Shown here in pieces: positions 1 to 64,000 of a stretch of DNA of 64,000 nucleotides. Position 1 is the first letter of the stretch, and each line of letters starts with the position of its first letter. Both the position numbers and the translations under genes were made by a program. The notes beneath the pieces were generated by a model, which saw only the letters and a list, made by a program, of their open reading frames with translations, made no database searches and was not told the origin of the DNA. The stretch is from the NCBI GenBank assembly GCA_028283855.1, contig JAPWJX010000003.1:124001-188000 (forward strand), given 5' to 3'. This DNA is from Verrucomicrobium sp. GTDB taxonomy: Bacteria > Verrucomicrobiota > Verrucomicrobiia > Methylacidiphilales > GAS474.

Positions 1-155
1 AAGGCCGCCAGGTAGGCGTCCAGGAGCTTCCCCGCGCCGAACATGGCCGCGAAGACCTGCTCCCGGACGAGGCCGAGGAGCCGGGAGGCGACGACGGCGA
101 TCCCGACGACGCCCGCCGCGCGGCGCGTGCTGGGCGGCTTCTCCGAAACGCTCAC
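1..155 (-). CDS. murJ: MurJ lipid II flippase, N-terminal fragment
   Basis: N-terminal 51 codons of a gene running off the left edge. The peptide reads through VVASRLLGLVREQVFAA and then MFGAGKLLDAYLAA, the well-conserved first membrane helix and loop of the MurJ/MviN family, which flips lipid II across the inner membrane for peptidoglycan synthesis. The start is a GTG whose last two bases overlap the TGA of the preceding waaF (GTGA), so the two genes are translationally coupled at the end of the lpxK-waaF operon. Identification is firm despite the truncation; nothing can be said of the rest of the protein. Confidence 0.88.
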   Translation of the reverse strand, partial: MSVSEKPPSTRRAAGVVGIAVVASRLLGLVREQVFAAMFGAGKLLDAYLAA

Positions 156-1117
156 GCGAGCGCCTCCTCGCACGCGGCCAGGACGCGGCCGACCGTCACC
201 CGCTCCATGCAGGCGAAGTCGAGCGGGCACTCCCGCAGGAAGCAGGGGCTGCACGGCACGTGTTCCCGGACGACGCGCACGCTCTCCCCCAGGGGGCCCG
301 TGCGGCGCGGCTCCGTCGAGCCGAAGACGGCGACGCCCGGCGTGCCGCAGGCGGCGGCCACGTGCATCGCGCCGCTGTCATTGGTCACCACCAGCCGCGC
401 TCCGGCGACGGCGGCGAGGAATTCCTCCGGCGTGGTCTCCCCCGCGCGGTTCACCGCGCCGGGGACGCCCGCGGCCACCTCCGCCGCGGCGGCCCGGTCG
501 CCCGGCGCGCCGTGGATAAAGACCGGCCCCAGGCCCAGCGCCGCCAGGGCGCGGCCCACTTCGGCAAAGCGGGCGGCGGGCCACCGCTTGGCCGGGCCGT
601 AGGCGGCGCCGGGGCAGAGGAGGACGCCCTCCCGGCTCCCCTCCCCCGCGCGGAGGAGCGGCTCCGGGCCGCCCGCGTCGCCGTCGCCGCCCAGGGCGGC
701 GGCCAGGTGGAGGTATTCAAACTGCTGGTGGAGCGCCGCCCAGGAAAAGGGGCGCGGGGCGACGCGGCCCGCGCGCGGCAGGAGGAAGCGGCGCCCGGCG
801 TGGCCCAGCCCGGTCAGCGCGTGAACGCCCGCCAGGCGCATCTCCAGCGCGCTGCGGAAGGAATTGGGAAAAAGGAGCGCCCGCTTCGGCCCCGCCGCGC
901 GGAGAAGCGGCACGGTGGCGCGGTAGCTGCGGGGGCGGGGCAGCGGCACGACGCGGTCGACCGCCGGGCAGGCCCGCCAGAGGGCGGCCAGGGAGGCGGG
1001 CGCGGCGACGACCAGCTCCGCGCCGGGCAGGCCCCGGCGCAGGCTGCGGACGGCGGGCAGCGCCATGACGGCGTCCCCCAGCCAGTTGGGGGAGCGCAGG
1101 AGGAGCGGCGCGCTCAT
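152..1117 (-). CDS. waaF: LPS heptosyltransferase (GT9 family)
   Basis: 321 aa glycosyltransferase family 9 protein expected to add heptose to the LPS inner core at the cytoplasmic face of the inner membrane. It opens with the WaaF-type signature RSPNWLGDAVMALPAVRSLR. The sugar-nucleotide half carries TNDSGAMHVAAACGTPGVAV followed by FGSTEP, and the C-terminal part has the CSPC cysteine pair usual in ADP-heptose transferases. ATG at 1117 overlaps the TGA of lpxK (ATGA), and its own stop overlaps the murJ GTG. Position directly after lpxK supports an LPS role. The heptosyltransferase I/II distinction rests on the N-terminal motif only. Confidence 0.87.
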   Translation of the reverse strand: MSAPLLLRSPNWLGDAVMALPAVRSLRRGLPGAELVVAAPASLAALWRACPAVDRVVPLPRPRSYRATVPLLRAAGPKRALLFPNSFRSALEMRLAGVHALTGLGHAGRRFLLPRAGRVAPRPFSWAALHQQFEYLHLAAALGGDGDAGGPEPLLRAGEGSREGVLLCPGAAYGPAKRWPAARFAEVGRALAALGLGPVFIHGAPGDRAAAAEVAAGVPGAVNRAGETTPEEFLAAVAGARLVVTNDSGAMHVAAACGTPGVAVFGSTEPRRTGPLGESVRVVREHVPCSPCFLRECPLDFACMERVTVGRVLAACEEALA

Positions 1118-2298
1118 GCGGCGGCGGGCGCCTCCTCCTTCTTGTGCAGCCAGCTTTCGAAGAGGGCTTCCAGCGCCTCCTCGTTGTGGAGCACCTCGAT
1201 CTCGACGCGCAGGAAGTAGACGGGCAGGGGCGGCTCGGCGATGGGGGGGATGCGGACGGCGTCCTTCTCCGTGGTGATGACGGCGCGTGCGGTGCGCGCC
1301 TTGCTGCGGGAAAGGGCGTTGGCCACCTCCTCCCCGTCGAAGCGGTGGTGGTCGGCGAAGTGGCGGCTGTAGCAGATCTCCGCCCCCAGGCGGCGCAGGC
1401 CGTCCTCAAAGCTCTCCGGCCGGGCGATGCCGGAGAAGGCCCCCACGCGCAGGCCGCGCAGGAATTCGAGCGGCTGGCGCTCCCCGGTGTGGAGGTTTTC
1501 CAAAAACTGCGGCCGGTGGACGCACTCGACGATGGGGGCGTGCCGGTTGAAGCGGCGCAGCTCCTCCTTGAGCGGGGAGAGGTCGCTGCCGTCGCACTTG
1601 GTCAGGAAGATGAAGTCGGCCCGCTTCAGGTGGCCCTGCGGTTCCCGCAGCATGCCGCGCGGCAGCAGGTGCCGGTTGCCGAAGGGGCTCTCCCGGTCGA
1701 CGAGGAGCACGTCGCACCGCTCCTTGAGCGGCAGGTATTGGAAGCCGTCGTCCAGAAGGAGGGTGTCGACGCCGAAGCGGCGGATGGCGTGCAGGCCGCC
1801 CTTCACCCGGTCCCGGTCGACGACGACGACGACGTCCTTCAGGTTCTTCGCCAGCATGTAGGGCTCGTCCCCGGCGCGGGCCGAGTCGAGGAGGAGGCGC
1901 TTTCCGTCGGAGACGACGCGCGGCGGCGTGGCGTGCTCCCGGGAGCGGAAGCGGTCGCGCATCCGCTGCCAGAAGGGGACGGGGACGCTCTTGTAGCCGC
2001 GGGAGAGGATGGCGACGCGGCGGCCGGAGTCGGTCAGCCGCCGGGCCAGCTTTTCCACGATGGGGGTCTTTCCCGTGCCGCCGACGGTCAGGTTCCCCAC
2101 GCTGATGACCAGGCAGCCCAGGGCGTGGACGCGGGCGAAGCGCCACTCGAAGAAACGGAGCCGCAGGACGACGATCTGCCGGTAGAGGAGGGAAAGGAGG
2201 TAGAGGAAGCCCTTGAGGAACGCGGCGCGGCGTCCCTTGCGCCGGTCGAGGATCACCTCGACGGCGAACTGCTCCAACGCCTCCAAAAACGCCTTCAC
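1114..2298 (-). CDS. lpxK: tetraacyldisaccharide 4'-kinase
   Basis: 394 aa lipid A 4'-kinase, phosphorylating the tetraacyl-disaccharide precursor at the membrane. A hydrophobic, basic N-terminal anchor (about residues 25-60) precedes the diagnostic LpxK P-loop [14 protein letters not shown] (about residues 66-79), then a nucleotide-binding region with [16 protein letters not shown] and [13 protein letters not shown]. The frame stays open far upstream, but that part is out-of-frame shadow of the preceding gene. The GTG at 2298 overlaps the TGA of that gene (GTGA) and gives a normal family length. Slightly longer than E. coli LpxK. The 3' end overlaps waaF by 4 bases. Confidence 0.92.
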
Positions 2299-3239
2299 CG
2301 AACGAAGCGGCAGAGGTTTCGCTCCGGCAGGCCGGGGTAGAGGAGCGGATCGGCCTGGAGGGCCGGGGAAAAGAGGGCGTGCGCGGAGGCCTGCGTGGCG
2401 GCCACGCCCCAGGCTTGGTCGATGCGGGCGGCGTTCTCCGGGGCGGCGAGGAACTGGAGGGCCGCCGCGGCGCGCTCCGTTTCCTTGGAGGAGGCGGGGA
2501 CGGCCCACTGGTAGAGGGCGATGAGGGAGCCGCCCGGCGGCAGGAAGACCTGCTCCTTTTCCTTCAAATGGCCGCGCAGTTTCCAAAGGAAATCGACGCG
2601 GACGGCGGCGTCGGCCGATTCCTTCGCCTCCTTCCATGAGGGGGGCGGCGCGCCCGCCTCGGCCGGGGGCTTGCCCTCCGCCAGGGCCCACAGTGCGGCG
2701 CGCAGGGCGGGATCGGCGGGCAGGGAAAGGGAGAGGCCGGGGCGGGCCAGGTCGCGCCAGGCGCGGGGCATCTCCGCCGGCGGCAGCGGCGCGGCGGCCC
2801 AGCCCAGCAGGCTCCAGCCGTAGGGCCAGGTGTAGGTTCCGGCGGGATCGTAGTAGTGGTGGCTGAACTCCGGCGCGGGCGCGGGGACGCCCGGGACGGG
2901 CGGCAGGGGCTGGAGGGCCTTCTTGGCGATCAGCGCGGCGGCGGCCCGGTCGGACAGGGCGGCCAGGTCGCACGCGCCCTCGCTCACGGCCTTTTCCGCC
3001 GCGGCGTCGTCGGCGTAGGAGGCGACCTCGACCTTCCCGCCGAGGACCTTTTCCAGCTGCGCGGGCAGCTCGCCCGGGTTCTGGCCTTCCGGCAGGAGGA
3101 GGCGGAAGGGGCTGGCGGAGGCGGGCAGGTGGATGACCATCGGCTTCGGCGGGGCAGGAGGCGGGGACTTCTGCGCGCGGGAACAGCCGCCGCCCAGGAC
3201 GGCCCAAAAGAGGAGGGCGGAGAAAAGGGAAAAGGACAT
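2295..3239 (-). CDS. PotD-like solute-binding lipoprotein
   Basis: 314 aa secreted lipoprotein: hydrophobic signal peptide, lipobox LGGGC, then a Pro-rich linker. The mature part resembles polyamine-binding PotD-type proteins: a YTWPYGWSLLGWA segment matching PotD's YxxPYxWGxxG, a later WRDLARPG, a GGSLIALYQWA segment, and a C-terminal LYPGLPE close to PotD's IYP element. Polyamine or other small-solute binding is inferred; no permease or ATPase lies beside it. ATG at 3239 chosen over an in-frame TTG at 3248. The stop overlaps the lpxK GTG, so it is part of the lipid A operon, which is unusual for this family. Confidence 0.6.
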   Translation of the reverse strand: MSFSLFSALLFWAVLGGGCSRAQKSPPPAPPKPMVIHLPASASPFRLLLPEGQNPGELPAQLEKVLGGKVEVASYADDAAAEKAVSEGACDLAALSDRAAAALIAKKALQPLPPVPGVPAPAPEFSHHYYDPAGTYTWPYGWSLLGWAAAPLPPAEMPRAWRDLARPGLSLSLPADPALRAALWALAEGKPPAEAGAPPPSWKEAKESADAAVRVDFLWKLRGHLKEKEQVFLPPGGSLIALYQWAVPASSKETERAAAALQFLAAPENAARIDQAWGVAATQASAHALFSPALQADPLLYPGLPERNLCRFVR

Positions 3240-3285
3240 CGGTTTCAAGGCGTCCCATTTAAGGGGCCGCGCCCCCGTTGGACAA

Positions 3286-3444
3286 GACTAGGGCCAATCG
3301 ATAATTAAACCAAGGCGCGTTGCCCCGCCCCCGTCGTTGCGCGTCCCCTTGTGTATTTCTAATACACCGCGGGAACGCGCGCCTAGGGGAGCGGGCCAAC
3401 GGCCCGCCGGCGCGCCTTGGTTTAATTGTCGATTGGCCCTAGTC
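3286..3444. repeat. MITE-like element with 34-bp inverted repeats
   Basis: A 159-bp unit bounded by 34-bp terminal inverted repeats at 3286-3319 and 3411-3444, identical at 33 of 34 positions when one is reverse-complemented (each starts GACTAGGGCCAATCGA and ends in GGCGCG). The 91-bp centre holds another strong hairpin (GTGTATT-tct-AATACAC, 3350-3366, flanked by GCGCGT/ACGCGC). The trinucleotide CAA lies directly outside both ends, consistent with a 3-bp target duplication. No coding capacity. It sits between two tandem minus-strand genes, and its TAG supplies the stop of the upstream glycosyltransferase in one frame. Compatible with a non-autonomous mobile element or a large intergenic palindrome; family unknown to me. 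Confidence 0.7.
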
Positions 3445-4604
3445 CAACCCGGCCTGGGCCAGCAGGTCGCGGCAGACCTTGCCCGCCTCGAAATGCTCCT
3501 CCGCCAGGCGCAGCGCGCGGCGGCGCGTTGGCGCGGGTAGTCCCGGTCGACCGCCGCGGCGGCGCGGGCGACGTCCTCCTCGCCCTCGAAGGCGAAGAGG
3601 CCCTCCCCCGCCGGGAGGTGGCGGCTCCAGCCGGTTTCCTGGACGATGGCGGGCCGCCCGGCGGCCAGGTAGCAGGCGGTGCGGCAGGAGAACCAGCCGC
3701 TGCGCGAGCGGACGTAGCCGTTCTTGGCGACGCTCCACTCCCCCTTGGAGCGGCTGAGGAATTCCCGGTAGGTGCGCGCGTCGGGGACGACCTCCTCCGG
3801 CTCCAGGATGGTCCATCCCTTCTCCCGCAACATTTCCGTGGGGCGGCGCTGGTGGAGGCCCTTGCCCATGGCCAGGGTGAAGGGCTGGGGGACGCGGGAG
3901 GGCAGGTCGAGGAAGCGGGCGAACTCGACGTCCTTCTGCCCGTAGTCCGCCCCCTGCCAGCGGCACGGGGCGTAGCTGGCCCAGCTCATGACGGTGGTCA
4001 GCCCGTGGGCGGGCGGCTCCGGCAGGACGGGCCAATGCTCCAGGGAGACCGGCTGGACGGTCTTTTTCCAGGAGAGGCCGCCGGTGGGGACGAGGCATCC
4101 TTCCCCCCCAATATTCAGGCCGAAGGAGAAGTGGCTGTGGTGGGCGCGGATCAATTCCCCGGCGCCGGGGTTCTTCCCCTCCGGGTCGCACAGGGCGACC
4201 TGGGTGAACATCGGGTCGCCGTCCAGGTACATGCGGTGGCAGCGGCCCCAGTCGTAGTCGATCATGTGGCCCGCGCCGGAGACGTTGGCGCAGAGGTCGG
4301 CGGTGCGGACCAGTTCCCGCGCCTCCTTTTCCGGCAGGCCGTGGAAGGCGCCGGTGGCGCCGTTGCGGTAGACCCAGCGGCCGCCGAAGCCGAACTGCTC
4401 CATGAGCGCGCCGAGCATGGCGACGTTGCGCGTGGAATCCTCCGTGAGGGTGTGCCGCTCCAGGTCGTAGGGCCAGGAGCCGGTGTCCTCCACGTACCAA
4501 ACCTCGTGCCCCAACGCGCGGAAGCCGAGGAGATATTGGACGTAGTCCCAGATCACCCCGCCAAAGGGGTATTGCCCGACGAGGCCGGTGACCAGGATCC
4601 GCAT
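3439..4604 (-). CDS. glycosyltransferase-like protein, 3' frameshift
   Basis: About 385 aa, starting MRILVTGLVGQYPFGGVIWD, with the Rossmann-type start and the late GRPAIVQETGWSRHLP segment typical of GT-B glycosyltransferases; donor and acceptor are not evident. Near 3510-3535, in a run of GCCGCCGCGCGC, the frame breaks. Upstream reading gives DRDYPRQR, while the continuation ALRLAEEHFEAGKVCRDLLA lies one frame away and ends at the TAG at 3439-3441. Without correction the ORF runs on through the inverted-repeat element to 3288 with a nonsense tail. The cause is a one-base loss, real or a sequencing error. Function beyond glycosyl transfer is unassigned. Confidence 0.6.
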
Positions 4605-4613
4605 GGGAAAGCG

Positions 4614-5345
4614 CTACTGCCCCAGGCCGGAGCCGGGCTTGCCGGAGGAGACGTCGATGTAGGTGCGGGTGGCGGAGACCTCCGTGCCCGGAATCATGGT
4701 GGAAACCTGCATCTCCTTAATGACGTACGCCTCGCCGATCTTCTGCACGCCGTTGACCTCCACGCGCTTCACCACCTGGCCCTTGGCGTTGTAGCCGTCG
4801 ACGCGCAGGAAGGCGTAGTAATCGGAGCTGATCCAGTAGCGAACCTTCGCGTAGCGGCTTAAGATGCCCTCCGGCGGCTCCGCCTCGAAGGCCCAGGCGG
4901 GCAGGGTCTTGATGCTGTCCGAGCCGACGCCGACCAGCCGGTCCCAGAAGATGAAGCCGAGGCCGATGTCCTCATAGGTCAGGTCGGTGCGCAGGATGTT
5001 CTCCACCAGAGCGCGGCCGGTCACCTGCTGCCAGGGGTCGTTGGCGCCCTTGCGGCGGAAGACCGTCGCGCCCATGGGGTCCAGGAGGACGCGGACCTGC
5101 AGGGGCTGGTCCTTGAACTGGTAGACCATCTCATGGTCGTGGGTCCGCAGGGTGATGGGGTAGGAGTCCTTCTTCGTGTGGATGTCCCCTTCCAGCGTGA
5201 AGTCCTCCAGCGTGAAGTTGCGGAAGACGCGGGCCTGCACGAGGGCGGGCGGCGGGGTCGGCTTCTGCGGGTCGGGAGCGGCGCGGAGGGAGACGAGCAG
5301 GCCCGCCAGCACCAGGGCCGTGAGCGGGTATTTGGCTTGTTTCAT
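4614..5345 (-). CDS. LolA-like outer-membrane lipoprotein-sorting protein
   Basis: 243 aa secreted protein with an N-terminal signal peptide (MKQAKYPLTALVLAGLLVSLRA). The mature chain is an all-beta pattern typical of the LolA/LolB-like fold: ITLRTHDHEMVYQFKDQPLQ, VRVLLDPMGATVFRRKG, then YWISSDYYAFLRVDGYNAKG and a VNGVQKIGEAYVIKEMQVST stretch, as in the 'outer membrane lipoprotein-sorting protein' family common in Verrucomicrobiota. Likely periplasmic, binding acyl chains. Start MKQAK at 5345 chosen because earlier in-frame codons are polar and precede the signal peptide. Divergent from the GT39 gene. Assignment rests on fold-level pattern and remains tentative. Confidence 0.6.
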   Translation of the reverse strand: MKQAKYPLTALVLAGLLVSLRAAPDPQKPTPPPALVQARVFRNFTLEDFTLEGDIHTKKDSYPITLRTHDHEMVYQFKDQPLQVRVLLDPMGATVFRRKGANDPWQQVTGRALVENILRTDLTYEDIGLGFIFWDRLVGVGSDSIKTLPAWAFEAEPPEGILSRYAKVRYWISSDYYAFLRVDGYNAKGQVVKRVEVNGVQKIGEAYVIKEMQVSTMIPGTEVSATRTYIDVSSGKPGSGLGQ

Positions 5346-5398
5346 CGGAGAGGGGGCCGCTACTCTCCGTACCCCTTTCCCTCCATGCAAGCCCCTTT

Positions 5399-6925
5399 AT
5401 GAGCACCTCCGGCTACCGCAAGCGGGTCACCTTCCTGCTCTTCGTCCTGCTCCTGGTCCGCTTCTGGCTGTCCCGCACCTTCGAGCTGACCGGGCCGGAA
5501 GCCTACGCGTGGCTCCAGGGCCGCCACCTGGACTGGGGCTTCTGGGACCGGGGCCCCCTGGTTCCCGCCCTCTCCTACCTGGGCACCCTCTTCTTCGGCC
5601 AGACGGAGCTGGGCGTCCGCTGGCCCGCCGGCGTCCTCTACGCCGCCACCGGCTTCCTCCTCTTCTACGGCACGCGCCAGGGCTTCGGCCCGCGGGCCGG
5701 GTTTTACTCCCTCCTCCTCTTCCTGGTCCTGCCGCTCTACTTCTGGCAGATGCTCCTCCTCTCGGAAGCGGCCGTGGCCGTCGGCCTCATGGCGCTGGCC
5801 CTCCTGGTCTACCGCCAAGTGGCGGAGCGGGGCCGCCTGGAGGACTGGCTGGCCGCCACCCTGGTCACGGCGCTGGCCGTCGGCCTCTCCTGGTGGAACC
5901 TCCTTTGGCCCGCCGGGTTCCTCCTCTTCCGCCTGCTCGACCCGCAGCGGACCGGCCCCTGGCTCTCCCGCCACGCCCTCGTTTTCATCCTGGGGACGCT
6001 GGGCCTGGGCCTGGCCCCCTTCGTCATCTGGCAGACGGGCTTCCACCTCGTCGCCACGGGGACCGGCGCGCCGCCCAGCGCCGCCAGCATCCTGGCGGAA
6101 AGCGCCAGCCACTGGCTGGGGCCGAAGCTCTACGCCAGCCCGGCGCACGTCCTGGGCTTTCTGAAAGACCAGTTCGTCTGGCTCGGTTTCGCGGGCCTCC
6201 TGGCCTTGGCCGTCCTCATCCTGCGCGCGCGGGACTTCCCCCTCCTGCAGCGGGGCCACCTCCTGCTCCTCTGCGTGGCGCTGCCGGGGCTGGCCCTCCA
6301 GTTCCTCCTCAGCTTTTTCCATGAGGGCAATCCCGACGTGATGGCCGCGCTCTACCTGCCGCTCGTCGCCCTGGCGGGGAGCGTCGCCGCCCGCCTCCTG
6401 GACCCCGCGGCGGGGCCGCGCCCCGGCTTCTGGGGCCGCGCCCGGCTCCTCAGCTTCCTGGGGCTGGCCGTCCTCATCGTGGCGGGGCTGGAAACGGTCA
6501 GCGGGCTCTTCGCCTTCGGGGCCAAGTTCTGGCACGGCTACGCGCCGAACCGCCGGGAGCGCCCCCGCGCGATCGCCACGGAAGTGGCCCGCCTCCAGCG
6601 GGACGCCGGGGCCTCCTTCGTCATCGTCAGCGAGCCGCTCTGGGCCAGCCTCCTTTCCTTCTACCTGCCGCTCCAGCCCTCCGTCTACGTCCCCTCCCAC
6701 GACAAGATCCACAGCCAGTTCGACCTCTGGCCGGGCTACCTCGATTTCGAGGTTTCCAGCGCGCTGCTCATGACGCGGGACGCCCAGCCGCCCGCCGTCG
6801 TTCCCCGGCAGTTCCAGACCGTCCGCCCCCTGCCCGGCATCCCCATCCCGGAGGCGGAGGCGTGGGACTTCTTCCTCTGCGACCGCCTGGCCTCCGGCAC
6901 CGGCCGGGCCGGGACGCAGCCCTAG
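5399..6925 (+). CDS. GT39/ArnT-like membrane glycosyltransferase
   Basis: 508 aa polytopic inner-membrane protein with roughly ten hydrophobic segments. The first periplasmic loop has LTGPEAYAWLQGRHLDWGFW followed by DRGPLVPALSYLGTLFFGQT and ELGVRW, the arrangement of dolichyl-phosphate-mannose/ArnT-type (PMT_2) transferases, where the acidic residue after the first helix is catalytic. It probably moves a sugar from a polyprenyl phosphate carrier onto an envelope glycan or lipid. ATG at 5399 follows 53 bases after the divergent LolA-like gene and lacks a Shine-Dalgarno. Six bases separate it from tgt. Substrate cannot be inferred. Confidence 0.75.
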   Translation: MSTSGYRKRVTFLLFVLLLVRFWLSRTFELTGPEAYAWLQGRHLDWGFWDRGPLVPALSYLGTLFFGQTELGVRWPAGVLYAATGFLLFYGTRQGFGPRAGFYSLLLFLVLPLYFWQMLLLSEAAVAVGLMALALLVYRQVAERGRLEDWLAATLVTALAVGLSWWNLLWPAGFLLFRLLDPQRTGPWLSRHALVFILGTLGLGLAPFVIWQTGFHLVATGTGAPPSAASILAESASHWLGPKLYASPAHVLGFLKDQFVWLGFAGLLALAVLILRARDFPLLQRGHLLLLCVALPGLALQFLLSFFHEGNPDVMAALYLPLVALAGSVAARLLDPAAGPRPGFWGRARLLSFLGLAVLIVAGLETVSGLFAFGAKFWHGYAPNRRERPRAIATEVARLQRDAGASFVIVSEPLWASLLSFYLPLQPSVYVPSHDKIHSQFDLWPGYLDFEVSSALLMTRDAQPPAVVPRQFQTVRPLPGIPIPEAEAWDFFLCDRLASGTGRAGTQP

Positions 6926-6931
6926 CAGCCC

Positions 6932-8104
6932 ATGCCCTTCGAGCTGCTCAAGACCGACCCCTCCAGCCGCGCGCGGGCGGGAATCCTCCGCACGGAGCAC
7001 GGGGACATCCCCACGCCCGTCTTCATGCCCGTGGGCACGCAGGGGAGCGTGAAGGCCGTCTCCCAGCGCGACCTTTTGGAGATGGACACCCGCATCCTCC
7101 TGGGAAACACCTACCACCTCTTCCTCCGCCCCGGGCTGGAGGCGATGCGCGAATTCGGCGGCCTGCACAAGTTCATGAACTGGCCGCGCCCCATCCTGAC
7201 CGACTCCGGCGGCTTCCAGGTCTTCTCCCTGGCCAAGCTCCGCCGCCTGGCGGAGGACGGCGTCCACTTCCGCTGCCACGTCAGCGGCGCGCCCCACTTC
7301 CTGGGGACGCGGGAGGCCATCGCCATGCAGGTGACGATGGGCAGCGACGTGATGATGGTCCTGGACGAGTGCCCGCCCTGGCCGTGCGAGGCCGGCGCCG
7401 TGCGCGACGCCGTGGAGCGGACCGTCCGCTGGGCGCGCGACTGCAAGGGCCACCACGCCGCGCTCATGGAATCGACCCCGGACCGCCCCACCAAGCGGCA
7501 GAACCTCTTCGGCATCGTGCAGGGCGGCTCCCACGAGGCCTTGCGCCGGGAATGCGCGGAGCGGCTGGTGGAGATCGGCTTCGACGGCTACGCCATCGGC
7601 GGCGTGAGCGTGGGCGAGCCGGAGGACGAGATGATGGCCGCCGTCGAGTACGCCGAGCCCTTCCTCCCCGCCGACAAGCCCCGCTACGCCATGGGTCTGG
7701 GCCAGCCCCACCAGATGATCGAGATGGTGGCGCGCGGCGTCGACATGTTCGACTGCGTGCTGCCCACCCGCATGGCCCGCCACGGCACCGCCTACACGCG
7801 GGGCGGCCAGCTCCACCTGAAGAACTCCGCCTACCGGATGGACCAGGGCCCGCTGGAGGCGGGGTGCGCCTGCTACGCCTGCACCCACTTCACCCGCGCC
7901 TACATCCGCCACCTGCTGCGCGGCCAAGAAATCCTTGGCCTCATGCTGGTCTCCTTGCATAATTCCCATTTCTACCTGGAGCTGCTGCGGGAGGCGCGGG
8001 CAGCCATCCTGGACGGCACGTTCGAGGCCTTCCGCCGCAGCTTCCGGGAAACTTATCGTGTCAAAGGCTTAGCCACCAACGCAGGAACCACCCCCCAATC
8101 ATGA
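6932..8104 (+). CDS. tgt: queuine tRNA-ribosyltransferase
   Basis: 390 aa tRNA-guanine transglycosylase, exchanging the wobble guanine of GUN anticodons for the queuosine precursor preQ1. Visible hallmarks: MPVGTQGSVKAVSQRDL and NTYHLFLRPG near the start, TDSGGFQVFSLAKLR with the substrate-binding loop, GIVQGG, GYAIGGVSVGEP, the nucleophile region VDMFDCVLPTRMARHGT, and the zinc site CACYAC followed by a distant His (C312, C314, C317). Normal length. Its TGA overlaps the yajC ATG. The tgt-yajC-secD-secF order is widely conserved in bacteria. Confidence 0.97.
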   Translation: MPFELLKTDPSSRARAGILRTEHGDIPTPVFMPVGTQGSVKAVSQRDLLEMDTRILLGNTYHLFLRPGLEAMREFGGLHKFMNWPRPILTDSGGFQVFSLAKLRRLAEDGVHFRCHVSGAPHFLGTREAIAMQVTMGSDVMMVLDECPPWPCEAGAVRDAVERTVRWARDCKGHHAALMESTPDRPTKRQNLFGIVQGGSHEALRRECAERLVEIGFDGYAIGGVSVGEPEDEMMAAVEYAEPFLPADKPRYAMGLGQPHQMIEMVARGVDMFDCVLPTRMARHGTAYTRGGQLHLKNSAYRMDQGPLEAGCACYACTHFTRAYIRHLLRGQEILGLMLVSLHNSHFYLELLREARAAILDGTFEAFRRSFRETYRVKGLATNAGTTPQS

Positions 8105-8460
8105 TCCACCTCCCCCTCGCCGAATTTCTCGCCATGGCCCCGCAGCCTCCCGCCGCCGACGGCCAGCCGCCGCAGCCCTTCTGGGTCTCCCTGGTCATGC
8201 CGGGGCTCCTCATCCTCTTCATGTACTTCCTCTTCCTGCGCCCGCAGATGAAGGCCCGCAAGGAGCAGGACAAGATGATCTCCGAGCTGAAGAGCGGCGA
8301 CGAGGTCATCACCCAGAGCGGCATCTACGGCACCATCGCCAACGTGAAGGAAAAGACCTTCGTCGTCCGCATCGCGGAGAACGTGAAGGTGGAGATGCTC
8401 AAGTCGGCCGTCACCTCCGTCTCCAAGCGGGAGAAGGAAAAGGCCGAGGCCGCCGCCTAA
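8101..8460 (+). CDS. yajC: YajC, SecDF-associated membrane protein
   Basis: 119 aa accessory subunit of the Sec translocon. One transmembrane helix (about residues 28-45) leads into the family signature LFLRPQMKARKEQDKMISEL, then KSGDEVITQSGIYGTIANVK with the small beta domain. N-terminus slightly extended and Pro/Gln-rich. ATG overlaps the tgt stop. Lies 25 bases before secDF, with which it is expected to act. Confidence 0.94.
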   Translation: MIHLPLAEFLAMAPQPPAADGQPPQPFWVSLVMPGLLILFMYFLFLRPQMKARKEQDKMISELKSGDEVITQSGIYGTIANVKEKTFVVRIAENVKVEMLKSAVTSVSKREKEKAEAAA

Positions 8461-8485
8461 CCCCGCCAACCTTCCCCCGGGCCCC

Positions 8486-10831
8486 ATGCTCTTCCTCATC
8501 TTCCTCTGCGCGCTGGCCTTCGTCGGATTCCTCGCCTGGTACATCCTGGCGGAGGATCCGGTGGTCCGCCGCCGCGTCGGCCTGTGCTCCATCCTGGCCA
8601 TCGCCGCCGCCAGCGCCCTCTCCCTCTTCCCCGTCTCGGAGAAGATCAAGCTGGGCCTCGACCTCAAGGGCGGCACCGCCTTCCTCATCGCCCTGGACGG
8701 GCAGCCCTCCTCCAGCGCGCGGGAAAAGGCCATGCAGGTCATCCGCAAGCGCGTCGACCAATTCGGCCTCTCGGAACCCATCATCCAGCCCGTCGGCGCC
8801 AACCGCATCAGCGTCCAGATCCCCGGCCTCTCCGAGCAGCAGAAGGCGGAGGCCCGCCAGCAGCTGGCCAAGGTGGCCAAGCTGGAATTCCGCCTCGTCC
8901 ACCCCCGCAGCCGCGAGCTGCTCAACGCCTTCCACTCCGGCGACCCCGCCGCCATCCCGATCGACTACGAGATCCTGCCCTACCTCCAGCACGACCTGCA
9001 GGGGCAGGAGCTGCACACGGAAATCGTGGTCAAGCGCCGCCCGGAAATGTCCGGCAAATACGTCCAGCGCGCCTTCCGCAGCTTCGACGACGTGGGCCGC
9101 GCCACGGTGGTGATCGACTTCACCCCGGAAGGGCAGCAGGCCTTCGGCCGCATCACCTCCAACTGCATCGGCCAGCAGATGGCCATCGTCCTGGACCGGG
9201 AGGTGCAGAGCGCCCCGGAGATCAAGACCGCCATCTTCAACAACGCCGTCATCTCCGGCGGCAACATGACGCCCAAGGAGGCCGACGACCTCTCCAGCGT
9301 CCTGGAAAACCCCCTGGAAACGCCCGTGAAGCTCCTGGAAGAGCGCGGCGTCGACCCCTCCCTGGGACGTGACTCCATCGTCTCCGGCCGCAACGCCAGC
9401 ATCGTGGCCGTCCTTTTGGTCATGGGCTTCATGATCCTCTACTACCGCTGGGCGGGCGTCATCGCCTCCGTCGGCATGGTGCTGAACATCTTCATGCTCC
9501 TGGGCATGCTGGCCCAGTTCCACTTCACCCTGACCCTGCCGGGCATCGCGGGCATCGTCCTGACCATCGGCATGGCGGTGGACGCCAACGTCCTCATCTA
9601 CGAGCGCATCCGCGACGAGCTGGCCCTGGGCAAGAACCTGCGCGCCGCCGTGGCGGCGGGCTTCTCCCGCGCGTTTTCCGCCATCTTCGACGCCCACGTC
9701 ACCGCCATCATCCCGGCCATCATCCTCCTGGTCCTGGGCAGCGGCCCGCTGCAGGGCTTCGCCGTCACCCTCACCCTGGGCATCGTGGCCAACCTCTTCG
9801 CCGCCCTGGTGGTGACGAAGAACGCCTTCGAGTGGCTCCTCTCCATCCGCGGGCTGGAAAAGCTGGCCATGCTCCAGGCCGTGCGCAACCCGCGCCTGGA
9901 CTTCATCAAGATCGGCCGCGTCGCCTCCGTCTTCTCCCTGGCCCTCCTCGTCTGGGGCATCTGCACCTTCGCCGCCCATCGGCACACCCTGCTGGGCGTC
10001 GACTTCGCCGGGGGCGACTCCGTCACCGTCACCAGCACGGAAGTGGTCCCGCCCGCCATCGGCGCCGTGCGCGCCGCCCTGGACCGCGCGGGGCTCCACA
10101 CCGGCACCATCCAGTACGCCGCCGGCATGCAGACCGGCCAGCGCCCGCAGCTCCTGGTCCAGGCCCGCTACGGCGAGGGCGAGCGCGTCGCCCCCGCCCT
10201 GGCCTCCGCCTTTCCCGGCGCGGGCTTCGCGCAGGCGGGCCTAGACCGCGTCGGCCCCGTCATCGGCAAGGAGCTGGGGGAGCGCGCGCTCCTCACCCTG
10301 GGCATCGGCCTTTTGGGCATCATGATCTACGTCGCCTTCCGCTATGAGTGGTCGTTCTCCCTGGCCGCAACCCTGGGCCAGATCCACGACGTGCTCATCG
10401 CCATCGGCGTCATGGCCCTCCTGCACCGGGAATTCAACATGACCTTGATCGGCGCCTTCCTGACCATCCTGGGCTACTCGATCAACGACAAGATCGTCAT
10501 CAGCGACCGCATCCGCGAGTCGTGGCGCGCCGGGGAGTTGAAGAGCTTCTACGACATCGTCAACCGCGGCCTGAACCTGACCCTGGCCCGCACCCTCATC
10601 ACCGGCGGCACCATCCTGCTGGCGGTGCTCTCCCTGCTCTGCTTCGGCGGGCCGGTCATCGCCGACTTCGCCCTGGCCATGCTCATCGGCATCGTGGCGG
10701 GGATCTTCTCCTCCCACTTCCTGACCCCCTGGCTCCTGGAGTGGTTCCACGGCATGGCCTCCCGCCGCCCCCGCCGCGCGGCCCGCAACGGCAGCGGCGC
10801 GGCCCCGACCCTGAACGGCGCCGGCGTCTAG
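8486..10831 (+). CDS. secDF: fused SecDF protein translocase subunit
   Basis: 781 aa fusion of SecD and SecF, the proton-driven subunits that complete protein export at the inner membrane. The SecD half has GLDLKGGTAF (residues 57-66), the P1 periplasmic domain and the helix motif GIVLTIGMAVDANVLIYERI. The SecF half restarts near residue 490 with GVDFAGGDSVTV and has GYSINDKIVISDRIRE as the equivalent late motif. Each half shows the expected six-helix pattern. A single-chain SecDF is the usual state in several phyla. Downstream recJ begins 7 bases later, with a GAAAGG Shine-Dalgarno overlapping the junction. Confidence 0.96.
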   Translation: MLFLIFLCALAFVGFLAWYILAEDPVVRRRVGLCSILAIAAASALSLFPVSEKIKLGLDLKGGTAFLIALDGQPSSSAREKAMQVIRKRVDQFGLSEPIIQPVGANRISVQIPGLSEQQKAEARQQLAKVAKLEFRLVHPRSRELLNAFHSGDPAAIPIDYEILPYLQHDLQGQELHTEIVVKRRPEMSGKYVQRAFRSFDDVGRATVVIDFTPEGQQAFGRITSNCIGQQMAIVLDREVQSAPEIKTAIFNNAVISGGNMTPKEADDLSSVLENPLETPVKLLEERGVDPSLGRDSIVSGRNASIVAVLLVMGFMILYYRWAGVIASVGMVLNIFMLLGMLAQFHFTLTLPGIAGIVLTIGMAVDANVLIYERIRDELALGKNLRAAVAAGFSRAFSAIFDAHVTAIIPAIILLVLGSGPLQGFAVTLTLGIVANLFAALVVTKNAFEWLLSIRGLEKLAMLQAVRNPRLDFIKIGRVASVFSLALLVWGICTFAAHRHTLLGVDFAGGDSVTVTSTEVVPPAIGAVRAALDRAGLHTGTIQYAAGMQTGQRPQLLVQARYGEGERVAPALASAFPGAGFAQAGLDRVGPVIGKELGERALLTLGIGLLGIMIYVAFRYEWSFSLAATLGQIHDVLIAIGVMALLHREFNMTLIGAFLTILGYSINDKIVISDRIRESWRAGELKSFYDIVNRGLNLTLARTLITGGTILLAVLSLLCFGGPVIADFALAMLIGIVAGIFSSHFLTPWLLEWFHGMASRRPRRAARNGSGAAPTLNGAGV

Positions 10832-10838
10832 AAAGGCG

Positions 10839-12560
10839 ATGCCCGAGTCCTCCGCCCCGCCGCCGGTCCCGCCCCTCTGGGTTTTGGGCGCCGCCGCGGC
10901 GGGGGAGGAGGCCGCCGCCGCGGAACTCTCCCGCGCGCTGGGGGTGGAACCCCTCGTCGCCGCGCTCCTGGTCCGGCGCGGCTTCCCCACGCCGGAGGCG
11001 GCCCAGCACTTCCTCACCCCGCGCCTGGGCGACCTCTTCGACCCCTTCCTCCTCACCGACCTGAAGGAGGCCGCCATCACCATCGCCGGGGCCGTGGCGC
11101 GGCGGGAGCCGATCGCCGTCTTCGGCGACTACGACGCCGACGGCATCACCTCCAGCGCCCTCCTCTGCCGCTTCCTGCGCGCCCTGGGCGGCAACGCGGA
11201 GCCCTTCCTCCCCCTGCGGCGGGAGGAAGGCTACGGCCTGACGCGCGCCGCCGCCGCCCGCTGCCTGGAAACGCTGCGGCCGAAGCTCCTGGTCGCCGTC
11301 GACTGCGGCACCTCCTCTCACGCGGAGATCGCCTGGCTCAAAGAACAGGGGGTGGAAGCCGTCGTCGTCGACCACCACGAGTTGCCGGAGACGCTTCCCG
11401 CCTGCCGCGCCTTCGTCAACCCGCACCGGGACGACCCCGCCCAGCCCGCCGCCGCCAGCGCGCGGCAGCTCGCCTCCGTAGGCCTCGTCTTCAAGCTTTG
11501 CCACGGCCTCCTGAAACTGGAGCCCGCCTGGCGGGAGCGGATCGACCTGCGCGACCACCTCGACCTGGTCGCCGTCGGCACCGTCGCCGACCTGGTGCCG
11601 CTGCGCAACGAGAACCGCATCCTGGTCCGCCACGGGCTGGCCCGTTTGGACCAGGGAGGCAATCCCGGCCTCCAAGCCCTCATCGCCGTGGCGGGCGTCC
11701 GCCGCCCCGTCACCGCGGACGACATCGGCTTCCGCATCGCCCCCCGGATCAACGCCAGCGGGCGGCTGGACGACGCCGCCGCCTCCCTGCGCCTTCTGTT
11801 GACCGACGATCCCGCCGAGGCGGCCCGCCTGGCCGAGGCCCTCGACGGGCAGAACCGGGAGCGGCAGACCCTGGAGCAGCAGACCTACGACGAGGCCCTG
11901 TCCCTTTTGGGCGGCGCGCTGCCGGAGGGGGCCCTCATCCTGGGGCGGCGCGGCTGGCACGTCGGCGTCATCGGCATCGTCGCCTCCCGGCTGCAGAAAC
12001 GCTACGGACGGCCCGCCATCGTCATCGGCATCGACGAGAACGGCGAGGGCAAGGGCAGCGGCCGCAGCGTGGAAGGCTGCTCCCTGGTCCTGGGCCTGCA
12101 GGAGGCCGCGCCCCTGCTCCTGCGCTTCGGCGGGCATGAGATGGCCGCCGGGCTCTCCATCCGGGAGGAGCACCTCCCCACCTTCCAGGACCGCTTCAAC
12201 GGCTGGCTGCGGAAGGCCGTCCGCCCGGAGGACCTGGTCCCGCGCCTGCGCGTCGACGCCGCGCTCGATCCGGCGGAGATTTCGGAAAACCTCTACCACA
12301 GCCTCGACCGGCTCGCCCCCTTCGGCCGGGAGAACCCGCAGCCGGTCTTCGCCCTGCGGCGCGTGGCCCTGCGGCGTCCCCCGCAGGCGGTGAAGCGCCA
12401 CATCAAACTCTTCCTGGACGGGGAGCGGGAGGCGATCGGCTTCGGCTTCGCCGACCGGGCCTATCCCGGCGGCCCCCTCTCCATCGCCGGTTCCCTTTCC
12501 TGGGACGACTACCGCGGGCGGGTCCAGGTCCGCATGATCGACTGGAAGCGGGAGCCATGA
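10839..12560 (+). CDS. recJ: single-stranded-DNA exonuclease RecJ
   Basis: 573 aa DHH-superfamily 5'-3' exonuclease used in recombination and mismatch repair. Motifs in order: FGDYDADGITSSALL (about residue 93, metal ligands), AVDCGTS, the DHH motif VVVDHHELPE (about 175), FRIAPRINASGRLDDA, and the DHHA1 half with GRSVEGCSLV and LRFGGHEMAAGLSI. C-terminal OB-like domain ends at VRMIDWKREP. Normal length. Its stop overlaps the mqnA ATG (ATGA). Confidence 0.96.
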   Translation: MPESSAPPPVPPLWVLGAAAAGEEAAAAELSRALGVEPLVAALLVRRGFPTPEAAQHFLTPRLGDLFDPFLLTDLKEAAITIAGAVARREPIAVFGDYDADGITSSALLCRFLRALGGNAEPFLPLRREEGYGLTRAAAARCLETLRPKLLVAVDCGTSSHAEIAWLKEQGVEAVVVDHHELPETLPACRAFVNPHRDDPAQPAAASARQLASVGLVFKLCHGLLKLEPAWRERIDLRDHLDLVAVGTVADLVPLRNENRILVRHGLARLDQGGNPGLQALIAVAGVRRPVTADDIGFRIAPRINASGRLDDAAASLRLLLTDDPAEAARLAEALDGQNRERQTLEQQTYDEALSLLGGALPEGALILGRRGWHVGVIGIVASRLQKRYGRPAIVIGIDENGEGKGSGRSVEGCSLVLGLQEAAPLLLRFGGHEMAAGLSIREEHLPTFQDRFNGWLRKAVRPEDLVPRLRVDAALDPAEISENLYHSLDRLAPFGRENPQPVFALRRVALRRPPQAVKRHIKLFLDGEREAIGFGFADRAYPGGPLSIAGSLSWDDYRGRVQVRMIDWKREP

Positions 12561-13297
12561 CACCCCTGCCCCGCCTCGGCTCGGTCCCCTACCGGAACGT
12601 CGCCCCCCTCATCCACGGCCTCGAGCCCGAGCCGCGCGGCCTGGTCCCCGCCCGGCTGGCCGACGCGCTCCGCGCGGGCGAGTTCGACGCCGCCCTGGTC
12701 CCCGTCGCCGAGCTGCTCCAGCGCGCGGAGGACTACGCCGTGGTCGACGGCGCGGCCGTCGCCGCCCGGGGGGCGGTCTACAGCGTCATCCTCATCCCGG
12801 AGGGGAAGAAGGCCCTGGGGGAAATCTCCCGCGTCGCCCTCGACCCCTCCTCCCGCACCTCCGTCCTCCTGGCGCGGGTCCTTTTGGAAATCGGCCACGG
12901 CCGGAAGGTCGATTACGTCCTGCCCGACGCCCCCGCCGACGCCCGCCTCCTCATCGGCGATCCCGCCATCGCCTTCCGCGCCGCCCACCCGGAAACCCCC
13001 GTCCTGGACCTGGGGGAACTCTGGCACGCGTGGACCGGGCTCCCCTTCGTCTTCGCCGCCTGGGTCGTCCGCCGGGGAGCGGCCACGCCGGAGCTGGGCC
13101 GCTTCCTAAGAGAGACGAAGGAAAAGGGCCTGGCCGCCCGCGACGCGATCGCCCGCGACGCCTTCGAAAGGGAATACTTCACCCGCTACATCCGCTACGA
13201 CCTGGGGGCGGAGGAAAAAGCGGGCCTTTTGCGCTTCGCGGAGTATCTTAAGGAACTGGGCGTCCTTTCCCGGGTGCCCGAGATCCACTGGATATGA
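12557..13297 (+). CDS. mqnA: chorismate dehydratase MqnA
   Basis: 246 aa periplasmic-binding-protein-fold enzyme that dehydrates chorismate to 3-enolpyruvylbenzoate, the first step of the futalosine route to menaquinone. Seen: LGSVPYRNVAPLIHGLE at the N-terminus, FDAALVPVAELLQ, the DPSSRTSVLLARVLL motif, LLIGDPAIAF, and DLGELWHAWTGLPFVFAAWV, all characteristic of MqnA. Overlaps recJ upstream and mqnC downstream by 4 bases each, so it is coupled to the other pathway gene present here. Confidence 0.94.
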   Translation: MTPLPRLGSVPYRNVAPLIHGLEPEPRGLVPARLADALRAGEFDAALVPVAELLQRAEDYAVVDGAAVAARGAVYSVILIPEGKKALGEISRVALDPSSRTSVLLARVLLEIGHGRKVDYVLPDAPADARLLIGDPAIAFRAAHPETPVLDLGELWHAWTGLPFVFAAWVVRRGAATPELGRFLRETKEKGLAARDAIARDAFEREYFTRYIRYDLGAEEKAGLLRFAEYLKELGVLSRVPEIHWI

Positions 13298-14385
13298 TCG
13301 CCCCGCTCGTCGATTCCGCCGCCAAGGAAAAGGTCCTCAATGGAGAACGCGTCTCCGTCGAGGAAGCCCGCTCCCTCTACCACGCCCCCCTGGCGGAGCT
13401 GGCCCTCCTGGCCGACGCCCGCCGCCAACAGAAGAAGAGCGCCGCCTACGACGGCCAGGGCAACCGCGTCGTCACCTACATCGTCGACCGGAACATCAAT
13501 TACACCAACGTCTGCAACGTCTACTGCAAGTTCTGCGCCTTCTACCGCACGGAAAAGGACGACGACCACTACGTCCTGACCCCGGAGCAGATCTCCCAAA
13601 AGATCACGGAGCTGGAGGCCATCGGCGGCACGCAGATCCTCATGCAGGGCGGCCACCACCCGAAGCTGACGATCGACTACTACCTCGACCTCCTCCGCCA
13701 CATCCGGGCAAAGCACCCCACGATCAACATCCACGGCTTCTCCCCGCCGGAGTTCAACCACTTCGCCGGGGTCTTCGGCATGTCCTTGGAGGAAGTCATC
13801 GTCCGCTTCAAGGAGGCGGGCCTCGGCTCCATCCCCGGCGGCGGCGGCGAGATCCTCGTCGACAAGGTCCGCAACCGGATCTCCCCCCTCAAGTGCAACG
13901 CCGACCAGTGGCTGGAAGTGATGCGCATCGCCCACCGGCACGGCCTCTCCTCCAGCGCCACCATGATGTTCGGCCACGTCGAGACGCTCGACGACCGCCT
14001 GGAGCACCTCCTCCGCCTGCGCGACCTGCAGGACGAGACCGGCGGCTTCACCGCCTTCATCTGCTGGACCTTCCAGGCGGAGGGCACCGTGCTGAAGGCC
14101 CCGCCCGCCGGCAGCCACGAATACCTGCGCATGCAGGCCCTGGGCCGCATCTTTTTGGACAATTTCGAGAACGTCCAGTCCAGCTGGGTCACCCAGGGGC
14201 CGAAGATCGGCCAGGTGGCCCTCCAATTCGGGGCGAACGACTACGGCAGCGTCATGATGGAGGAAAACGTCGTCTCGGCGGCGGGGACCTCCTTCCGTCT
14301 GACCGTCGACGAGATGACCCGCCTCATCCGGGAGGCCGGCTACGAGGCGCGCCAGCGGGACAACTGGTACCAGCTCCTCGCTTGA
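13294..14385 (+). CDS. mqnC: cyclic dehypoxanthinyl futalosine synthase MqnC
   Basis: 363 aa radical-SAM enzyme cyclising dehypoxanthinyl futalosine in menaquinone biosynthesis. The iron-sulfur cysteines are in CNVYCKFCAFYR (C74, C78, C81), preceded by VTYIVDRNINYTNV. Further signatures are GGTQILMQGGHHPKL, HGFSPPEFNHFA and SIPGGGGEILVDKVRN. These favour MqnC over the related MqnE, which has a different N-terminal region. ATG overlaps the mqnA stop. mqnB, mqnD and mqnE are not in the window. Its TGA overlaps the TTG start of the next gene. Confidence 0.93.
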   Translation: MIAPLVDSAAKEKVLNGERVSVEEARSLYHAPLAELALLADARRQQKKSAAYDGQGNRVVTYIVDRNINYTNVCNVYCKFCAFYRTEKDDDHYVLTPEQISQKITELEAIGGTQILMQGGHHPKLTIDYYLDLLRHIRAKHPTINIHGFSPPEFNHFAGVFGMSLEEVIVRFKEAGLGSIPGGGGEILVDKVRNRISPLKCNADQWLEVMRIAHRHGLSSSATMMFGHVETLDDRLEHLLRLRDLQDETGGFTAFICWTFQAEGTVLKAPPAGSHEYLRMQALGRIFLDNFENVQSSWVTQGPKIGQVALQFGANDYGSVMMEENVVSAAGTSFRLTVDEMTRLIREAGYEARQRDNWYQLLA

Positions 14386-15296
14386 CCGGCCGCGCCGTCC
14401 TGGGGCTCCTGGCCCTCTACCTCCTGTGGGGGGTGAATTACCTGGCCGTCCGCTGGGCCGTCGCCGCCCTGCCCCCCTTCTTCATGGCCGGGTCCCGCTA
14501 CCTGGCCGCCGGGCTCCTCCTTTGGGCCGCCCTGGCCGCCGCCGCCCGGCTGCGCCGCGCCGCGCCGCCCCGCGCGGGAAGAAAGGAATGGGGCCTGGCC
14601 GCCGTCGGCGGCGGGGCCTTCGTCTTTTGCGGGGACGGCGGCATCGCCTTCGCCGAGCAATACATCGACTCAAGCCTGGCCGCCCTCCTCGTCGCCACCA
14701 TCCCGCTCTGGATGGCCCTGGGCGTGTGGGCCTGGGGGCTCGGGCCCCGGCCGCGCCCGCCCGTCTGGCTGGCGCTGGCCCTCGGGTTCGGCGGCATCGC
14801 CCTCCTCGTCGATCCCGTCACGCCCGCCGCCCATTACCGGCTGGGCGTGGCGGTCATGCTGGGGCTTTCCTTCGTCTGGACGCTGGCCTCCCTCTACCTC
14901 AAGCAGGAGGAGAAGAAGTGGGAGCCCCCCTCCCCGCTCCGGCTCGCCGCGCTCCAGATGGTCTGCGGGGGCGGCGCGCTGCTGGCCTTCAGCGCCGCCG
15001 CGGGGGAGACCCTCCCGGCCCGAATCGACGCGCGCGCCTGGACCGGCTACGGGTATCTCTTCGTCGGCGACTGCCTGCTGGGCTTTCCCCTCTATCTCTG
15101 GCTCCTGCGGACCTGCCCGCCCCTGCCGGTCAGCACCTACGCCTTCATGTGCCCGCTCGTCGCCCTGCTGGCGGGGATTACCCTGGGCGGCGAGGCCTTC
15201 TCCCCCCGCACCGGCGGAGGCGCCGCCCTGATCCTGGCGGCAGTGGCCCTGATCCTCTTCTTTTCCACTTTTCAGTCAAAAGATGAGGAAAAATAA
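14382..15296 (+). CDS. EamA/DMT-family transporter
   Basis: 304 aa inner-membrane protein with ten predicted helices in two five-helix EamA repeats. The first repeat has LYLLWGVNYLAVRWAVAALP and FMAGSRYLAAGLLL; the second contains GLSFVWTLASLYLKQEEKKW and STYAFMCPLVALLAGITLGG. The TTG at 14382, overlapping the mqnC TGA as TTGA, is the only start that places the first helix correctly. Substrate unknown: family members export amino acids, nucleotide metabolites or other small molecules. Last gene of the tgt-to-mqnC run. Confidence 0.82.
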   Translation: MTGRAVLGLLALYLLWGVNYLAVRWAVAALPPFFMAGSRYLAAGLLLWAALAAAARLRRAAPPRAGRKEWGLAAVGGGAFVFCGDGGIAFAEQYIDSSLAALLVATIPLWMALGVWAWGLGPRPRPPVWLALALGFGGIALLVDPVTPAAHYRLGVAVMLGLSFVWTLASLYLKQEEKKWEPPSPLRLAALQMVCGGGALLAFSAAAGETLPARIDARAWTGYGYLFVGDCLLGFPLYLWLLRTCPPLPVSTYAFMCPLVALLAGITLGGEAFSPRTGGGAALILAAVALILFFSTFQSKDEEK

Positions 15297-15301
15297 CCCG
15301 C

Positions 15302-15314
15302 AATAGCCGAATTA
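15302..15314 (+). promoter_or_regulatory. AATAGCCGAATTA motif, copy 1
   Basis: Exact AATAGCCGAATTA, ending 9 bases before the ATG at 15324. The same motif in the same orientation precedes the genes starting at 20612, 22264 and 35766. No Shine-Dalgarno lies between motif and start. A TTACCC sequence overlapping its 3' end could serve as a -10 element. Binding factor unknown; regulatory function is inference from recurrence. Confidence 0.5.
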
Positions 15315-15323
15315 CCCATACCG

Positions 15324-16193
15324 ATGAACACCGCCGCCATGCAGAAGGAATTCGCCCTTATCACCCAGATCCTCAACCGGGAACTGGGGGAAAAGGTCCC
15401 CGAAGGGGCGTGGCAGGTGACCGGCTACTCCGCCAGCAAGCCCCTGGGTTCCCTGGACACCGCCATCCACGCCATCTCCCCGGACGGCCAGTCCTGGTCC
15501 CGCCACTTTAACCCGGACAAGACCTGGGGCGGCTGGGTTCGCGACGACTCCCACGTCGAGCCCGGCGCCACCGTCCGCCCCGGCGCCATCGTCTGCGGCC
15601 GCAGGACCTTCCTGGACAAGGACGTCCTCGTCGCCGACTCCCTCGTCGGCCCCAACACCCTCCTCAAGCCCGGCACCTCGGTCACCAACGGCTCCATCGT
15701 CCACGGCGACCATTCCGAGGGCGACCACTTCTGGCCCAACCGCACCGTGGCGGAAAACTCCCGGATCGCCGGAGGCCGCGTCTTCGGCTCCCGCCTGAAA
15801 AACGCCGAGGTTTCCGACGGCGCCCTCGTCAACCGCAGCCGGGTGGAAGACGCCCTGGTCAGCGGGCAAGGCACCCACGTTCACAAGCGCAGCGAGGTTC
15901 TCAGCGGCGCCAAGGTCACCGGCGGCGCCCACCTCATGCACTCGAAGGCGGAGAACGGCGGCGTGGTCGACGGCCCGCACACCACCGGCATCTGGATCGT
16001 GGTCAAGAACGGCAGCCAGCTCCTGGGCGGCGTCAGCCGGAACGGCACCTACATCAGCGGCGAAGTGGTGGCGGAGAACAACATCAGCGGCATCGGCGTC
16101 CAGGGCGGCGTCCGCCAGTTCCTAGACACCCCCTTTCAGCGCCCCTTCCGCCGCATTCCCGGCGGCGGCGCGCAGCAGGAACGGGTTCGTTAA
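15324..16193 (+). CDS. beta-helix (hexapeptide-type) repeat protein
   Basis: 289 aa, no signal peptide, no recognised catalytic motif. After about 60 residues comes WSRHFNPDKTWGGWVRDD, then successive short turns such as VEPGATVRPGAIVCG, VLVADSLVGPNTLLKPGTSV and GSIVHGD, the imperfect hexapeptide pattern of left-handed parallel beta-helices, continuing to about residue 270. The gene ending at 34867 shares the WSRHxNPDxTxGGWVRDD entry motif and helix pattern, so the two are paralogues. The pattern also resembles YdcK-type hexapeptide proteins with a GGW cap. Acyltransferase, scaffold or host-interacting roles are all possible. Preceded by the AATAGCCGAATTA motif. Confidence 0.6.
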   Translation: MNTAAMQKEFALITQILNRELGEKVPEGAWQVTGYSASKPLGSLDTAIHAISPDGQSWSRHFNPDKTWGGWVRDDSHVEPGATVRPGAIVCGRRTFLDKDVLVADSLVGPNTLLKPGTSVTNGSIVHGDHSEGDHFWPNRTVAENSRIAGGRVFGSRLKNAEVSDGALVNRSRVEDALVSGQGTHVHKRSEVLSGAKVTGGAHLMHSKAENGGVVDGPHTTGIWIVVKNGSQLLGGVSRNGTYISGEVVAENNISGIGVQGGVRQFLDTPFQRPFRRIPGGGAQQERVR

Positions 16194-16252
16194 CACGGCC
16201 TAAGCCCCTGCGCGGCAAGCTTTCCGCGCAAACTTCCTTGCCCCGTTTCGGC

Positions 16253-16275
16253 GGGTCCCCATAGTTCCGGGACCC
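16253..16275 (+). promoter_or_regulatory. hairpin directly before carB start
   Basis: GGGTCCC (16253-16259) and GGGACCC (16269-16275) form a perfect 7-bp stem with a 9-base loop, ending one base before the carB ATG. A second stem, TGCGCGG/CCGCGCA, lies at 16209-16230. The first could mask initiation of carB in RNA or bind a dimeric regulator as DNA; the second may terminate the upstream transcript, although no U-run follows. Confidence 0.35.
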
Positions 16276-16276
16276 C

Positions 16277-19504
<3,228 letters not shown>

Positions 19505-19517
19505 GGCCGCGCGGGCC

Positions 19518-19925
19518 TTAAACCTGCCGGGCGGAAATCGCCTGGGAAAGCTTCTCGCCGAAGTTCGTCAGCCCCTGCGGCGCACGCTGCATGGAGGCGC
19601 TGTGGGCTTTCAGCTCCTTCCACCGCTCCAGGGAATCGCGCTTGCAGAGGTTGAGGAGGTCGACCGTGGCCGGCGTGGCGACGAAGCCGGCCTTCTGCAG
19701 CTCGGCCACGCTCTTCTCGCTCACCACCAGGGCGCGGGCGGGAGAGAGCCCCTGCAGGAGCTTGAGCGCCGCCTGCTCCGCCTGCTCGTGCACGGGCCCC
19801 TTCGCCTTGGTGGCGAACTGGACGGCGGTGAGGAAGCTGCTCTTGATCTGATCGGGCGTGCCGAGGACTTCGTCGGCGGCGGCGATTTGCTTGAGGGTGG
19901 GACGGCTCTTGAGGTCGATTTGCAT
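19518..19925 (-). CDS. unrecognised helical protein, 135 aa
   Basis: I do not recognise this protein. It begins MQIDLKSRPTLKQIAAADEV and looks soluble and largely alpha-helical, with many Ala, Lys and Gln residues, no signal peptide and no membrane helix. One Cys (NLCKRD). It lies 27 bases downstream of the 219 aa gene and is probably co-transcribed with it, so it would fall under the AATAGCCGAATTA motif at 20619-20631. Convergent with carB, with only 13 bases between the stops. Confidence 0.55.
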   Translation of the reverse strand: MQIDLKSRPTLKQIAAADEVLGTPDQIKSSFLTAVQFATKAKGPVHEQAEQAALKLLQGLSPARALVVSEKSVAELQKAGFVATPATVDLLNLCKRDSLERWKELKAHSASMQRAPQGLTNFGEKLSQAISARQV

Positions 19926-19952
19926 GGGGGGCTTGGGGGGATGGAAAGCGCG

Positions 19953-20612
19953 TTAAAATTCCCGTTCCGGCGTCAGGCTGTAGGAACCTTCCTTGGAACG
20001 GTCGGCGATGGCCGGGCGCACCTGAATCGCCTGGAGGGATTCCCGCGCGGTCCGCGCGCCGGTCTCCTTCTGCAGGTCGGCCAGGAGGGTGCGGTCGCCC
20101 GCGTCCGACGCGCCGTGCGGGGAGTCGAGGAAAGCCTGGAAATGATTGAGCAGGCCCGCCGCCTCGGCGGAGGGGACGCCCTGAAGCGTGGTTTCCGCCT
20201 GGGCGCCCTTGAAAGCGGGGATGGCGAAGTTGCCCTGCTGGCGCTGGGCGCGGACCTGGACGGCCTGGTCGAAGTTTTCCAGGAAGGCGGCGGCCTTCCG
20301 CTCCGCCGCGTCGGCAGCGGGACCGCCCGGCAGGGCGTCGAGGATTTTGGCCACCTGCTCTCCCCGGGCGGAACCGTAGGAAAAATCGCTTTTGACGAAG
20401 GCGCGGGCCTGGCCGACGAGGGCCTGCCCCTGCTCCGCCGGAACCGCCGCCAGGACGCCCCGTTCCGGCGCGGTGGCCAGATAGGCGGGAACGCTCAGAT
20501 TACCCTGCGCGCGGGCCAGGTTAACCCCGGCGGCCTGGTCCAGCTCTTCCCAAAAACGGGCAGGGAGCGGAACGGACTTGGCGGCGGGCTTCCCGAAAGG
20601 AGTGAGGTCCAT
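19953..20612 (-). CDS. unrecognised protein with two internal repeats
   Basis: 219 aa, not recognised, soluble, no signal peptide. It consists mainly of two diverged copies of about 80 residues. Copy one runs FWEELDQAAGVNLARAQGNL through VPAYLATAPERGVLAAVPAE; copy two runs FLENFDQAVQVRAQRQQGNF through IPAFKGAQAETTLQGVPSAE. Shared positions are F, E, DQA, R, QGN, P-A and VP. The frame is open upstream to 20825, but that part overlaps the phosphopantetheinyl transferase gene. The ATG at 20612 sits 6 bases after the regulatory motif and gives a clean start. Likely first gene of a two-gene unit. Confidence 0.55.
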   Translation of the reverse strand: MDLTPFGKPAAKSVPLPARFWEELDQAAGVNLARAQGNLSVPAYLATAPERGVLAAVPAEQGQALVGQARAFVKSDFSYGSARGEQVAKILDALPGGPAADAAERKAAAFLENFDQAVQVRAQRQQGNFAIPAFKGAQAETTLQGVPSAEAAGLLNHFQAFLDSPHGASDAGDRTLLADLQKETGARTARESLQAIQVRPAIADRSKEGSYSLTPEREF

Positions 20613-20618
20613 AGTACG

Positions 20619-20631
20619 TAATTCGGCTATT
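20619..20631 (-). promoter_or_regulatory. AATAGCCGAATTA motif, copy 2
   Basis: Exact 13-base match on the minus strand, ending 6 bases before the ATG at 20612 (intervening CGTACT). No Shine-Dalgarno. Overlaps the edge of the palindrome at 20629-20657. Confidence 0.5.
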
Positions 20632-20657
20632 TTTTCCGCAGGAAGAGCGGAAAAAAT
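20629..20657. promoter_or_regulatory. perfect 11-bp inverted repeat
   Basis: ATTTTTTCCGC (20629-20639) and GCGGAAAAAAT (20647-20657) with a 7-base loop, between the phosphopantetheinyl transferase stop and the motif of the 219 aa gene. It has T before and A after the GC core on both strands, the reverse of a rho-independent terminator, so I favour an operator-like site. A shorter TTTTCC...GGAAAA symmetry also lies just upstream of motif copy 1 (15265-15295). Confidence 0.4.
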
Positions 20658-20659
20658 GC

Positions 20660-21406
20660 CTACTCCCTGAAGTAGAGGACCCGTTCCGGGGGGCGGTCCG
20701 CGACGGCCAGGGCGGCGGAAAAACCCTCCCCCACGGCGACGTCGTACAGGGCGAAGCGCCCCCGCTCCCACGCCACCGCCGGGGGCCAAAAAAGGGTCTC
20801 CTTCTCGCCCTGGCCGCCCGGCCAAAAAGCGGCGACGGAAAAGCGGCGGCCGCCTGCCGTCCAGCCGCCCCCCTCCGCCTTGAGGACGGCCTCCTTCCGC
20901 GCCCAGATGCGGAAGAAGGAAGGCCGGTCGGCGCCGGCCGCCTTCCAGCAGGCGGCTTCCGCCGGGGAAAAGAAGCGGCCGGAGATTCCGGCCAGGTCCA
21001 GGCCGGGGCGGTCGAGCCGCTCCAGGTCAATCCCGACGCGCCGACCGCGCGCGAAGGCCAGCAGCGCCGTCTCCGCGGTGTGGGAGGCGTTGAACTCAAG
21101 GCCGCCGCCCGCCTTCAGGAAGGGTTTGCGGTGGGGGCCTTCCCCGAAGGCGAGCGCGGCGGCGGGCCGTTCCGCATAGCCGCCCAGCAGCCGCCGCAGC
21201 GCGGCGCGGGTGGCGACGAAGCGGCGGCGGGCGTCCGGCGCGGCGTAACCGGCGGCGCGCTCCCGCTCCGCCGCGTCCAGGAGGCCGTCTTCCGGCGGGC
21301 GGCGCAGATCGATCCGCCAAAGGTGGACCTCCCCTTCCCCCAGGGGCGGGAAGGAGGCGGGCTCTTTCCAGAGAGATCCGGGGCTTTCCGGGAGGTTCAT
21401 TTGCAT
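20660..21406 (-). CDS. 4'-phosphopantetheinyl transferase, Sfp type
   Basis: 248 aa enzyme that activates carrier proteins by transferring 4'-phosphopantetheine from CoA. Family motifs in order: RFVATRAALRRLLGGYAE, HRKPF, NASHT, the Mg-binding VGIDLE, and FFRIWARKEAVLKAEGGG, the WxxKEAxxK signature. Two-domain Sfp length. No polyketide or peptide synthase gene is nearby, so it may serve the fatty-acid carrier protein or a remote cluster. ATG at 21406; a second ATG two codons later is also possible. Divergent from the DUF5069 gene. Confidence 0.88.
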   Translation of the reverse strand: MQMNLPESPGSLWKEPASFPPLGEGEVHLWRIDLRRPPEDGLLDAAERERAAGYAAPDARRRFVATRAALRRLLGGYAERPAAALAFGEGPHRKPFLKAGGGLEFNASHTAETALLAFARGRRVGIDLERLDRPGLDLAGISGRFFSPAEAACWKAAGADRPSFFRIWARKEAVLKAEGGGWTAGGRRFSVAAFWPGGQGEKETLFWPPAVAWERGRFALYDVAVGEGFSAALAVADRPPERVLYFRE

Positions 21407-21435
21407 CCCCCGCGCGCGGGGCGTAGACTGACCGG

Positions 21436-21966
21436 ATGAGCGCCTACCAATGGACCGAAGATTTCCGCAGCGTGTACGAGAAAGCGATTGCCGCCTACCG
21501 CGAGGGCGCGCGCGAGGCCGAGGCGATTTTCGACGAAAAGGACAAGGCGTTCCTGGCCTCGATCGGCCACACGGCGCAGGAGGTCTACGACTTTGCCGAG
21601 GACGCGGTGAAATACGGGGAGCCGGACTTTGCCACCGCGGCCCTCATCGCGGCGGCCCGGCGCGACTACTTCCTCTTTGTCCAGCAGGGGCGCCCGGCCC
21701 AGGAACTCCGCACGATGGAGGATTTCCCGGCCAAGGAGGCGGCGATCCACGGCATCGCCTGGCTGCCACGCCTGATTGAGAAGGCGCGGGCGAAGCTGCG
21801 CGGGGAGATGCCGAAGGACTTGATGTATGGCTGCGGCGGCGACCGCCGCTTCCTGAAGGAGCACGACCTGCATCCCGCCGATTTCCTCCGCTACGTCTGG
21901 AGCGCCGGTGAGGACGCCCAGAAGATCGTCGCCTACGTGGAGCACCGGCGGCTGGTCAGCGCGTGA
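21436..21966 (+). CDS. DUF5069 family protein
   Basis: 176 aa cytoplasmic protein of unknown function. The C-terminal part matches the DUF5069 pattern: GIAWLPRLIEKARAKLRGEM, MYGCGGDRRFLKEHDLHPAD, FLRYV. The N-terminal 80 residues are a separate helical segment with RSVYEKAIAAYREGAREAEA. DUF5069 proteins occur mainly in Verrucomicrobiota and relatives. The stop overlaps by 11 bases the end of the convergent 102 aa gene. Confidence 0.75.
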   Translation: MSAYQWTEDFRSVYEKAIAAYREGAREAEAIFDEKDKAFLASIGHTAQEVYDFAEDAVKYGEPDFATAALIAAARRDYFLFVQQGRPAQELRTMEDFPAKEAAIHGIAWLPRLIEKARAKLRGEMPKDLMYGCGGDRRFLKEHDLHPADFLRYVWSAGEDAQKIVAYVEHRRLVSA

Positions 21967-22264
21967 CGGTGCGCCCGGCCTCCGGCGCGGAGGCAGTCGC
22001 GCCGCCGCTGCGGCGCAGGGCGTCGGCCGTCTCGGCCGTCACCGACGCGGCGCACAGGCCGCCGGCGGTCCCGCCGGGCAGGGCGGGACAGGGAAGATAA
22101 ATCGTGGCCAGGGGACGGGGCGCCGCCGGGGCGGGGTGGCTTTCCTGCCAGGCCGCCTCTTTCTGATGGATGACGTGGATCTGGTGGCCGATCACGGCCA
22201 CACCGCCCAGGATGCCCAGGGTGTTGGCCGCCGCGTTGAGGATCTTCTTGCCGGAGGTATTCAT
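21956..22264 (-). CDS. unrecognised small membrane-anchored protein
   Basis: 102 aa. An N-terminal helix NTLGILGGVAVIGHQIHVIH could be a membrane anchor or uncleaved signal; the remainder is Ala/Pro/Thr-rich with two Cys in YLPCPALPGGTAGGLC. No family recognised. Its start is preceded by a 12-of-13 copy of the AATAGCCGAATTA motif, which at the same time contains the TAG stop of the upstream histidine kinase. This shared motif is the main reason to think the gene is real. Confidence 0.5.
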   Translation of the reverse strand: MNTSGKKILNAAANTLGILGGVAVIGHQIHVIHQKEAAWQESHPAPAAPRPLATIYLPCPALPGGTAGGLCAASVTAETADALRRSGGATASAPEAGRTVTR

Positions 22265-22279
22265 AAAGGTTGTTTCTTA

Positions 22280-22291
22280 TAATTCGGCTAT
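22280..22291 (-). promoter_or_regulatory. ATAGCCGAATTA motif, copy 3
   Basis: Minus-strand GATAGCCGAATTA (first base differs from the other copies), ending 15 bases before the ATG at 22264. A TTATAA overlapping its 3' end is a reasonable -10. The TAG at 22288-22290 is the stop of the histidine kinase. Confidence 0.45.
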
Positions 22292-23598
22292 CGGCCGGGT
22301 TTCAGCCAACTTTCCTCCCCGCCGACGGGGAAGGAGGCGGTGATGGCGGTGCCCTGCCCCACCCGGCTCTCCGCCACCACGGTGCCGCCGTGCGCCTGCA
22401 CGATGTGCTTCACGATGGAGAGGCCCAGGCCGGTGCCGCCCGTCCCCTCGCGGCTGCGCGCCTTGTCGACGCGGTAGAACCGCTCGAAGATGTGGGGCAG
22501 GTCGGCCGGGGGGATGCCGCTGCCCTGGTCGCGGACCTGGAGGTGGATCGCCTCCCCTTCCCGCCATGCCCGCAAGGTCAGGGCGCTGCCCGCCTCCGAA
22601 TATTTGATGGAATTGTCCAGCAGGTTGTAGATGACCTGTTCCAGGCGGAAGGGGTCGGCCTCCAGCGGCGGCAGGTCGGGGGCGACGTCGAGCACCAGCG
22701 CGATGTGCTTCCCCTCCAGCTTGAAGGCGATGTCGGCGGCGATCTGCCGCAGGAAGGGCTCCACGCGCAGGGAGACGCGCTCCAACGGCAGGCGGCGGGC
22801 CTCCAGCCGGGCCAGGGTCAGGAGATCGTCCACCAGGGCGTTGAGCCGCAGGGAATGGCGCCGCATGGTGATGAGGATGCGGCGCAGCTCCTGCGGCGGC
22901 ACGTCCGGCTGGTCCAGGAGAGTCTCCACGTAGCCGCTGAAGATGGAAAGCGGGGTGCGCAATTCATGGGAGACGTTGGCGACGAACTCCCGGCGCACGT
23001 CCTCCAGCTGGCGGAGGCGGGAAATGTCGTGGAAGACGACGACAGAGCCCGCTCCCAGAGGGATGGCGTTCACGTCGAAGTGGCGCGGAGCGGCCTCCCC
23101 GTTGGCGTCCGGCAGGGAGATTTCCCGCGCCTGGGGGCGGCCCCCGGAAACGGTCTCCCTTAGCATCTCCTCCAGCTCCGGCGCGGGCACCGCCTGGCCG
23201 ATGGGGAGTCCCAACGGGCTGGCCTGGGAGGAGAAGAGGCGCAGGAAGGCGTCGTTGGCCTCCCGGATGGCGCCCTGGGCGTCGAGGACGGCCATCCCCT
23301 CCGCCATGCCGCGCAGGAGGGTCTGGACGGAAACGTTCTCCCGGGCCAGCTCCTCCGCCAGGCGCTTTTGCCGGGCGAAGACCCTCTCCAGGTCCTGCGC
23401 GATGGCGCCGAAGACCGCCGCGCCGGCCAGCTGGAAGGTACGGGGCCGCTGCTCCGCCGCCAGGGAGCGGGCGATGGACTGGAGCCGCCGGACCGGCGTG
23501 ATCCACCGCTGCTGAAAGACGGCCAAAAGCGCCGCCAGGATAAAGGCCGCGACGACGGCGTAGTTCCAGAAGAGGGGATTGTGGAGCAGGCCGTTCAC
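22288..23598 (-). CDS. PhoR-like sensor histidine kinase
   Basis: 436 aa inner-membrane kinase. One clear membrane helix (about residues 11-28), a HAMP-like linker, a PAS-like sensor (about 90-195, MAEGMAVLDAQGAIREANDA), the dimerisation box FVANVSHELRTPLSIF with phospho-acceptor His211, then the ATP-binding N box (NLLDNSIKYS), G1 (DQGSGI) and G2 (GGTGLGLSIVKHIV). Start taken as GTG at 23598; a TTG two codons earlier is possible. Follows its response regulator by 16 bases. Phosphate control is the closest analogy, but no pst genes are seen. Confidence 0.88.
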   Translation of the reverse strand: MNGLLHNPLFWNYAVVAAFILAALLAVFQQRWITPVRRLQSIARSLAAEQRPRTFQLAGAAVFGAIAQDLERVFARQKRLAEELARENVSVQTLLRGMAEGMAVLDAQGAIREANDAFLRLFSSQASPLGLPIGQAVPAPELEEMLRETVSGGRPQAREISLPDANGEAAPRHFDVNAIPLGAGSVVVFHDISRLRQLEDVRREFVANVSHELRTPLSIFSGYVETLLDQPDVPPQELRRILITMRRHSLRLNALVDDLLTLARLEARRLPLERVSLRVEPFLRQIAADIAFKLEGKHIALVLDVAPDLPPLEADPFRLEQVIYNLLDNSIKYSEAGSALTLRAWREGEAIHLQVRDQGSGIPPADLPHIFERFYRVDKARSREGTGGTGLGLSIVKHIVQAHGGTVVAESRVGQGTAITASFPVGGEESWLKPGR

Positions 23599-23614
23599 AG
23601 GCAAAGCCCAGGGA

Positions 23615-24334
23615 CTAGAGACGGTCGACGATCCGGTAGCCGACGCCGCGGACGGTCTCCAGCCACTCGGCGGCCTGGCCCATCTTTTCCCGCAGGCGGC
23701 GGACGTGGGTGTCGACGGTGCGGGTGTCGATGACGCTCTCATAGCCCCAGACGTCGTTCAGGAGCCGTTCCCGGCCCTGCACGCGGCCCCGCCGCTCCAG
23801 GAGGACGGCCAAAAGCTTAAACTCGGTGGCGGTCAGGTCGACCCGCTCCCCTTCGATGGTCACCTCGTGCCGGGCGCGGTCCAGGACCAGGGGCCCCAGG
23901 GCGTAACGCTCCTCCGGCCCGCTTTTGGCCGCCGCGCCGCCCCCGCCGGTCGTCCCGCGCCGCAGGACCGACTGGACACGCAGGACCAGCTCCCGGGGGG
24001 AAAAGGGCTTGGCCACATAGTCGTCCGCGCCCAGCTCCAGGCCGACGACCCGGTCCACCTCCTCCGCCTTGGCGGTGAGCATGATGATGGGGATGGCGGC
24101 GGTCGCCTCCTCCTTCTTAAAGAGGCGGCACAGATCCAGGCCGCTCATTCCCGGCAGCATGAGGTCCAGGATGATGAGGTCGGGGACCTCGGACCGGGCC
24201 TTGGCCAGGGCGAAGGTGCCGTTTTCCGCCGTGGCCACGGAAAAGCCGGCCGTCTTCAGGTTCATGCAGACGACGTCGAGGACGTCGGCCTCGTCGTCGA
24301 CGACGAGGACCTTTTTGGACAGGGAAGAACTCAT
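23615..24334 (-). CDS. OmpR/PhoB-family response regulator
   Basis: 239 aa. Receiver domain with the acidic pocket DDE (residues 13-15), phospho-acceptor Asp57 in LIILDLMLPGMSG, the conserved Lys in ADDYVAKPFSPREL, and a C-terminal winged-helix DNA-binding domain ending WLETVRGVGYRIVDRL. Partner of the kinase immediately downstream. Upstream TTGCAT and AGATAA elements could be a promoter about 20 bases before the ATG. Regulon unknown. Confidence 0.92.
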   Translation of the reverse strand: MSSSLSKKVLVVDDEADVLDVVCMNLKTAGFSVATAENGTFALAKARSEVPDLIILDLMLPGMSGLDLCRLFKKEEATAAIPIIMLTAKAEEVDRVVGLELGADDYVAKPFSPRELVLRVQSVLRRGTTGGGGAAAKSGPEERYALGPLVLDRARHEVTIEGERVDLTATEFKLLAVLLERRGRVQGRERLLNDVWGYESVIDTRTVDTHVRRLREKMGQAAEWLETVRGVGYRIVDRL

Positions 24335-24396
24335 GCGCGCCCCTTATCTCCCCCGGTTCCACCTTTTATGCAAGGTTTTTTCCATCAATGGTTTAG

Positions 24397-26970
<2,574 letters not shown>

Positions 26971-27000
26971 AGGAACGCGCCCCCCTCCCGCTCAAAAGGA

Positions 27001-27032
27001 AAACCCGGAAGGCAACCGCCTTCCGGGTTTTT
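27001..27032 (+). terminator. rho-independent terminator of gyrB
   Basis: AAACCCGGAAGGC (27001-27013), loop AACC, then GCCTTCCGGGTTT (27018-27030) and TT: a perfect 13-bp stem with A-run before and T-run after. Confidence 0.9.
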
Positions 27033-27052
27033 CGTGCCCGCATCGGGGCAAG

Positions 27053-27084
27053 AAAAAGGCGCCTCGGAATCCGAGGCGCCTTTT
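27053..27084. terminator. bidirectional terminator
   Basis: AAAAGGCGCCTCGG (27054-27067), loop AAT, CCGAGGCGCCTTTT (27071-27084). A-run and T-run flank the stem, so it works in both directions. It ends transcription of the histone-like gene from the right and backs up the gyrB terminator from the left. Confidence 0.88.
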
Positions 27085-27103
27085 GGTTTGGTTTTTTAAA
27101 AAG

Positions 27104-27217
27104 TTATTTCTTCTTCTTGGCGACAGTCTTCTTCTTCGCGGCGGGTTTCTTCGCAGCGGGTTTCTTCTTAGCAGCAACTTTCTTCACAGCCTTCTTAGCG
27201 GGTTTTTTGGTAGCCAT
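27104..27217 (-). CDS. histone H1-like Lys/Ala/Pro-rich peptide
   Basis: 37 aa: MATKKPAKKAVKKVAAKKKP continuing with AAKK, PAAKKK and a terminal TVAKKKK. About half the residues are Lys, the rest nearly all Ala, Pro, Val and Thr. This matches the C-terminal tails of histone H1, chlamydial Hc1 and similar bacterial DNA-binding peptides, so it probably coats or compacts DNA. It lies between its own terminator and a TTGCGC/TATATC promoter, which supports expression. Codons are nearly all AAG/AAA, giving low local GC. It was found by reading the minus strand directly. Confidence 0.78.
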   Translation of the reverse strand: MATKKPAKKAVKKVAAKKKPAAKKPAAKKKTVAKKKK

Positions 27218-27223
27218 GAATCG

Positions 27224-27253
27224 GATATAAGAGATTCTACGCAAAACGCGCAA
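27224..27253 (-). promoter_or_regulatory. promoter of the histone-like gene
   Basis: -35 TTGCGC (27248-27253), 18-base spacer, -10 TATATC (27224-27229). Only 6 bases then remain to the ATG, implying a leaderless or nearly leaderless mRNA. An imperfect operator-like symmetry GAATC...GATTC (27218-27237) overlaps the -10. Confidence 0.55.
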
Positions 27254-27295
27254 GAATTTATTTTAGGTTTCGAAGTTTTTGGGAATCAATTCTAT

Positions 27296-27321
27296 CGCGC
27301 AAACTAATCAATTTTTGCGCG
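27296..27321. terminator. hairpin after the ExbD operon
   Basis: CGCGCAAA (27296-27303) and TTTGCGCG (27314-27321) form a perfect 8-bp stem with a 10-base loop, about 30 bases beyond the stop of the last ExbD gene. It lacks a long U-run, so termination is likely but not certain. The rest of 27254-27349 is AT-rich and holds no gene. Confidence 0.4.
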
Positions 27322-27349
27322 TCGGCCATTCAGCGCCCGCGATGGTTGT

Positions 27350-27769
27350 TCACACTCCCGACGGCTCCGCCAGGGCCACGCGCGCGACGCCCGCCGCCGC
27401 GCACGCCTCCAGCGCGGCGACGACATGTTCCTGCCGCGCGCGCGCATCCGGCGCGACGAGCACGCCGCCCGCCGCCGCATGAAGCTCTCGAAGCCGCATG
27501 GACAGGGCTTCCGCGGGCACCTGCCTTCCGTCGACCGCGATCTTTCCGTTCGCCGCGATCTCCACGCGCACCGTTTTTTCCGGCGCGGCGCTTCCGCCCG
27601 CCGCCGGTTTTTTTTCAGCGGACAGGTCGAGCGGCAGCTCCTTCTCCGCGCGGTGCGAGCCCGCCGTGACCATGAAAAAAAGGAGCATCACGAAGAGCAG
27701 GTCAAGGAGCGGCGCGATCTGCAAACCGAAGTCGCGCTCCTCTTCCTCCCACGCGTGGCGGCGCCTCAT
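27350..27769 (-). CDS. ExbD/TolR-family protein (second copy)
   Basis: 139 aa with one N-terminal membrane helix in IAPLLDLLFVMLLFFMVTAG, carrying the Asp that couples proton flow in ExbD/TolR, followed by a periplasmic domain with VRVEIAANGKIAVDGRQV and a C-terminal AAGVARVALAEPSG strand. Works with an ExbB/TolQ-type channel to energise an outer-membrane process. ATG overlaps the stop of the preceding ExbD gene by 4 bases. Last gene of exbB-exbD-exbD. No TonB or TolA follows. Confidence 0.85.
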   Translation of the reverse strand: MRRRHAWEEEERDFGLQIAPLLDLLFVMLLFFMVTAGSHRAEKELPLDLSAEKKPAAGGSAAPEKTVRVEIAANGKIAVDGRQVPAEALSMRLRELHAAAGGVLVAPDARARQEHVVAALEACAAAGVARVALAEPSGV

Positions 27770-28209
27770 TTTCCCGCCCTCACCGCGAAGGTGACCTCCG
27801 GAATGCGCGCGGCCGCGCAGAGCTTCATCACCTCCGCAACGGCCTTGTAGGGACAGGCCTTGTCCGCGCGCAGGACGACGCGCAGAGCCGCGTCCCCCTC
27901 CCGCCGCGCGCGCAGCCAGGCGCGCACGTCGTCCGCGCCGGCCAGCGCGCGGCCTTCGCCGGTGCAGTTGCCCCGCGCGTCGAGCGTCACCACCGCCTCA
28001 TGCGCGGCGCCCGCCCGCGCCGCCTGCTGCGCCGCGGCGGGCAAGACCACCGGCTTCTGCCGCCGCAGCGCGTCCACGCTGCTCACGCTCATGAAGAAAA
28101 CCAGGAGGACGAAGAGGAGGTCCGCCATCGGCGCGACCTGGAACTCGAACTCGGCGTCCCGCTCGAAGACGGCGGCCGAGCCGCCCCGGCGGCGCCTGCG
28201 CACCCTCAT
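27766..28209 (-). CDS. ExbD/TolR-family protein (first copy)
   Basis: 147 aa. Basic N-terminus (MRVRRRRRGG), then the membrane helix VAPMADLLFVLLVFFMSVSS with the proton-coupling Asp, and a periplasmic domain with EAVVTLDARGNCTGEGRAL, RVVLRADKACPYKAVAEVMK and PEVTFAVR. The KACPYKAV segment corresponds to the usual ExbD D-x-x-x-x-Y-x-x-V pattern. It diverges clearly from the other ExbD, suggesting a heteromeric complex. Overlaps exbB upstream and exbD downstream by 4 bases. Confidence 0.85.
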   Translation of the reverse strand: MRVRRRRRGGSAAVFERDAEFEFQVAPMADLLFVLLVFFMSVSSVDALRRQKPVVLPAAAQQAARAGAAHEAVVTLDARGNCTGEGRALAGADDVRAWLRARREGDAALRVVLRADKACPYKAVAEVMKLCAAARIPEVTFAVRAGK

Positions 28210-28922
28210 TGGGAGGAGCCCAGGCTCTCGTAGGGAACCTGGTCAAAGAGGGCGAAGAGGACCCGCTCCGCCTGCAGCACGGCCACCTGCGCGCGCGCCT
28301 TGAAGAAGTAGTAGAAGCCGAAGGCGGGAATGGCGACGGCCAGCCCCGCCTCCGTGGAGACAAGGACCTGCCCGATCGCCCCGGAAAGCGCGGCATAGTC
28401 TCCCGTTCCGGACTGGGCCATCGCGGCCAAGGCGCGGATCATGCCCAGGACCGTCCCGGCCAGGCCGATCATGGGCGCGACGACGCCGATGGCGGAAAGA
28501 TAGTGGAGCGGCGTGCGCAGGAGGACCGCCTGCTCGATCGCCGCGTCCTCCAGGGCGAACTCGACGGCATCGCGCCCCCGGCCCATCCGCTCCAGCCCCG
28601 CGGCGGCGACGGCGGAGAAGAAGGAGCGCCGGGCGCGGCAATACTCCCACGCCTCCATGTAGGCCCCGGCGGCCAGGAAGGCGGCCAGCTGCGCCTGCTC
28701 TTCCGCGGGCACCAGGGCGCGGAAGCGCCATTTGAGAAAGCCCTCCACCGCCAGCGCGGTGACGACGGCGGCCAGGAGGACGCAGATCCAGAAGACCGGC
28801 CCCGCGTGGCCCAGGAAATCGCCCAGGGTGGCGCCGCCGGCCAGCGCGGCGCTTCCGTCCTGCGCGAAGGCCGGGGACGGAAGGAACGCGGCGGAAAGGG
28901 AAATGAAAAGGGCGCGGCGCAT
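28206..28922 (-). CDS. ExbB/TolQ/MotA-family proton channel
   Basis: 238 aa. A cleavable-looking signal peptide ending SPAFAQ precedes three membrane helices: WICVLLAAVVTALAVEGFLK, LSAIGVVAPMIGLAGTVLGM and VLVSTEAGLAVAIPAFGFYY. GLAGTVLGMIRAL and STEAGLAVAIPAF are the diagnostic motifs lining the proton path. A signal peptide before ExbB is a recognised variant in proteobacterial and PVC homologues. First gene of the exbB-exbD-exbD operon. Confidence 0.88.
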   Translation of the reverse strand: MRRALFISLSAAFLPSPAFAQDGSAALAGGATLGDFLGHAGPVFWICVLLAAVVTALAVEGFLKWRFRALVPAEEQAQLAAFLAAGAYMEAWEYCRARRSFFSAVAAAGLERMGRGRDAVEFALEDAAIEQAVLLRTPLHYLSAIGVVAPMIGLAGTVLGMIRALAAMAQSGTGDYAALSGAIGQVLVSTEAGLAVAIPAFGFYYFFKARAQVAVLQAERVLFALFDQVPYESLGSSQ

Positions 28923-28931
28923 GACGACGGA

Positions 28932-28959
28932 GGCGGGGCCGATTTTTTTCGGCCCCGCC
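28932..28959. terminator. GC-rich hairpin before exbB
   Basis: GGCGGGGCCG (28932-28941) and CGGCCCCGCC (28950-28959), a perfect 10-bp stem with an 8-base A/T loop, between the 129 aa gene and exbB. Probably terminates the former; no U-run follows on the minus strand. Confidence 0.5.
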
Positions 28960-28972
28960 CCCGCCGTAAAGC

Positions 28973-29362
28973 TTATTCGGCCCCGTCGGCGAGGGTTTTC
29001 TTGCCGCCCTCGACAAAGTCGTCGTGGACGGCCTCCTGGACTCCTTCCTCCACCAGCTCGGCGCCGATCTGCCCGTCCTCGTCGCGGTAGGGGTTGGGGG
29101 CCTGGACGCCCGGCGTGGCCATGGCCTGCTCCGGCAGGCGGACGGCGCGCGGCGGCTCCGGCGTCTGCCGCTCCGTGGGCACGGAGGCCAGGAGCTCGCG
29201 TTCGGCCTGCCGGTAGTCGGCCTCCGTCGCCTCCTCGGCGCGGCGGCCGTCGCTGACGGCGATCTCCTCGGCGCGCGCCTCGACGAGCGCCGGGGAGATG
29301 TCGCCTAATCCCGACGAACGCTCGCCCACGCGGCCGTTCAAAGTGCGGTGGGGAGCGTTCAT
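28973..29362 (-). CDS. unrecognised acidic protein, 129 aa
   Basis: No family recognised. Hydrophilic, strongly acidic and probably disordered (many Glu, Ala, Arg, Pro; segments EARAEEIAVSDGRRAEEATE and ELVEEGVQEAVHDDFVEGGK). No signal peptide, membrane helix or Cys. A clear GAGGAA Shine-Dalgarno lies 8 bases before the ATG at 29362, one of the better ribosome sites in the window, supporting a real gene. Downstream of DUF4142 copy 1, from which it is divided by a short gap. Confidence 0.55.
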   Translation of the reverse strand: MNAPHRTLNGRVGERSSGLGDISPALVEARAEEIAVSDGRRAEEATEADYRQAERELLASVPTERQTPEPPRAVRLPEQAMATPGVQAPNPYRDEDGQIGAELVEEGVQEAVHDDFVEGGKKTLADGAE

Positions 29363-29385
29363 AGGGAAATTCCTCGGGTTAAGGG

Positions 29386-29919
29386 TTAGTCCTTGCTGTC
29401 CAGCTTCTCCTCGACGGTGCGCACTTCCTTGTAGTGGTGCTTCAGGGTGGGGAGGGCGTCCTTCGCCAGGCTGCGCAGGTCGCTGTTGTTGCCGTTCGCG
29501 GCCTCTTCCTTGAAGGCCTTGATGTCCGTCTTGTGGGCGCTCTTCAGGGCCTTGAGGTAGGCGGCGTCAAAGGCGCCGCCGGAAAGGACGGTGAGCGCGC
29601 CCACCTTTGTCTTGGTCACGGCGGAGGCGTCGGCCGGCACGGAGTAGCCGTGGTCCTCGGCAAAGCTGATCAGCTTTTTGTTAAGGGAGGCGTGGTCGGA
29701 AGCCAGGGTCTTGCCCAGGTCCTGCACGTCGTCGTATTTGGCGTTTTCGGCGGCGTAGTCGCCGGTCTTGATCTCAAAGAGGCCGCCCTGGACGGCGGAC
29801 TTGAGGAATGCCTTGTCCGTGGAGGACAGCGGGGTGGAATCGGCCAGCGCGGAAGCCGCGCCGCCAAAAAGGAGGGATGCGGAAAGGACTGCGATGTGGA
29901 GGTGGTTAAGCTTGATCAT
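29386..29919 (-). CDS. DUF4142 secreted protein, copy 1
   Basis: 177 aa with a Sec signal peptide (ending ASALADS) and a ferritin-like helical domain of the DUF4142 type: DKAFLKSAVQGGLFEIKTGD, then LGKTLASDHASLNKKLISFA with the conserved DH, and AYLKALKSAHKTDIKAFKEE. These periplasmic proteins are often stress-induced; their biochemical role is unknown. Start MIKLN at 29919 follows a -35/-10 pair with only 5 bases between -10 and ATG. Paralogue of the gene just upstream. Confidence 0.85.
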   Translation of the reverse strand: MIKLNHLHIAVLSASLLFGGAASALADSTPLSSTDKAFLKSAVQGGLFEIKTGDYAAENAKYDDVQDLGKTLASDHASLNKKLISFAEDHGYSVPADASAVTKTKVGALTVLSGGAFDAAYLKALKSAHKTDIKAFKEEAANGNNSDLRSLAKDALPTLKHHYKEVRTVEEKLDSKD

Positions 29920-29924
29920 AGGGA

Positions 29925-29952
29925 ACCGTAGCATCGATTTGTCCGGGCGCAA
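29925..29952 (-). promoter_or_regulatory. promoter of DUF4142 copy 1
   Basis: -35 TTGCGC (29947-29952, preceded by a T-run), 16-base spacer ending TGC, -10 TACGGT (29925-29930), then 5 bases to the ATG. Same layout as the promoter of copy 2. Confidence 0.55.
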
Positions 29953-29970
29953 AAAATCGGGCGCTCGCCT

Positions 29971-30004
29971 GCGGGGACGCGGAAGGGTGCTTCCGCGTCC
30001 CCGC
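29971..30004. terminator. terminator after DUF4142 copy 2
   Basis: GCGGGGACGCGGAAG (29971-29985), loop GGTG, CTTCCGCGTCCCCGC (29990-30004): a perfect 15-bp stem. On the minus strand it is followed by a GGCG-ag-CGCC mini-stem and TTTTTT, so it should terminate copy 2 transcripts before copy 1's promoter. Confidence 0.8.
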
Positions 30005-30012
30005 CCTTTACG

Positions 30013-30537
30013 CTAGCGGGCGGCCAGCTTGGTGTTGAGCAGCTCCGCTTTTTCGGCGTGGTCCTTCAGGGTGGGAAGGGCGCCGTTGATCAGCTCGCGC
30101 AGGTCGGCGTTGCTCGTCGTCGCCGACTCCTTCTTGTAGGCCAGGATCGCCTCCTCATGCTTGCCGCTCACCGATTTCAGGTAGGCCTTGTCCAGGGCGG
30201 TGCCGGAAAGGGCGGAAAAGGCGGACACCTTCTTCACCGTCGTCGAAGTGAGGTCGGTGGGAAGGGCGTAGCCGTGGTCCTGGGCAAAGTCGGCCAGCTT
30301 TTTGTTGAGGGAGGTGTGGTCGGAGGCGATGTCCTTGCCCAAGTCGCGCACGGAACTGTTCTCCGCGTTGTCCCCGGCATAGGTGCCGCTTTTGATTTCG
30401 AAAAGGCCGGTTTGGTAGGCGTTTTTTAGGAATGCCTGGTCCGCGGGGGAGAGTGGCGTGACCGCCAGGGCCGCGCCCGCGCCAAGGAACAGGGATGCCG
30501 AAACGATCGCCGCATGAAGCAGATTAAGTTTGTTCAT
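30013..30537 (-). CDS. DUF4142 secreted protein, copy 2
   Basis: 174 aa paralogue of the next gene: signal peptide ending GAALAVT, then DQAFLKNAYQTGLFEIKSGT, LGKDIASDHTSLNKKLADFA and AYLKSVSGKHEEAILAYKKE. The shared order of motifs and the shared promoter sequence show a tandem duplication that included the control region. Probably a periplasmic ferritin-like helical bundle. Divergent from bioA. Confidence 0.85.
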   Translation of the reverse strand: MNKLNLLHAAIVSASLFLGAGAALAVTPLSPADQAFLKNAYQTGLFEIKSGTYAGDNAENSSVRDLGKDIASDHTSLNKKLADFAQDHGYALPTDLTSTTVKKVSAFSALSGTALDKAYLKSVSGKHEEAILAYKKESATTSNADLRELINGALPTLKDHAEKAELLNTKLAAR

Positions 30538-30542
30538 GGGAG

Positions 30543-30570
30543 AACGTAGCACCGCTCCAATTGTTCGCAA
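30543..30570 (-). promoter_or_regulatory. promoter of DUF4142 copy 2
   Basis: -35 TTGCGA (30565-30570, preceded by TTTT), 16-base spacer ending TGC, -10 TACGTT (30543-30548), 5 bases to the ATG at 30537. Confidence 0.55.
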
Positions 30571-30631
30571 AAAATATCCTTTTTTGGATACGGTCGAGTT
30601 GCCTTTTCCTTCCTCTCCCGTTTCTGTTTGG

Positions 30632-32009
30632 ATGGAGGAAATGGAAGATCCCTTGAGCCTGGACCGCCGCCACGCGTGGCATCCCTTCACGCCGATCGAC
30701 GAGTGGCTCGATCCCGCCTACGAGCCGGTGATGATCGAGTCCGGCCTGGGGGCGACGCTGACCGACACGCGCGGGCGCGCCTATCTGGACGGCAACTCTT
30801 CCATCTGGACCAACCTCCACGGCCACAATCATCCCCGCCTGACGGGCGCGGTGGCGGCGCAGCTCGGGAAAATTTCCCACTCCTCTTACCTGGGCCTGGG
30901 CCACGGCCCCGGCAGCCTGTTGGCCGCGCGCCTCTGCCGGGCGGCGGGCTTCGATCCGGGCCGCGCTTTTTTAAGCGACGACGGCTCGACCGCCATGGAG
31001 GTGGCCCTCAAGATCGCCTTCCAATACTTCGCGCAAAACGGCCAGCCCGCGCGGCAAAAATTCGTGACGCTGGGCGGCGGCTACCACGGCGACACGGTGG
31101 GCGCGATGAGCATCGGCCGCAGCGCGGCCTTCCACGGGGCGTACCGGCCCCTGCTTTTCCCCACGGAGGCGGCTCCCATGGCCGGCTGCTACCGCTGCCC
31201 CCACAACCGCGCCCGGCCGGAACGGGCCGACGCGCGCTCGTACCGGAAGTGCGGCTGGGAGTGCGTGGACGACGCCGCGCGCGCGCTGGAAAAGACCGGC
31301 GCGGAGACGGCCGCCCTCATCGCCGAGCCGAAGATCCAGGGCGCGGCGGGCATGGTCTTCCAGCCGGAGGGCTACCTCGCCAAGGTCGCCCCGCTGGTGA
31401 AGGAAACGGGCGCCCTCCTCATCGTCGACGAGGTCTTCACCGGCTTCGGCCGGACGGGCGCCTTCCTGGCCTCCCAGGCGGAGGGGGTGGCGCCGGACCT
31501 GATGGCCCTTTCCCAAGGGGCTGACGGCGGGCCTCCTTCCCATGGGGGCGACGCTGGTGCGCGAGCCGCTCTTCGACGGTTTTCGCGGCGGCCTGGAGCG
31601 GACGTTCTTCCACGGCCACAGCTACTCGGGCAACCAGCTGGGCTGCGCGGCGGCGCTGGCCAACCTGGACCTCTTTGAGGAGGAGCAAACCCTTTCCAAG
31701 GTGGCGCGCGGCGCGGCGATTCTAAAAGAAGCCAGCCAGGCCTTCTGGGAGCTGCCGCAGACCGGCGACGTACGGCAGGAGGGCATGGTGCTGGCCGTGG
31801 AGCTGGTGCGCGACCGCGCCACCCGGGAACCTTTCCCGTCCCAGGACCGGCTGGCGCACCGGATCAACGAACGGGCCCGCGCCAAGGGCCTCCTGGCCCG
31901 CGGCCTGGGCGCGACGCTCTTTCTCATCCCGCCCTACTGCTCAACGGAGGAGGAACTGCGGCGGATGGTCGCGGCGCTCCTGGCCTCCGCGCGCGAGGTG
32001 TTGAATTAG
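30632..32009 (+). pseudogene. bioA: adenosylmethionine-8-amino-7-oxononanoate transaminase, frameshifted
   Basis: Class III PLP aminotransferase of biotin synthesis. The 5' part has RRHAWHPFTPIDEW, the BioA-type start, SIWTNLHGHNHPRL, GGGYHGDTVGAMSIGR and VDEVFTGFGRTG. At about 31513-31522 (CCCAAGGGG) one extra base breaks the frame exactly at the expected PLP-lysine motif: the read frame gives LSQG, while skipping a C restores SKGLTAGLLPMGATL. The rest, to LLASAREVLN, is intact in the next frame (31542-32009), including GHSYSGNQLGCAAALANLDL. Everything else looks functional, so it is a recent mutation or a homopolymer sequencing error. ATG at 30632 or 30641 (GGAGG just before the latter). 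Confidence 0.85.
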
Positions 32010-32040
32010 GCCGGGAACGCGCTAGAAAAAAGCCTCCACC

Positions 32041-32112
32041 GGGCAGTTAGCTCAGCGGTAGAGCGTCTCGTTTACACCGAGAGGGTCGGGGGTTCGAACC
32101 CCTCACTGCCCA
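32041..32112 (+). tRNA. tRNA-Val (anticodon TAC)
   Basis: 72 bases folding as a full cloverleaf: acceptor GGGCAGT/ACTGCCC, D-arm with AGCTCAGCGGTAGAGC, anticodon stem TCTCG/CGAGA around loop TTTACAC (anticodon TAC, reading GTA/GTG valine codons), T-arm GGGGGTTCGAACCCC, discriminator A. The 3' CCA is not encoded. A stand-alone tRNA between bioA and the secreted-protein gene. Confidence 0.95.
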
Positions 32113-32262
32113 ATCCCTGACCAGCCCGCCGGTTGCTTCCTGACCACTTGAGGGGCGGTACCATTCGCATTTTTCACCCGGCAGGGAGTTATTTTAAGAA
32201 GAGAACGGGGGAAACGTCCGGGTTGGCCCGGAACGTGTTTGTTTTCTGGAAAATTCATAAAA

Positions 32263-32763
32263 ATGAGCACCCCCTGGCAAAAGATGCGGTTCGGTCTGGC
32301 GGCGGTTTTCCTGGCCGCCTGGGTTTCCCACGGCACCGCCGAAACGATCCGCGACGACGGCTGGGAGCTGGCCCTCCAGCAGGGCATCCCGGGCAAGGGG
32401 GGATGGACCACCTGCTACGTCTACGCGCGGAGCCTGCAGGAATACTTTGAAATGGCAGGCGGGGAGAGCCACCTGGTGATCTACGACTGGACCGACTCCC
32501 ACCACTTCCACAACCGGCACGCCTTCCTGGTCTACCGGGGCGTCGACGGCCACTACTGGGGCGTGGACAACCGCAGCGAGAAGCCCCGCTGGCTCTGCGG
32601 GGCCACGCCGCAGGAATGGGTCCGCTCCTGGGAACGGGACAACGACATGCAGCAGCTGGTCGTCCTGGCCGACTTCACCAACAAGAAACTGGCCGGGCGC
32701 ACCGCCGACAAGACCCGCCTGGCCTCCGCCGTCCGCCAGAAGAAGGGCCGCGAGACTTCCTAA
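32263..32763 (+). CDS. secreted protein with Cys/His/Asp triad pattern
   Basis: 166 aa with a signal peptide (MRFGLAAVFLAAWVSHGTA). The mature chain shows GWTTCYVYARSLQEYF (C51), then NRHAFLVYRG (H86) and HYWGVDNR (D102). This order and spacing is that of transglutaminase-like or papain-like enzymes (Cys at a helix start, His and Asp on neighbouring strands). I do not recognise the specific family, so enzyme activity is inference. ATG at 32263 is preceded by ATTCATAAAA rather than a Shine-Dalgarno. Stops against a shared terminator with the convergent repeat-protein gene. Confidence 0.6.
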   Translation: MSTPWQKMRFGLAAVFLAAWVSHGTAETIRDDGWELALQQGIPGKGGWTTCYVYARSLQEYFEMAGGESHLVIYDWTDSHHFHNRHAFLVYRGVDGHYWGVDNRSEKPRWLCGATPQEWVRSWERDNDMQQLVVLADFTNKKLAGRTADKTRLASAVRQKKGRETS

Positions 32764-32781
32764 ATCCCGCGCGGGCAAAGA

Positions 32782-32817
32782 AAAAGGCGGCCTCCCCCGC
32801 GGGGAAGGCCGCCTTTT
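32782..32817. terminator. bidirectional terminator
   Basis: AAAAGGCGGCCT (32782-32793) pairs with AGGCCGCCTTTT (32806-32817), with an extra CCCC/GGGG inner stem. A-run and T-run flank it, serving the two convergent genes. Confidence 0.88.
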
Positions 32818-32834
32818 CTTTTTCCGGGAAGGCG

Positions 32835-33623
32835 TTAGTTGACGCCGGCGGGCAGGTCCTGCGCGGCCTTCACCGCGGAGAGCCAGCTGCCGAAGAAGCG
32901 GGTCTTGCACGCGGCGGCGAAGAGCGCCGGATTGCGGCGGCGGACTTCGGTGCTGGTCATGGCCACGCCCTCGTCCTGCAGGGCGCGGATCTCGCGGGCG
33001 ATGCCCTCCGAGGTCCAGCGCTTGCGGCGGCGGATCTGGTCGTAGTCAAGGCCCGCGCGGCGGACCGCCTCCCCCCAGCTGCCGAAGCGGCGGCGGGCGG
33101 TGGCGATGAGGGAGTTCTCCGTCTCGTCCATCTTCTTGGAGGAGAGGTCGGCGCCCCGGTCGGCCAGCTTGCGGATCTCGTCCAGGATGTTGTCGTCCTC
33201 CCAGCTCTTGTAGCGGTAGATTTCCTCCGCGGCCAGGCCGGCGGCGGTCAGGGCATCCTTCCAGGAGCCGAAGTGGTTGGGCCGGATGGCGGCGTAGACC
33301 ATCGGCGCGTAGCGGCTGAGCATCATGCCGCGGAAGGAGAGGTCGGCCCCCTCGGCATGGAGCTTCTGGACGGTCTGGATGATGCGCTCCTTGGACCAGG
33401 CGCGGTATTTTCGGACTTCCTCGTAGGGGATGCCGGCGGCCTCCACGGCCTTGCGCCAGCTGCCGAAATACCGGATGCCGGCGGCCAGCAGCTCCTGGAA
33501 CTCCTGGCGCATGTGGTGGGAGTAGAGGGGCTTGCCCGCGGCGCGCCAAGCGGCGATCTGCTGGATGACCGTCTCTTCGGTCCAGCTCAGGTTGCGGGGG
33601 GATTCGTTTTGGATCTCACTCAT
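32835..33623 (-). CDS. homing-endonuclease-associated repeat protein
   Basis: 262 aa composed of about four units of 55-60 residues. Each contains a W-x-E/K-x-x-I helix (WSKERIIQTVQKLHAEGADL, WEDDNILDEIRKLADRGADL, WTSEGIAREIRALQDEGVAM) and ends in FGSW followed by xAVxxAG or similar. This is the pattern of the homing-endonuclease-associated repeat (HNH_repeat), thought to bind DNA. No HNH or LAGLIDADG catalytic motif is present, so a DNA-binding regulator is more likely than a nuclease. Start MSEIQN at 33623 follows a convincing promoter. Confidence 0.65.
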   Translation of the reverse strand: MSEIQNESPRNLSWTEETVIQQIAAWRAAGKPLYSHHMRQEFQELLAAGIRYFGSWRKAVEAAGIPYEEVRKYRAWSKERIIQTVQKLHAEGADLSFRGMMLSRYAPMVYAAIRPNHFGSWKDALTAAGLAAEEIYRYKSWEDDNILDEIRKLADRGADLSSKKMDETENSLIATARRRFGSWGEAVRRAGLDYDQIRRRKRWTSEGIAREIRALQDEGVAMTSTEVRRRNPALFAAACKTRFFGSWLSAVKAAQDLPAGVN

Positions 33624-33656
33624 GGGTGATTTGGGGTTATGGTTTTCTTCTGTACC

Positions 33657-33685
33657 AATAAAATAAATCGCTTCTAATTGGTCAA
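33657..33685 (-). promoter_or_regulatory. promoter of the repeat-protein gene
   Basis: -35 TTGACC (33680-33685), 17-base spacer, -10 TTTATT (33657-33662), in a 190-base AT-rich gap. Leader of roughly 30 bases. ACCAAT/ATTGGT dyad symmetry spans the promoter and suggests an operator. The rest of the gap (33686-33811) contains an ACGCC/GGCGT hairpin and a CTTTG/CAAAG dyad but no gene. Confidence 0.6.
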
Positions 33686-33811
33686 AACGTAAAATGTTAC
33701 AATTCCAAGGCGGCGGGATCGCTTTGGTCACAATCAAAGCAACTCTCACGCCAGAAAGGCGTTATGAGTAATAACCGCTAGGGTAACCGGCCCGAAAAAG
33801 AGGCGGTTTTC

Positions 33812-34816
33812 TTAATTGCGGATGACTTGGACCGATTCCGCCGGGCCCGGAAACCGGACAGTCAAGCCGAGCAGGTGGGAAAGATAGCGGACGACGTGGA
33901 TCGGCGTGATCTCCGACATGCAGACCATGGGGATCTTTTGCGGGCAGACCCGCTTCAGGCACGGGGAGCACGGAACGGGGTACCGCTCAATGGCCACCCG
34001 GGGACCGATGGGGCGGGTCTTGCGCCAATCGGTCGCGCCGAAGAGGGCCAGGGTGGGTACGCCCAGGGCGGCGGCCAGGTGGCTGGGGCCGGAGTCCGGG
34101 CTGACGACGGCGGCGGCCTCGCTCAGGACCGACATGAGCTTCGGCAGGGTCAGCCGGTCCCGCAGGTCGGTGACGTTGGCCCCTTCCAGGGGAAACCACG
34201 GCCCCTGGCCGACGACGACGAAGGGAACTTCCGGCAGGGCGTTGACGACCTCCTGGTAGTAGCGCCAGGGCCAGAGCTTCGTCTGCCAGCGGGTGTAGGG
34301 ATGAAGGACGACGTAGCGCCTCGGCTCCAGGCCCGGCTGGGCGAGCGGGGGCGGCTGAAGGCCGAAGGCGAAGGGATCGGGCCGGATGCCGAGGTGGCGC
34401 AGGAACTCGAGGTATTTTTCCTGCGCGGGCGGCGGGGGTTCCAGAATCGTCTCCGTATAAAAGAGGGTGGAACCCTCCCGCGCCGTGGCCAAGCCCAGGC
34501 GGACGGGGGCCCGGGTGAGCCAGGTAAGGAGGCCGCTGCGCAGGAGGCCCTGGAGATCTAGGACCATGTCGTAATTCTCCGCGCGGAGCGCGCCTAGCCA
34601 CTTCCAAAGGGAAAGCCATTTTCCCGGGCGCAGGAGCGCGGGAGGAAGGGAAACCACCTGGTCGATGGCGGGATGGCCGCGCAGAAGCGGCTCGTAAGGG
34701 GTGAAGACGAGCCAATGAATCCGGGCGTCCGGCCAATGGCGGCGGAGGCCGGTGGCGACCGGCAGGGACTGGATGACGTCCCCGAAGGAGCTGGGCTTGA
34801 CGATGAGGATCTTCAC
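33812..34816 (-). CDS. heptosyltransferase-family (GT9) protein
   Basis: 334 aa. Opens KILIVKPSSFGDVIQSLPVA, the WaaC/WaaF-type first strand and loop, and has SPDSGPSHLAAALGVPTLAL with FGATDWRKTRPIGP in the nucleotide-sugar half and a CSPC cysteine motif near the C-terminus. It most resembles heptosyltransferase I or lipopolysaccharide heptosyltransferases of unassigned position. GTG at 34816. Distinct from waaF at the left edge of the window. Isolated from other LPS genes, preceded by the His-tailed beta-helix gene. Confidence 0.85.
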   Translation of the reverse strand: MKILIVKPSSFGDVIQSLPVATGLRRHWPDARIHWLVFTPYEPLLRGHPAIDQVVSLPPALLRPGKWLSLWKWLGALRAENYDMVLDLQGLLRSGLLTWLTRAPVRLGLATAREGSTLFYTETILEPPPPAQEKYLEFLRHLGIRPDPFAFGLQPPPLAQPGLEPRRYVVLHPYTRWQTKLWPWRYYQEVVNALPEVPFVVVGQGPWFPLEGANVTDLRDRLTLPKLMSVLSEAAAVVSPDSGPSHLAAALGVPTLALFGATDWRKTRPIGPRVAIERYPVPCSPCLKRVCPQKIPMVCMSEITPIHVVRYLSHLLGLTVRFPGPAESVQVIRN

Positions 34817-34866
34817 GGCGCGAGGGCGTGCACCTTGCCCCAAAGCGGCCCGCAGCGCAACCGCGG

Positions 34867-35766
34867 CTAGTGATGGTGATGATGCCCGTGACCGTGACCG
34901 AAGCCGTGGCCGTGGTCATGCCCGTGGGGGCCGTGGGGATGCCCGTAATCGGATTCCTCCAGGGCGCGGAGAGCCTCCGGGTCGTCGAAAATGCAGCGGA
35001 AGGGCTTTCCGGGCCGGGCAGCAGGCAATTCCCGGGCGGGCCGGAAGACGCCGCCCTGCCGATCGGGCAGGTTCTCCACGTAGCTCTGAAACTCGTCCCG
35101 GATCGGCGTGCCCGGCTGGTGGACGGGATTGTACCAGACGAGGGTGACGCCTTTCAGCTCCGGGTCGGGGAAGGCCGCCGGATGGAGAACGGAGGGGGAC
35201 ACCGTGCCGTCGCGGTGCTCGGTGACGTAGCGGTGGGAAAGCGATCCAAGGACGGAGTGCCGCCCGTCGGCGATCTTTCCGGAAAAGGTGCCGGGCTTGT
35301 CGATCACCGTGCCGCCGCCGGAGACCCGGGCGTTTTCCAGCACGGTCCGGTTACCGACGGCCTGGGCGTGATCGGCCAGCGCGCTATGGGAAAGGACCGC
35401 GCCACGGACCTGGGCGTCGGCCACGCGGGAGGCGTGGACCTGGGCCCCGTCGGAAATCGCGCACCGTTCCAACACGGTCCGGCCGCCGGGTAGATAACCG
35501 CGCAGCCCGGCCCTTCCGGTAACGGCGGAGCCGTCGATCGTCACCGCGCCGCGCGTGCGGACGTGGGGGCCGACCCGGGAATCGCCCAAGACCTTCGTCT
35601 CCGGGCCCAGCTTCGTCCCAGGACCGAAGACATGCGCGCCGGGAGCGACGAAGGCGCGCGGGGCCACCTTCGCGTCGTCGCGCACCCAGCCGCCGGCGGT
35701 GCCGTCGGGGTTGGCGTGCCGGCTCCAGCGGGGCCAGTCGAGGGGCAGGGTCGGATCTTGGGTCAT
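34867..35766 (-). CDS. beta-helix repeat protein with His-rich tail
   Basis: 299 aa. After a short start, WSRHANPDGTAGGWVRDD enters a hexapeptide-type beta-helix (VAPRAFVAPGAHVFGPGTKL, VLGDSRVGPHVRTRG, NRTVLENARVSGGGTVIDKP) extending to about residue 165. A second domain holds GVTLVWYNPVHQPGTPIRDE. The last 25 residues contain 13 His alternating with Gly, a likely Ni/Zn/Cu-binding tail. Paralogue of the gene at 15324 over the GGWVRDD cap and helix. No signal peptide. The AATAGCCGAA-type motif immediately upstream links the two paralogues. Confidence 0.6.
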   Translation of the reverse strand: MTQDPTLPLDWPRWSRHANPDGTAGGWVRDDAKVAPRAFVAPGAHVFGPGTKLGPETKVLGDSRVGPHVRTRGAVTIDGSAVTGRAGLRGYLPGGRTVLERCAISDGAQVHASRVADAQVRGAVLSHSALADHAQAVGNRTVLENARVSGGGTVIDKPGTFSGKIADGRHSVLGSLSHRYVTEHRDGTVSPSVLHPAAFPDPELKGVTLVWYNPVHQPGTPIRDEFQSYVENLPDRQGGVFRPARELPAARPGKPFRCIFDDPEALRALEESDYGHPHGPHGHDHGHGFGHGHGHHHHH

Positions 35767-35774
35767 ATCCCTAT

Positions 35775-35787
35775 ATATTCGGCTATT
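35775..35787 (-). promoter_or_regulatory. AATAGCCGAATAT motif, copy 4
   Basis: Minus-strand match at 11 of 13 positions to AATAGCCGAATTA, running into TATATA (35772-35777), a good -10, which ends 5 bases before the ATG at 35766. It lies directly after the phosphoesterase stop. Confidence 0.5.
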
Positions 35788-35788
35788 T

Positions 35789-36517
35789 TCAGCGCGCCCG
35801 GCGGAGGCGCTCCGCCAGTTCCGGGGGAAGGCCTGCGGCGACGATCTTCGCCTGGGCCCGCTCGATGGCGTAGGGGATGCGCCGCAGCTCCAGGGTCTGC
35901 GCGGTGCTGTCATAAATGGCGTAGGAGGCCCGCCAATCGCCGTCCCGGGGCTGGCCGACGCTGCCGACGTTGACGAAGTAGCGCTTGAGGGGATCGAGCT
36001 CCGCCTTTTGGTAGAAGTATTCGGCCACCCGGCCGCCCGGCTCCTGGGCGAAGAGATGGGGCACGTGCGTATGGCCAAAGAAGCAGAGCGGCGTCTCCTG
36101 CACGGCCAGGTTGGCGGCGGCCGCCTCCGCGTGGGTGACGTATTCCCACCCCTCCGGGTCCCGTTGGCTGGCGTGGACTAGGCTAAAGCCGCTTAGCCGC
36201 AGCTGGAGCGGCAGCTCCACCAGGTAGAACTTCTGCGAGAGGGAGAGCTGCTTCCGGCTGTAGGCGACGCCCGCCTCCGCCAACGCGTTGAAATGGGTCG
36301 CCGGATGGCCGCCGACGGCCTCCTGGTCGTGATTGCCCCGGACGACGGGGCCGTCCAGCGCGCGGATGCGGTCGAGGCACGCGCCCGGATCGGCGTTGTA
36401 GCCGACGATGTCCCCCAGGCAGACCGGCACCTCGACGCCCTGGGCGTACATGTCGTTCACCACCGCCTCCAGCGCCTCGAGGTTGGCGTGGACGTCGCTG
36501 AAGACCCCGTATCTCAC
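35789..36517 (-). CDS. calcineurin-like metallophosphoesterase
   Basis: 242 aa, YfcE/PP2A-like bimetal phosphoesterase. Metal-site motifs in order: FSDVHANLEAL (D8, H10), CLGDIVGYNADP, VRGNHDQEA, HASQRDP and FFGHTHVPH. Normal length. GTG at 36517 overlaps the stop of the TPR gene (GTGA). Substrate unknown; the DIVGYNADP type is common as a phosphodiesterase or protein phosphatase. Confidence 0.85.
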   Translation of the reverse strand: MRYGVFSDVHANLEALEAVVNDMYAQGVEVPVCLGDIVGYNADPGACLDRIRALDGPVVRGNHDQEAVGGHPATHFNALAEAGVAYSRKQLSLSQKFYLVELPLQLRLSGFSLVHASQRDPEGWEYVTHAEAAAANLAVQETPLCFFGHTHVPHLFAQEPGGRVAEYFYQKAELDPLKRYFVNVGSVGQPRDGDWRASYAIYDSTAQTLELRRIPYAIERAQAKIVAAGLPPELAERLRRAR

Positions 36518-37299
36518 GGCAGCACCCTCTCCCCGGCGGGGACGCGGAGGCGCCGCTCCAGGTCCCGCAGGTGGGCCGCCACCTTGTCCCAGGCGCGGAC
36601 CCGGTCGGCATGGTCCGGCGTGGACAGCCAGAGCCGCCGCCACCAGGCGTAGGCGCCGGGCAGGTCGCCGCCCCGTTCCAGCGCGTAGCCGACGAAGCGC
36701 TCCAAATAGGCGGGTGCGCCCGGGCGGCGAAGGGCCTCCTCATAATCGCGCGCGGCGGCCAGGGGATCGCGGAGCTTCTGCTCCTCCAGGAAGCCGCGCT
36801 GGAACCAAAGGTCATAGCGCTCCGGCACGGAGGCGATGCCGCGGTCCAGGAGCCGCTTTCCCGCGTGGACCCACTCCCGCGCCTGAAGCTCCCGCCGCGC
36901 CGCGCTTTTCTCCCCCAACCGATGCAGGGCGTCGGCGCTGGCGTTCCAGGCCAGCTGCCACGCCCCCATCTGCCAGAAATAGACGGAGCGCGGCTGGAGG
37001 GCGGTGACCAGGTCGACCCGCTCCGCCACGCGGAACCACTCCTTTTTCTCCCACGCGTCGGTGACCTGGAGCCAATAGTAATTGGCCGCCAGGGCGCGGG
37101 TGCCGCCCAGGAGGGCCAACAATGTCCCCTGCCCGATCCGGTCGCCCAAGCCGGGCGCCAGCGCGGGGAGCGCGGCCGTTCCGTAGCGGGCCGCGGCGGC
37201 CTGCCGGGCCAGGGAGGCCTCCCACACCGTCTTGGCGCCGCCCCAGACGAGGAGAATCAAAACGACCGGCAGCCAGGGTTGAAAGGAAAGGGCCCTCAC
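36514..37299 (-). CDS. membrane-anchored TPR-like protein
   Basis: 261 aa with one N-terminal helix (VRALSFQPWLPVVLILLVWG), then helical repeats with TPR character: YYWLQVTDAWEKKEWFRVAE, RSVYFWQMGAWQLAWNASAD, RYDLWFQRGFLEEQKLRDPL and AAARDYEEALRRPGAPAYLE. GTG at 37299 overlaps the stop of the ABC permease; its own stop overlaps the phosphoesterase start. Coupling suggests it works with the ABC exporter as a periplasm-facing partner, but this is inferred. Confidence 0.7.
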   Translation of the reverse strand: MRALSFQPWLPVVLILLVWGGAKTVWEASLARQAAAARYGTAALPALAPGLGDRIGQGTLLALLGGTRALAANYYWLQVTDAWEKKEWFRVAERVDLVTALQPRSVYFWQMGAWQLAWNASADALHRLGEKSAARRELQAREWVHAGKRLLDRGIASVPERYDLWFQRGFLEEQKLRDPLAAARDYEEALRRPGAPAYLERFVGYALERGGDLPGAYAWWRRLWLSTPDHADRVRAWDKVAAHLRDLERRLRVPAGERVLP

Positions 37300-38135
37300 C
37301 ACTCCCTCCGTTGGAAAAGCAATTGGGCCGCCGTCAGGATCACGACCAGATAAACCGCCGTGTAGCCCAAAAGGCTCGCGATTTCTTTCCAGGGGGCCGT
37401 GCCGCCCGCCGCCAGGTCGTCGACCAGGCCGAAGGCGCCGAAGTCCGGCAGGAGGACCGCCACCGCGCCGAGGAAGAGCTTTTGCGCCAGCGTCGCCCCG
37501 CCGCCGCCCAGCCACGCCTCCCGCGCCACCCCTTCCAGGTGTCCGGCCAGGTAGATGAGGAAGGTGACGGCGACGGTGTAGAAGACCGAGGTGGCGCAGG
37601 CCGCCACCGCCAGGGCGACGCCCGCGGTGAGGCAGACCTTCCCCGCGACGAGGAGCCACGCCTGGAGGAGCGCGGGGTCGCAGCCCTGGCGCAGGATCTC
37701 CCGCGCCGCGTCGGGATCGGTGCCGGGCAGGGCGGCCAGCTCCCGGCTGCGGAGGAAGAGGACGGCGGCCAGCGCCGCGCCCATGAGCGCCAGCGAGGCC
37801 AGGAGGACCGCGGCCAGGCCCAGGAACTTGCCCCAGAGGAATTCCCCTCGCCCGACCGGCCGGGCCAGGACGAGGGCGAGCGTCCGCTGCTCGATCTCCG
37901 CCTGCACCGCCTGGGCCGCGCCGACGACGGCGAAGACCGCGCCGAAGACCGCCATCGCGCCGAGGCCGAAGTCCTTCAGAAACTTGAACTCCTCCTCGAA
38001 AGCGATGCCGCCCAGCGCCCGCGCCCCGCCGATGGCCAGCAGCGCGCAGAGAAGAAGCAGGAGGAAGACCCGCTGCCGGGCCGCTTCCAAAAAGGAAGCG
38101 GCGGCGATCGCGGCGACGCGGCGGAGGGAACTCAT
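37296..38135 (-). CDS. ABC-2 type exporter permease
   Basis: 279 aa membrane protein with about six helices, including FLLLLLCALLAIGGARALGG, GAMAVFGAVFAVVGAAQAVQ and KFLGLAAVLLASLALMGAAL, and the intracellular EIEQRTLALVLARPVGRGEF segment that marks ABC-2/NosY-like permeases. Overlaps the ATPase gene by 4 bases and the TPR gene by 4 bases. Substrate unknown. Confidence 0.83.
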   Translation of the reverse strand: MSSLRRVAAIAAASFLEAARQRVFLLLLLCALLAIGGARALGGIAFEEEFKFLKDFGLGAMAVFGAVFAVVGAAQAVQAEIEQRTLALVLARPVGRGEFLWGKFLGLAAVLLASLALMGAALAAVLFLRSRELAALPGTDPDAAREILRQGCDPALLQAWLLVAGKVCLTAGVALAVAACATSVFYTVAVTFLIYLAGHLEGVAREAWLGGGGATLAQKLFLGAVAVLLPDFGAFGLVDDLAAGGTAPWKEIASLLGYTAVYLVVILTAAQLLFQRREW

Positions 38136-38971
38136 CGCCCCGTCTCCTCCAGGAAAAACGACTCCAGCGAGCGGCGCGCCGGACGGAAGGCGACCTCCGC
38201 CGCTCCCTCTTCCCGCAGGAAGGCGGCGACCCGCTCCCGCGCGGCGGGCGGCAGGCCGCGGACCTCGATCTCGTCCGCGCCCGGCACGGCCAGCAGGTCG
38301 GCCAGCGGGCCCTCCGCCGCCTTCCGCCCCCGGTCCAGGAGGACGACGCGGTCGGCCACCGCCTCCACCTCCTCCAGCAAATGGGAGGAAAAGAGGAGGG
38401 TCTTTCCCTCCGCCTTCAATTCCGCCAGCAGGGCGCGGACGGCCCGCGCCCCCGCGGGGTCGATGCCCGCCGTCGGCTCGTCCAGGAGGAGGAGGTCGGG
38501 ATCGTGCAGGAGGGCCTGGGCCAACGCGAGCCGCTGGAGCATGCCGCGCGAGTAGCCGTGGACCGGCCGCCGCCCCGCGCCGGAAAGGCCGGTCCGCTCC
38601 AGCGCCGCGCCGATGCGGCGGGAAAGCTCCGGGCCGGAAAGCCCGCTCAGGCGGCCGTAGAGCCGCAGCGCCTCCTCCCCGCGCAGGTGGCGCGGGAAAG
38701 CCGGGTTCTCCGGCACGAAGGCCAGCCGCCGCCGTGCCTCCGGACGCCCGGCGGGCGCGCCGAAGAGACGGATCTCCCCCGCCGTGGGACGGATAAAGCC
38801 GAGGATCAACTTAAACGTGGTACTCTTGCCCGAGCCGTTCGGCCCCAGGAGGCCGACGACCTCGCCCCGCCCCACCTCCAGGTCGAGGCCCGCCAGCGCG
38901 CGCCACGTCCCCTTGCCCCACGGCAGCCGGTAGGTCTTCGCCAGGCCGCGCAGGGAAAGGACCGGTTCCAT
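38132..38971 (-). CDS. ABC transporter ATP-binding protein
   Basis: 279 aa. Walker A GLLGPNGSGKSTTFKLILG, Q-loop VPENPAF, signature SRGMLQRLALAQAL, Walker B LLLLDEPTAGIDP and H-loop FSSHLLEEVEAVADR, all intact. The C-terminal 70 residues form an accessory domain of the CcmA/NatA class that pairs with ABC-2 permeases. The signature YSRGM rather than LSGGQ is typical of this subfamily. ATG at 38971 chosen as the start of the conserved domain. Followed by its permease. Confidence 0.92.
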   Translation of the reverse strand: MEPVLSLRGLAKTYRLPWGKGTWRALAGLDLEVGRGEVVGLLGPNGSGKSTTFKLILGFIRPTAGEIRLFGAPAGRPEARRRLAFVPENPAFPRHLRGEEALRLYGRLSGLSGPELSRRIGAALERTGLSGAGRRPVHGYSRGMLQRLALAQALLHDPDLLLLDEPTAGIDPAGARAVRALLAELKAEGKTLLFSSHLLEEVEAVADRVVLLDRGRKAAEGPLADLLAVPGADEIEVRGLPPAARERVAAFLREEGAAEVAFRPARRSLESFFLEETGR

Positions 38972-38975
38972 AGGA

Positions 38976-39251
38976 CTATCGCGCGATGCGGAAGCCCGCC
39001 AAGCCGCCCCGGGCCTCGTCCCAGCCTTCCTCATAACGGCGGACGTGGGGGCCCAAATGGCTTTTCATGAGGTCGGCCAGAAAGATCCGCAGCTCCTCCT
39101 CCTCCCCCTCGCCGACCAACAGGACCCGGCCGTCGTCGAGGTTCTCCACCGTCCCGGCCACGTCGTAGCCGGCGGCCAGCTTCTGCGTCTCGTAACGGAA
39201 GCCGACGCCCTGGACGTGCCCTTCGAAATAGACAGTGAGACGTTTTTTCAT
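38976..39251 (-). CDS. acyP: acylphosphatase
   Basis: 91 aa enzyme hydrolysing acyl phosphates. Has GHVQGVGFRYETQKLA, with the catalytic Arg in GVGFRY, and GTVENLDDGRVLLVGEGEEE with the catalytic Asn region. Size matches the family. ATG at 39251, 4 bases before the ABC ATPase gene; divergent from the deacetylase. Confidence 0.93.
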   Translation of the reverse strand: MKKRLTVYFEGHVQGVGFRYETQKLAAGYDVAGTVENLDDGRVLLVGEGEEEELRIFLADLMKSHLGPHVRRYEEGWDEARGGLAGFRIAR

Positions 39252-39297
39252 AAAAAACTGGGCAAGGGAAACGGCGGCTTTTACCGTATCGCTTCGC

Positions 39298-40185
39298 TTG
39301 AAAATTTCACGGAAAACCTTTCTCCGCGCCCTCGGCCTCGGGGCCGGCGCGGCCATGCTCGGCGGCATGCCCGGCTGGGCCGCCGAGAGCGAAAAGACCG
39401 AGATCATCGACGGCGAGGAAGTCCGCCGCGCCGTGCCCGTCGAGCAGGCCTCGGAAGTCGCCCACGGCGGCGCCATCTTCGTCAACCATGGCCCCGGCTT
39501 CGGCCGCCGCATCGCCCTCACCTTCGACGACGGGCCCAACCCCAAGGTGACGGAGCGCGTCCTGGCCGCCCTCAAGGAGCGCGGCCTCCTGGCCACCTTC
39601 TTCATGATCGGCCAGCGCGTCGCCGCCGCCGGCGAATGGGCGGAGGCCGTCCACGAGGCGGGCCACGAGATCGGCAACCACTCCCTGACCCACCCGCAGC
39701 TCAGCAAGCTCTCCGACGCCCGCGTCGCCTACGAGCTGGCCAAGACCCAGGAACTGATCCTCGACGCGACGAACGTCAGCCCCGTCTGGTTCCGCCCGCC
39801 CTACGGCGCCTTCAAGCGGACGCAGGGGGAGCTGGCCTCCTCCCGCGGCCTGGGCGTCATGCTCTGGTCCGTCGACCCGCGCGACTGGTCCCAGCCGGGC
39901 GCCGACAAGATCACCCACACCATCCTGACGGAGACCCGCCCCGGCTCCATCATCCTCTGCCACGACCTCCACCCCCAAACCGCCGACGCCCTCCCCGGCA
40001 TCCTCGACGGGCTCCTGGAACGGGGCTTCGAGTTCTGCACCATCTCCGGCTTCATGGGGGCCCCCTACGGCGTCCCCCACGCCGTGCCGCCGGGCGTCGT
40101 CCCGGCCCCGCCCCTGGCCCCCGGCGCCCTCCCCCCGCCGGGAGAGCCGCACATCCACGACCCGGCCCTTCACAAGGCGGCCTAA
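39298..40185 (+). CDS. exported polysaccharide deacetylase
   Basis: 295 aa carbohydrate esterase family 4 protein. NodB motifs are complete: TFDDGP (general base Asp and metal Asp), NHSLTHPQL (metal His pair), RPPYGAF and a late ILCHDLHPQT His motif. The start is taken as TTG at 39298, giving an N-terminus KISRKTFLRALGLGAGAAML that looks like a Tat or Sec signal (SRKTFL with RK in place of RR). An earlier in-frame GTG at 39235 would overlap acyP. Probably acts on peptidoglycan or another envelope glycan. Pro-rich C-terminal tail. Confidence 0.87.
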   Translation: MKISRKTFLRALGLGAGAAMLGGMPGWAAESEKTEIIDGEEVRRAVPVEQASEVAHGGAIFVNHGPGFGRRIALTFDDGPNPKVTERVLAALKERGLLATFFMIGQRVAAAGEWAEAVHEAGHEIGNHSLTHPQLSKLSDARVAYELAKTQELILDATNVSPVWFRPPYGAFKRTQGELASSRGLGVMLWSVDPRDWSQPGADKITHTILTETRPGSIILCHDLHPQTADALPGILDGLLERGFEFCTISGFMGAPYGVPHAVPPGVVPAPPLAPGALPPPGEPHIHDPALHKAA

Positions 40186-40202
40186 AGCCGGCCCCGGTCC
40201 TT

Positions 40203-40231
40203 TTGCACCCGGATCAAATCGGGTGTAAATT
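40203..40231 (+). promoter_or_regulatory. promoter of the DUF2934 gene
   Basis: -35 TTGCAC (40203-40208), 17-base spacer, -10 TAAATT (40226-40231), then 5 bases to the ATG at 40237, so the mRNA would be leaderless. CACCCG/CGGGTG dyad symmetry (40206-40225) fills the spacer and may be an operator. Confidence 0.6.
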
Positions 40232-40236
40232 AGGGC

Positions 40237-40425
40237 ATGATCCCCTCCAAAGAAGCCATCGCCGAGCGGGCGTACGAGCTGTGGGTCGAGGCCGGCAGCC
40301 CCCCGGGCCGGGCGCAGGAGTTCTGGCTGAAGGCCGAGGAAGACCTCGAAAGCCGCGAATTCGACCAGGACCACCCGCGCCGGACCCCGCTGCCCCGTCA
40401 CGCCGACGTTTCCCTCTACAACTAA
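40237..40425 (+). CDS. DUF2934 family protein
   Basis: 62 aa with the DUF2934 pattern: IAERAYELWVEAGSPPGRAQ and EFWLKAEEDLESRE. Small soluble helical protein, often near stress or cell-envelope genes; function unknown. A clear promoter lies directly upstream and the dus gene 21 bases downstream. Confidence 0.83.
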   Translation: MIPSKEAIAERAYELWVEAGSPPGRAQEFWLKAEEDLESREFDQDHPRRTPLPRHADVSLYN

Positions 40426-40446
40426 ATCGGCTATCCTGGGGCGGTC

Positions 40447-41574
40447 ATGGCGCGCCCCCTCGACATCGGCCCGCTGCGGCTGGAGACCAATCTGGTCCTG
40501 GCCCCGCTGGCCGGGTACACCAACCTGCCGTTCCGCCGGGTCATCCGGGAAATCGGCGGGGTGGGCCTTTGCGTGACCGACCTGGTCAACGCCCGCTCCC
40601 TCTTGGAACGCAACCAAAAGGCGCTTCAGCTCATCGCCACCCACCCTTCCGACACGCCGATGGGCGTCCAGCTCTTCGGCTCCGTGCCGCAGGAGATGGC
40701 GGAGGCCGCCGCCTTCGTGGCGGAGCAGGGCGCGGCCCTCGTGGACGTGAACATGGGCTGCCCGGTGAAGAAGGTCTGCAAGGTGGGCGGCGGCTCCGCC
40801 ATGATGGCCGACGTGGAACGGACGGCCGCGCTCGTCGCCGCCATGCGCGCCGCGCTGCCCGCGCATGTCCCCCTCACCTGCAAGATGCGCCTGGGCTGGG
40901 ATGAGGAGAATCTCACCGCCCCGGAGCTGGCCCGCGCGCTGGAGCAGGCGGGCGCCGCCGCGCTCACCGTCCACGGACGGACGCGCGCCCAGGGCTTCGA
41001 GGGGGCGGTCTCCCTCCCCGGCATCGCCAAGGTCGTGGCGGCGGTGAAGGTCCCTGTCTTCGGCAACGGGGACGTGACGACGCCGCAAAGCGCCGCCGCC
41101 ATGCTGCGGGAGACCGGCTGCGCGGGCCTCTCCATCGGCCGCGGCGCGTTTTACAATCCCTGGATCTTCCGCCACATCGTCCATTATGTGGAGACCGGGG
41201 AGGCGCTGCCGGAGCCTTCCTTCGCGGAGCGGGTGGCGGTCATGACGCGCCATCTGGACCTGATGGTGGAGTTCTTCGGCGAGGCGCACGGCTGCCGCCT
41301 CTTCCGCAAGGTGGCCCCGTGGTACGCGAAGCGCTTCGGCCCCGCCGCGCCCTTCAACAAGCGGGTGGTGCAGCTTTCCTCCCGCGCGGAGTACGACGCG
41401 ATCCTGGCCGAATACCTGGCCTGGCGGGGCCAGTTCCTCAACCCCGACGGCACGGTGCAGGACCGCTACGCCCCCGCCGCGCTGCGGGAGAATTTCTCCC
41501 GGGAGGAGGGCGTCCCCGCCTCCGCCGCGCGGGAGAAGATCCCCGTCCCTTCCGGCCCGCAGGAGTGGTGGTGA
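40447..41574 (+). CDS. dus: tRNA-dihydrouridine synthase
   Basis: 375 aa FMN enzyme reducing uridines in tRNA. Has VLAPLAGYTNLPFRRVIREI (FMN-binding start), VQLFGSVPQEMAEAA, the active-site Cys in NMGCPVKKVCKVGGGSAMMA, TCKMRLGWD, VHGRTRAQGF and FGNGDVTTPQSA. Closest to the DusB group by the GCPVKKV motif. A helical C-terminal domain follows the TIM barrel. ATG at 40447. Confidence 0.93.
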   Translation: MARPLDIGPLRLETNLVLAPLAGYTNLPFRRVIREIGGVGLCVTDLVNARSLLERNQKALQLIATHPSDTPMGVQLFGSVPQEMAEAAAFVAEQGAALVDVNMGCPVKKVCKVGGGSAMMADVERTAALVAAMRAALPAHVPLTCKMRLGWDEENLTAPELARALEQAGAAALTVHGRTRAQGFEGAVSLPGIAKVVAAVKVPVFGNGDVTTPQSAAAMLRETGCAGLSIGRGAFYNPWIFRHIVHYVETGEALPEPSFAERVAVMTRHLDLMVEFFGEAHGCRLFRKVAPWYAKRFGPAAPFNKRVVQLSSRAEYDAILAEYLAWRGQFLNPDGTVQDRYAPAALRENFSREEGVPASAAREKIPVPSGPQEWW

Positions 41575-41612
41575 GCCTTGCCCCGGCGGCGGCCCGGCGC
41601 TAAACCTACGGG

Positions 41613-42986
41613 GTGGAAGACACGCCCGCCGAGCATCTGCCGCCGCCCCTGCCCCGGCGCTTCGCCCTGAAGCGGGACCGTCTGGCCGGGGTCCTGGGCC
41701 TGGTTTGGGCCGTCCTCGTCGCCCTGCTCTACGCCTGCGGCCTCTTCGACGGGCTGGAAGACAAGGTGCGGGACTGGGAGCAAACAGTCCTCCCCTCCCG
41801 CGCGGGGAGCGACGACTTCGCCTTCGTCTCCATCGACCGCGTGCCGACCGACCGTCCCTGGCCCTGGGCCCGGCTGGAATACGCCCTCCTCCTGCGCGCC
41901 CTGGTGCCCGTTTCGCCGCAGAGCGTCGTCTTCGAGATCCCGATGCACGACCGCAGCCCGCGCACCGACGCGTTCGACCAGAGCTTCGCCCGGCAGGTGG
42001 GCCGTTTCGAGCCGCAGCGGATCGTCTTCGCCGCCTCCGCCATCCAGGCCGAGGCGGGCGCGCCGCAGGGCGGCACCCTGCCCGGTCCCGCCCTCCGCGT
42101 CCGGGGCGGGGCGGCGCCGCGCCTGCCGCTTTTTTCCGCCGCCTGGGGCCCGGTGGAGGCCTTCTCCGACCGGAGCGCGGTGGGCATCGCCAACTTTTCC
42201 TGCGCGCCGGACGAGACGCTGCGGCGGCTGCCGCTGGTCTTCGCCGTGGAAAAGGAAAAGGGGAAGGATGTCCAGGTCCTCCCCTCCCTGGTTCTGAGCG
42301 CCGCGGCCGCCCGGCTCGACGCCGACCTTTCCCAGAGCGAGCTGGTCCCCGGCCGCGCCGTGGTGCTGCGGGACAAGGCGGGGCGGAAGCTGCGCCGTAT
42401 CCCGGTCGATAGCGAGGGACGGCTTCTCCTGCGCTGGCGCCGCCCCGGGGTGCCGCCCCTGCGCGTCGCCTATGACGATTTCCTCCTCTACGCCGACCAG
42501 ATGGAGCGCGGCGTGCCCGCCCGCGTCGACCTCCGGCGGCTGGCCCGGCGGCAGGTCTGGATCGGCCTGGCCGATCCCGCCGTCTCCCCGCTGCGCCGCA
42601 CCGCCGTGGGCGATCTGCCCGCCGCCGCCGCGGGCCTGGCGGCCGCCGGACAGATCGAGCGGGGGGACTTTCTCCTGCCGCTGCCCAGGTGGGCGGCCAT
42701 CTTCCTTTTTCTGGCCACCGGCACGCTGCTGGCCTACGCGATGGAGCTGCTGGCCCCCTCCCGCGCGCTGACGATGGTGCTGGGGCTGGCGGCGCTCTTG
42801 GGCGCGCTGGGGCTGGGAGCGTTCTGGCTCAGCGGCCTCTGCCTGCCGTTGGGGGCGCTGGGCGTGCTGCTCTGCGGCACCTTCGTGGGAAGCCGCGCGG
42901 CGCGGCTCTGGGAGGTCGATCCGCCGCACCACCGGCCGGTGGAAATCGCCGCGCTGGAAGAGGAAAACGCGCCGTCGGACGCCTAG
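41613..42986 (+). CDS. CHASE2-domain membrane protein
   Basis: 457 aa. One N-terminal helix (GVLGLVWAVLVALLYACGLF), then an extracytoplasmic CHASE2 sensor domain (FAFVSIDRVPTDRPWPWARL, SVVFEIPMHDRSPRTDAFDQ, RRLPLVFAVEKEKG), and three C-terminal helices from about residue 350 (FLFLATGTLLAYAMELLAPS). Unlike most CHASE2 proteins, no kinase or cyclase output domain follows. GTG at 41613. It probably transmits an unknown signal to a partner protein. Confidence 0.75.
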   Translation: MEDTPAEHLPPPLPRRFALKRDRLAGVLGLVWAVLVALLYACGLFDGLEDKVRDWEQTVLPSRAGSDDFAFVSIDRVPTDRPWPWARLEYALLLRALVPVSPQSVVFEIPMHDRSPRTDAFDQSFARQVGRFEPQRIVFAASAIQAEAGAPQGGTLPGPALRVRGGAAPRLPLFSAAWGPVEAFSDRSAVGIANFSCAPDETLRRLPLVFAVEKEKGKDVQVLPSLVLSAAAARLDADLSQSELVPGRAVVLRDKAGRKLRRIPVDSEGRLLLRWRRPGVPPLRVAYDDFLLYADQMERGVPARVDLRRLARRQVWIGLADPAVSPLRRTAVGDLPAAAAGLAAAGQIERGDFLLPLPRWAAIFLFLATGTLLAYAMELLAPSRALTMVLGLAALLGALGLGAFWLSGLCLPLGALGVLLCGTFVGSRAARLWEVDPPHHRPVEIAALEEENAPSDA

Positions 42987-42996
42987 GGCCGAAGGC

Positions 42997-43314
42997 CTAG
43001 GAGTAGGTGACGTCCTTGCCCGGCTCCATCTCGTAGTCCCGGCCGTCGGCCCGGTCGACGTTGGGCTCCAGCACCTGGCGCTGGAACTGGATGAAGATGG
43101 CGCTGTCCTTCACCAGGCGGAGCTTCTCCATGTTGTCGACGTCGAAGGAGAAGAAGAGGGTCGCCGGGTTCTCCTTGTCGATCCGCTTGCCGACGTGGAG
43201 GTTCGTGATCTCCGGGATTTTCAGGAGGCGGATGCGGGTTTCCACCATCATCGACTCGAGCCCCGGGCCGTCGACGCCGGGCTTGGTATGGAGGAGGGAG
43301 AGATGGTGGACCAT
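42997..43314 (-). CDS. Dabb (stress-responsive A/B barrel) protein
   Basis: 105 aa ferredoxin-like fold protein: MVHHLSLLHTKPGVDGPGLE at the start, IPEITNLHVGKRID in the middle and LRLVKDSAIFIQFQRQVLEP at the end, the three landmarks of the dimeric alpha/beta barrel (Dabb) family. Function in bacteria is mostly unknown. Convergent with the CHASE2 gene; 44 bases downstream of rsmA with no obvious promoter of its own. Confidence 0.8.
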   Translation of the reverse strand: MVHHLSLLHTKPGVDGPGLESMMVETRIRLLKIPEITNLHVGKRIDKENPATLFFSFDVDNMEKLRLVKDSAIFIQFQRQVLEPNVDRADGRDYEMEPGKDVTYS

Positions 43315-43358
43315 AGGGGTGAAGAGAGGGCCCGAGTGTGGCCGGAGGCGGGGGGGTG

Positions 43359-44144
43359 TCAAGAACCGGCTGCCGCGCCGAACCGCCGCCAAAGCGCCAC
43401 CCATTCCGCGACGGAAAGGGCGTCGGGACGGCGATCTTCCGGCACGCCCAGGGTGTTCGAAAGCTTTTTGCGGCGCTGGGAAAAACCCTTCTTCACGAAG
43501 GCCAGGAAAGCGGCCCGTTCCCCCTCCGGCAGGTGGGGGGCGGGCAGGAGGTCCAGGACGACGACGGCGGAATCGACCTCCGGCTGGGGATAGAAAACGG
43601 AGGGCGGCAGGACGCGGGACAGCCGGGCCGCGTAGGCGCTCTGCACCTGGACGGTGAGGGCGCCGTAAGCCTCCGTCCCCGGCTTGGCGGCCAGGCGCTC
43701 CGCGACTTCCTTTTGCAGGGTCAGGACCATCCGCCGGGGCGGCGGAGAGAAGGCCAGGAATCCGGCCAAAAGCGGGCCGGAGATATAGTAAGGCAGGTTG
43801 CCGGCGACGAGCTGCGGCGCGGCGGTCTCCGGCAGGAGACGCAGGGCGTCCCCCTCCCGCAAGGTGAAGCCGGGCGCGGCGGCGAAACGCTCCCGCAGGA
43901 AGGCGGCCAAGCCGCGGTCGATCTCCAGCGCGGTGACGGGGCAGCCCGCCTCCAGGAGGAGGCCGGTGAGCGCGCCGAGGCCGGGACCGACCTCCAGCAC
44001 GGTGGAGCCGGCGGGCTGGCCCGCCAGCGCGTCCGCCACCACGGCGCGGGCGGCGTTCTGGTCGTGCAGGAAGTTCTGGCCGAAGCGGGCCAGCGGGCGC
44101 ATGCCGCGCGCGGCCAGCTCCCGCTTGATCTCCGTGAGCGTCAT
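43359..44144 (-). CDS. rsmA: 16S rRNA dimethyladenosine transferase
   Basis: 261 aa SAM enzyme that dimethylates two adjacent adenosines near the 3' end of 16S rRNA. Visible motifs: LARFGQNFLHDQNAARAVVA, VLEVGPGLGALTGLLLEAG (SAM-binding), ALEIDRGLAAFL, GNLPYYISGPLL (catalytic NLPY), and VVVLDLLPAP near the C-terminal domain. Normal length. ATG abuts the TAA of the alkaline-phosphatase-like gene. Confidence 0.96.
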   Translation of the reverse strand: MTLTEIKRELAARGMRPLARFGQNFLHDQNAARAVVADALAGQPAGSTVLEVGPGLGALTGLLLEAGCPVTALEIDRGLAAFLRERFAAAPGFTLREGDALRLLPETAAPQLVAGNLPYYISGPLLAGFLAFSPPPRRMVLTLQKEVAERLAAKPGTEAYGALTVQVQSAYAARLSRVLPPSVFYPQPEVDSAVVVLDLLPAPHLPEGERAAFLAFVKKGFSQRRKKLSNTLGVPEDRRPDALSVAEWVALWRRFGAAAGS

Positions 44145-45404
44145 TTAAAACAAAGGCTGAAGGAGCCCGAAGACCTGGTCGTTCCCGATGAAGCCGCCGA
44201 AGCGGTCGGAGAGGAAGCCGCCCGCGCCGAGCCACGCCGGGGCGGGGGTGATCTCCGCCGCGCGGGAGAAGCGGACGGCGGGACCGGGCTGGAGCGGGCT
44301 GCCCGCCTTGGAGCAGAGGACGCCTTCCTTTTCCTGCGCGGCCAGCCAGGCGCGGTCCGCCGCGGAGGCGGGCGGGCCGCCCGGGCCGGAAAGCCATTCG
44401 GCGGAAAGCGGGCCGGAGGCCAGCGCGGAGCGGGCGGTGTCCAGGGCGCCCAGGCTGTAGTTGCTCACCACCACGACGAGGGAGCCGGTCCCGGCGTAGG
44501 CGCGGGCGGCGCCCACGGCGGAGTCGAGCGCGGCGACCTCGCCCAAGGCCAGGTCGGTCCAGTTGTGGCGCGCCGCCGCCTCGATCATCCCCTGGTCGAC
44601 GACCAGAAAGTAGCCGCCGATGCTGTATTGCAGGCACTTGATGGCCATGCGGGTCATGTCGGTCAAAGTGGGCTGGAGATGGGCCCCCTGGATGAGGGCC
44701 GGGAAGCAGAGGGAGCCCGGCGCGAAAAGGCCCAGGAGCTGCCGCGTCCGCCAGCTGGGCAGGTGGTTGAGCTCCCCCGCCTCGTGAACGACGGTGAAGC
44801 CCGCGCGGGCGGCGTCAGCCTCCAGGTCGCGCTCGTCGGTGCGGCCCCGGGGGTTGAGGACGTTGGCCCGGCGGAAATACTGGCTGCCGCCGCCCAGGAT
44901 CACGTCGATGCCGGAGGTGTCGATCAATTCGGCGGCGTTGTGCTGCTCCGTGCCGGCCTGGCCGGCGTTGCGCCCGTAGAAGGCCAGCGGGGTGGGATCG
45001 GTCAGCTGGCGGGTGGTGACCAGGCCGGTGGCGCGGCCCGCCCGCTGCGCGGCGTAGATGAGGGTGTTGAGCCGGGTCTGCTCCGCCGTGAGGCCGACGA
45101 GGCCGTTGCGCACGCGGCGGCCGGAGGCCAGCGCGGTGGCGGCGGCGGCCTCGTCCGGGATCGGCTGGCCGACGCCCTGCACGTCGACGACGCAGAGCTG
45201 GTTCAAGTTGTCCAAGTCGAGCGGCTGGCCGCGCGCGGCGGCCTCCCGCCGGGCCTGGTCCAGCAGGGAGAGGTCGAGGCCGTTGGCGACGAAGAGGATG
45301 ATCCCGTGCGGTCGCTGGGCGACGAAGGTGCGCACGTAAAACATGCCGAGCGCCGAAAAGACGACCAGGACGAGGAGCGCCAGGAGACCGACCCACCATT
45401 TCAT
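44145..45404 (-). CDS. alkaline-phosphatase-fold pseudoenzyme, membrane-anchored
   Basis: 419 aa with one N-terminal helix (VGLLALLVLVVFSALGMFYV). The chain follows the PhoA fold: GIILFVANGLDL, then PDEAAAATALASG (residues 83-95), VTTRQLTDPTPLAFY, DVILGGGSQYFR and YFLVVDQGMIEAAARHN. The catalytic residues are changed: the nucleophile Ser (PDSA in PhoA) is Glu85, the DGMG Asp is replaced (ANGL), the usual DH of the C-terminal metal site reads NY (VSNYSLG), and the HxxxH pair has one His. Hydrolysis is unlikely; a binding or structural role is inferred. First gene of an rsmA operon. Confidence 0.65.
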   Translation of the reverse strand: MKWWVGLLALLVLVVFSALGMFYVRTFVAQRPHGIILFVANGLDLSLLDQARREAAARGQPLDLDNLNQLCVVDVQGVGQPIPDEAAAATALASGRRVRNGLVGLTAEQTRLNTLIYAAQRAGRATGLVTTRQLTDPTPLAFYGRNAGQAGTEQHNAAELIDTSGIDVILGGGSQYFRRANVLNPRGRTDERDLEADAARAGFTVVHEAGELNHLPSWRTRQLLGLFAPGSLCFPALIQGAHLQPTLTDMTRMAIKCLQYSIGGYFLVVDQGMIEAAARHNWTDLALGEVAALDSAVGAARAYAGTGSLVVVVSNYSLGALDTARSALASGPLSAEWLSGPGGPPASAADRAWLAAQEKEGVLCSKAGSPLQPGPAVRFSRAAEITPAPAWLGAGGFLSDRFGGFIGNDQVFGLLQPLF

Positions 45405-45443
45405 AGGAGGGACCAGCGTAGAGCCGCCGGGGGATTAGACAAG

Positions 45444-46022
45444 TCAGCCCTCTTCGATGAGGACGGGCCGCCCCGCCGCGCGCTCCAGGAGGTCTTTCTT
45501 CCTCTCCGCGCCCTGCCGCTCTTCCTTCCACGATCCGGCGACGACGCGCACCCGCAGCGCCCCGGGCTCCAGGACGGCGGAGACCCAGGCCACGCGCCCC
45601 TCGTGCGTCCGGTCGAGGGCGTCGGCCACGCGCAGGAGGCCGCCCAAGCGGTCGACCTTGGTCCGCGCCGCCGGGGGCAGGGCCATATAAGCCTCATGCT
45701 CCGGGGCAGGCAGCTCCTTGCGGTGATAGCGGGCGATCTGGGCGACGACGGCCACCTCGTCCGCCGTCAGGCCGGGCCAGCTCCGCGCGGCGATGAGGCG
45801 GGCCGATTCCAGGTGGTGGCCCCGGCCGCCGGGCTGGGATTTCCCGCTGTCGTGCAAGAGCGCGGCCAGGCGGAGGAGGAGCCGCTCCCGGTCCCCGTAG
45901 CCGTGCCAGGAGAGGAGGGAGGAAAAAAGCTGTTCGGCCAGGGCGGCGACCTGGGTGACGTGCTCCGGCTCGCGCTCGTATTCGGCGACGAGGTAGCCCG
46001 CCATCCGCTCCGCGTCCGTCAT
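45444..46022 (-). CDS. HD-domain phosphohydrolase
   Basis: 192 aa. HD metal site in LRLAALLHDSGK (His-Asp pair), with an upstream His in the first helix (EHVTQVAALAEQLFSS) and later GHHLESARLIA and ARYHRKE. ATG at 46022 overlaps the stop of the Ppx/GppA gene, and E. coli Ppx/GppA has a similar C-terminal HD domain, so the two polypeptides together resemble one enzyme. Probably a nucleotide or polyphosphate hydrolase. Confidence 0.83.
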   Translation of the reverse strand: MTDAERMAGYLVAEYEREPEHVTQVAALAEQLFSSLLSWHGYGDRERLLLRLAALLHDSGKSQPGGRGHHLESARLIAARSWPGLTADEVAVVAQIARYHRKELPAPEHEAYMALPPAARTKVDRLGGLLRVADALDRTHEGRVAWVSAVLEPGALRVRVVAGSWKEERQGAERKKDLLERAAGRPVLIEEG

Positions 46023-46951
46023 GTGCCGAGGTCCTCCCGCAGCTGCTCGAGGACGCCGTAGCGCAACCCCCGCGTGCTGACGGTGACATGCGGCGCGCCG
46101 AGCAGCCGCAGGCTGGCGGCGAAAACCGCCGCGCCGGGCAGGACGATGTCGGCGCGGCCCTGGGGCATGGCGGGAAGCGCCTGGAGGGTCTCCAGGTCCC
46201 GCGCGGCCAGGAAGTCGACGAGGGCCTCCAGCCTCTCGCGTGTCAGGCGGTGGCCGTGGATGCGGGAGGCGTCGTATTCCTTCAGGCCCAGGTCGAGCGC
46301 CGCCGCGACGTTCAGCGTGCCGCCGGTGCCGACGACTTCGCGCCCCTCCAGGGCGTATTTGGCCAGCACCGGCTCCAGCTGTTGAAGGAGGGTCTGCCGC
46401 ATAAGCTGGAGGCCCTGCCGGGGCACGGGATATTCGGGCAAAAAGCGCTCGCGCAGGCGGACGGTTCCCAAGGGCAGGCTGGTGCGGCGCAGGACGCCGG
46501 AATCGCCGCCCAGGACCCACTCCGCGCTGCCCCCGCCGACGTCGATGCCCATCAGGCGGCGGCTGGGCAGATTCGGGTCGGAGCAGATGCCGCGGTAGAT
46601 GCCGTCGGCCTCTTCCTCCCCGGAGAGAAGGAGAATGGGATGACCCAGCACCTCGGCGGCGGCTTTCAGGAAACGCTTGCGGTTGCCGCTGTCGCGGACG
46701 GCGCTGGTGGCCACCGCGCGGGAGTTCTCCGGCGCGGCGCCGAGCTTGTCGGCCTTGCCCCGCAGCTTGGCCAGGGCCTCGAGCGTCCGCTCGATGGCTT
46801 CCTCCTTCAGCTCGCCGCGGACAATGAGGTCTTCCGCCAGCCGGGTGGTCTTGCTCTTTTCCGCCAGGATCTCCGGGGGGCGGCCGGGCCTCACCTCGGC
46901 GACGAGGAATTTGACCGAGTTGCTCCCGATGTCGTAGACGGCGCAGCGCAT
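46019..46951 (-). CDS. Ppx/GppA family phosphatase
   Basis: 310 aa ASKHA-fold enzyme hydrolysing polyphosphate or (p)ppGpp. Has AVYDIGSNSVKFLVAE at the N-terminus, VATSAVRDSGNRKRFL, EEEADGIYRGI, IDVGGGSAEWVLG and VGTGGTLNVAAALDLGL. It stops at the end of the N-terminal two-domain unit (about 310 residues), and the HD part is a separate gene immediately downstream. ATG at 46951 chosen from the conserved start. Overlap of 4 bases with the HD gene. Confidence 0.92.
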   Translation of the reverse strand: MRCAVYDIGSNSVKFLVAEVRPGRPPEILAEKSKTTRLAEDLIVRGELKEEAIERTLEALAKLRGKADKLGAAPENSRAVATSAVRDSGNRKRFLKAAAEVLGHPILLLSGEEEADGIYRGICSDPNLPSRRLMGIDVGGGSAEWVLGGDSGVLRRTSLPLGTVRLRERFLPEYPVPRQGLQLMRQTLLQQLEPVLAKYALEGREVVGTGGTLNVAAALDLGLKEYDASRIHGHRLTRERLEALVDFLAARDLETLQALPAMPQGRADIVLPGAAVFAASLRLLGAPHVTVSTRGLRYGVLEQLREDLGT

Positions 46952-46996
46952 GGAGGACGGGTCCAACGTAGTGGACCCCCGCGCCGGACGCAAGAG

Positions 46997-49606
<2,610 letters not shown>

Positions 49607-49618
49607 GGGGGGTCACTC

Positions 49619-49647
49619 ATTATACGACCGACCGCCGCGCGCCGCAA
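49619..49647 (-). promoter_or_regulatory. promoter of clpB
   Basis: -35 TTGCGG (49642-49647), 17-base spacer, -10 TATAAT (49619-49624). Leader of about 12 bases. The best-matching promoter in the window; the -35 shares TTGCG with those of the histone-like, DUF4142 and BamE-like genes. Confidence 0.75.
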
Positions 49648-49695
49648 CCGGGGCGGCATTGACTTCCGGCCTTTCCCGGCTTTTCCTATAGGGGC

Positions 49696-50199
49696 ATGAC
49701 CCTGATGCCGCAGGTCTTACCGCTGGCCGCGGTGAACTCCCTCCCGCTGGACGATTTTCTGGAATTCTTCGGCTCCCTCTACGGCAGCGCGTTGTGGGTG
49801 CCGGTCATGGCCTTTGAGCATAGGCCCTTCATGAGCGTCGAGGACCTCGTGCAGACCCTGGGCGAAATCGCCGCCACCGCCCACCCCCGGGCGAAGGAAG
49901 AGCTGCTCGGCCTCCAACCCGATTTCCTGAAGGACTCCCCCCGGCGCCCCGCCGCCGAGCGCCGCGCGACCGCCAAGCTGACGCGGGAGGAAATCCGCAC
50001 GCTGACCAAGCTGCAGCTGGCCTACGCCAAGAAATTCGGCTTCCCGCTGGTCCTGGCCCTCGACGGGCGGGGGCCGGAGGATTGGGAGGCCGCCTCCGCG
50101 CGGCTGGAAAACACTCCCGAGCAGGAGGTGACCAACTCCCTGGACGAGATGAACCGCCTGGTCCGCCTCCGCGTGACGGAAAAGGTGACGGCGGCCTAG
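49696..50199 (+). CDS. OHCU decarboxylase-domain protein
   Basis: 167 aa with the UraD fold pattern: VNSLPLDDFLEFFGSLYGSA, HRPFMSVEDLVQTLGEI, AHPRAKEE, LTKLQLAYAKKFGFPLVLAL and LENTPEQEVTNSLDEMNRLV. UraD removes CO2 from OHCU in urate breakdown. No other urate-pathway gene is near, so the purine role is uncertain. Weak promoter: TATAG just before the start. Precedes the phosphodiesterase by 11 bases and may be co-transcribed. Confidence 0.7.
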   Translation: MTLMPQVLPLAAVNSLPLDDFLEFFGSLYGSALWVPVMAFEHRPFMSVEDLVQTLGEIAATAHPRAKEELLGLQPDFLKDSPRRPAAERRATAKLTREEIRTLTKLQLAYAKKFGFPLVLALDGRGPEDWEAASARLENTPEQEVTNSLDEMNRLVRLRVTEKVTAA

Positions 50200-50210
50200 C
50201 CGCAAGCCTC

Positions 50211-51782
50211 ATGAAGCGCGCCCTTTTCCTTCTCCTCTCCGCCGCGCTCCCGGCCCTGGCCGCCGCGGAGACCAAGCCCGCGCCCGCCCCGGCGTCCGCG
50301 CCCCGCCACGTCGTCGTCATCGTCTGGGACGGCCTGCGGCCCGACCTGGTCACGGAAGGGACCACGCCCCGCCTCCACAAGCTGGCCATGGAGGGCGCCG
50401 TCTTCCCCGACCACCACGCGGTCTACCCCACCTCCACGGAGGTGAACGGCGCGGCCCTCTTCACCGGCGACGAGCCGGACCACACCGGCATCCTGGCCAA
50501 CAAGGAATACCGCGCCTCCCTCAACGCGGCGATGCCCGTGCGGACGGAGGCCCTCTCCACCGTCCGCCACGGGGACGAGGCGACCGGCAACCGCTACCTG
50601 GGCGCGCCGACGCTGCCGGAGCTGCTTCAGCGGGAGGGCTACACCACCGCCGTGGCGGCGACGAAGCCCGTGGCGCTCCTGGCCGACCGCGCCGGGCGCG
50701 ACGCCGCCTCCCCCTTCCCCGTCCTCTTCCAGGGGGCGACGCTGCCGGAAGCCCTCCTGCCCCACATCGTCGCCGCCTTCGGCGCCTTTCCCGCCCAGAT
50801 CGCCCACCCGAACGCGGCGCAGGACGCCTGGACCACCCGCGTCCTCACCGAGGGGCTGTGGAAGAGCGGCGTGCCGGACTTCTCCCTCCTCTGGCTCTCC
50901 GAGCCCGACTACAGCCAGCACCAATCCTGGCCGGGCTCCAGCGTGGCGGAGCACGCCCTGCGCAGCGACGACGACTGCCTGGGCCGCGTCCTGGACGCCC
51001 TGCAGAAACAGGGCGTGGCGGAGCAGACCGACGTGATCGTCGTCTCCGACCATGGCTTCTCCACGGTGAACCGCACCGTCGACCTCAGCGGCGCGCTGAA
51101 CGGGAGCGGCTTCGAGGCGGTGCGGGAATTCGCCGCCGCGCCGCGCAAGGGGCAGATCCTCGTCGACAGCCTGGGGGGGAGCGCCTTCCTCTACGTCGTG
51201 GGGCACGACGCGGCCCTCATCCAGCGGCTGGTGACATTCCTGCAAAAGTCCGACTTCACCGGAGTCCTCTTCACCCGCGCCGGGCTGCCCGGCACCTTTC
51301 CGCTGGAAACCGTCCGCCTCAACTCCCCCGGCAACGCCGACCTGCCCGACGTGGTCGTCTCCTTCCGCTGGTCGGCCGACCTGAACCGCTCGGAAATCCC
51401 CGGCCTGCTGGTGGCCGACACGGGCCGCAACGTCGCGGAGGGGAGCCACTCCTCCCTGAGCCGCTTCGACCTCCACAACACCCTCATCGCGCGCGGGCCG
51501 GACTTCAAGCCGCGCTACGTCGACACGCTGCCCACCGGCAACATCGACCTGGCGCCGACGCTGGCCTCCCTCTTCCGCCTGCGGCAGGCGCCGCCCATGG
51601 ACGGCCGCGTGCTGGCGGAGGCGCTGGCCGTGCCCCCGGCCGACGTGCCCGTGCCGAAGCTGGAGCAGTCCAAGCTCACCGCCTCCGCGCCGATGGGCCG
51701 GGGCATCTGGAGCCAATACCTGGTCCTGAAAAAGGCGGGGACGAGCATCTACCTCGACGAGGGCAACGGCGAGAGCCGCTAG
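50211..51782 (+). CDS. alkaline-phosphatase-superfamily phosphodiesterase
   Basis: 523 aa secreted protein (signal peptide to about residue 20) of the nucleotide pyrophosphatase/phosphodiesterase class. VIVWDGLRPDLV provides the first metal Asp. The nucleophile Thr lies in AVYPTSTEVNGAALFTGDEP, the central metal region is LSEPDYSQHQSWPGSS, and the later metal pair is in VVSDHGFSTVNRT; SHSSLSRFDLHNTLI follows. Catalytic residues are intact, in contrast to the PhoA-like protein at 44145. Substrate unknown. Confidence 0.83.
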   Translation: MKRALFLLLSAALPALAAAETKPAPAPASAPRHVVVIVWDGLRPDLVTEGTTPRLHKLAMEGAVFPDHHAVYPTSTEVNGAALFTGDEPDHTGILANKEYRASLNAAMPVRTEALSTVRHGDEATGNRYLGAPTLPELLQREGYTTAVAATKPVALLADRAGRDAASPFPVLFQGATLPEALLPHIVAAFGAFPAQIAHPNAAQDAWTTRVLTEGLWKSGVPDFSLLWLSEPDYSQHQSWPGSSVAEHALRSDDDCLGRVLDALQKQGVAEQTDVIVVSDHGFSTVNRTVDLSGALNGSGFEAVREFAAAPRKGQILVDSLGGSAFLYVVGHDAALIQRLVTFLQKSDFTGVLFTRAGLPGTFPLETVRLNSPGNADLPDVVVSFRWSADLNRSEIPGLLVADTGRNVAEGSHSSLSRFDLHNTLIARGPDFKPRYVDTLPTGNIDLAPTLASLFRLRQAPPMDGRVLAEALAVPPADVPVPKLEQSKLTASAPMGRGIWSQYLVLKKAGTSIYLDEGNGESR

Positions 51783-51788
51783 GCGGGG

Positions 51789-52673
51789 TTAGACAGGATT
51801 TGGCACGTATTCCCCGCCGCGGCACCGCTGCAGGTAGCGGAGGCCGTGGACCTGGCCGGTCATCTCCAGCTCGTCCTTGTAAACGGGATCGTGCCAGCCC
51901 TCGATGTCGATGCTGCCGCGGAAGCCGGCCTGGCGCAGGATGGTGATGACGTCGCTCCAGTTCGTGTCGCCGAAGCCCGGCGTGCGGTGCCAGACGTAGG
52001 GCTTGCCGCCCCGGATGCCGTAGGCGCGCACGACGTCCCAGGCGATCGTCGCGTCCTTCCCGTGGACGTGATGGACCTTCCCCACCCACCTCCGCAGCTG
52101 CGGGAGCGGATCGATCAGGGAAACCATCTGGTGGCAGGGCTCCCACTGGAGGCCCAGGGCGGCGCTGGGCACCGCGTCGAACATCATTTCCCAGGCGGAG
52201 GGGGCGTGGGCGATGTTCAGCTTCGGCCCGTGCCACCAGCCGCCCATGTCGCAATTCTCGAAGGCGATGCGCGCGCCGCGGTCCTCCGCCCGCTTGGCCA
52301 GGTCGGTCCAGACCTCCTTGAAGCGGGGGATCGACTCCGGCACGGGCTTCCCCTCCACCGCTCCGGTAAAGCCGACGGCCACGTCGCAGCCGAAGTGATG
52401 GAGATTGTCCAGGAGCCGCGCGAAGTCCCGCGCCGTCTCCTCCCTCTCCAGCGGATTGCCGTAGAGGCCGACGGAGCTGATCACCGCCCGGTCGCCCAGG
52501 ACGGCGCGGACTTCCTTCGCCGTCTTTTCGAGGTCGGCCTCGATCCGGTCGGAAAACGTCAGGGAGAAACTTTCAAAGCCGTGCGGCAGGATCTGCCGGA
52601 TGTAGCCGGCGGGGTCCTTCGCCCCGGAAACGAGGGTGCCGATGCGGATGTCGAGCTGCGGGTTGTGCGCCAT
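51789..52673 (-). CDS. sugar phosphate isomerase/epimerase family protein
   Basis: 294 aa xylose-isomerase-like TIM barrel. Has FESFSLTFSDRIEADLEKTA, SSVGLYGNPLE, RIAFENCDMGGWWHG with the metal Glu, LGLQWEPCHQMVSLIDPL and IDIEGWHDPVYKDE with the second Glu. Such proteins isomerise or dehydrate sugars and inositols; the substrate is not apparent. Downstream of, and probably co-transcribed with, the 184 aa gene. Confidence 0.82.
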   Translation of the reverse strand: MAHNPQLDIRIGTLVSGAKDPAGYIRQILPHGFESFSLTFSDRIEADLEKTAKEVRAVLGDRAVISSVGLYGNPLEREETARDFARLLDNLHHFGCDVAVGFTGAVEGKPVPESIPRFKEVWTDLAKRAEDRGARIAFENCDMGGWWHGPKLNIAHAPSAWEMMFDAVPSAALGLQWEPCHQMVSLIDPLPQLRRWVGKVHHVHGKDATIAWDVVRAYGIRGGKPYVWHRTPGFGDTNWSDVITILRQAGFRGSIDIEGWHDPVYKDELEMTGQVHGLRYLQRCRGGEYVPNPV

Positions 52674-52681
52674 GGCGCACG

Positions 52682-53236
52682 TTAGTGCAGGCGGCCGTTC
52701 CTCTCAATGGCCTTGTGGCCGTTTTCCATCGCCGGGGCGGCGCGCCCGGCGTCCCGGACCGGCTCCAGCTGGATGCGGCGGAGGATCGCCGGCTCGTGCT
52801 TCCTGATGCCCTCGTTGAAATGGTGGAGGGTGGCCACGTCGGCCCCCGTCTCCCGCAGGGCGTTGAGAAAAAGGGTGGAGGGGATCCCCCGCCGCAGCAG
52901 GGTGTCCAGGGCGGTGCGGCTTAGGTTTTCCTTCCGCTCCTCCGCCGCGGCGCGGGCGGCCGGAGTGTCCAGGCGGCCCTCCTGGGCCAGGCGCCGCCGC
53001 TGGTTCTCCAAATGGGCCAGGCTGGAGCGGAAGACGATCGCCCCCGTCTTAAGATCATCGTAGAGAGGGCCTTCCGGCGAGGGGTGGCGCTGCTGCTTTT
53101 CCTGGTGGATGCGCGCCATGGTGGCGATGGAGCTGAGGCTGGGCCGGTCGGTCTCCGGGGCCGGGCTGGCCTTGGCCGCCGCCTCCTGAAGGACGCCGGA
53201 AAGGTCGATCCGAGTCTGAGAATCGGGCTTCGCCAT
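52682..53236 (-). CDS. unrecognised soluble protein, 184 aa
   Basis: No family recognised. Helical, rich in Arg, Ala, Glu and Leu, with segments SLAHLENQRRRLAQEGRLDT and LDTLLRRGIPSTLFLNALRE. No signal peptide or membrane helix. ATG at 53236 (MAKPDSQTRIDLSGVLQEAA) preferred over an upstream in-frame start at 53296. Resembles the other orphan soluble proteins of this window in composition only. Confidence 0.55.
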   Translation of the reverse strand: MAKPDSQTRIDLSGVLQEAAAKASPAPETDRPSLSSIATMARIHQEKQQRHPSPEGPLYDDLKTGAIVFRSSLAHLENQRRRLAQEGRLDTPAARAAAEERKENLSRTALDTLLRRGIPSTLFLNALRETGADVATLHHFNEGIRKHEPAILRRIQLEPVRDAGRAAPAMENGHKAIERNGRLH

Positions 53237-53384
53237 GGCTGCCCCAAATAGAGCAAAAGACAGGCCAACCGCACCCTCCGGAGCGATCATTTCCATCGGC
53301 CCGCTGGCATATTTATTGCTTACGGCCTCTTTCCTTTTCCAAAGACGGCCTCTTTTCTAAAACACACCCACGGGCACCCAGGGC

Positions 53385-55277
53385 ATGCAACACTTTCCCC
53401 CCTTCCAACCGCTTACCTACGAGTTGCTGGAAGGCGCCGATTTCAGCAAGCCCCGCACGGTCAAAAAAATCCTGGGGGACCTGCACGCCCGGCTTAAGAA
53501 GGTCAAAACCCGGGAGGACCTGGTGTCCTGGCTCCAGCTGCATGACGAGGTCCAGGACGCGGCGTGGGAGCAGTCGATCGAACTGGAGATCGAGCACACC
53601 GCCGACACAAAGAACAAGGCGGTCAAGGACGCCTACAACCATCAGATTTCCAAAGTCGACCCGGTGTGGGAGGAAGCCTACTACCCCATCCTGGTCCGCC
53701 TGAGCCGGAAGACGGCCTTCAAAGAGCTGCCCAAGGAATACAACCTCTTCCGCCAGACCATCTACTCCATGCTGCGGGGCTCCACGGCGAAAAACTCCGC
53801 CCTGCAGGGCAAGGAAACCCGCCTGGCCGGGGAATACGACGACGTGGTGACCCAGCTGACCGTCTCCGTCGACGGGGAAAAGGTCACCCCCCACCGCCTG
53901 CGGCATCTGCTGGAAGGGTCCGACCGCCGGAAGCGCCAGGAAGCCTGGGAAAAGGAACAGGCGATCCGCCTGGCCCATCGCGGACAGTTCGACGAGATTT
54001 TCCGCCGCCAGGTCGATCTGCGCCAACAGCAGGCGCAGAACGCCCGCTTCACCTTCCACCAGGAAGACGGCCGCAAGGCGGGAGACTACCTCCGCTTCAA
54101 CTTTTCGGAGAAAGAGGCCCGCTACACGCCGGAGGACATCGAGACGCTCCACCAGGCCATCGCGGACTACATGGTCCCCTTCGTCCGGTCCTACCAGGAA
54201 GACCGGCGCAAGCGGCTCGTCGCCGACGGGCAGCTGCGCCCCCGCGAGAAAATGCGCCCCTGGGACATGACGGCCGAGCCGGGCACACGGACCCCGCTGC
54301 AGCCCTTCCTGGACGAGCGCGATTTCAACAAGAAGCTCGTGGCCCTGGCCCACGCCATCGACCCCCGGCTGACCCCGCCGGTGACCGAGGCGATCCTCGA
54401 CGGCCGCCTCGACATCGGCGACCGCAAGGGGAAGACCGCCTGTTACGGCTTCTGCCAAGTCCTCCCCCTTTCCCGCCTTTACTTCGCCTGCGTCAACAAC
54501 ACCCTCTCCCAGGAAGGCCTGGGCACCGCCGTCCACGAGATCCTGGGACACGGCAGCCACGCCCACTTTTTCAACCAAAAGCAGCGCTTCGGCCCCTACC
54601 GCAACCCCGGCGGCATGGAAGTCGCCGAGCTGGCCTCCATGAGCATGGAGCTGATGGCCACGCAGCACATGGACGTCGTCTACCGGGACCCCGTGGACCA
54701 ATGCCGCGCCCAGCGGCACATGATCGAGGGCTTCTTCGGCTACGTCGTGGAGACGGCCGCCACCGACGCCTTCCAGCACTGGGTCTACCGCCACCCCCAA
54801 AGCAGCCAGGAAGAGCAGGACGCCGCGTGGCTGGAACAGATGGACCGCTTTGGCGGCATCGAGAACTGGCAGGGCCATGAGGAAACCCGCCAGGGCTGGT
54901 GGCAGCGGAAAGCCCACCTCTTCAACATGCCCCTCTACGCCGAATACCTGCCCGCGGCAGTCGGCGCGCTGCAAATGTGGAGCCACTACCTTCAGGACCC
55001 CACCGGCACCGTCGACCGCTTCATCCGCTTCACCGAGGCGGGCGGCTCCCGCACCCCCGACAAGCTCTACCACCTGGCCGGCATCCGCTACGATCCCAAG
55101 GGGAAGACCCTGGCCGATTCCATGGCGGAGATGGAAAAATTCTACACCCGCCTCCGCATGAAGGAGACGGCGCTGGAGCACGAAAAGGAGCAGCCCGCCC
55201 GGGACCTCGGCGGCCTGGTCCGCCCCGTCCCCATCCCCTCCCTTTCCCTGCCCCGGCAAAGAAGCCGCTCCCGGTAG
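53385..55277 (+). CDS. M3-like metallopeptidase with HEILGH motif
   Basis: 630 aa helical zincin related to oligoendopeptidases of family M3. The active site reads TAVHEILGHGSHAHFF: H384-E385-I-L-G-H389, an HExxxH rather than the HExxH expected in M3. The extra residue matches family M49 (dipeptidyl peptidase III, HELLGHGSG). The second Glu region is MEVAELASMSMEL. The DAFQHWVYRHPQ and NMPLYAEYLPAAVGALQMWS segments align with the neighbouring gene, a normal M3 paralogue. Peptide hydrolysis is likely but the altered motif leaves activity uncertain. C-terminus is Pro/Ser/Arg-rich. Confidence 0.7.
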   Translation: MQHFPPFQPLTYELLEGADFSKPRTVKKILGDLHARLKKVKTREDLVSWLQLHDEVQDAAWEQSIELEIEHTADTKNKAVKDAYNHQISKVDPVWEEAYYPILVRLSRKTAFKELPKEYNLFRQTIYSMLRGSTAKNSALQGKETRLAGEYDDVVTQLTVSVDGEKVTPHRLRHLLEGSDRRKRQEAWEKEQAIRLAHRGQFDEIFRRQVDLRQQQAQNARFTFHQEDGRKAGDYLRFNFSEKEARYTPEDIETLHQAIADYMVPFVRSYQEDRRKRLVADGQLRPREKMRPWDMTAEPGTRTPLQPFLDERDFNKKLVALAHAIDPRLTPPVTEAILDGRLDIGDRKGKTACYGFCQVLPLSRLYFACVNNTLSQEGLGTAVHEILGHGSHAHFFNQKQRFGPYRNPGGMEVAELASMSMELMATQHMDVVYRDPVDQCRAQRHMIEGFFGYVVETAATDAFQHWVYRHPQSSQEEQDAAWLEQMDRFGGIENWQGHEETRQGWWQRKAHLFNMPLYAEYLPAAVGALQMWSHYLQDPTGTVDRFIRFTEAGGSRTPDKLYHLAGIRYDPKGKTLADSMAEMEKFYTRLRMKETALEHEKEQPARDLGGLVRPVPIPSLSLPRQRSRSR

Positions 55278-55287
55278 CCGCCCGCCT

Positions 55288-55317
55288 CCGTAATTATACG
55301 GGGTTCGCAACAGCGAA
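55288..55317. promoter_or_regulatory. tandem small hairpins between peptidase genes
   Basis: CCGTA-atta-TACGG (55288-55301) and TTCGC-aaca-GCGAA (55304-55317). They may terminate the first peptidase transcript or act as operator sites for the second. Confidence 0.4.
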
Positions 55318-55323
55318 TCGCCG

Positions 55324-55351
55324 TTGTTTGGGCACGTCTTTGGCTTATCCT
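55324..55351 (+). promoter_or_regulatory. promoter of the second peptidase
   Basis: -35 TTGTTT (55324-55329), 16-base spacer, -10 TATCCT (55346-55351), 14 bases before the ATG. Shows the second peptidase need not be read from the first gene. Confidence 0.5.
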
Positions 55352-55365
55352 TGTTCCGTCAGACC

Positions 55366-57141
55366 ATGAAGACGTCGCCCTATCGCCGCCGCGCCTTTTT
55401 GCCGGAAAAGGCCGACCTTGCCGACCTCATGGTCCTGGACGACCTCTACCGCCGCCTGCGCGCCGGCCTCCGCGCGGCGCCGGACGCGCCCGCGCTGGAG
55501 AAGTGGCTCGACGACTACGGCGAGCTTTTGGCCGCCCTGAGCCAGGAGCGGGAGCGGCGCTACATCGCCCACTCGCTGCAAAAGGACGACGTCGACCTCC
55601 AAAGCGCTTACGACCACTTCGCGGAGGTCGTCGCCCCCTGGTGCGAGCCGCGCGACGTGGAGCTGGAGCGGCTCCTGGAGGCCCACCCCGCCTTCGCCGC
55701 CCTGCCGGATTACTACGAGGCCTACCGCCGGAGCATCCGCGCCGACACTGCCCTCTTCCGCCCCGCCAACCTCCGCCGCCTGGTGGAGGAGGAGCACCTG
55801 CGGAACGAATACGACGTCCTTTACTCCGGCCTTTCCGCCCCCTTCGAAGGGCGGGAGCGGACGGCGCCGGAGATCGAGGCCTTCCTGGAAAACCCCGACC
55901 GCGCCCGGCGGGAAAAGGCCTGGCGGACGGCGCAGGCGCTCTTCGCCGGCCAGGCGGAGACGCTCCACGCGCTCTATTCCCGGCAGGTCGCCCTGCGCCA
56001 CCAGATCGCGCGGGAGGCGGACTTCGACGACTACCGGGGCTACTTCTTCGCCGCCATGGGCCGCGCCTACGGGCCGGAGGACTGCCTGCGGCTGCACGGG
56101 GCGGTGGAGCGGCAGGTCGTCCCCCTGCTGCGCCGCCTCAACGAGGCGCGCCGCCGCGCCCTGGGCGTGGAGACGCTGCGGCCCTGGGACCTGGCGGCCG
56201 ATCCCTTTAGCCGCCCGCCGCTGCGGCCTTTCCGCACCGTCGCGGAGCTTTTGGACAAGACGGAGGCCTCCTTCGCCGCGCTCCACCCGCAGCTCGGCGC
56301 GCAGTTCCGCAAGCTGCGGGACCTGGAGCTGCTCGACCTGGAAACGCGCGCGGAAAAGGCCCCCGGCGGCTACAGCGCCGACCTGGCGGAGGCGCGCCTG
56401 CCCTACAGCTTCGCCAACGTCGGCGGCAGCCACTACGACGTGGTCGTCCTTCAGCACGAGGCCGGGCACGCCTTCCACACCCTGGCCTGCCGCGAGCAGC
56501 GGCTCTACGATTACCGGGCCAACATCCCCCTGGAATTCTGCGAGGTGGCCTCCGCCGCCATGGAACACCTGGGCGCGGCGCAATACGGCCGGTTCTACGG
56601 GGAGGCCGACGCGCGCCGCGCCGCCCGGCAGCTGTTGGAGGACGCCCTGGCCTCCCTCCCCGCCATCGCCGCGGTCGACGCCTTCCAACACTGGGCCTAC
56701 GCCCACCCGGACGCCGCGCCCGCCGAGCGGGACGCGCAGTGGGGCGCGCTCTGCGCCCGCTTCAACCCCGGGGTCGATTGGAGCGGGCTGGAAAGCTTCC
56801 GGGACGCCTCCTGGCACCAGATCTCCCACTTCTTCGACGCGCCGCTCTACTACATCGAATACGCCGTCGCCCGCCTCGGCGCGCTCCAGGTCTGGAGCCG
56901 CGCCCGCCGGGAACCGGAGGCCGCGATCGACGATCTCCTGGCCGCCCTGGAGCTGGGCGGCTCCGTCCCCCTGCCCGGCCTTTTCGAGACCGCGGGCCTG
57001 CGCCTTAGCTTCGGGGAGGAGGCGCTGGCGCCCCTCGTCGCGGAGGCGGCCGCGGAGCTGGACCGGCTGGCCGACGCGCCCGCCGAGGCCGCCGGCAACC
57101 CCGCCGCCCTTTCCCACCCCTGCCTGCCCCAGGCGGCTTGA
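55366..57141 (+). CDS. M3 family oligoendopeptidase
   Basis: 591 aa cytoplasmic zinc peptidase. HEAGHAFHTLACREQ (H364, E365, H368) is the classic HExGH active site, with the third ligand Glu in NIPLEFCEVASAAMEHLG. DAFQHWAYAHPDAAP and FDAPLYYIEYAVARLGALQV match the upstream paralogue and PepF-like enzymes. Degrades short peptides. ATG at 55366 preferred over 55324. Tandem with the HEILGH paralogue, suggesting gene duplication followed by divergence of the first copy. Confidence 0.85.
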   Translation: MKTSPYRRRAFLPEKADLADLMVLDDLYRRLRAGLRAAPDAPALEKWLDDYGELLAALSQERERRYIAHSLQKDDVDLQSAYDHFAEVVAPWCEPRDVELERLLEAHPAFAALPDYYEAYRRSIRADTALFRPANLRRLVEEEHLRNEYDVLYSGLSAPFEGRERTAPEIEAFLENPDRARREKAWRTAQALFAGQAETLHALYSRQVALRHQIAREADFDDYRGYFFAAMGRAYGPEDCLRLHGAVERQVVPLLRRLNEARRRALGVETLRPWDLAADPFSRPPLRPFRTVAELLDKTEASFAALHPQLGAQFRKLRDLELLDLETRAEKAPGGYSADLAEARLPYSFANVGGSHYDVVVLQHEAGHAFHTLACREQRLYDYRANIPLEFCEVASAAMEHLGAAQYGRFYGEADARRAARQLLEDALASLPAIAAVDAFQHWAYAHPDAAPAERDAQWGALCARFNPGVDWSGLESFRDASWHQISHFFDAPLYYIEYAVARLGALQVWSRARREPEAAIDDLLAALELGGSVPLPGLFETAGLRLSFGEEALAPLVAEAAAELDRLADAPAEAAGNPAALSHPCLPQAA

Positions 57142-57200
57142 TCCCGCTCCGCAAACTCCGGGCTGGCCAGCCGCCGCGCCGCCGGGAATGATGCGCGTCC

Positions 57201-58292
57201 ATGATCGTCGGCATCCCCAAGGAAATTAAAGATCAGGAACACCGCGTCGCCCTCCTCCCCTCCGGGGCCTACGCCCTGGCCAAGCGCCACACCGTGCTGG
57301 TGGAAAAGGGAGCAGGGGCCGGCATCGGCTGCTCCGACGACGATTACCGCCGCGCCGGCGCGGAAATCGTGGAAAAGCACGAGGAGATCTTCGCCCGCGC
57401 CGACCTGATCGCCAAGGTCAAGGAGCCCCTGGCCTCCGAGACGCCGCTCCTGCGCAAGGGGCAGATCCTCTTCACCTACCTTCACCTGGCCGCCAGCAAG
57501 CCGCTGACGGAGGCGCTCATGGCCGCGGGGGTCACCGCCATCGCCTACGAGTCGGTGGAGGTCAACCGCCGCCTGCCCCTCCTGGAGCCGATGAGCGAGA
57601 TCGCCGGGCGGATGTCGATCCTGGTCGGCGGCTACTTCCTGGCCAAGCACCAGGGCGGCCAGGGCGTGCTGCTGGGCGGCGTGCCGGGCGTGCTGCCCGG
57701 GCGCATTGTGGTCGTCGGCGGCGGCACGGCGGGCGTCAACGCCGCGCGCATGGCCACCGGCCTGGGCGCCGATGTGACGATCCTGGAAGTCGACCTGGAA
57801 CGGATGCGCTTTTTGGACATCACCATGAACGCCTCCACCCTTTATTCGAGCGAGGCCAACCTGCTGGAACTCCTCCCCCACACCGACCTGCTCATCGGCG
57901 CCGTCCTGGTGCCCGGCGCCAAGGCGCCGAAGCTGGTCACCCGGCAGATGCTCCGCCTCATGAAGCCGGGCAGCGTCTTCGTCGACATCGCCATCGACCA
58001 GGGCGGCTGCGCGGAGACTTCCCGCCCCACCACGCACACCGATCCCGTCTACACGGAAGAGGGCGTCCTTCACTACTGCGTGGCGAACATGCCGGGCGCT
58101 TACGCCCGCACCGCCACCCAGGCCCTGACCAACGCCACCTTCCCCTACCTGGAGACGCTGGCCGACCTGCCGCTGGCGGAGGCCTTTGCCCGCCGCCCCG
58201 CGCTCCAGACCGGCGTGAACGTGAAGGACGGGCGGGTCACCCACCGCGCGGTGGCGGAGGCTCACGGGCTTCCTTGCGCTTCCGCGGCCTGA
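57201..58292 (+). CDS. ald: alanine dehydrogenase
   Basis: 363 aa NAD-dependent enzyme interconverting alanine and pyruvate plus ammonia. Has [20 protein letters not shown] and [20 protein letters not shown] near the start, [29 protein letters not shown] (NAD-binding), [15 protein letters not shown] and [20 protein letters not shown]. Normal length for the family. Stand-alone gene with its own start region. Confidence 0.94.
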
Positions 58293-58308
58293 TTTATCGG
58301 CAGTCCGG

Positions 58309-58338
58309 TTGCGGAACGCACGGTCCTGTGCGTTATTG
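58309..58338 (+). promoter_or_regulatory. promoter of the BamE-like lipoprotein gene
   Basis: -35 TTGCGG (58309-58314), 18-base spacer, -10 TTATTG (58333-58338). An AACGCAC/GTGCGTT hairpin (58315-58334) occupies the spacer: possibly an operator, or the ald terminator. Leader of about 50 bases with a GAAAGGAA Shine-Dalgarno. Confidence 0.5.
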
Positions 58339-58395
58339 ACACACGGGGCCCGCTTGAGGGCGCCGCCAACGACAACCACCACGAAAGGAACTGCC

Positions 58396-58686
58396 ATGAA
58401 GACCCTCAAAGCCGCGCTCTGCGCCCTCGTCACCGTAGCCCTCGTCGCCTGCGGCGGCGGCTCTCCCCTGACCCTCACCCAGGCCAACCTGGACAAAATC
58501 CACGACGACATGACCCCCGCCGAGGTGAAGGCGATCCTGGGCAGCCCGACCGACTCCAAGAGCGAGCCGATCCCCGTCGTCGGCGGCACGCAGACCACCT
58601 ACGTCTACCGCAACGACAAGTCGGAGGCGAAGATCATCTTCAAGAACGACCAGGTGAAGGGCAAGGAAGGCTCCTTCAGCAACTAG
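58396..58686 (+). CDS. BamE/SmpA-like outer-membrane lipoprotein
   Basis: 96 aa. Signal peptide with lipobox LVAC, then a SmpA/OmlA-like domain: LDKIHDDMTPAEVKAILGSP, a TTYVYRNDKSEAKIIFKNDQ beta hairpin and a short tail. BamE-like proteins help insert outer-membrane proteins; the family also includes many unassigned small lipoproteins. GAAAGGAA ribosome site 5 bases before ATG. Possibly stress-controlled through its TTGCG promoter. Confidence 0.78.
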   Translation: MKTLKAALCALVTVALVACGGGSPLTLTQANLDKIHDDMTPAEVKAILGSPTDSKSEPIPVVGGTQTTYVYRNDKSEAKIIFKNDQVKGKEGSFSN

Positions 58687-58699
58687 GCCCTTTGGATAA

Positions 58700-58724
58700 G
58701 GGGCCGCCTCCGCCGGGCGGCCCC
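58700..58724 (+). terminator. hairpin after the BamE-like gene
   Basis: GGGGCCGCC (58700-58708) and GGCGGCCCC (58716-58724), perfect 9-bp stem with a 7-base loop; followed by CTCC rather than a T-run, so weak as an intrinsic terminator. Confidence 0.5.
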
Positions 58725-58750
58725 TCTCCACCCCCCACCCTCCCCCCCTT

Positions 58751-59200
58751 ATGAGCGACAAAGTCACCCGCGAAAAACTAATCAAACTCCTCAACGAGGA
58801 CCTGGCACGCGAGTACCAGGCCATCATCGCCTACATCGTCTATGCGCAGACGATGAAGGGCGCGGCCTACACCGCCATTGCCAACGAATTGAAAGTCCAC
58901 GCTTCCGAGGAACTCAACCACGCCCTGCTCATCGCCAAGCAGGTCGACTACCTGGGCGGCACCCCCGTCACGGAGCCGAAGGAAGTGAAGATCTCCGACA
59001 AGGCGGAGGACATGCTCCGCTTCGACCTGGAGAACGAGAAGGAAACCATCCTCAACTACCGCCAGCGCATCCGGCAGGCGGAGGCGCTCGGGGAATTCGC
59101 CCTGAGCGAGGTGCTGCGCACCATCATCGCCCAGGAGCAGGAGCACCTGACCGACCTGGCCGACGCCTTGGGCATCGATCCGCCCCGGCTGGAAGACTGA
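58751..59200 (+). CDS. ferritin-like/bacterioferritin-type protein
   Basis: 149 aa four-helix bundle. EDLAREYQAIIAYIVYAQTM, IANELKVHASEELNHALLIA (E-x-x-H iron-site pattern), DLENEKETILNYRQRIRQA and IIAQEQEHLTDLADALGID supply the expected Glu/His ligands of a di-iron centre. No haem Met is obvious. Probably stores iron or limits peroxide damage. Stand-alone gene with its own terminator. Confidence 0.85.
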   Translation: MSDKVTREKLIKLLNEDLAREYQAIIAYIVYAQTMKGAAYTAIANELKVHASEELNHALLIAKQVDYLGGTPVTEPKEVKISDKAEDMLRFDLENEKETILNYRQRIRQAEALGEFALSEVLRTIIAQEQEHLTDLADALGIDPPRLED

Positions 59201-59207
59201 CCCCGCT

Positions 59208-59243
59208 TTGGAGAGAGCGGAGAAATCCCCCCGCTCTCTCCAA
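59208..59243 (+). terminator. terminator after the ferritin-like gene
   Basis: TTGGAGAGAGCGG (59208-59220), CCGCTCTCTCCAA (59231-59243): perfect 13-bp stem, 10-base loop. No T-run directly after it, although a CTTTTCCCC stretch follows about 10 bases on. Confidence 0.75.
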
Positions 59244-59298
59244 GGCCCAAGCTTTTCCCCTTTCTCTTAGCCGGCGTTGGCCCTAGAGCCTGTTAGGC

Positions 59299-60414
59299 AT
59301 GAGCTGGCTCCACTCGCTCTTCTCCACGCGGGGATTCATGCCCCACGGGTGCTGCTACCGCTGGGACGCGGCGGTCATCTGGATCCACGTCATCTCCGAC
59401 GCGCTCATCGCGCTGGCCTACTACTCGATCCCGCTCACGCTCATCTTCTTTGTCCGGCGGCGGAAGGACCTGGCCTTTGGCTGGATCTATCTCTGCTTCG
59501 CCGTGTTCATCGTGGCCTGCGGCACGACGCACGTGATGGAGATCGTCAACGTCTGGCACCCCGTCTACTGGCTGGCGGGCGGCATCAAGGCGGTCACCGC
59601 CCTGGCCTCCCTGGTCACCGCCTATCTCCTGGTCCGCCTGATCCCCAGCGCCCTGGCCATCCCCAGCCCGGGCCAGCTCCACCAGGCCAACCGCCAGCTC
59701 CGGCGGCAGGCCCACCTCCTGGAGCGGACGAACCGGGAGCTGGAGGCCTTCAGCTACTCCGTCTCCCACGACCTGCGCGCCCCGCTGCGGAACATCCACG
59801 GCTTCGCGGAAATCCTTCAGCAAGAGTCGGGCGCGGCGCTGCCGGAGAGTTCCCGCGCCTACCTGGGCCGCATCATTTCCTCCAGCCAGCGGATGAGCGT
59901 GCTGATCGACGACCTCCTGGCCTTCTCCCGCATGGGCGCGGCGGAGCTGCACCGCGTGCCGGTCGACTGCGACGCCCTGGCCCGCGAGGTGGCCGCCGAA
60001 ATCGCCGAGCGGGAGGGGGAGGGCCGCAACCTGGAATGGCGCATCGCCTCCCTGCCCCGCGTGACGGCGGACCCGGCGCTGCTGCGGCAGGTCTGGATCA
60101 ATCTTTTGGGAAACGCCGTCAAATACACCGGGGACCGGAACCCCGCCCGCGTCGAGGTGAGCTGCGTGGAGCAGGACCGCTTCCACGAGTTCTGCGTGCG
60201 GGACAACGGGGTCGGCTTCGACATGGGCCACGCCGGGCGCCTTTTCCAGATTTTCGAGCGGCTGCCGGAAGGAATCGCCTTCGAAGGGACCGGCGTCGGC
60301 CTGGCCAACGTGCGCCGCATCGTGGAACGGCACGGCGGGCAGGTCCGCGCGGAGGGAGTCCCGGGGCAGGGCGCGGCGTTCTACTTCACCCTGCCGAAGC
60401 AGGAGGAGGCGTAG
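59299..60414 (+). CDS. ethylene-receptor-like histidine kinase
   Basis: 371 aa. The N-terminal three-helix domain resembles plant ETR1: ISDALIALAYYSIPLTLIFF (D34, Y41), then IVACGTTHVMEI with the Cu(I)-binding C74 and H78, and a third helix with YLLVRLIPSALAIPS. The D-Y-C-H spacing equals ETR1's (D25, Y32, C65, H69). No GAF follows; a short coiled coil (RTNRELEAFSY) leads into the kinase with SVSHDLRAPLRNIHGF (H157), NLLGNAVKYTGDRN, DNGVGFD and GTGVGLANVRRIVERHGG. Possible ethylene sensing via copper; no response regulator is adjacent. The 3' end overlaps the convergent GT2 gene by 29 bases. Confidence 0.83.
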   Translation: MSWLHSLFSTRGFMPHGCCYRWDAAVIWIHVISDALIALAYYSIPLTLIFFVRRRKDLAFGWIYLCFAVFIVACGTTHVMEIVNVWHPVYWLAGGIKAVTALASLVTAYLLVRLIPSALAIPSPGQLHQANRQLRRQAHLLERTNRELEAFSYSVSHDLRAPLRNIHGFAEILQQESGAALPESSRAYLGRIISSSQRMSVLIDDLLAFSRMGAAELHRVPVDCDALAREVAAEIAEREGEGRNLEWRIASLPRVTADPALLRQVWINLLGNAVKYTGDRNPARVEVSCVEQDRFHEFCVRDNGVGFDMGHAGRLFQIFERLPEGIAFEGTGVGLANVRRIVERHGGQVRAEGVPGQGAAFYFTLPKQEEA

Positions 60415-61651
60415 CCAGGATCACGGCGGTCCGCTTGAGAATCTCGTAATAGTCCTGCGGGCCGGGCTCGCGGGATTCCCGGAAGGCCTCCACCACCATG
60501 CGGGCCACCATGTCCAGCGGGTCGAGGCGCAGGAGGGTCTTGGCCAGGGCGATGGCGGGCATCGCCTCCCCCAGCTCGATGTAGTGAAGCGCCAGGCACC
60601 GCTGGAGGAGGAGGGTCTCCCCCGCCTCCCGCATCAGCTCCAAGAGGAAGGCGACGGCCTCCCCCCGCCGGTCCAGGACGCGCAGGAGGGCGGCCCATTC
60701 CAAAAGGTGGTGCATGTTCCAGTGGTCCCGCCCCCTCTCCTCATAGGAGGCCAGGCGCTCCGTGAAGAGGGCGCGCCGCGCGGCGGCGTCCAGCTCCCGC
60801 ACCGCGCGGCGGCCGGGGCCCGGCGCGGGGACGGCCCGGACGCGGGACGGGGTGTAGAGGGGGATGAAGCGGTTCTCATAGCCGAAGCGGTTGCGGGAAA
60901 AGAGGCCCCCCATGCCCAGGTTCCGCTGCCGGGAGGCGTCCTTGGCCGCGCGGTATCCGGCGGCGTGCACCTCCTCCATCCCGTCGGTGGCGGCGTTCGT
61001 CACCGGGTCGATGCGCGGGCCGCGTCCGGCGGGCAGATGGAGGCCGACAAACTCGTCTTCCAGGTAGTAGGATTGCAAGCCCGCGCAGCGGATGCGCCAG
61101 CCGAAGTCGGTGTCTTCCTCCCCGTAGAGGCCGTAGTCCTCGCACCACATGCCGAAGGTCTCCGCCGCGCCGGCGGGAACAAGGACGCAGGCGCCGCCCA
61201 GATGGAGCCGCCCCTCCGGCAGGGTGCGGTAGGCGTGGCCCTGTTCCCGGGTCACAGGGAAGATCCCCGTGTCGGCCTCGAAGTTGTAGCCCCACATCGG
61301 CACGGCGGGGAAAGCCAGGGAGGCGGCAACCAGGTCCCCGAGCCATTCCGGCTTCTGGAGGACGATGTCGTTGTCCAGCTTCACGTAGAAGGCGGCGTCC
61401 GGCACGGCCTGCCAGGCCAGGTTCGCCGCCCGGGCGACGCCGACATTCTCCGGCAGGAGGAGCAGCTCGTCGACGAGGCCCTGCTCCTTCAGGGAAAGGA
61501 GGTATTCGGGCGTGCCGTCAGAGCTGGCGTTATCCACGACGGTCAGGACGAAGGGGTGGCGCGTGACCACCCGGAGGGCCTCCAGGCACTGGCGGGTGAA
61601 GTCGAGCCGGTTATAGGTGACCACCCCGATGTTGACCTTTGGCTCCGGCAC
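60386..61651 (-). CDS. GT2-family glycosyltransferase with helical tail
   Basis: 421 aa. GT2 fold: VNIGVVTYNRLDFTRQCLEA, VDNASSDGTPEYL and KLDNDIVL (DxD-like) in the GT-A core, with GEEDTDFGWRIRCAG as the catalytic region. From about residue 290 comes a helical, TPR-like C-terminal part (YEERGRDHWNMHHLLEWAAL, LALHYIELGEAMPAIALAKT). Envelope polysaccharide or LPS glycan synthesis is likely. GTG at 61651. Confidence 0.85.
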   Translation of the reverse strand: MPEPKVNIGVVTYNRLDFTRQCLEALRVVTRHPFVLTVVDNASSDGTPEYLLSLKEQGLVDELLLLPENVGVARAANLAWQAVPDAAFYVKLDNDIVLQKPEWLGDLVAASLAFPAVPMWGYNFEADTGIFPVTREQGHAYRTLPEGRLHLGGACVLVPAGAAETFGMWCEDYGLYGEEDTDFGWRIRCAGLQSYYLEDEFVGLHLPAGRGPRIDPVTNAATDGMEEVHAAGYRAAKDASRQRNLGMGGLFSRNRFGYENRFIPLYTPSRVRAVPAPGPGRRAVRELDAAARRALFTERLASYEERGRDHWNMHHLLEWAALLRVLDRRGEAVAFLLELMREAGETLLLQRCLALHYIELGEAMPAIALAKTLLRLDPLDMVARMVVEAFRESREPGPQDYYEILKRTAVILATPPPASAG

Positions 61652-61756
61652 GCTGGGGAGAAAATCTACCGCCTTAAGCGCCTTAAGCGCAAATAGAGAA
61701 GTCCCGAGAAAATAGAGCTAAGGTGCGCGGCCCGGGACGTCGATGTCTTTAGTAGC

Positions 61757-61969
61757 ATGGATGCTTTAACTCGCCTTTATTGGGAAATCGAAGGATACCG
61801 CGACCTGGGAATGTGGGAGGAATTCCAGGGCCTCCTGGAGAGCCTCTTCTCCGACGTGCCGGAACAGCCGCAGCTGCTCGGCATCCTGGTGACGCTCGGG
61901 GTGGCGGTCGAATTCGCCGGCCGCGGCAGCCAACTCCGCCCCGCCCACGCCGCCCAGCGCGCCGCTTAA
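61757..61969 (+). CDS. small helical protein, 70 aa
   Basis: Not recognised. MDALTRLYWEIEGYRDLGMW then EEFQGLLESLFSDVPEQPQL: two amphipathic helices, the second half resembling a TPR pair, with a hydrophobic C-terminal stretch VTLGVAVEFAG. Preceded by a 73-base gap with hairpins CTCCTTT/AAAGGAG and GCCGC/GCGGC downstream. Moderate confidence that it is translated. Confidence 0.45.
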   Translation: MDALTRLYWEIEGYRDLGMWEEFQGLLESLFSDVPEQPQLLGILVTLGVAVEFAGRGSQLRPAHAAQRAA

Positions 61970-62042
61970 AAAAGCGGGCCCTCTCCTTTAAAAAAGGAGC
62001 GGATTAGGTTGCGCAACGCCGCAAAGCGGCTAGGTTGACCGG

Positions 62043-62696
62043 ATGCGTAAGTCTTTCTACCTGGCCCTGGCTCTCGCCGCCGGCCTCATTCTGAGCGCCC
62101 ACGCGGGCGACGATTCCAAGGTTCTGGCCACCCAGACCTCCAACGAGCGGATGGACGGCTTCTTTGCCGGCGTCCAGGGCGGCGCCGACTTCTCCGGCGA
62201 CATCCACACCAGCACCGGTGCCGACATCAGCAGCAACACCCTGGCCCTGGGCGGTATCAAGGGCGGCTACGTCTGGAACCGTCTCCCCATCCTCAACTGG
62301 AAGAACTTCACCAACCGCATCGAACTGGAAGCCGACTGGAGCGGCGACCACCGCGCCCTGGGCGCCACGGGCTTCAGCCAGAACAACGCCATCGTCCTCA
62401 TCAACCAGTCGGTCGGCTACCAGATCGGCAAGTTTGAGCCCTACGTCGGCGGTTCCGTCGGCTTCATCAACACCTGGGTGAGCGGCGGCGGCTTCGGCAA
62501 CTCCTCCGACATCTCCCTGGCCTACGGCCCCCTGGCCGGTCTGCGCTACAATATCGACGCCCACTGGCAGGTCTACGGCGAGTACAAGTATCTCTTCAGC
62601 GACGACAAGAGCTACTCGTCCTCCACCGGCGCCACGATCAACACCCACACCGGCCACGACCAGCTCGCCACGGCCGGCGTGAGCTACTTCTTCTAA
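62043..62696 (+). CDS. outer-membrane beta-barrel protein
   Basis: 217 aa, signal peptide (ending ILSAHA), then alternating hydrophobic-polar strands in FFAGVQGGADFSGDIH, IELEADWSGDHRA, YQIGKFEPYVGGSVGFINTW, LAGLRYNIDAHWQVYGEYKY and GVSYFF. The terminal Phe is the BAM recognition signature. Eight-strand OmpA/OmpX-like barrel likely. Followed by a strong terminator. Confidence 0.83.
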   Translation: MRKSFYLALALAAGLILSAHAGDDSKVLATQTSNERMDGFFAGVQGGADFSGDIHTSTGADISSNTLALGGIKGGYVWNRLPILNWKNFTNRIELEADWSGDHRALGATGFSQNNAIVLINQSVGYQIGKFEPYVGGSVGFINTWVSGGGFGNSSDISLAYGPLAGLRYNIDAHWQVYGEYKYLFSDDKSYSSSTGATINTHTGHDQLATAGVSYFF

Positions 62697-62716
62697 GCCG
62701 ATCCCCGAATCGAGCT

Positions 62717-62758
62717 AGCCCCAGACTGCCCTTTGCGGCAGCCTGGGGCTTCTTTTTT
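62717..62758 (+). terminator. terminator after the beta-barrel gene
   Basis: AGCCCCAGACTGCC (62717-62730), loop CTTTGC, GGCAGCCTGGGGCT (62737-62750) with one mismatch, then TTCTTTTTT. The ABC-F ATG begins two bases after the T-run. Confidence 0.88.
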
Positions 62759-62760
62759 CC

Positions 62761-64000
<1,240 letters not shown>

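Follow-up and report, generated by a model that had tools for sequence, protein, structure and literature searches.

We conclude that the 419-amino-acid protein encoded at 44145..45404 on the minus strand of the window, by which we mean the whole 64,000-nucleotide stretch of Verrucomicrobium sp. DNA that was analyzed, is a degenerate member of the alkaline phosphatase family, and its status as a pseudoenzyme is well supported by sequence comparison. All nine of the core catalytic and metal residues are substituted in this protein, which belongs to a single conserved clade whose members have lost the catalytic residues while staying under purifying selection. The reading that we favor, at a probability of about 0.57, is that of a membrane-anchored pseudophosphatase, probably periplasmic, that is retained as a module for binding, sensing, or scaffolding.

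The open reading frame (ORF) starts with an ATG at 45404 and runs without internal stops to a stop codon ending at 44145. Its product scores well above the gathering cut-off of Pfam PF00245 (Alk_phosphatase; E = 1.2e-43; 150 bits, with the cut-off at 24.4) and matches 55 distinct PDB sequences at E ≤ 0.01, the best at 7e-22, all of which are named alkaline phosphatase except for one that is just named phosphatase. These matches place the homology to alkaline phosphatases well above chance, in agreement with the PhoA fold that the initial annotation had recognized from the order of its motifs. A profile of the whole family matches the PDB alkaline phosphatases at an E-value of 3.5e-48. All 25 members of our alignment A1 also match NCBIfam NF007810 (PRK10518.1) at E ≤ 0.01 (best 7.5e-30), yet the window protein reaches only 75.6 bits, where the cut-off is 540, and is consequently not a member of this equivalog; none of the other NCBIfam models matched the 25 aligned A1 members. 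The sulfatase model PF00884 gave no match to the window protein up to E = 1. A structure prediction by AlphaFold2 from a two-row alignment, consisting of the window protein and locus L031 (an uncultured Verrucomicrobium record that duplicates L002), scored low, with a mean pLDDT of 31 and a pTM of 0.22, and the fold is thus assigned from sequence alone.

Residue correspondence was taken from an alignment that includes E. coli PhoA (L052), and PhoA numbering is used throughout. We take the nine core residues of PhoA to be D51, S102, R166, E322, D327, H331, D369, H370, and H412, with D327/H331/H412 and D51/D369/H370 forming the two zinc sites and D51/T155/E322 the Mg site. The window protein is changed at each of the nine (D51N, S102E, R166Q, E322D, D327E, H331R, D369N, H370Y, and H412I). 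Three of these alterations had been pointed out in the initial annotation, and all three are correct by alignment: Glu85 (codon 85, 45150..45152, minus strand; PDEAAAA) occupies the position of the nucleophile Ser102, Asn41 (codon 41, 45282..45284, minus strand; FVANGLD) that of Asp51, the first metal Asp, and Asn315-Tyr316 (codons 315-316, 44457..44462, minus strand; SNYSLG) that of the C-terminal Asp369-His370 pair. The damage extends further than was claimed, with Gln149 (codon 149, 44958..44960) at the Arg166 position, D270/E275/R279 (codons 270-279, 44568..44597) at the positions of Glu322/Asp327/His331, and Ile385 (codon 385, 44250..44252) at that of His412, all likewise on the minus strand; the last is the least certain of the nine, as the alignment is gappy just before H412. 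The Ser102 nucleophile of EC 3.1.3.1 is therefore replaced by E85, neither zinc site is preserved (E275/R279/I385 and N41/N315/Y316), Arg166 is replaced by Q149, and the Mg site (N41/T138/D270) retains one ligand and one conservative change. PhoA residues D153 and T155 are retained as D136 and T138. Catalytic activity of the window protein is predicted to be absent.

The same erosion characterizes an entire clade. A maximum-likelihood tree was built from 74 rows, leaving out the clade rows L023, L028, L036, L037, and L039 as well as L048 and L121; a branch supported at 100/98 separates the 61 degenerate rows from the rest. On the opposite side are E. coli PhoA, the intact paralogs from the order of the window genome (L041, L042, L044-L046, and L049), the class-level intact enzymes L093, L098, and L099, and proteins of a third type (L050, L051, and L100); some long branches meet on this enzyme side, for which the tool issued a warning. 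Within the degenerate clade, the families of the order form sub-clades of their own, a pattern expected under vertical descent, and the family is old and apparently vertically inherited within the class. The third type comprises two PF00245 proteins from the order (L050 and L051, in genomes G006 and G030) and one from the class (L100, in G090), which keep D51, S102, R166, E322, D327, and D369 and share the changes H331N, H370S, and H412D across three families. They form a clade of their own (100/100) and look like enzymes with an altered choice of metal rather than dead ones.

Core residues were counted in 66 rows of the degenerate clade and 33 rows outside of it, leaving out L047, whose frame is broken, and the fragment L101. 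An intact nine-residue site is found in none of the 66 clade rows, which keep zero (16 rows), one (38), two (8), or three (4) of the core residues. Outside the clade, 24 rows keep all nine, four keep eight, three keep six, one keeps five, and one, L048, keeps four, its C-terminus being unalignable. Survival within the clade is highest for D51 (26 of 66 rows), followed by E322 (19), S102 (10), H370 (5), and D369 (3), while D327 (2) and H331 (1) are rarer still and R166 and H412 are never kept. No intact relative occupies the same locus in the 40 countable of 41 order loci (L047, which is in two pieces, was uncounted). Among these 40 order rows, the Ser102 position holds E in 17, A in 16, T and P in two each, and D, Y, and S in one each; Glu85, whose conservation had been proposed as a check, is thus not a fixed new feature. 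The accompanying suggestion of a conserved Asn-Tyr pair stands insofar as an aromatic residue is kept at position 370 (Y in 31 and F in 6 of 40).

To define the range of the family, we searched 60 genomes of the order, including that of the window, which gave matches in 42 genomes and the degenerate gene in 41, the match in the remaining genome (G024) being the intact enzyme L042 only. The degenerate gene is absent from 19 of the 60, some of them nearly complete. In family f8, no PF00245 protein at E ≤ 1e-10 is seen in twelve genomes of genera g11 and g15, which are small and for the most part nearly complete (G014, G019, G023, G027, G031, G035, G038, G041, G044, G047, G050, and G053); this is probably due to gene loss, as the degenerate gene is present in another genus of f8 (G009). 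When 189 genomes sampled from the class were searched with a profile, 108 gave matches and 45 had clade members, 19 of these being from the order and 26 from others; one additional genome (G172) has a fragment that stands outside the clade and non-clade counts. The remaining class matches are weaker, and the part of them that was examined carries intact or third-type sites. We also considered whether clade members occur beyond the class in a phylum draw of 240 genomes at a threshold of 1e-30, where the best match outside the class was 5.3e-47. This was rejected, as the 12 non-class loci examined, which were picked by score and reach into the N-terminus, keep all nine residues (nine loci), lack H412 alone (two loci; the alignment is loose at this position), or keep five (L133).

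Despite the loss of its active site, the pseudophosphatase gene gave Nei-Gojobori dN/dS values of 0.04-0.22 in 14 of 16 pairs, several with dS above 1 (for example, 0.05 for L032/L033, 0.04 for L009/L010, and 0.22 for L002/L003). Two more distant pairs were higher, at 0.43 (L038/L040) and 0.64 (L001/L003), and dS looks underestimated there. For rsmA, the gene downstream, eight of the same pairs yielded similar values, 0.04-0.26. In an entropy comparison of 30 of the 66 clade rows (one to three per family) with 26 enzyme rows, all but one of the nine catalytic columns are invariant in the enzyme rows, and the nine lie at percentiles 0.40-0.93 of variability in the clade rows. Structural glycines and hydrophobic positions are still conserved in the clade. 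The fold is thus retained and the pocket released from constraint. Together with the 66 clade rows devoid of an intact site and the intact enzymes found outside the clade, purifying selection agrees with the earlier proposal of a pseudoenzyme maintained for another function. A class-wide W-L-x-G-P-G-G motif (W337, G340, and P341) was examined as a possible gain of the clade and is instead ancestral, since versions of it occur in the intact enzymes L093 (WTSGPG), L098 (WASGPG), and L099 (FASGPG).

These patterns also bear upon the possibility that the protein is still a catalytic enzyme with a rebuilt site, performing some other reaction via Mg in the old M3 site or via residues from elsewhere in the protein. 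A loose Mg triad ([DE]51-[TS]155-[DE]322) is indeed found in 17 of the 26 class-level rows outside the order, where some metal chemistry may persist, but it is found in only 2 of 40 order rows, or in 15 of 40 when Asn is allowed at position 51. Similarly, the Asp before the nucleophile position (PhoA D101) is retained in 94% of the clade rows, and PMC7576196 reports YejM, a protein that is compared below, as active. On the other hand, the old catalytic columns have not become a newly conserved set, and a search of the class-wide conserved positions for a new Asp/Glu/His cluster found none beyond D101, D201, and D346, which are common to the enzymes. Given also how seldom R166, H412, H331, D327, and D369 survive in the clade, we consider a rebuilt site to be unlikely.

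The pseudophosphatase is predicted to be tethered to the membrane. Residues 4-22 of the window protein (codons 4-22, 45339..45395, minus strand) form a single N-terminal hydrophobic segment with a mean hydropathy of 2.54, and the N-terminus exhibits a conserved MKWR...FV pattern in alignment A1. All 65 clade rows that were scored, from which L036 was omitted, have a hydrophobic 19-residue N-terminal stretch, whose mean hydropathy is 2.27 overall and 1.73 in the lowest row; this bears out the membrane anchoring previously proposed for this protein. Charge bias was rejected as proof of a periplasmic domain, because a recount, made necessary by the bad trimming of L078 in the first count, was weak and hinged on the N-terminal amine. 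With the amine counted, 53 of the 65 rows have the more positive charge on the N-terminal side, 7 are balanced, and 5 are less positive there; with the amine uncounted, the corresponding numbers are 24, 29, and 12; in the window protein, the charge is equal on both sides of the anchor with the amine counted. The alkaline phosphatase family is known for its periplasmic location, and the N-termini of L093 and other enzymes, as judged by eye, resemble cleavable or Tat-type export signals. The periplasmic side is preferred on these grounds, together with the weak charge bias. Thus, the dead domain probably lies in the periplasm, held by an inner-membrane anchor that presumably stays uncleaved.

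Directly downstream of the pseudophosphatase gene, with a gap of 0 nt, is rsmA (43359..44144, minus strand), which encodes the 16S rRNA dimethyladenosine transferase (PF00398, E = 2.9e-42). Upstream on the same strand is an HD-domain gene (45444..46022, minus strand; PF21447/PF01966) that encodes domain III of Ppx/GppA as a separate protein and whose stop is 39 nt from the pseudophosphatase ATG, preceded by a ppx/GppA core gene (46019..46951, minus strand; PF02541) that overlaps the HD gene by 4 nt. The initial annotation had the pseudophosphatase heading a gene pair with rsmA; the pairing is accurate, but the two upstream genes make it an internal gene of an operon-like run rather than the first one. 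Elsewhere in the window, a CHASE2-domain protein (41613-42986, plus strand; PF05226, E = 9.8e-21) is convergent with the rsmA run, and a second protein of the alkaline phosphatase superfamily, a type I phosphodiesterase/nucleotide pyrophosphatase (50202-51782, plus strand; PF01663, E = 1.7e-36), is encoded ~5 kb away.

The linkage to rsmA is conserved within the order, as 36 of 41 loci have rsmA as the next gene downstream in the same orientation. Among the five exceptions, L028, L037, and L039 reach a contig end, L008 has rsmA on the other strand, and L004 has none either in the fetched stretch or in 10.5 kb (L113). The spacing to rsmA was measured at 35 junctions and ranges from -4 to 24 nt at 25 of them; at three others the gap is wider (45, 268, and 328 nt), and at the remaining seven the genes overlap by 85-151 nt, an extent that depends upon the start chosen. 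In 20 of 41 order loci, a ppx/GppA gene precedes the pseudophosphatase gene on the same strand, and a further locus, L024, which is cut off, shows the HD gene alone. Other families of the order also have ppx and HD as separate matches upstream. Outside the order, rsmA was beside none of the 26 class-level members in the stretches fetched and is thus no general partner, which weakens the link to rRNA processing that had been suggested. A fixed genomic partner across the class was likewise rejected, since the neighbors differ by family: a divergent gpmI is adjacent in 5 of 26 class-level loci (L089, L092, L104, L106, and L108, from families f17, f30, and f40), rpoN is a neighbor on either strand in four (L082, L085, L087, and L096), and the others varied. 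The gpmI product is itself a member of a related metalloenzyme superfamily.

It could be argued from this arrangement that the protein specifically assists RsmA or the biogenesis of ribosomes, for instance by recruiting RsmA to the membrane. The tight junctions and the order-wide linkage, in which three of the five exceptions are simply contig ends, are what such a role would predict, and by the charge counts the domain may lie on either side of the membrane. However, the linkage does not extend to the 26 class-level loci, L004 and L008 are differently arranged within the order itself, and the 12 genomes of family f8 described above are without the pseudophosphatase gene. We regard this role as distinctly improbable.

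A prozyme-like role, in which the protein would regulate an active alkaline phosphatase paralog or dimerize with it, requires that such a paralog be present. Of the 41 order genomes that carry the pseudophosphatase gene, 9 do have a second PF00245 protein, and five of these copies (L041, L044, L045, L046, and L049) have a full site; of the other four, L050 and L051 are of the third type, L048 keeps its N-terminal residues and is unaligned further on, and the copy in G037 was unfetched. In the remaining 32 of 41 genomes, several of which are incomplete drafts, there is no other PF00245 protein at E ≤ 1e-10, which indicates that the pseudophosphatase mostly does not act through an active PhoA. 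The window genome (95.6% complete) is among these 32, and for this genome the prozyme-like role is nearly refuted, as any partner would have to belong to a different phosphatase family or be encoded in the 4% that the assembly lacks. Overall, we judge it to be very unlikely. A decaying pseudogene or sequence artifact, for which only the two frames of L047 would speak, can be considered as already refuted by selection and conservation, because the other order loci are open apart from contig-end cuts, dN/dS is well below 1, and the gene is retained class-wide. L047 itself (1327-2617, in the draft genome G029) has both the pseudophosphatase and the following rsmA in two pieces, perhaps due to sequencing error or decay.

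With nucleophile, metals, and arginine lost and the fold under selection, a binding module is the simplest reading. We envision that a PhoA-type enzyme, whose closest intact relative found is L093 (G075), gave rise to a paralog that retained the fold and carried an N-terminal anchor. This paralog would have lost both zinc sites, the phosphate-gripping arginine, and mostly the nucleophile, and in the lineage of the window's order the Mg site would have been mostly lost as well. The present protein most likely resides in the inner membrane with its dead domain in the periplasm, where it would act by binding rather than catalysis, and by analogy with YejM/PbgA it may sense a ligand or protein of the envelope or act toward it as an adaptor or scaffold. 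A more specific version is speculative and, in our estimation, unlikely: across the class, the PhoA-derived pseudophosphatases would span the inner membrane once and sense a phosphate ligand of the envelope (lipid A, another phospholipid, or phosphate), a role attained independently of YejM and from another branch of the alkaline phosphatase superfamily. In the order, the operon-like linkage to ppx/GppA, the HD gene, and rsmA would tie the signal to polyphosphate/ppGpp turnover and ribosome maturation.

In the open-licence literature, no paper was found on pseudoenzymes, alkaline phosphatase, and Verrucomicrobia in combination, nor were PhoA-derived pseudoenzymes mentioned in the titles or abstract beginnings among the matches listed. 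The family provides a natural series from PhoA, an enzyme studied as thoroughly as few others, to a non-enzyme, consisting of intact relatives, members with a residual Mg-like triad, and members with nothing left, and it offers a candidate envelope regulator in a phylum with little-known cell biology. It also has a practical consequence: the pseudophosphatase genes exceed the Pfam cut-off for alkaline phosphatase, and surveys that count phosphatases by PF00245 would therefore score them as phosphate-releasing enzymes.

Two known systems are among the closest to this protein. With the PhoA-type alkaline phosphatases (E. coli PhoA and L093), the window protein shares domain homology, motif order, the GGG loop, the C-terminal end, and common ancestry, but it keeps 0 of the 9 core residues of these enzymes and has a hydrophobic anchor where L093 and other enzymes have cleavable or Tat-like signals by eye. 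The second system is YejM/PbgA/LapC, a membrane-anchored protein with a periplasmic domain, which PMC13125744 and PMC7773988 describe as a pseudo-hydrolase scaffold that is devoid of catalytic residues and senses lipid A. According to PMC7773988, the pseudo-hydrolase domain is proposed to bind lipid A and to signal to LapB-FtsH, and the topology of YejM and its LapB complex are described in PMC9356133. Its inactivity is disputed, as PMC7576196 reports an active magnesium-dependent phosphatase. YejM has a 5-TM domain and resembles arylsulfatases/LtaS, whereas the window protein carries a single hydrophobic segment and is not matched by PF00884 at E ≤ 1; it therefore lacks the combination of sulfatase-like periplasmic domain and 5-TM domain that defines YejM/PbgA. 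What the two have in common is a membrane anchor joined to a periplasmic domain of the same superfamily, the periplasmic side being the probable one for the window protein.

Follow-up and report, generated by a model that had tools for sequence, protein, structure and literature searches.

To our knowledge, M3 peptidases are taken to have an invariant HExxH zinc motif, on which both profiles and annotators depend. The motif with one additional residue, HExxxH, is found in enzymes outside this family. In DPP III, 52 residues separate the motif from the third ligand, the motif helix forms a five-residue turn, deleting one residue from HELLGH to give HExxH leaves an active enzyme that binds metal in the same way, and the copper-substituted enzyme keeps its activity only with HExxxH (PMC3268031). 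In TldD, of the TldD/E protease, the extra residue fits within one helical turn (PMC5810440), and TMCP1 and TMCP2 (KIAA0895L and KIAA0895) are gluzincins with HExxxH (PMC10499314). A search of open-access papers returned no report of HExxxH in an M3 peptidase; combining oligoendopeptidase with HExxxH retrieved only a review on the metals of DPP III, in another context.

The window, which is the whole 64,000-nucleotide stretch of DNA analysed here, contains on its + strand an M3-type peptidase gene with such an HExxxH motif (53385..55277; ATG start, no internal stops, 630 aa), identified by its ORF, its translation and a Pfam Peptidase_M3 match. The motif, HEILGH, occupies residues 384-389 (54534..54551, + strand) and is directly followed by GSHAHFF, and reading the translation back agreed with the original prediction on both. 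In the alignment with 32 relatives, the motif contains one inserted column, and the extra residue is Leu387. The next gene, used as a control, is a tandem canonical M3 peptidase (55366..57141, + strand; translation, Pfam and NCBIfam) that starts 88 bases after the window gene in the same direction and carries HEAGH, and the two translations show that the window motif is indeed one residue longer. The flanks said to be common to both proteins (DAFQHW, PLY..EY, GALQ.W) were recovered in a 578-column alignment with 30% identity (E 7e-66). An alternative zinc site would have spoken against HEILGH as the motif, and we searched the whole window protein for HExxH and found none besides the HEILGH variant, which leaves HEILGH as the only candidate zinc motif. 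On the other side, the window gene adjoins a gene for a 204-aa protein (52682-53296, - strand) without a Pfam match at E 0.01.

A second HExxxH gene lies on another contig of the source genome (G000:C4:173079-174950). Its product shares 48% identity with the window protein and has the motif HEGLGH, where the sequence reads HEGLGHGSHAYF. The identity of the two proteins is 50/82 at residues 343-424, around the active site, versus 21/90 at residues 61-150. The pairwise dN/dS of the two genes is not low (0.45/0.65, NG86), with dS being unreliable at their 89-91% GC3. The paralogue gene also shares one base (TGATG) with the start of a gene encoding an Rce1-like CPBP intramembrane protease (L099:7223-8077 and 8077-9951, in G000:C4), which suggests co-expression or translational coupling of the two peptidases at that locus; this overlap is absent at the window locus.

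Peptidase_M3 (PF01432) is the only Pfam family that matches the window protein at a maximum E of 10, and its score of 59.2 bits against a cut-off of 27 places the protein among the homologues of M3. The best NCBIfam match is TIGR02289 (M3_not_pepF) with 287 bits, below the cut-off of 442, which the neighbour also does not reach (414). Among solved structures, sequence searches, including one with a profile of the HExxxH pair, placed entries for oligoendopeptidase F and Pz peptidase nearest. The AlphaFold model of the window protein is of moderate quality (pLDDT 73, pTM 0.78; built from 10 sequences only), and its fold is closest to Pz peptidase A (3ahm, TM 0.78), with ACE-type proteins next; the fold matches at E 0.001 or better are M3B and then ACE-type entries only. 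A model of the neighbour built from these sequences reached a pLDDT of 82, had the same top fold match and resolves the strands that correspond to segment 345-371 of the window protein, an edge strand with a pLDDT <50. The window protein is homologous over nearly its full length to M3B (Pz peptidase A 3ahm, oligoendopeptidase F, TIGR02289) and has the same catalytic His, Glu and Tyr set and third-ligand position, but it differs from M3B in having HExxxH instead of HExxH, an edge strand longer by one residue, a Tyr loop shorter by one residue, and three new Cys residues. Because it has HEILGH in place of HExxH despite its M3 homology, we assign it to a divergent clade descended from M3 and do not count it as an ordinary M3 enzyme.

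The remaining predicted catalytic residues are located where an M3 peptidase has them. Glu415 (AELAS; 54627..54629, + strand) occupies the alignment column in which every relative has the E of CEVAS and is the putative third zinc ligand; it lies 26 positions past His389, so that 25 residues separate it from the motif, matching the M3 spacing of ~25. Downstream, the alignment points to His511, Tyr518 and Tyr521 (54915..54947, + strand), which, from what is known of thimet oligopeptidase, we take to be the transition-state residues. Both HExxxH proteins keep the whole predicted catalytic set: His384, Glu385, His389, Glu415, His511, Tyr518 and Tyr521.

We consider it likely that the window protein is an active cytoplasmic zinc oligopeptidase that descends from M3B and has a bulged motif helix, longer by one residue. 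His384 and His389 together with Glu415 would bind zinc, Glu385 would activate water, and His511, Tyr518 and Tyr521 would stabilise the transition state in an M3-like manner. By analogy with DPP III and TldD, the extra residue may be absorbed as a widened five-residue helix turn; such a bulged helix, likely in the pair as in DPP III, would shift Glu385 but still let both His residues reach the metal. The edge strand with CYGFC (+1) and the Tyr loop (-1) would be re-fitted around it by matching length changes. The protein would most likely cleave short peptides, which are the likely substrates given the M3 cage fold, with a specificity unlike that of the canonical M3 copies of the same cell. Inspection by eye shows no evident signal peptide in the window protein. 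An active enzyme is supported by the M3 homology together with the modelled fold, by the seven predicted M3 catalytic residues kept in both proteins despite a stem of ~2 changes per site, by the insertion being kept in two 48%-identical paralogues with higher identity around the active site, and by the zinc chemistry that HExxxH supports in DPP III, TldD and TMCP1/TMCP2. The same interpretation is weakened by the moderate model, the low pLDDT (<50) of edge strand 345-371, and a dN/dS that is not low.

The motif is not the only change around the active site. The original prediction listed the motif correctly but missed the shortened Tyr loop and the CYGFC insertion, both of which are common to the paralogue. 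In the alignment, the pair has three single-residue length changes near the active site: the insertions of Tyr354 and Leu387, and the loss of one residue before Tyr518. Tyr354 lies in CYGFC (residues 353-357; 54441..54455, + strand), a segment with pair-specific columns and a pLDDT <50, which reads KTxCYGFC in the pair versus KAPG-GYQ in the relatives. Of its two Cys residues, Cys353 is new and Cys357 is conserved in the pair, with a Cys at this position also in one canonical relative. A further Cys, Cys369 (FxCVNN; 54489..54491, + strand), aligns with a position that is Phe in 31/32 relatives; both Cys353 and Cys369 occur in the two pair members and in 0/32 relatives. In addition, Gly390 replaces Ala in both members, and the Tyr loop is one residue shorter, with PL-YAEY and PL-YSEY versus the PFYYVEY of the relatives, or PLYAEY versus PLYYIEY.

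These changes could also mean that the zinc site did not survive the insertion, and that the pair persists as inactive or regulatory paralogues that serve as binding or scaffold proteins. The changing of several active-site elements together on a long stem fits such a loss, as does the poorly modelled edge strand. However, the seven catalytic residues are identical in two proteins that are only 48% alike, and HExxxH is functional in other enzymes, and we therefore regard an inactive pair as unlikely, although it is the foremost of the alternatives. A more far-reaching possibility, which we consider quite doubtful, is that the pair founds an M3-derived subfamily of its own, with the whole active site rebuilt around HExxxH, a second metal or redox control supplied by a three-Cys cluster beside it, and a new activity such as dipeptide removal. 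The Cys residues might otherwise act within an active enzyme of altered chemistry or regulation, with Cys353, Cys357 and Cys369 binding a second metal or forming a redox switch and with a metal preference unlike that of M3. All three are common to the pair, two of them (353 and 369) are missing from all 32 relatives, and copper-substituted DPP III is active only with HExxxH (PMC3268031), but the model has no structural confidence in this region and the Cys at position 357 also occurs in a canonical relative, making this improbable.

The original prediction described an M3-type scaffold that appeared to have acquired an M49-like motif. The first half of this claim agrees with the sequence, the profile, the fold and the second gene, all of which indicate an M3 scaffold with HExxxH, while the acquisition of an M49 element gives way to a one-residue insertion within M3. 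Both HEILGH and HEGLGH have the HExxxH form of M49, and the pair shares HExLGHGS with DPP III. Compared with DPP III, however, the window protein has no sequence or fold match and has 25 instead of ~52 residues to the third ligand, and it lacks both EECRAE, the third-ligand motif ~52 residues downstream in M49, and the M49 fold. Neither HExxxH protein matched Pfam M49 (PF03571) at a maximum E of 10, no M49 gene was found in the source genome, and no M49 structure is among the 50 fold matches listed for the window model. Given the absence of an M49 gene and of an M49 profile match and the third ligand at M3 distance, we read the likeness to HELLGHGSG of M49 as local and convergent, apparently produced by a one-residue insertion. 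Recombination of an M49 segment into an M3 gene would account for the local likeness in HExLGHGS, but it is highly improbable in a genome without M49, for proteins without an M49 profile match, and with motif flanks that align to M3 without a break. The other HExxxH enzymes are more distant: TldD has an unrelated fold and a Cys as its third ligand, and TMCP1 and TMCP2 are eukaryotic, have an EEG third-ligand motif and are not M3.

The variant is rare among relatives. The motif could be read in 106 distinct M3 proteins, of which 104 have HExGH and 2 have HExxxH, and the other four M3 genes of the source genome all have HExGH, as does the single M3 gene of a complete genome of the same genus (G002; HEAGH). 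The pair profile was run against genomes of the order (62), the class (384) and the phylum (388), sets that overlap and have handles up to G645. It gave the pair 1322 and 1276 bits, the next protein of their own genome 426 and proteins of other genomes no more than 412; the class and phylum searches scored up to three candidates per genome, and a weaker extra copy could escape. Among the 384 class genomes, the DNA pattern for HExxLGHG[S/T]HA occurred in the source genome only. One DNA-pattern match, L075, falls within a phage-type contig, not inside an M3 gene, and was rejected as chance. Scanning the contig collection with the single window protein gave no relative, and scanning it with the pair profile gave eight Bacteroidota relatives, all with HEGGH. 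The viral-contig scans gave no relative of the pair, and the plasmid collection gave distant M3 matches only, at about 25% identity or less. The HExxxH pair is so far confined to one genome, with other phyla covered just by the two contig-collection scans of limited sensitivity.

HExGH in close relatives had been proposed as a sign of sequence error, and such relatives do exist in other genomes, but the nearest homologue carries the extra residue too. A sequence or assembly error or a frameshift behind HEILGH has a negligible probability, because the same insertion is found at two separate loci on different contigs, which rules out a local sequencing error, and the neighbour and the relatives align as homologues in this frame before and after the motif, in line with the original claim that it is not a frameshift. 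As judged from the two genes, HExxxH in an M3 scaffold looks like a real, rare variant.

The source genome contains six M3 genes, against one seen in most relatives. The searches returned seven M3 matches for these six genes, since the copy on contig C1 falls in an overlap of contig ends, in which the end of C4 and the start of C1 share 2.8 kb at 98.9% identity (L100:9982-12778; L101:1-2796); the two contigs are probably neighbours or strain variants. Three of the M3 genes are in tandem at G000:C4:231954-237351 (L100:5955-11352), and the third reads HEGGHDQQ, having lost the usual His of GHxxH. The HExxxH proteins form a clade with 100/100 support on a stem of ~2 changes per site in both trees. 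The trees disagree on whether the pair came from expansion within the genome or from lateral gain; a single expansion of all six genes appears in 63% of bootstraps in one tree and has an AU p of 0.28 in the other. The GC3 of the pair (0.89 and 0.91) is close to that of the genome neighbours (0.92-0.95) and thus gives no sign of recent transfer. The HExxxH of the pair seems to have an origin separate from that of the other known enzymes with this motif.

The pair shows that the M3 motif can gain one residue inside an otherwise intact site, and it provides an independent case of the rare HExxxH solution in a second lineage of clan MA. The canonical copies in the same cell offer a natural comparison for metal tolerance, base position and specificity. 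Motif scans based on HExxH would overlook such enzymes.
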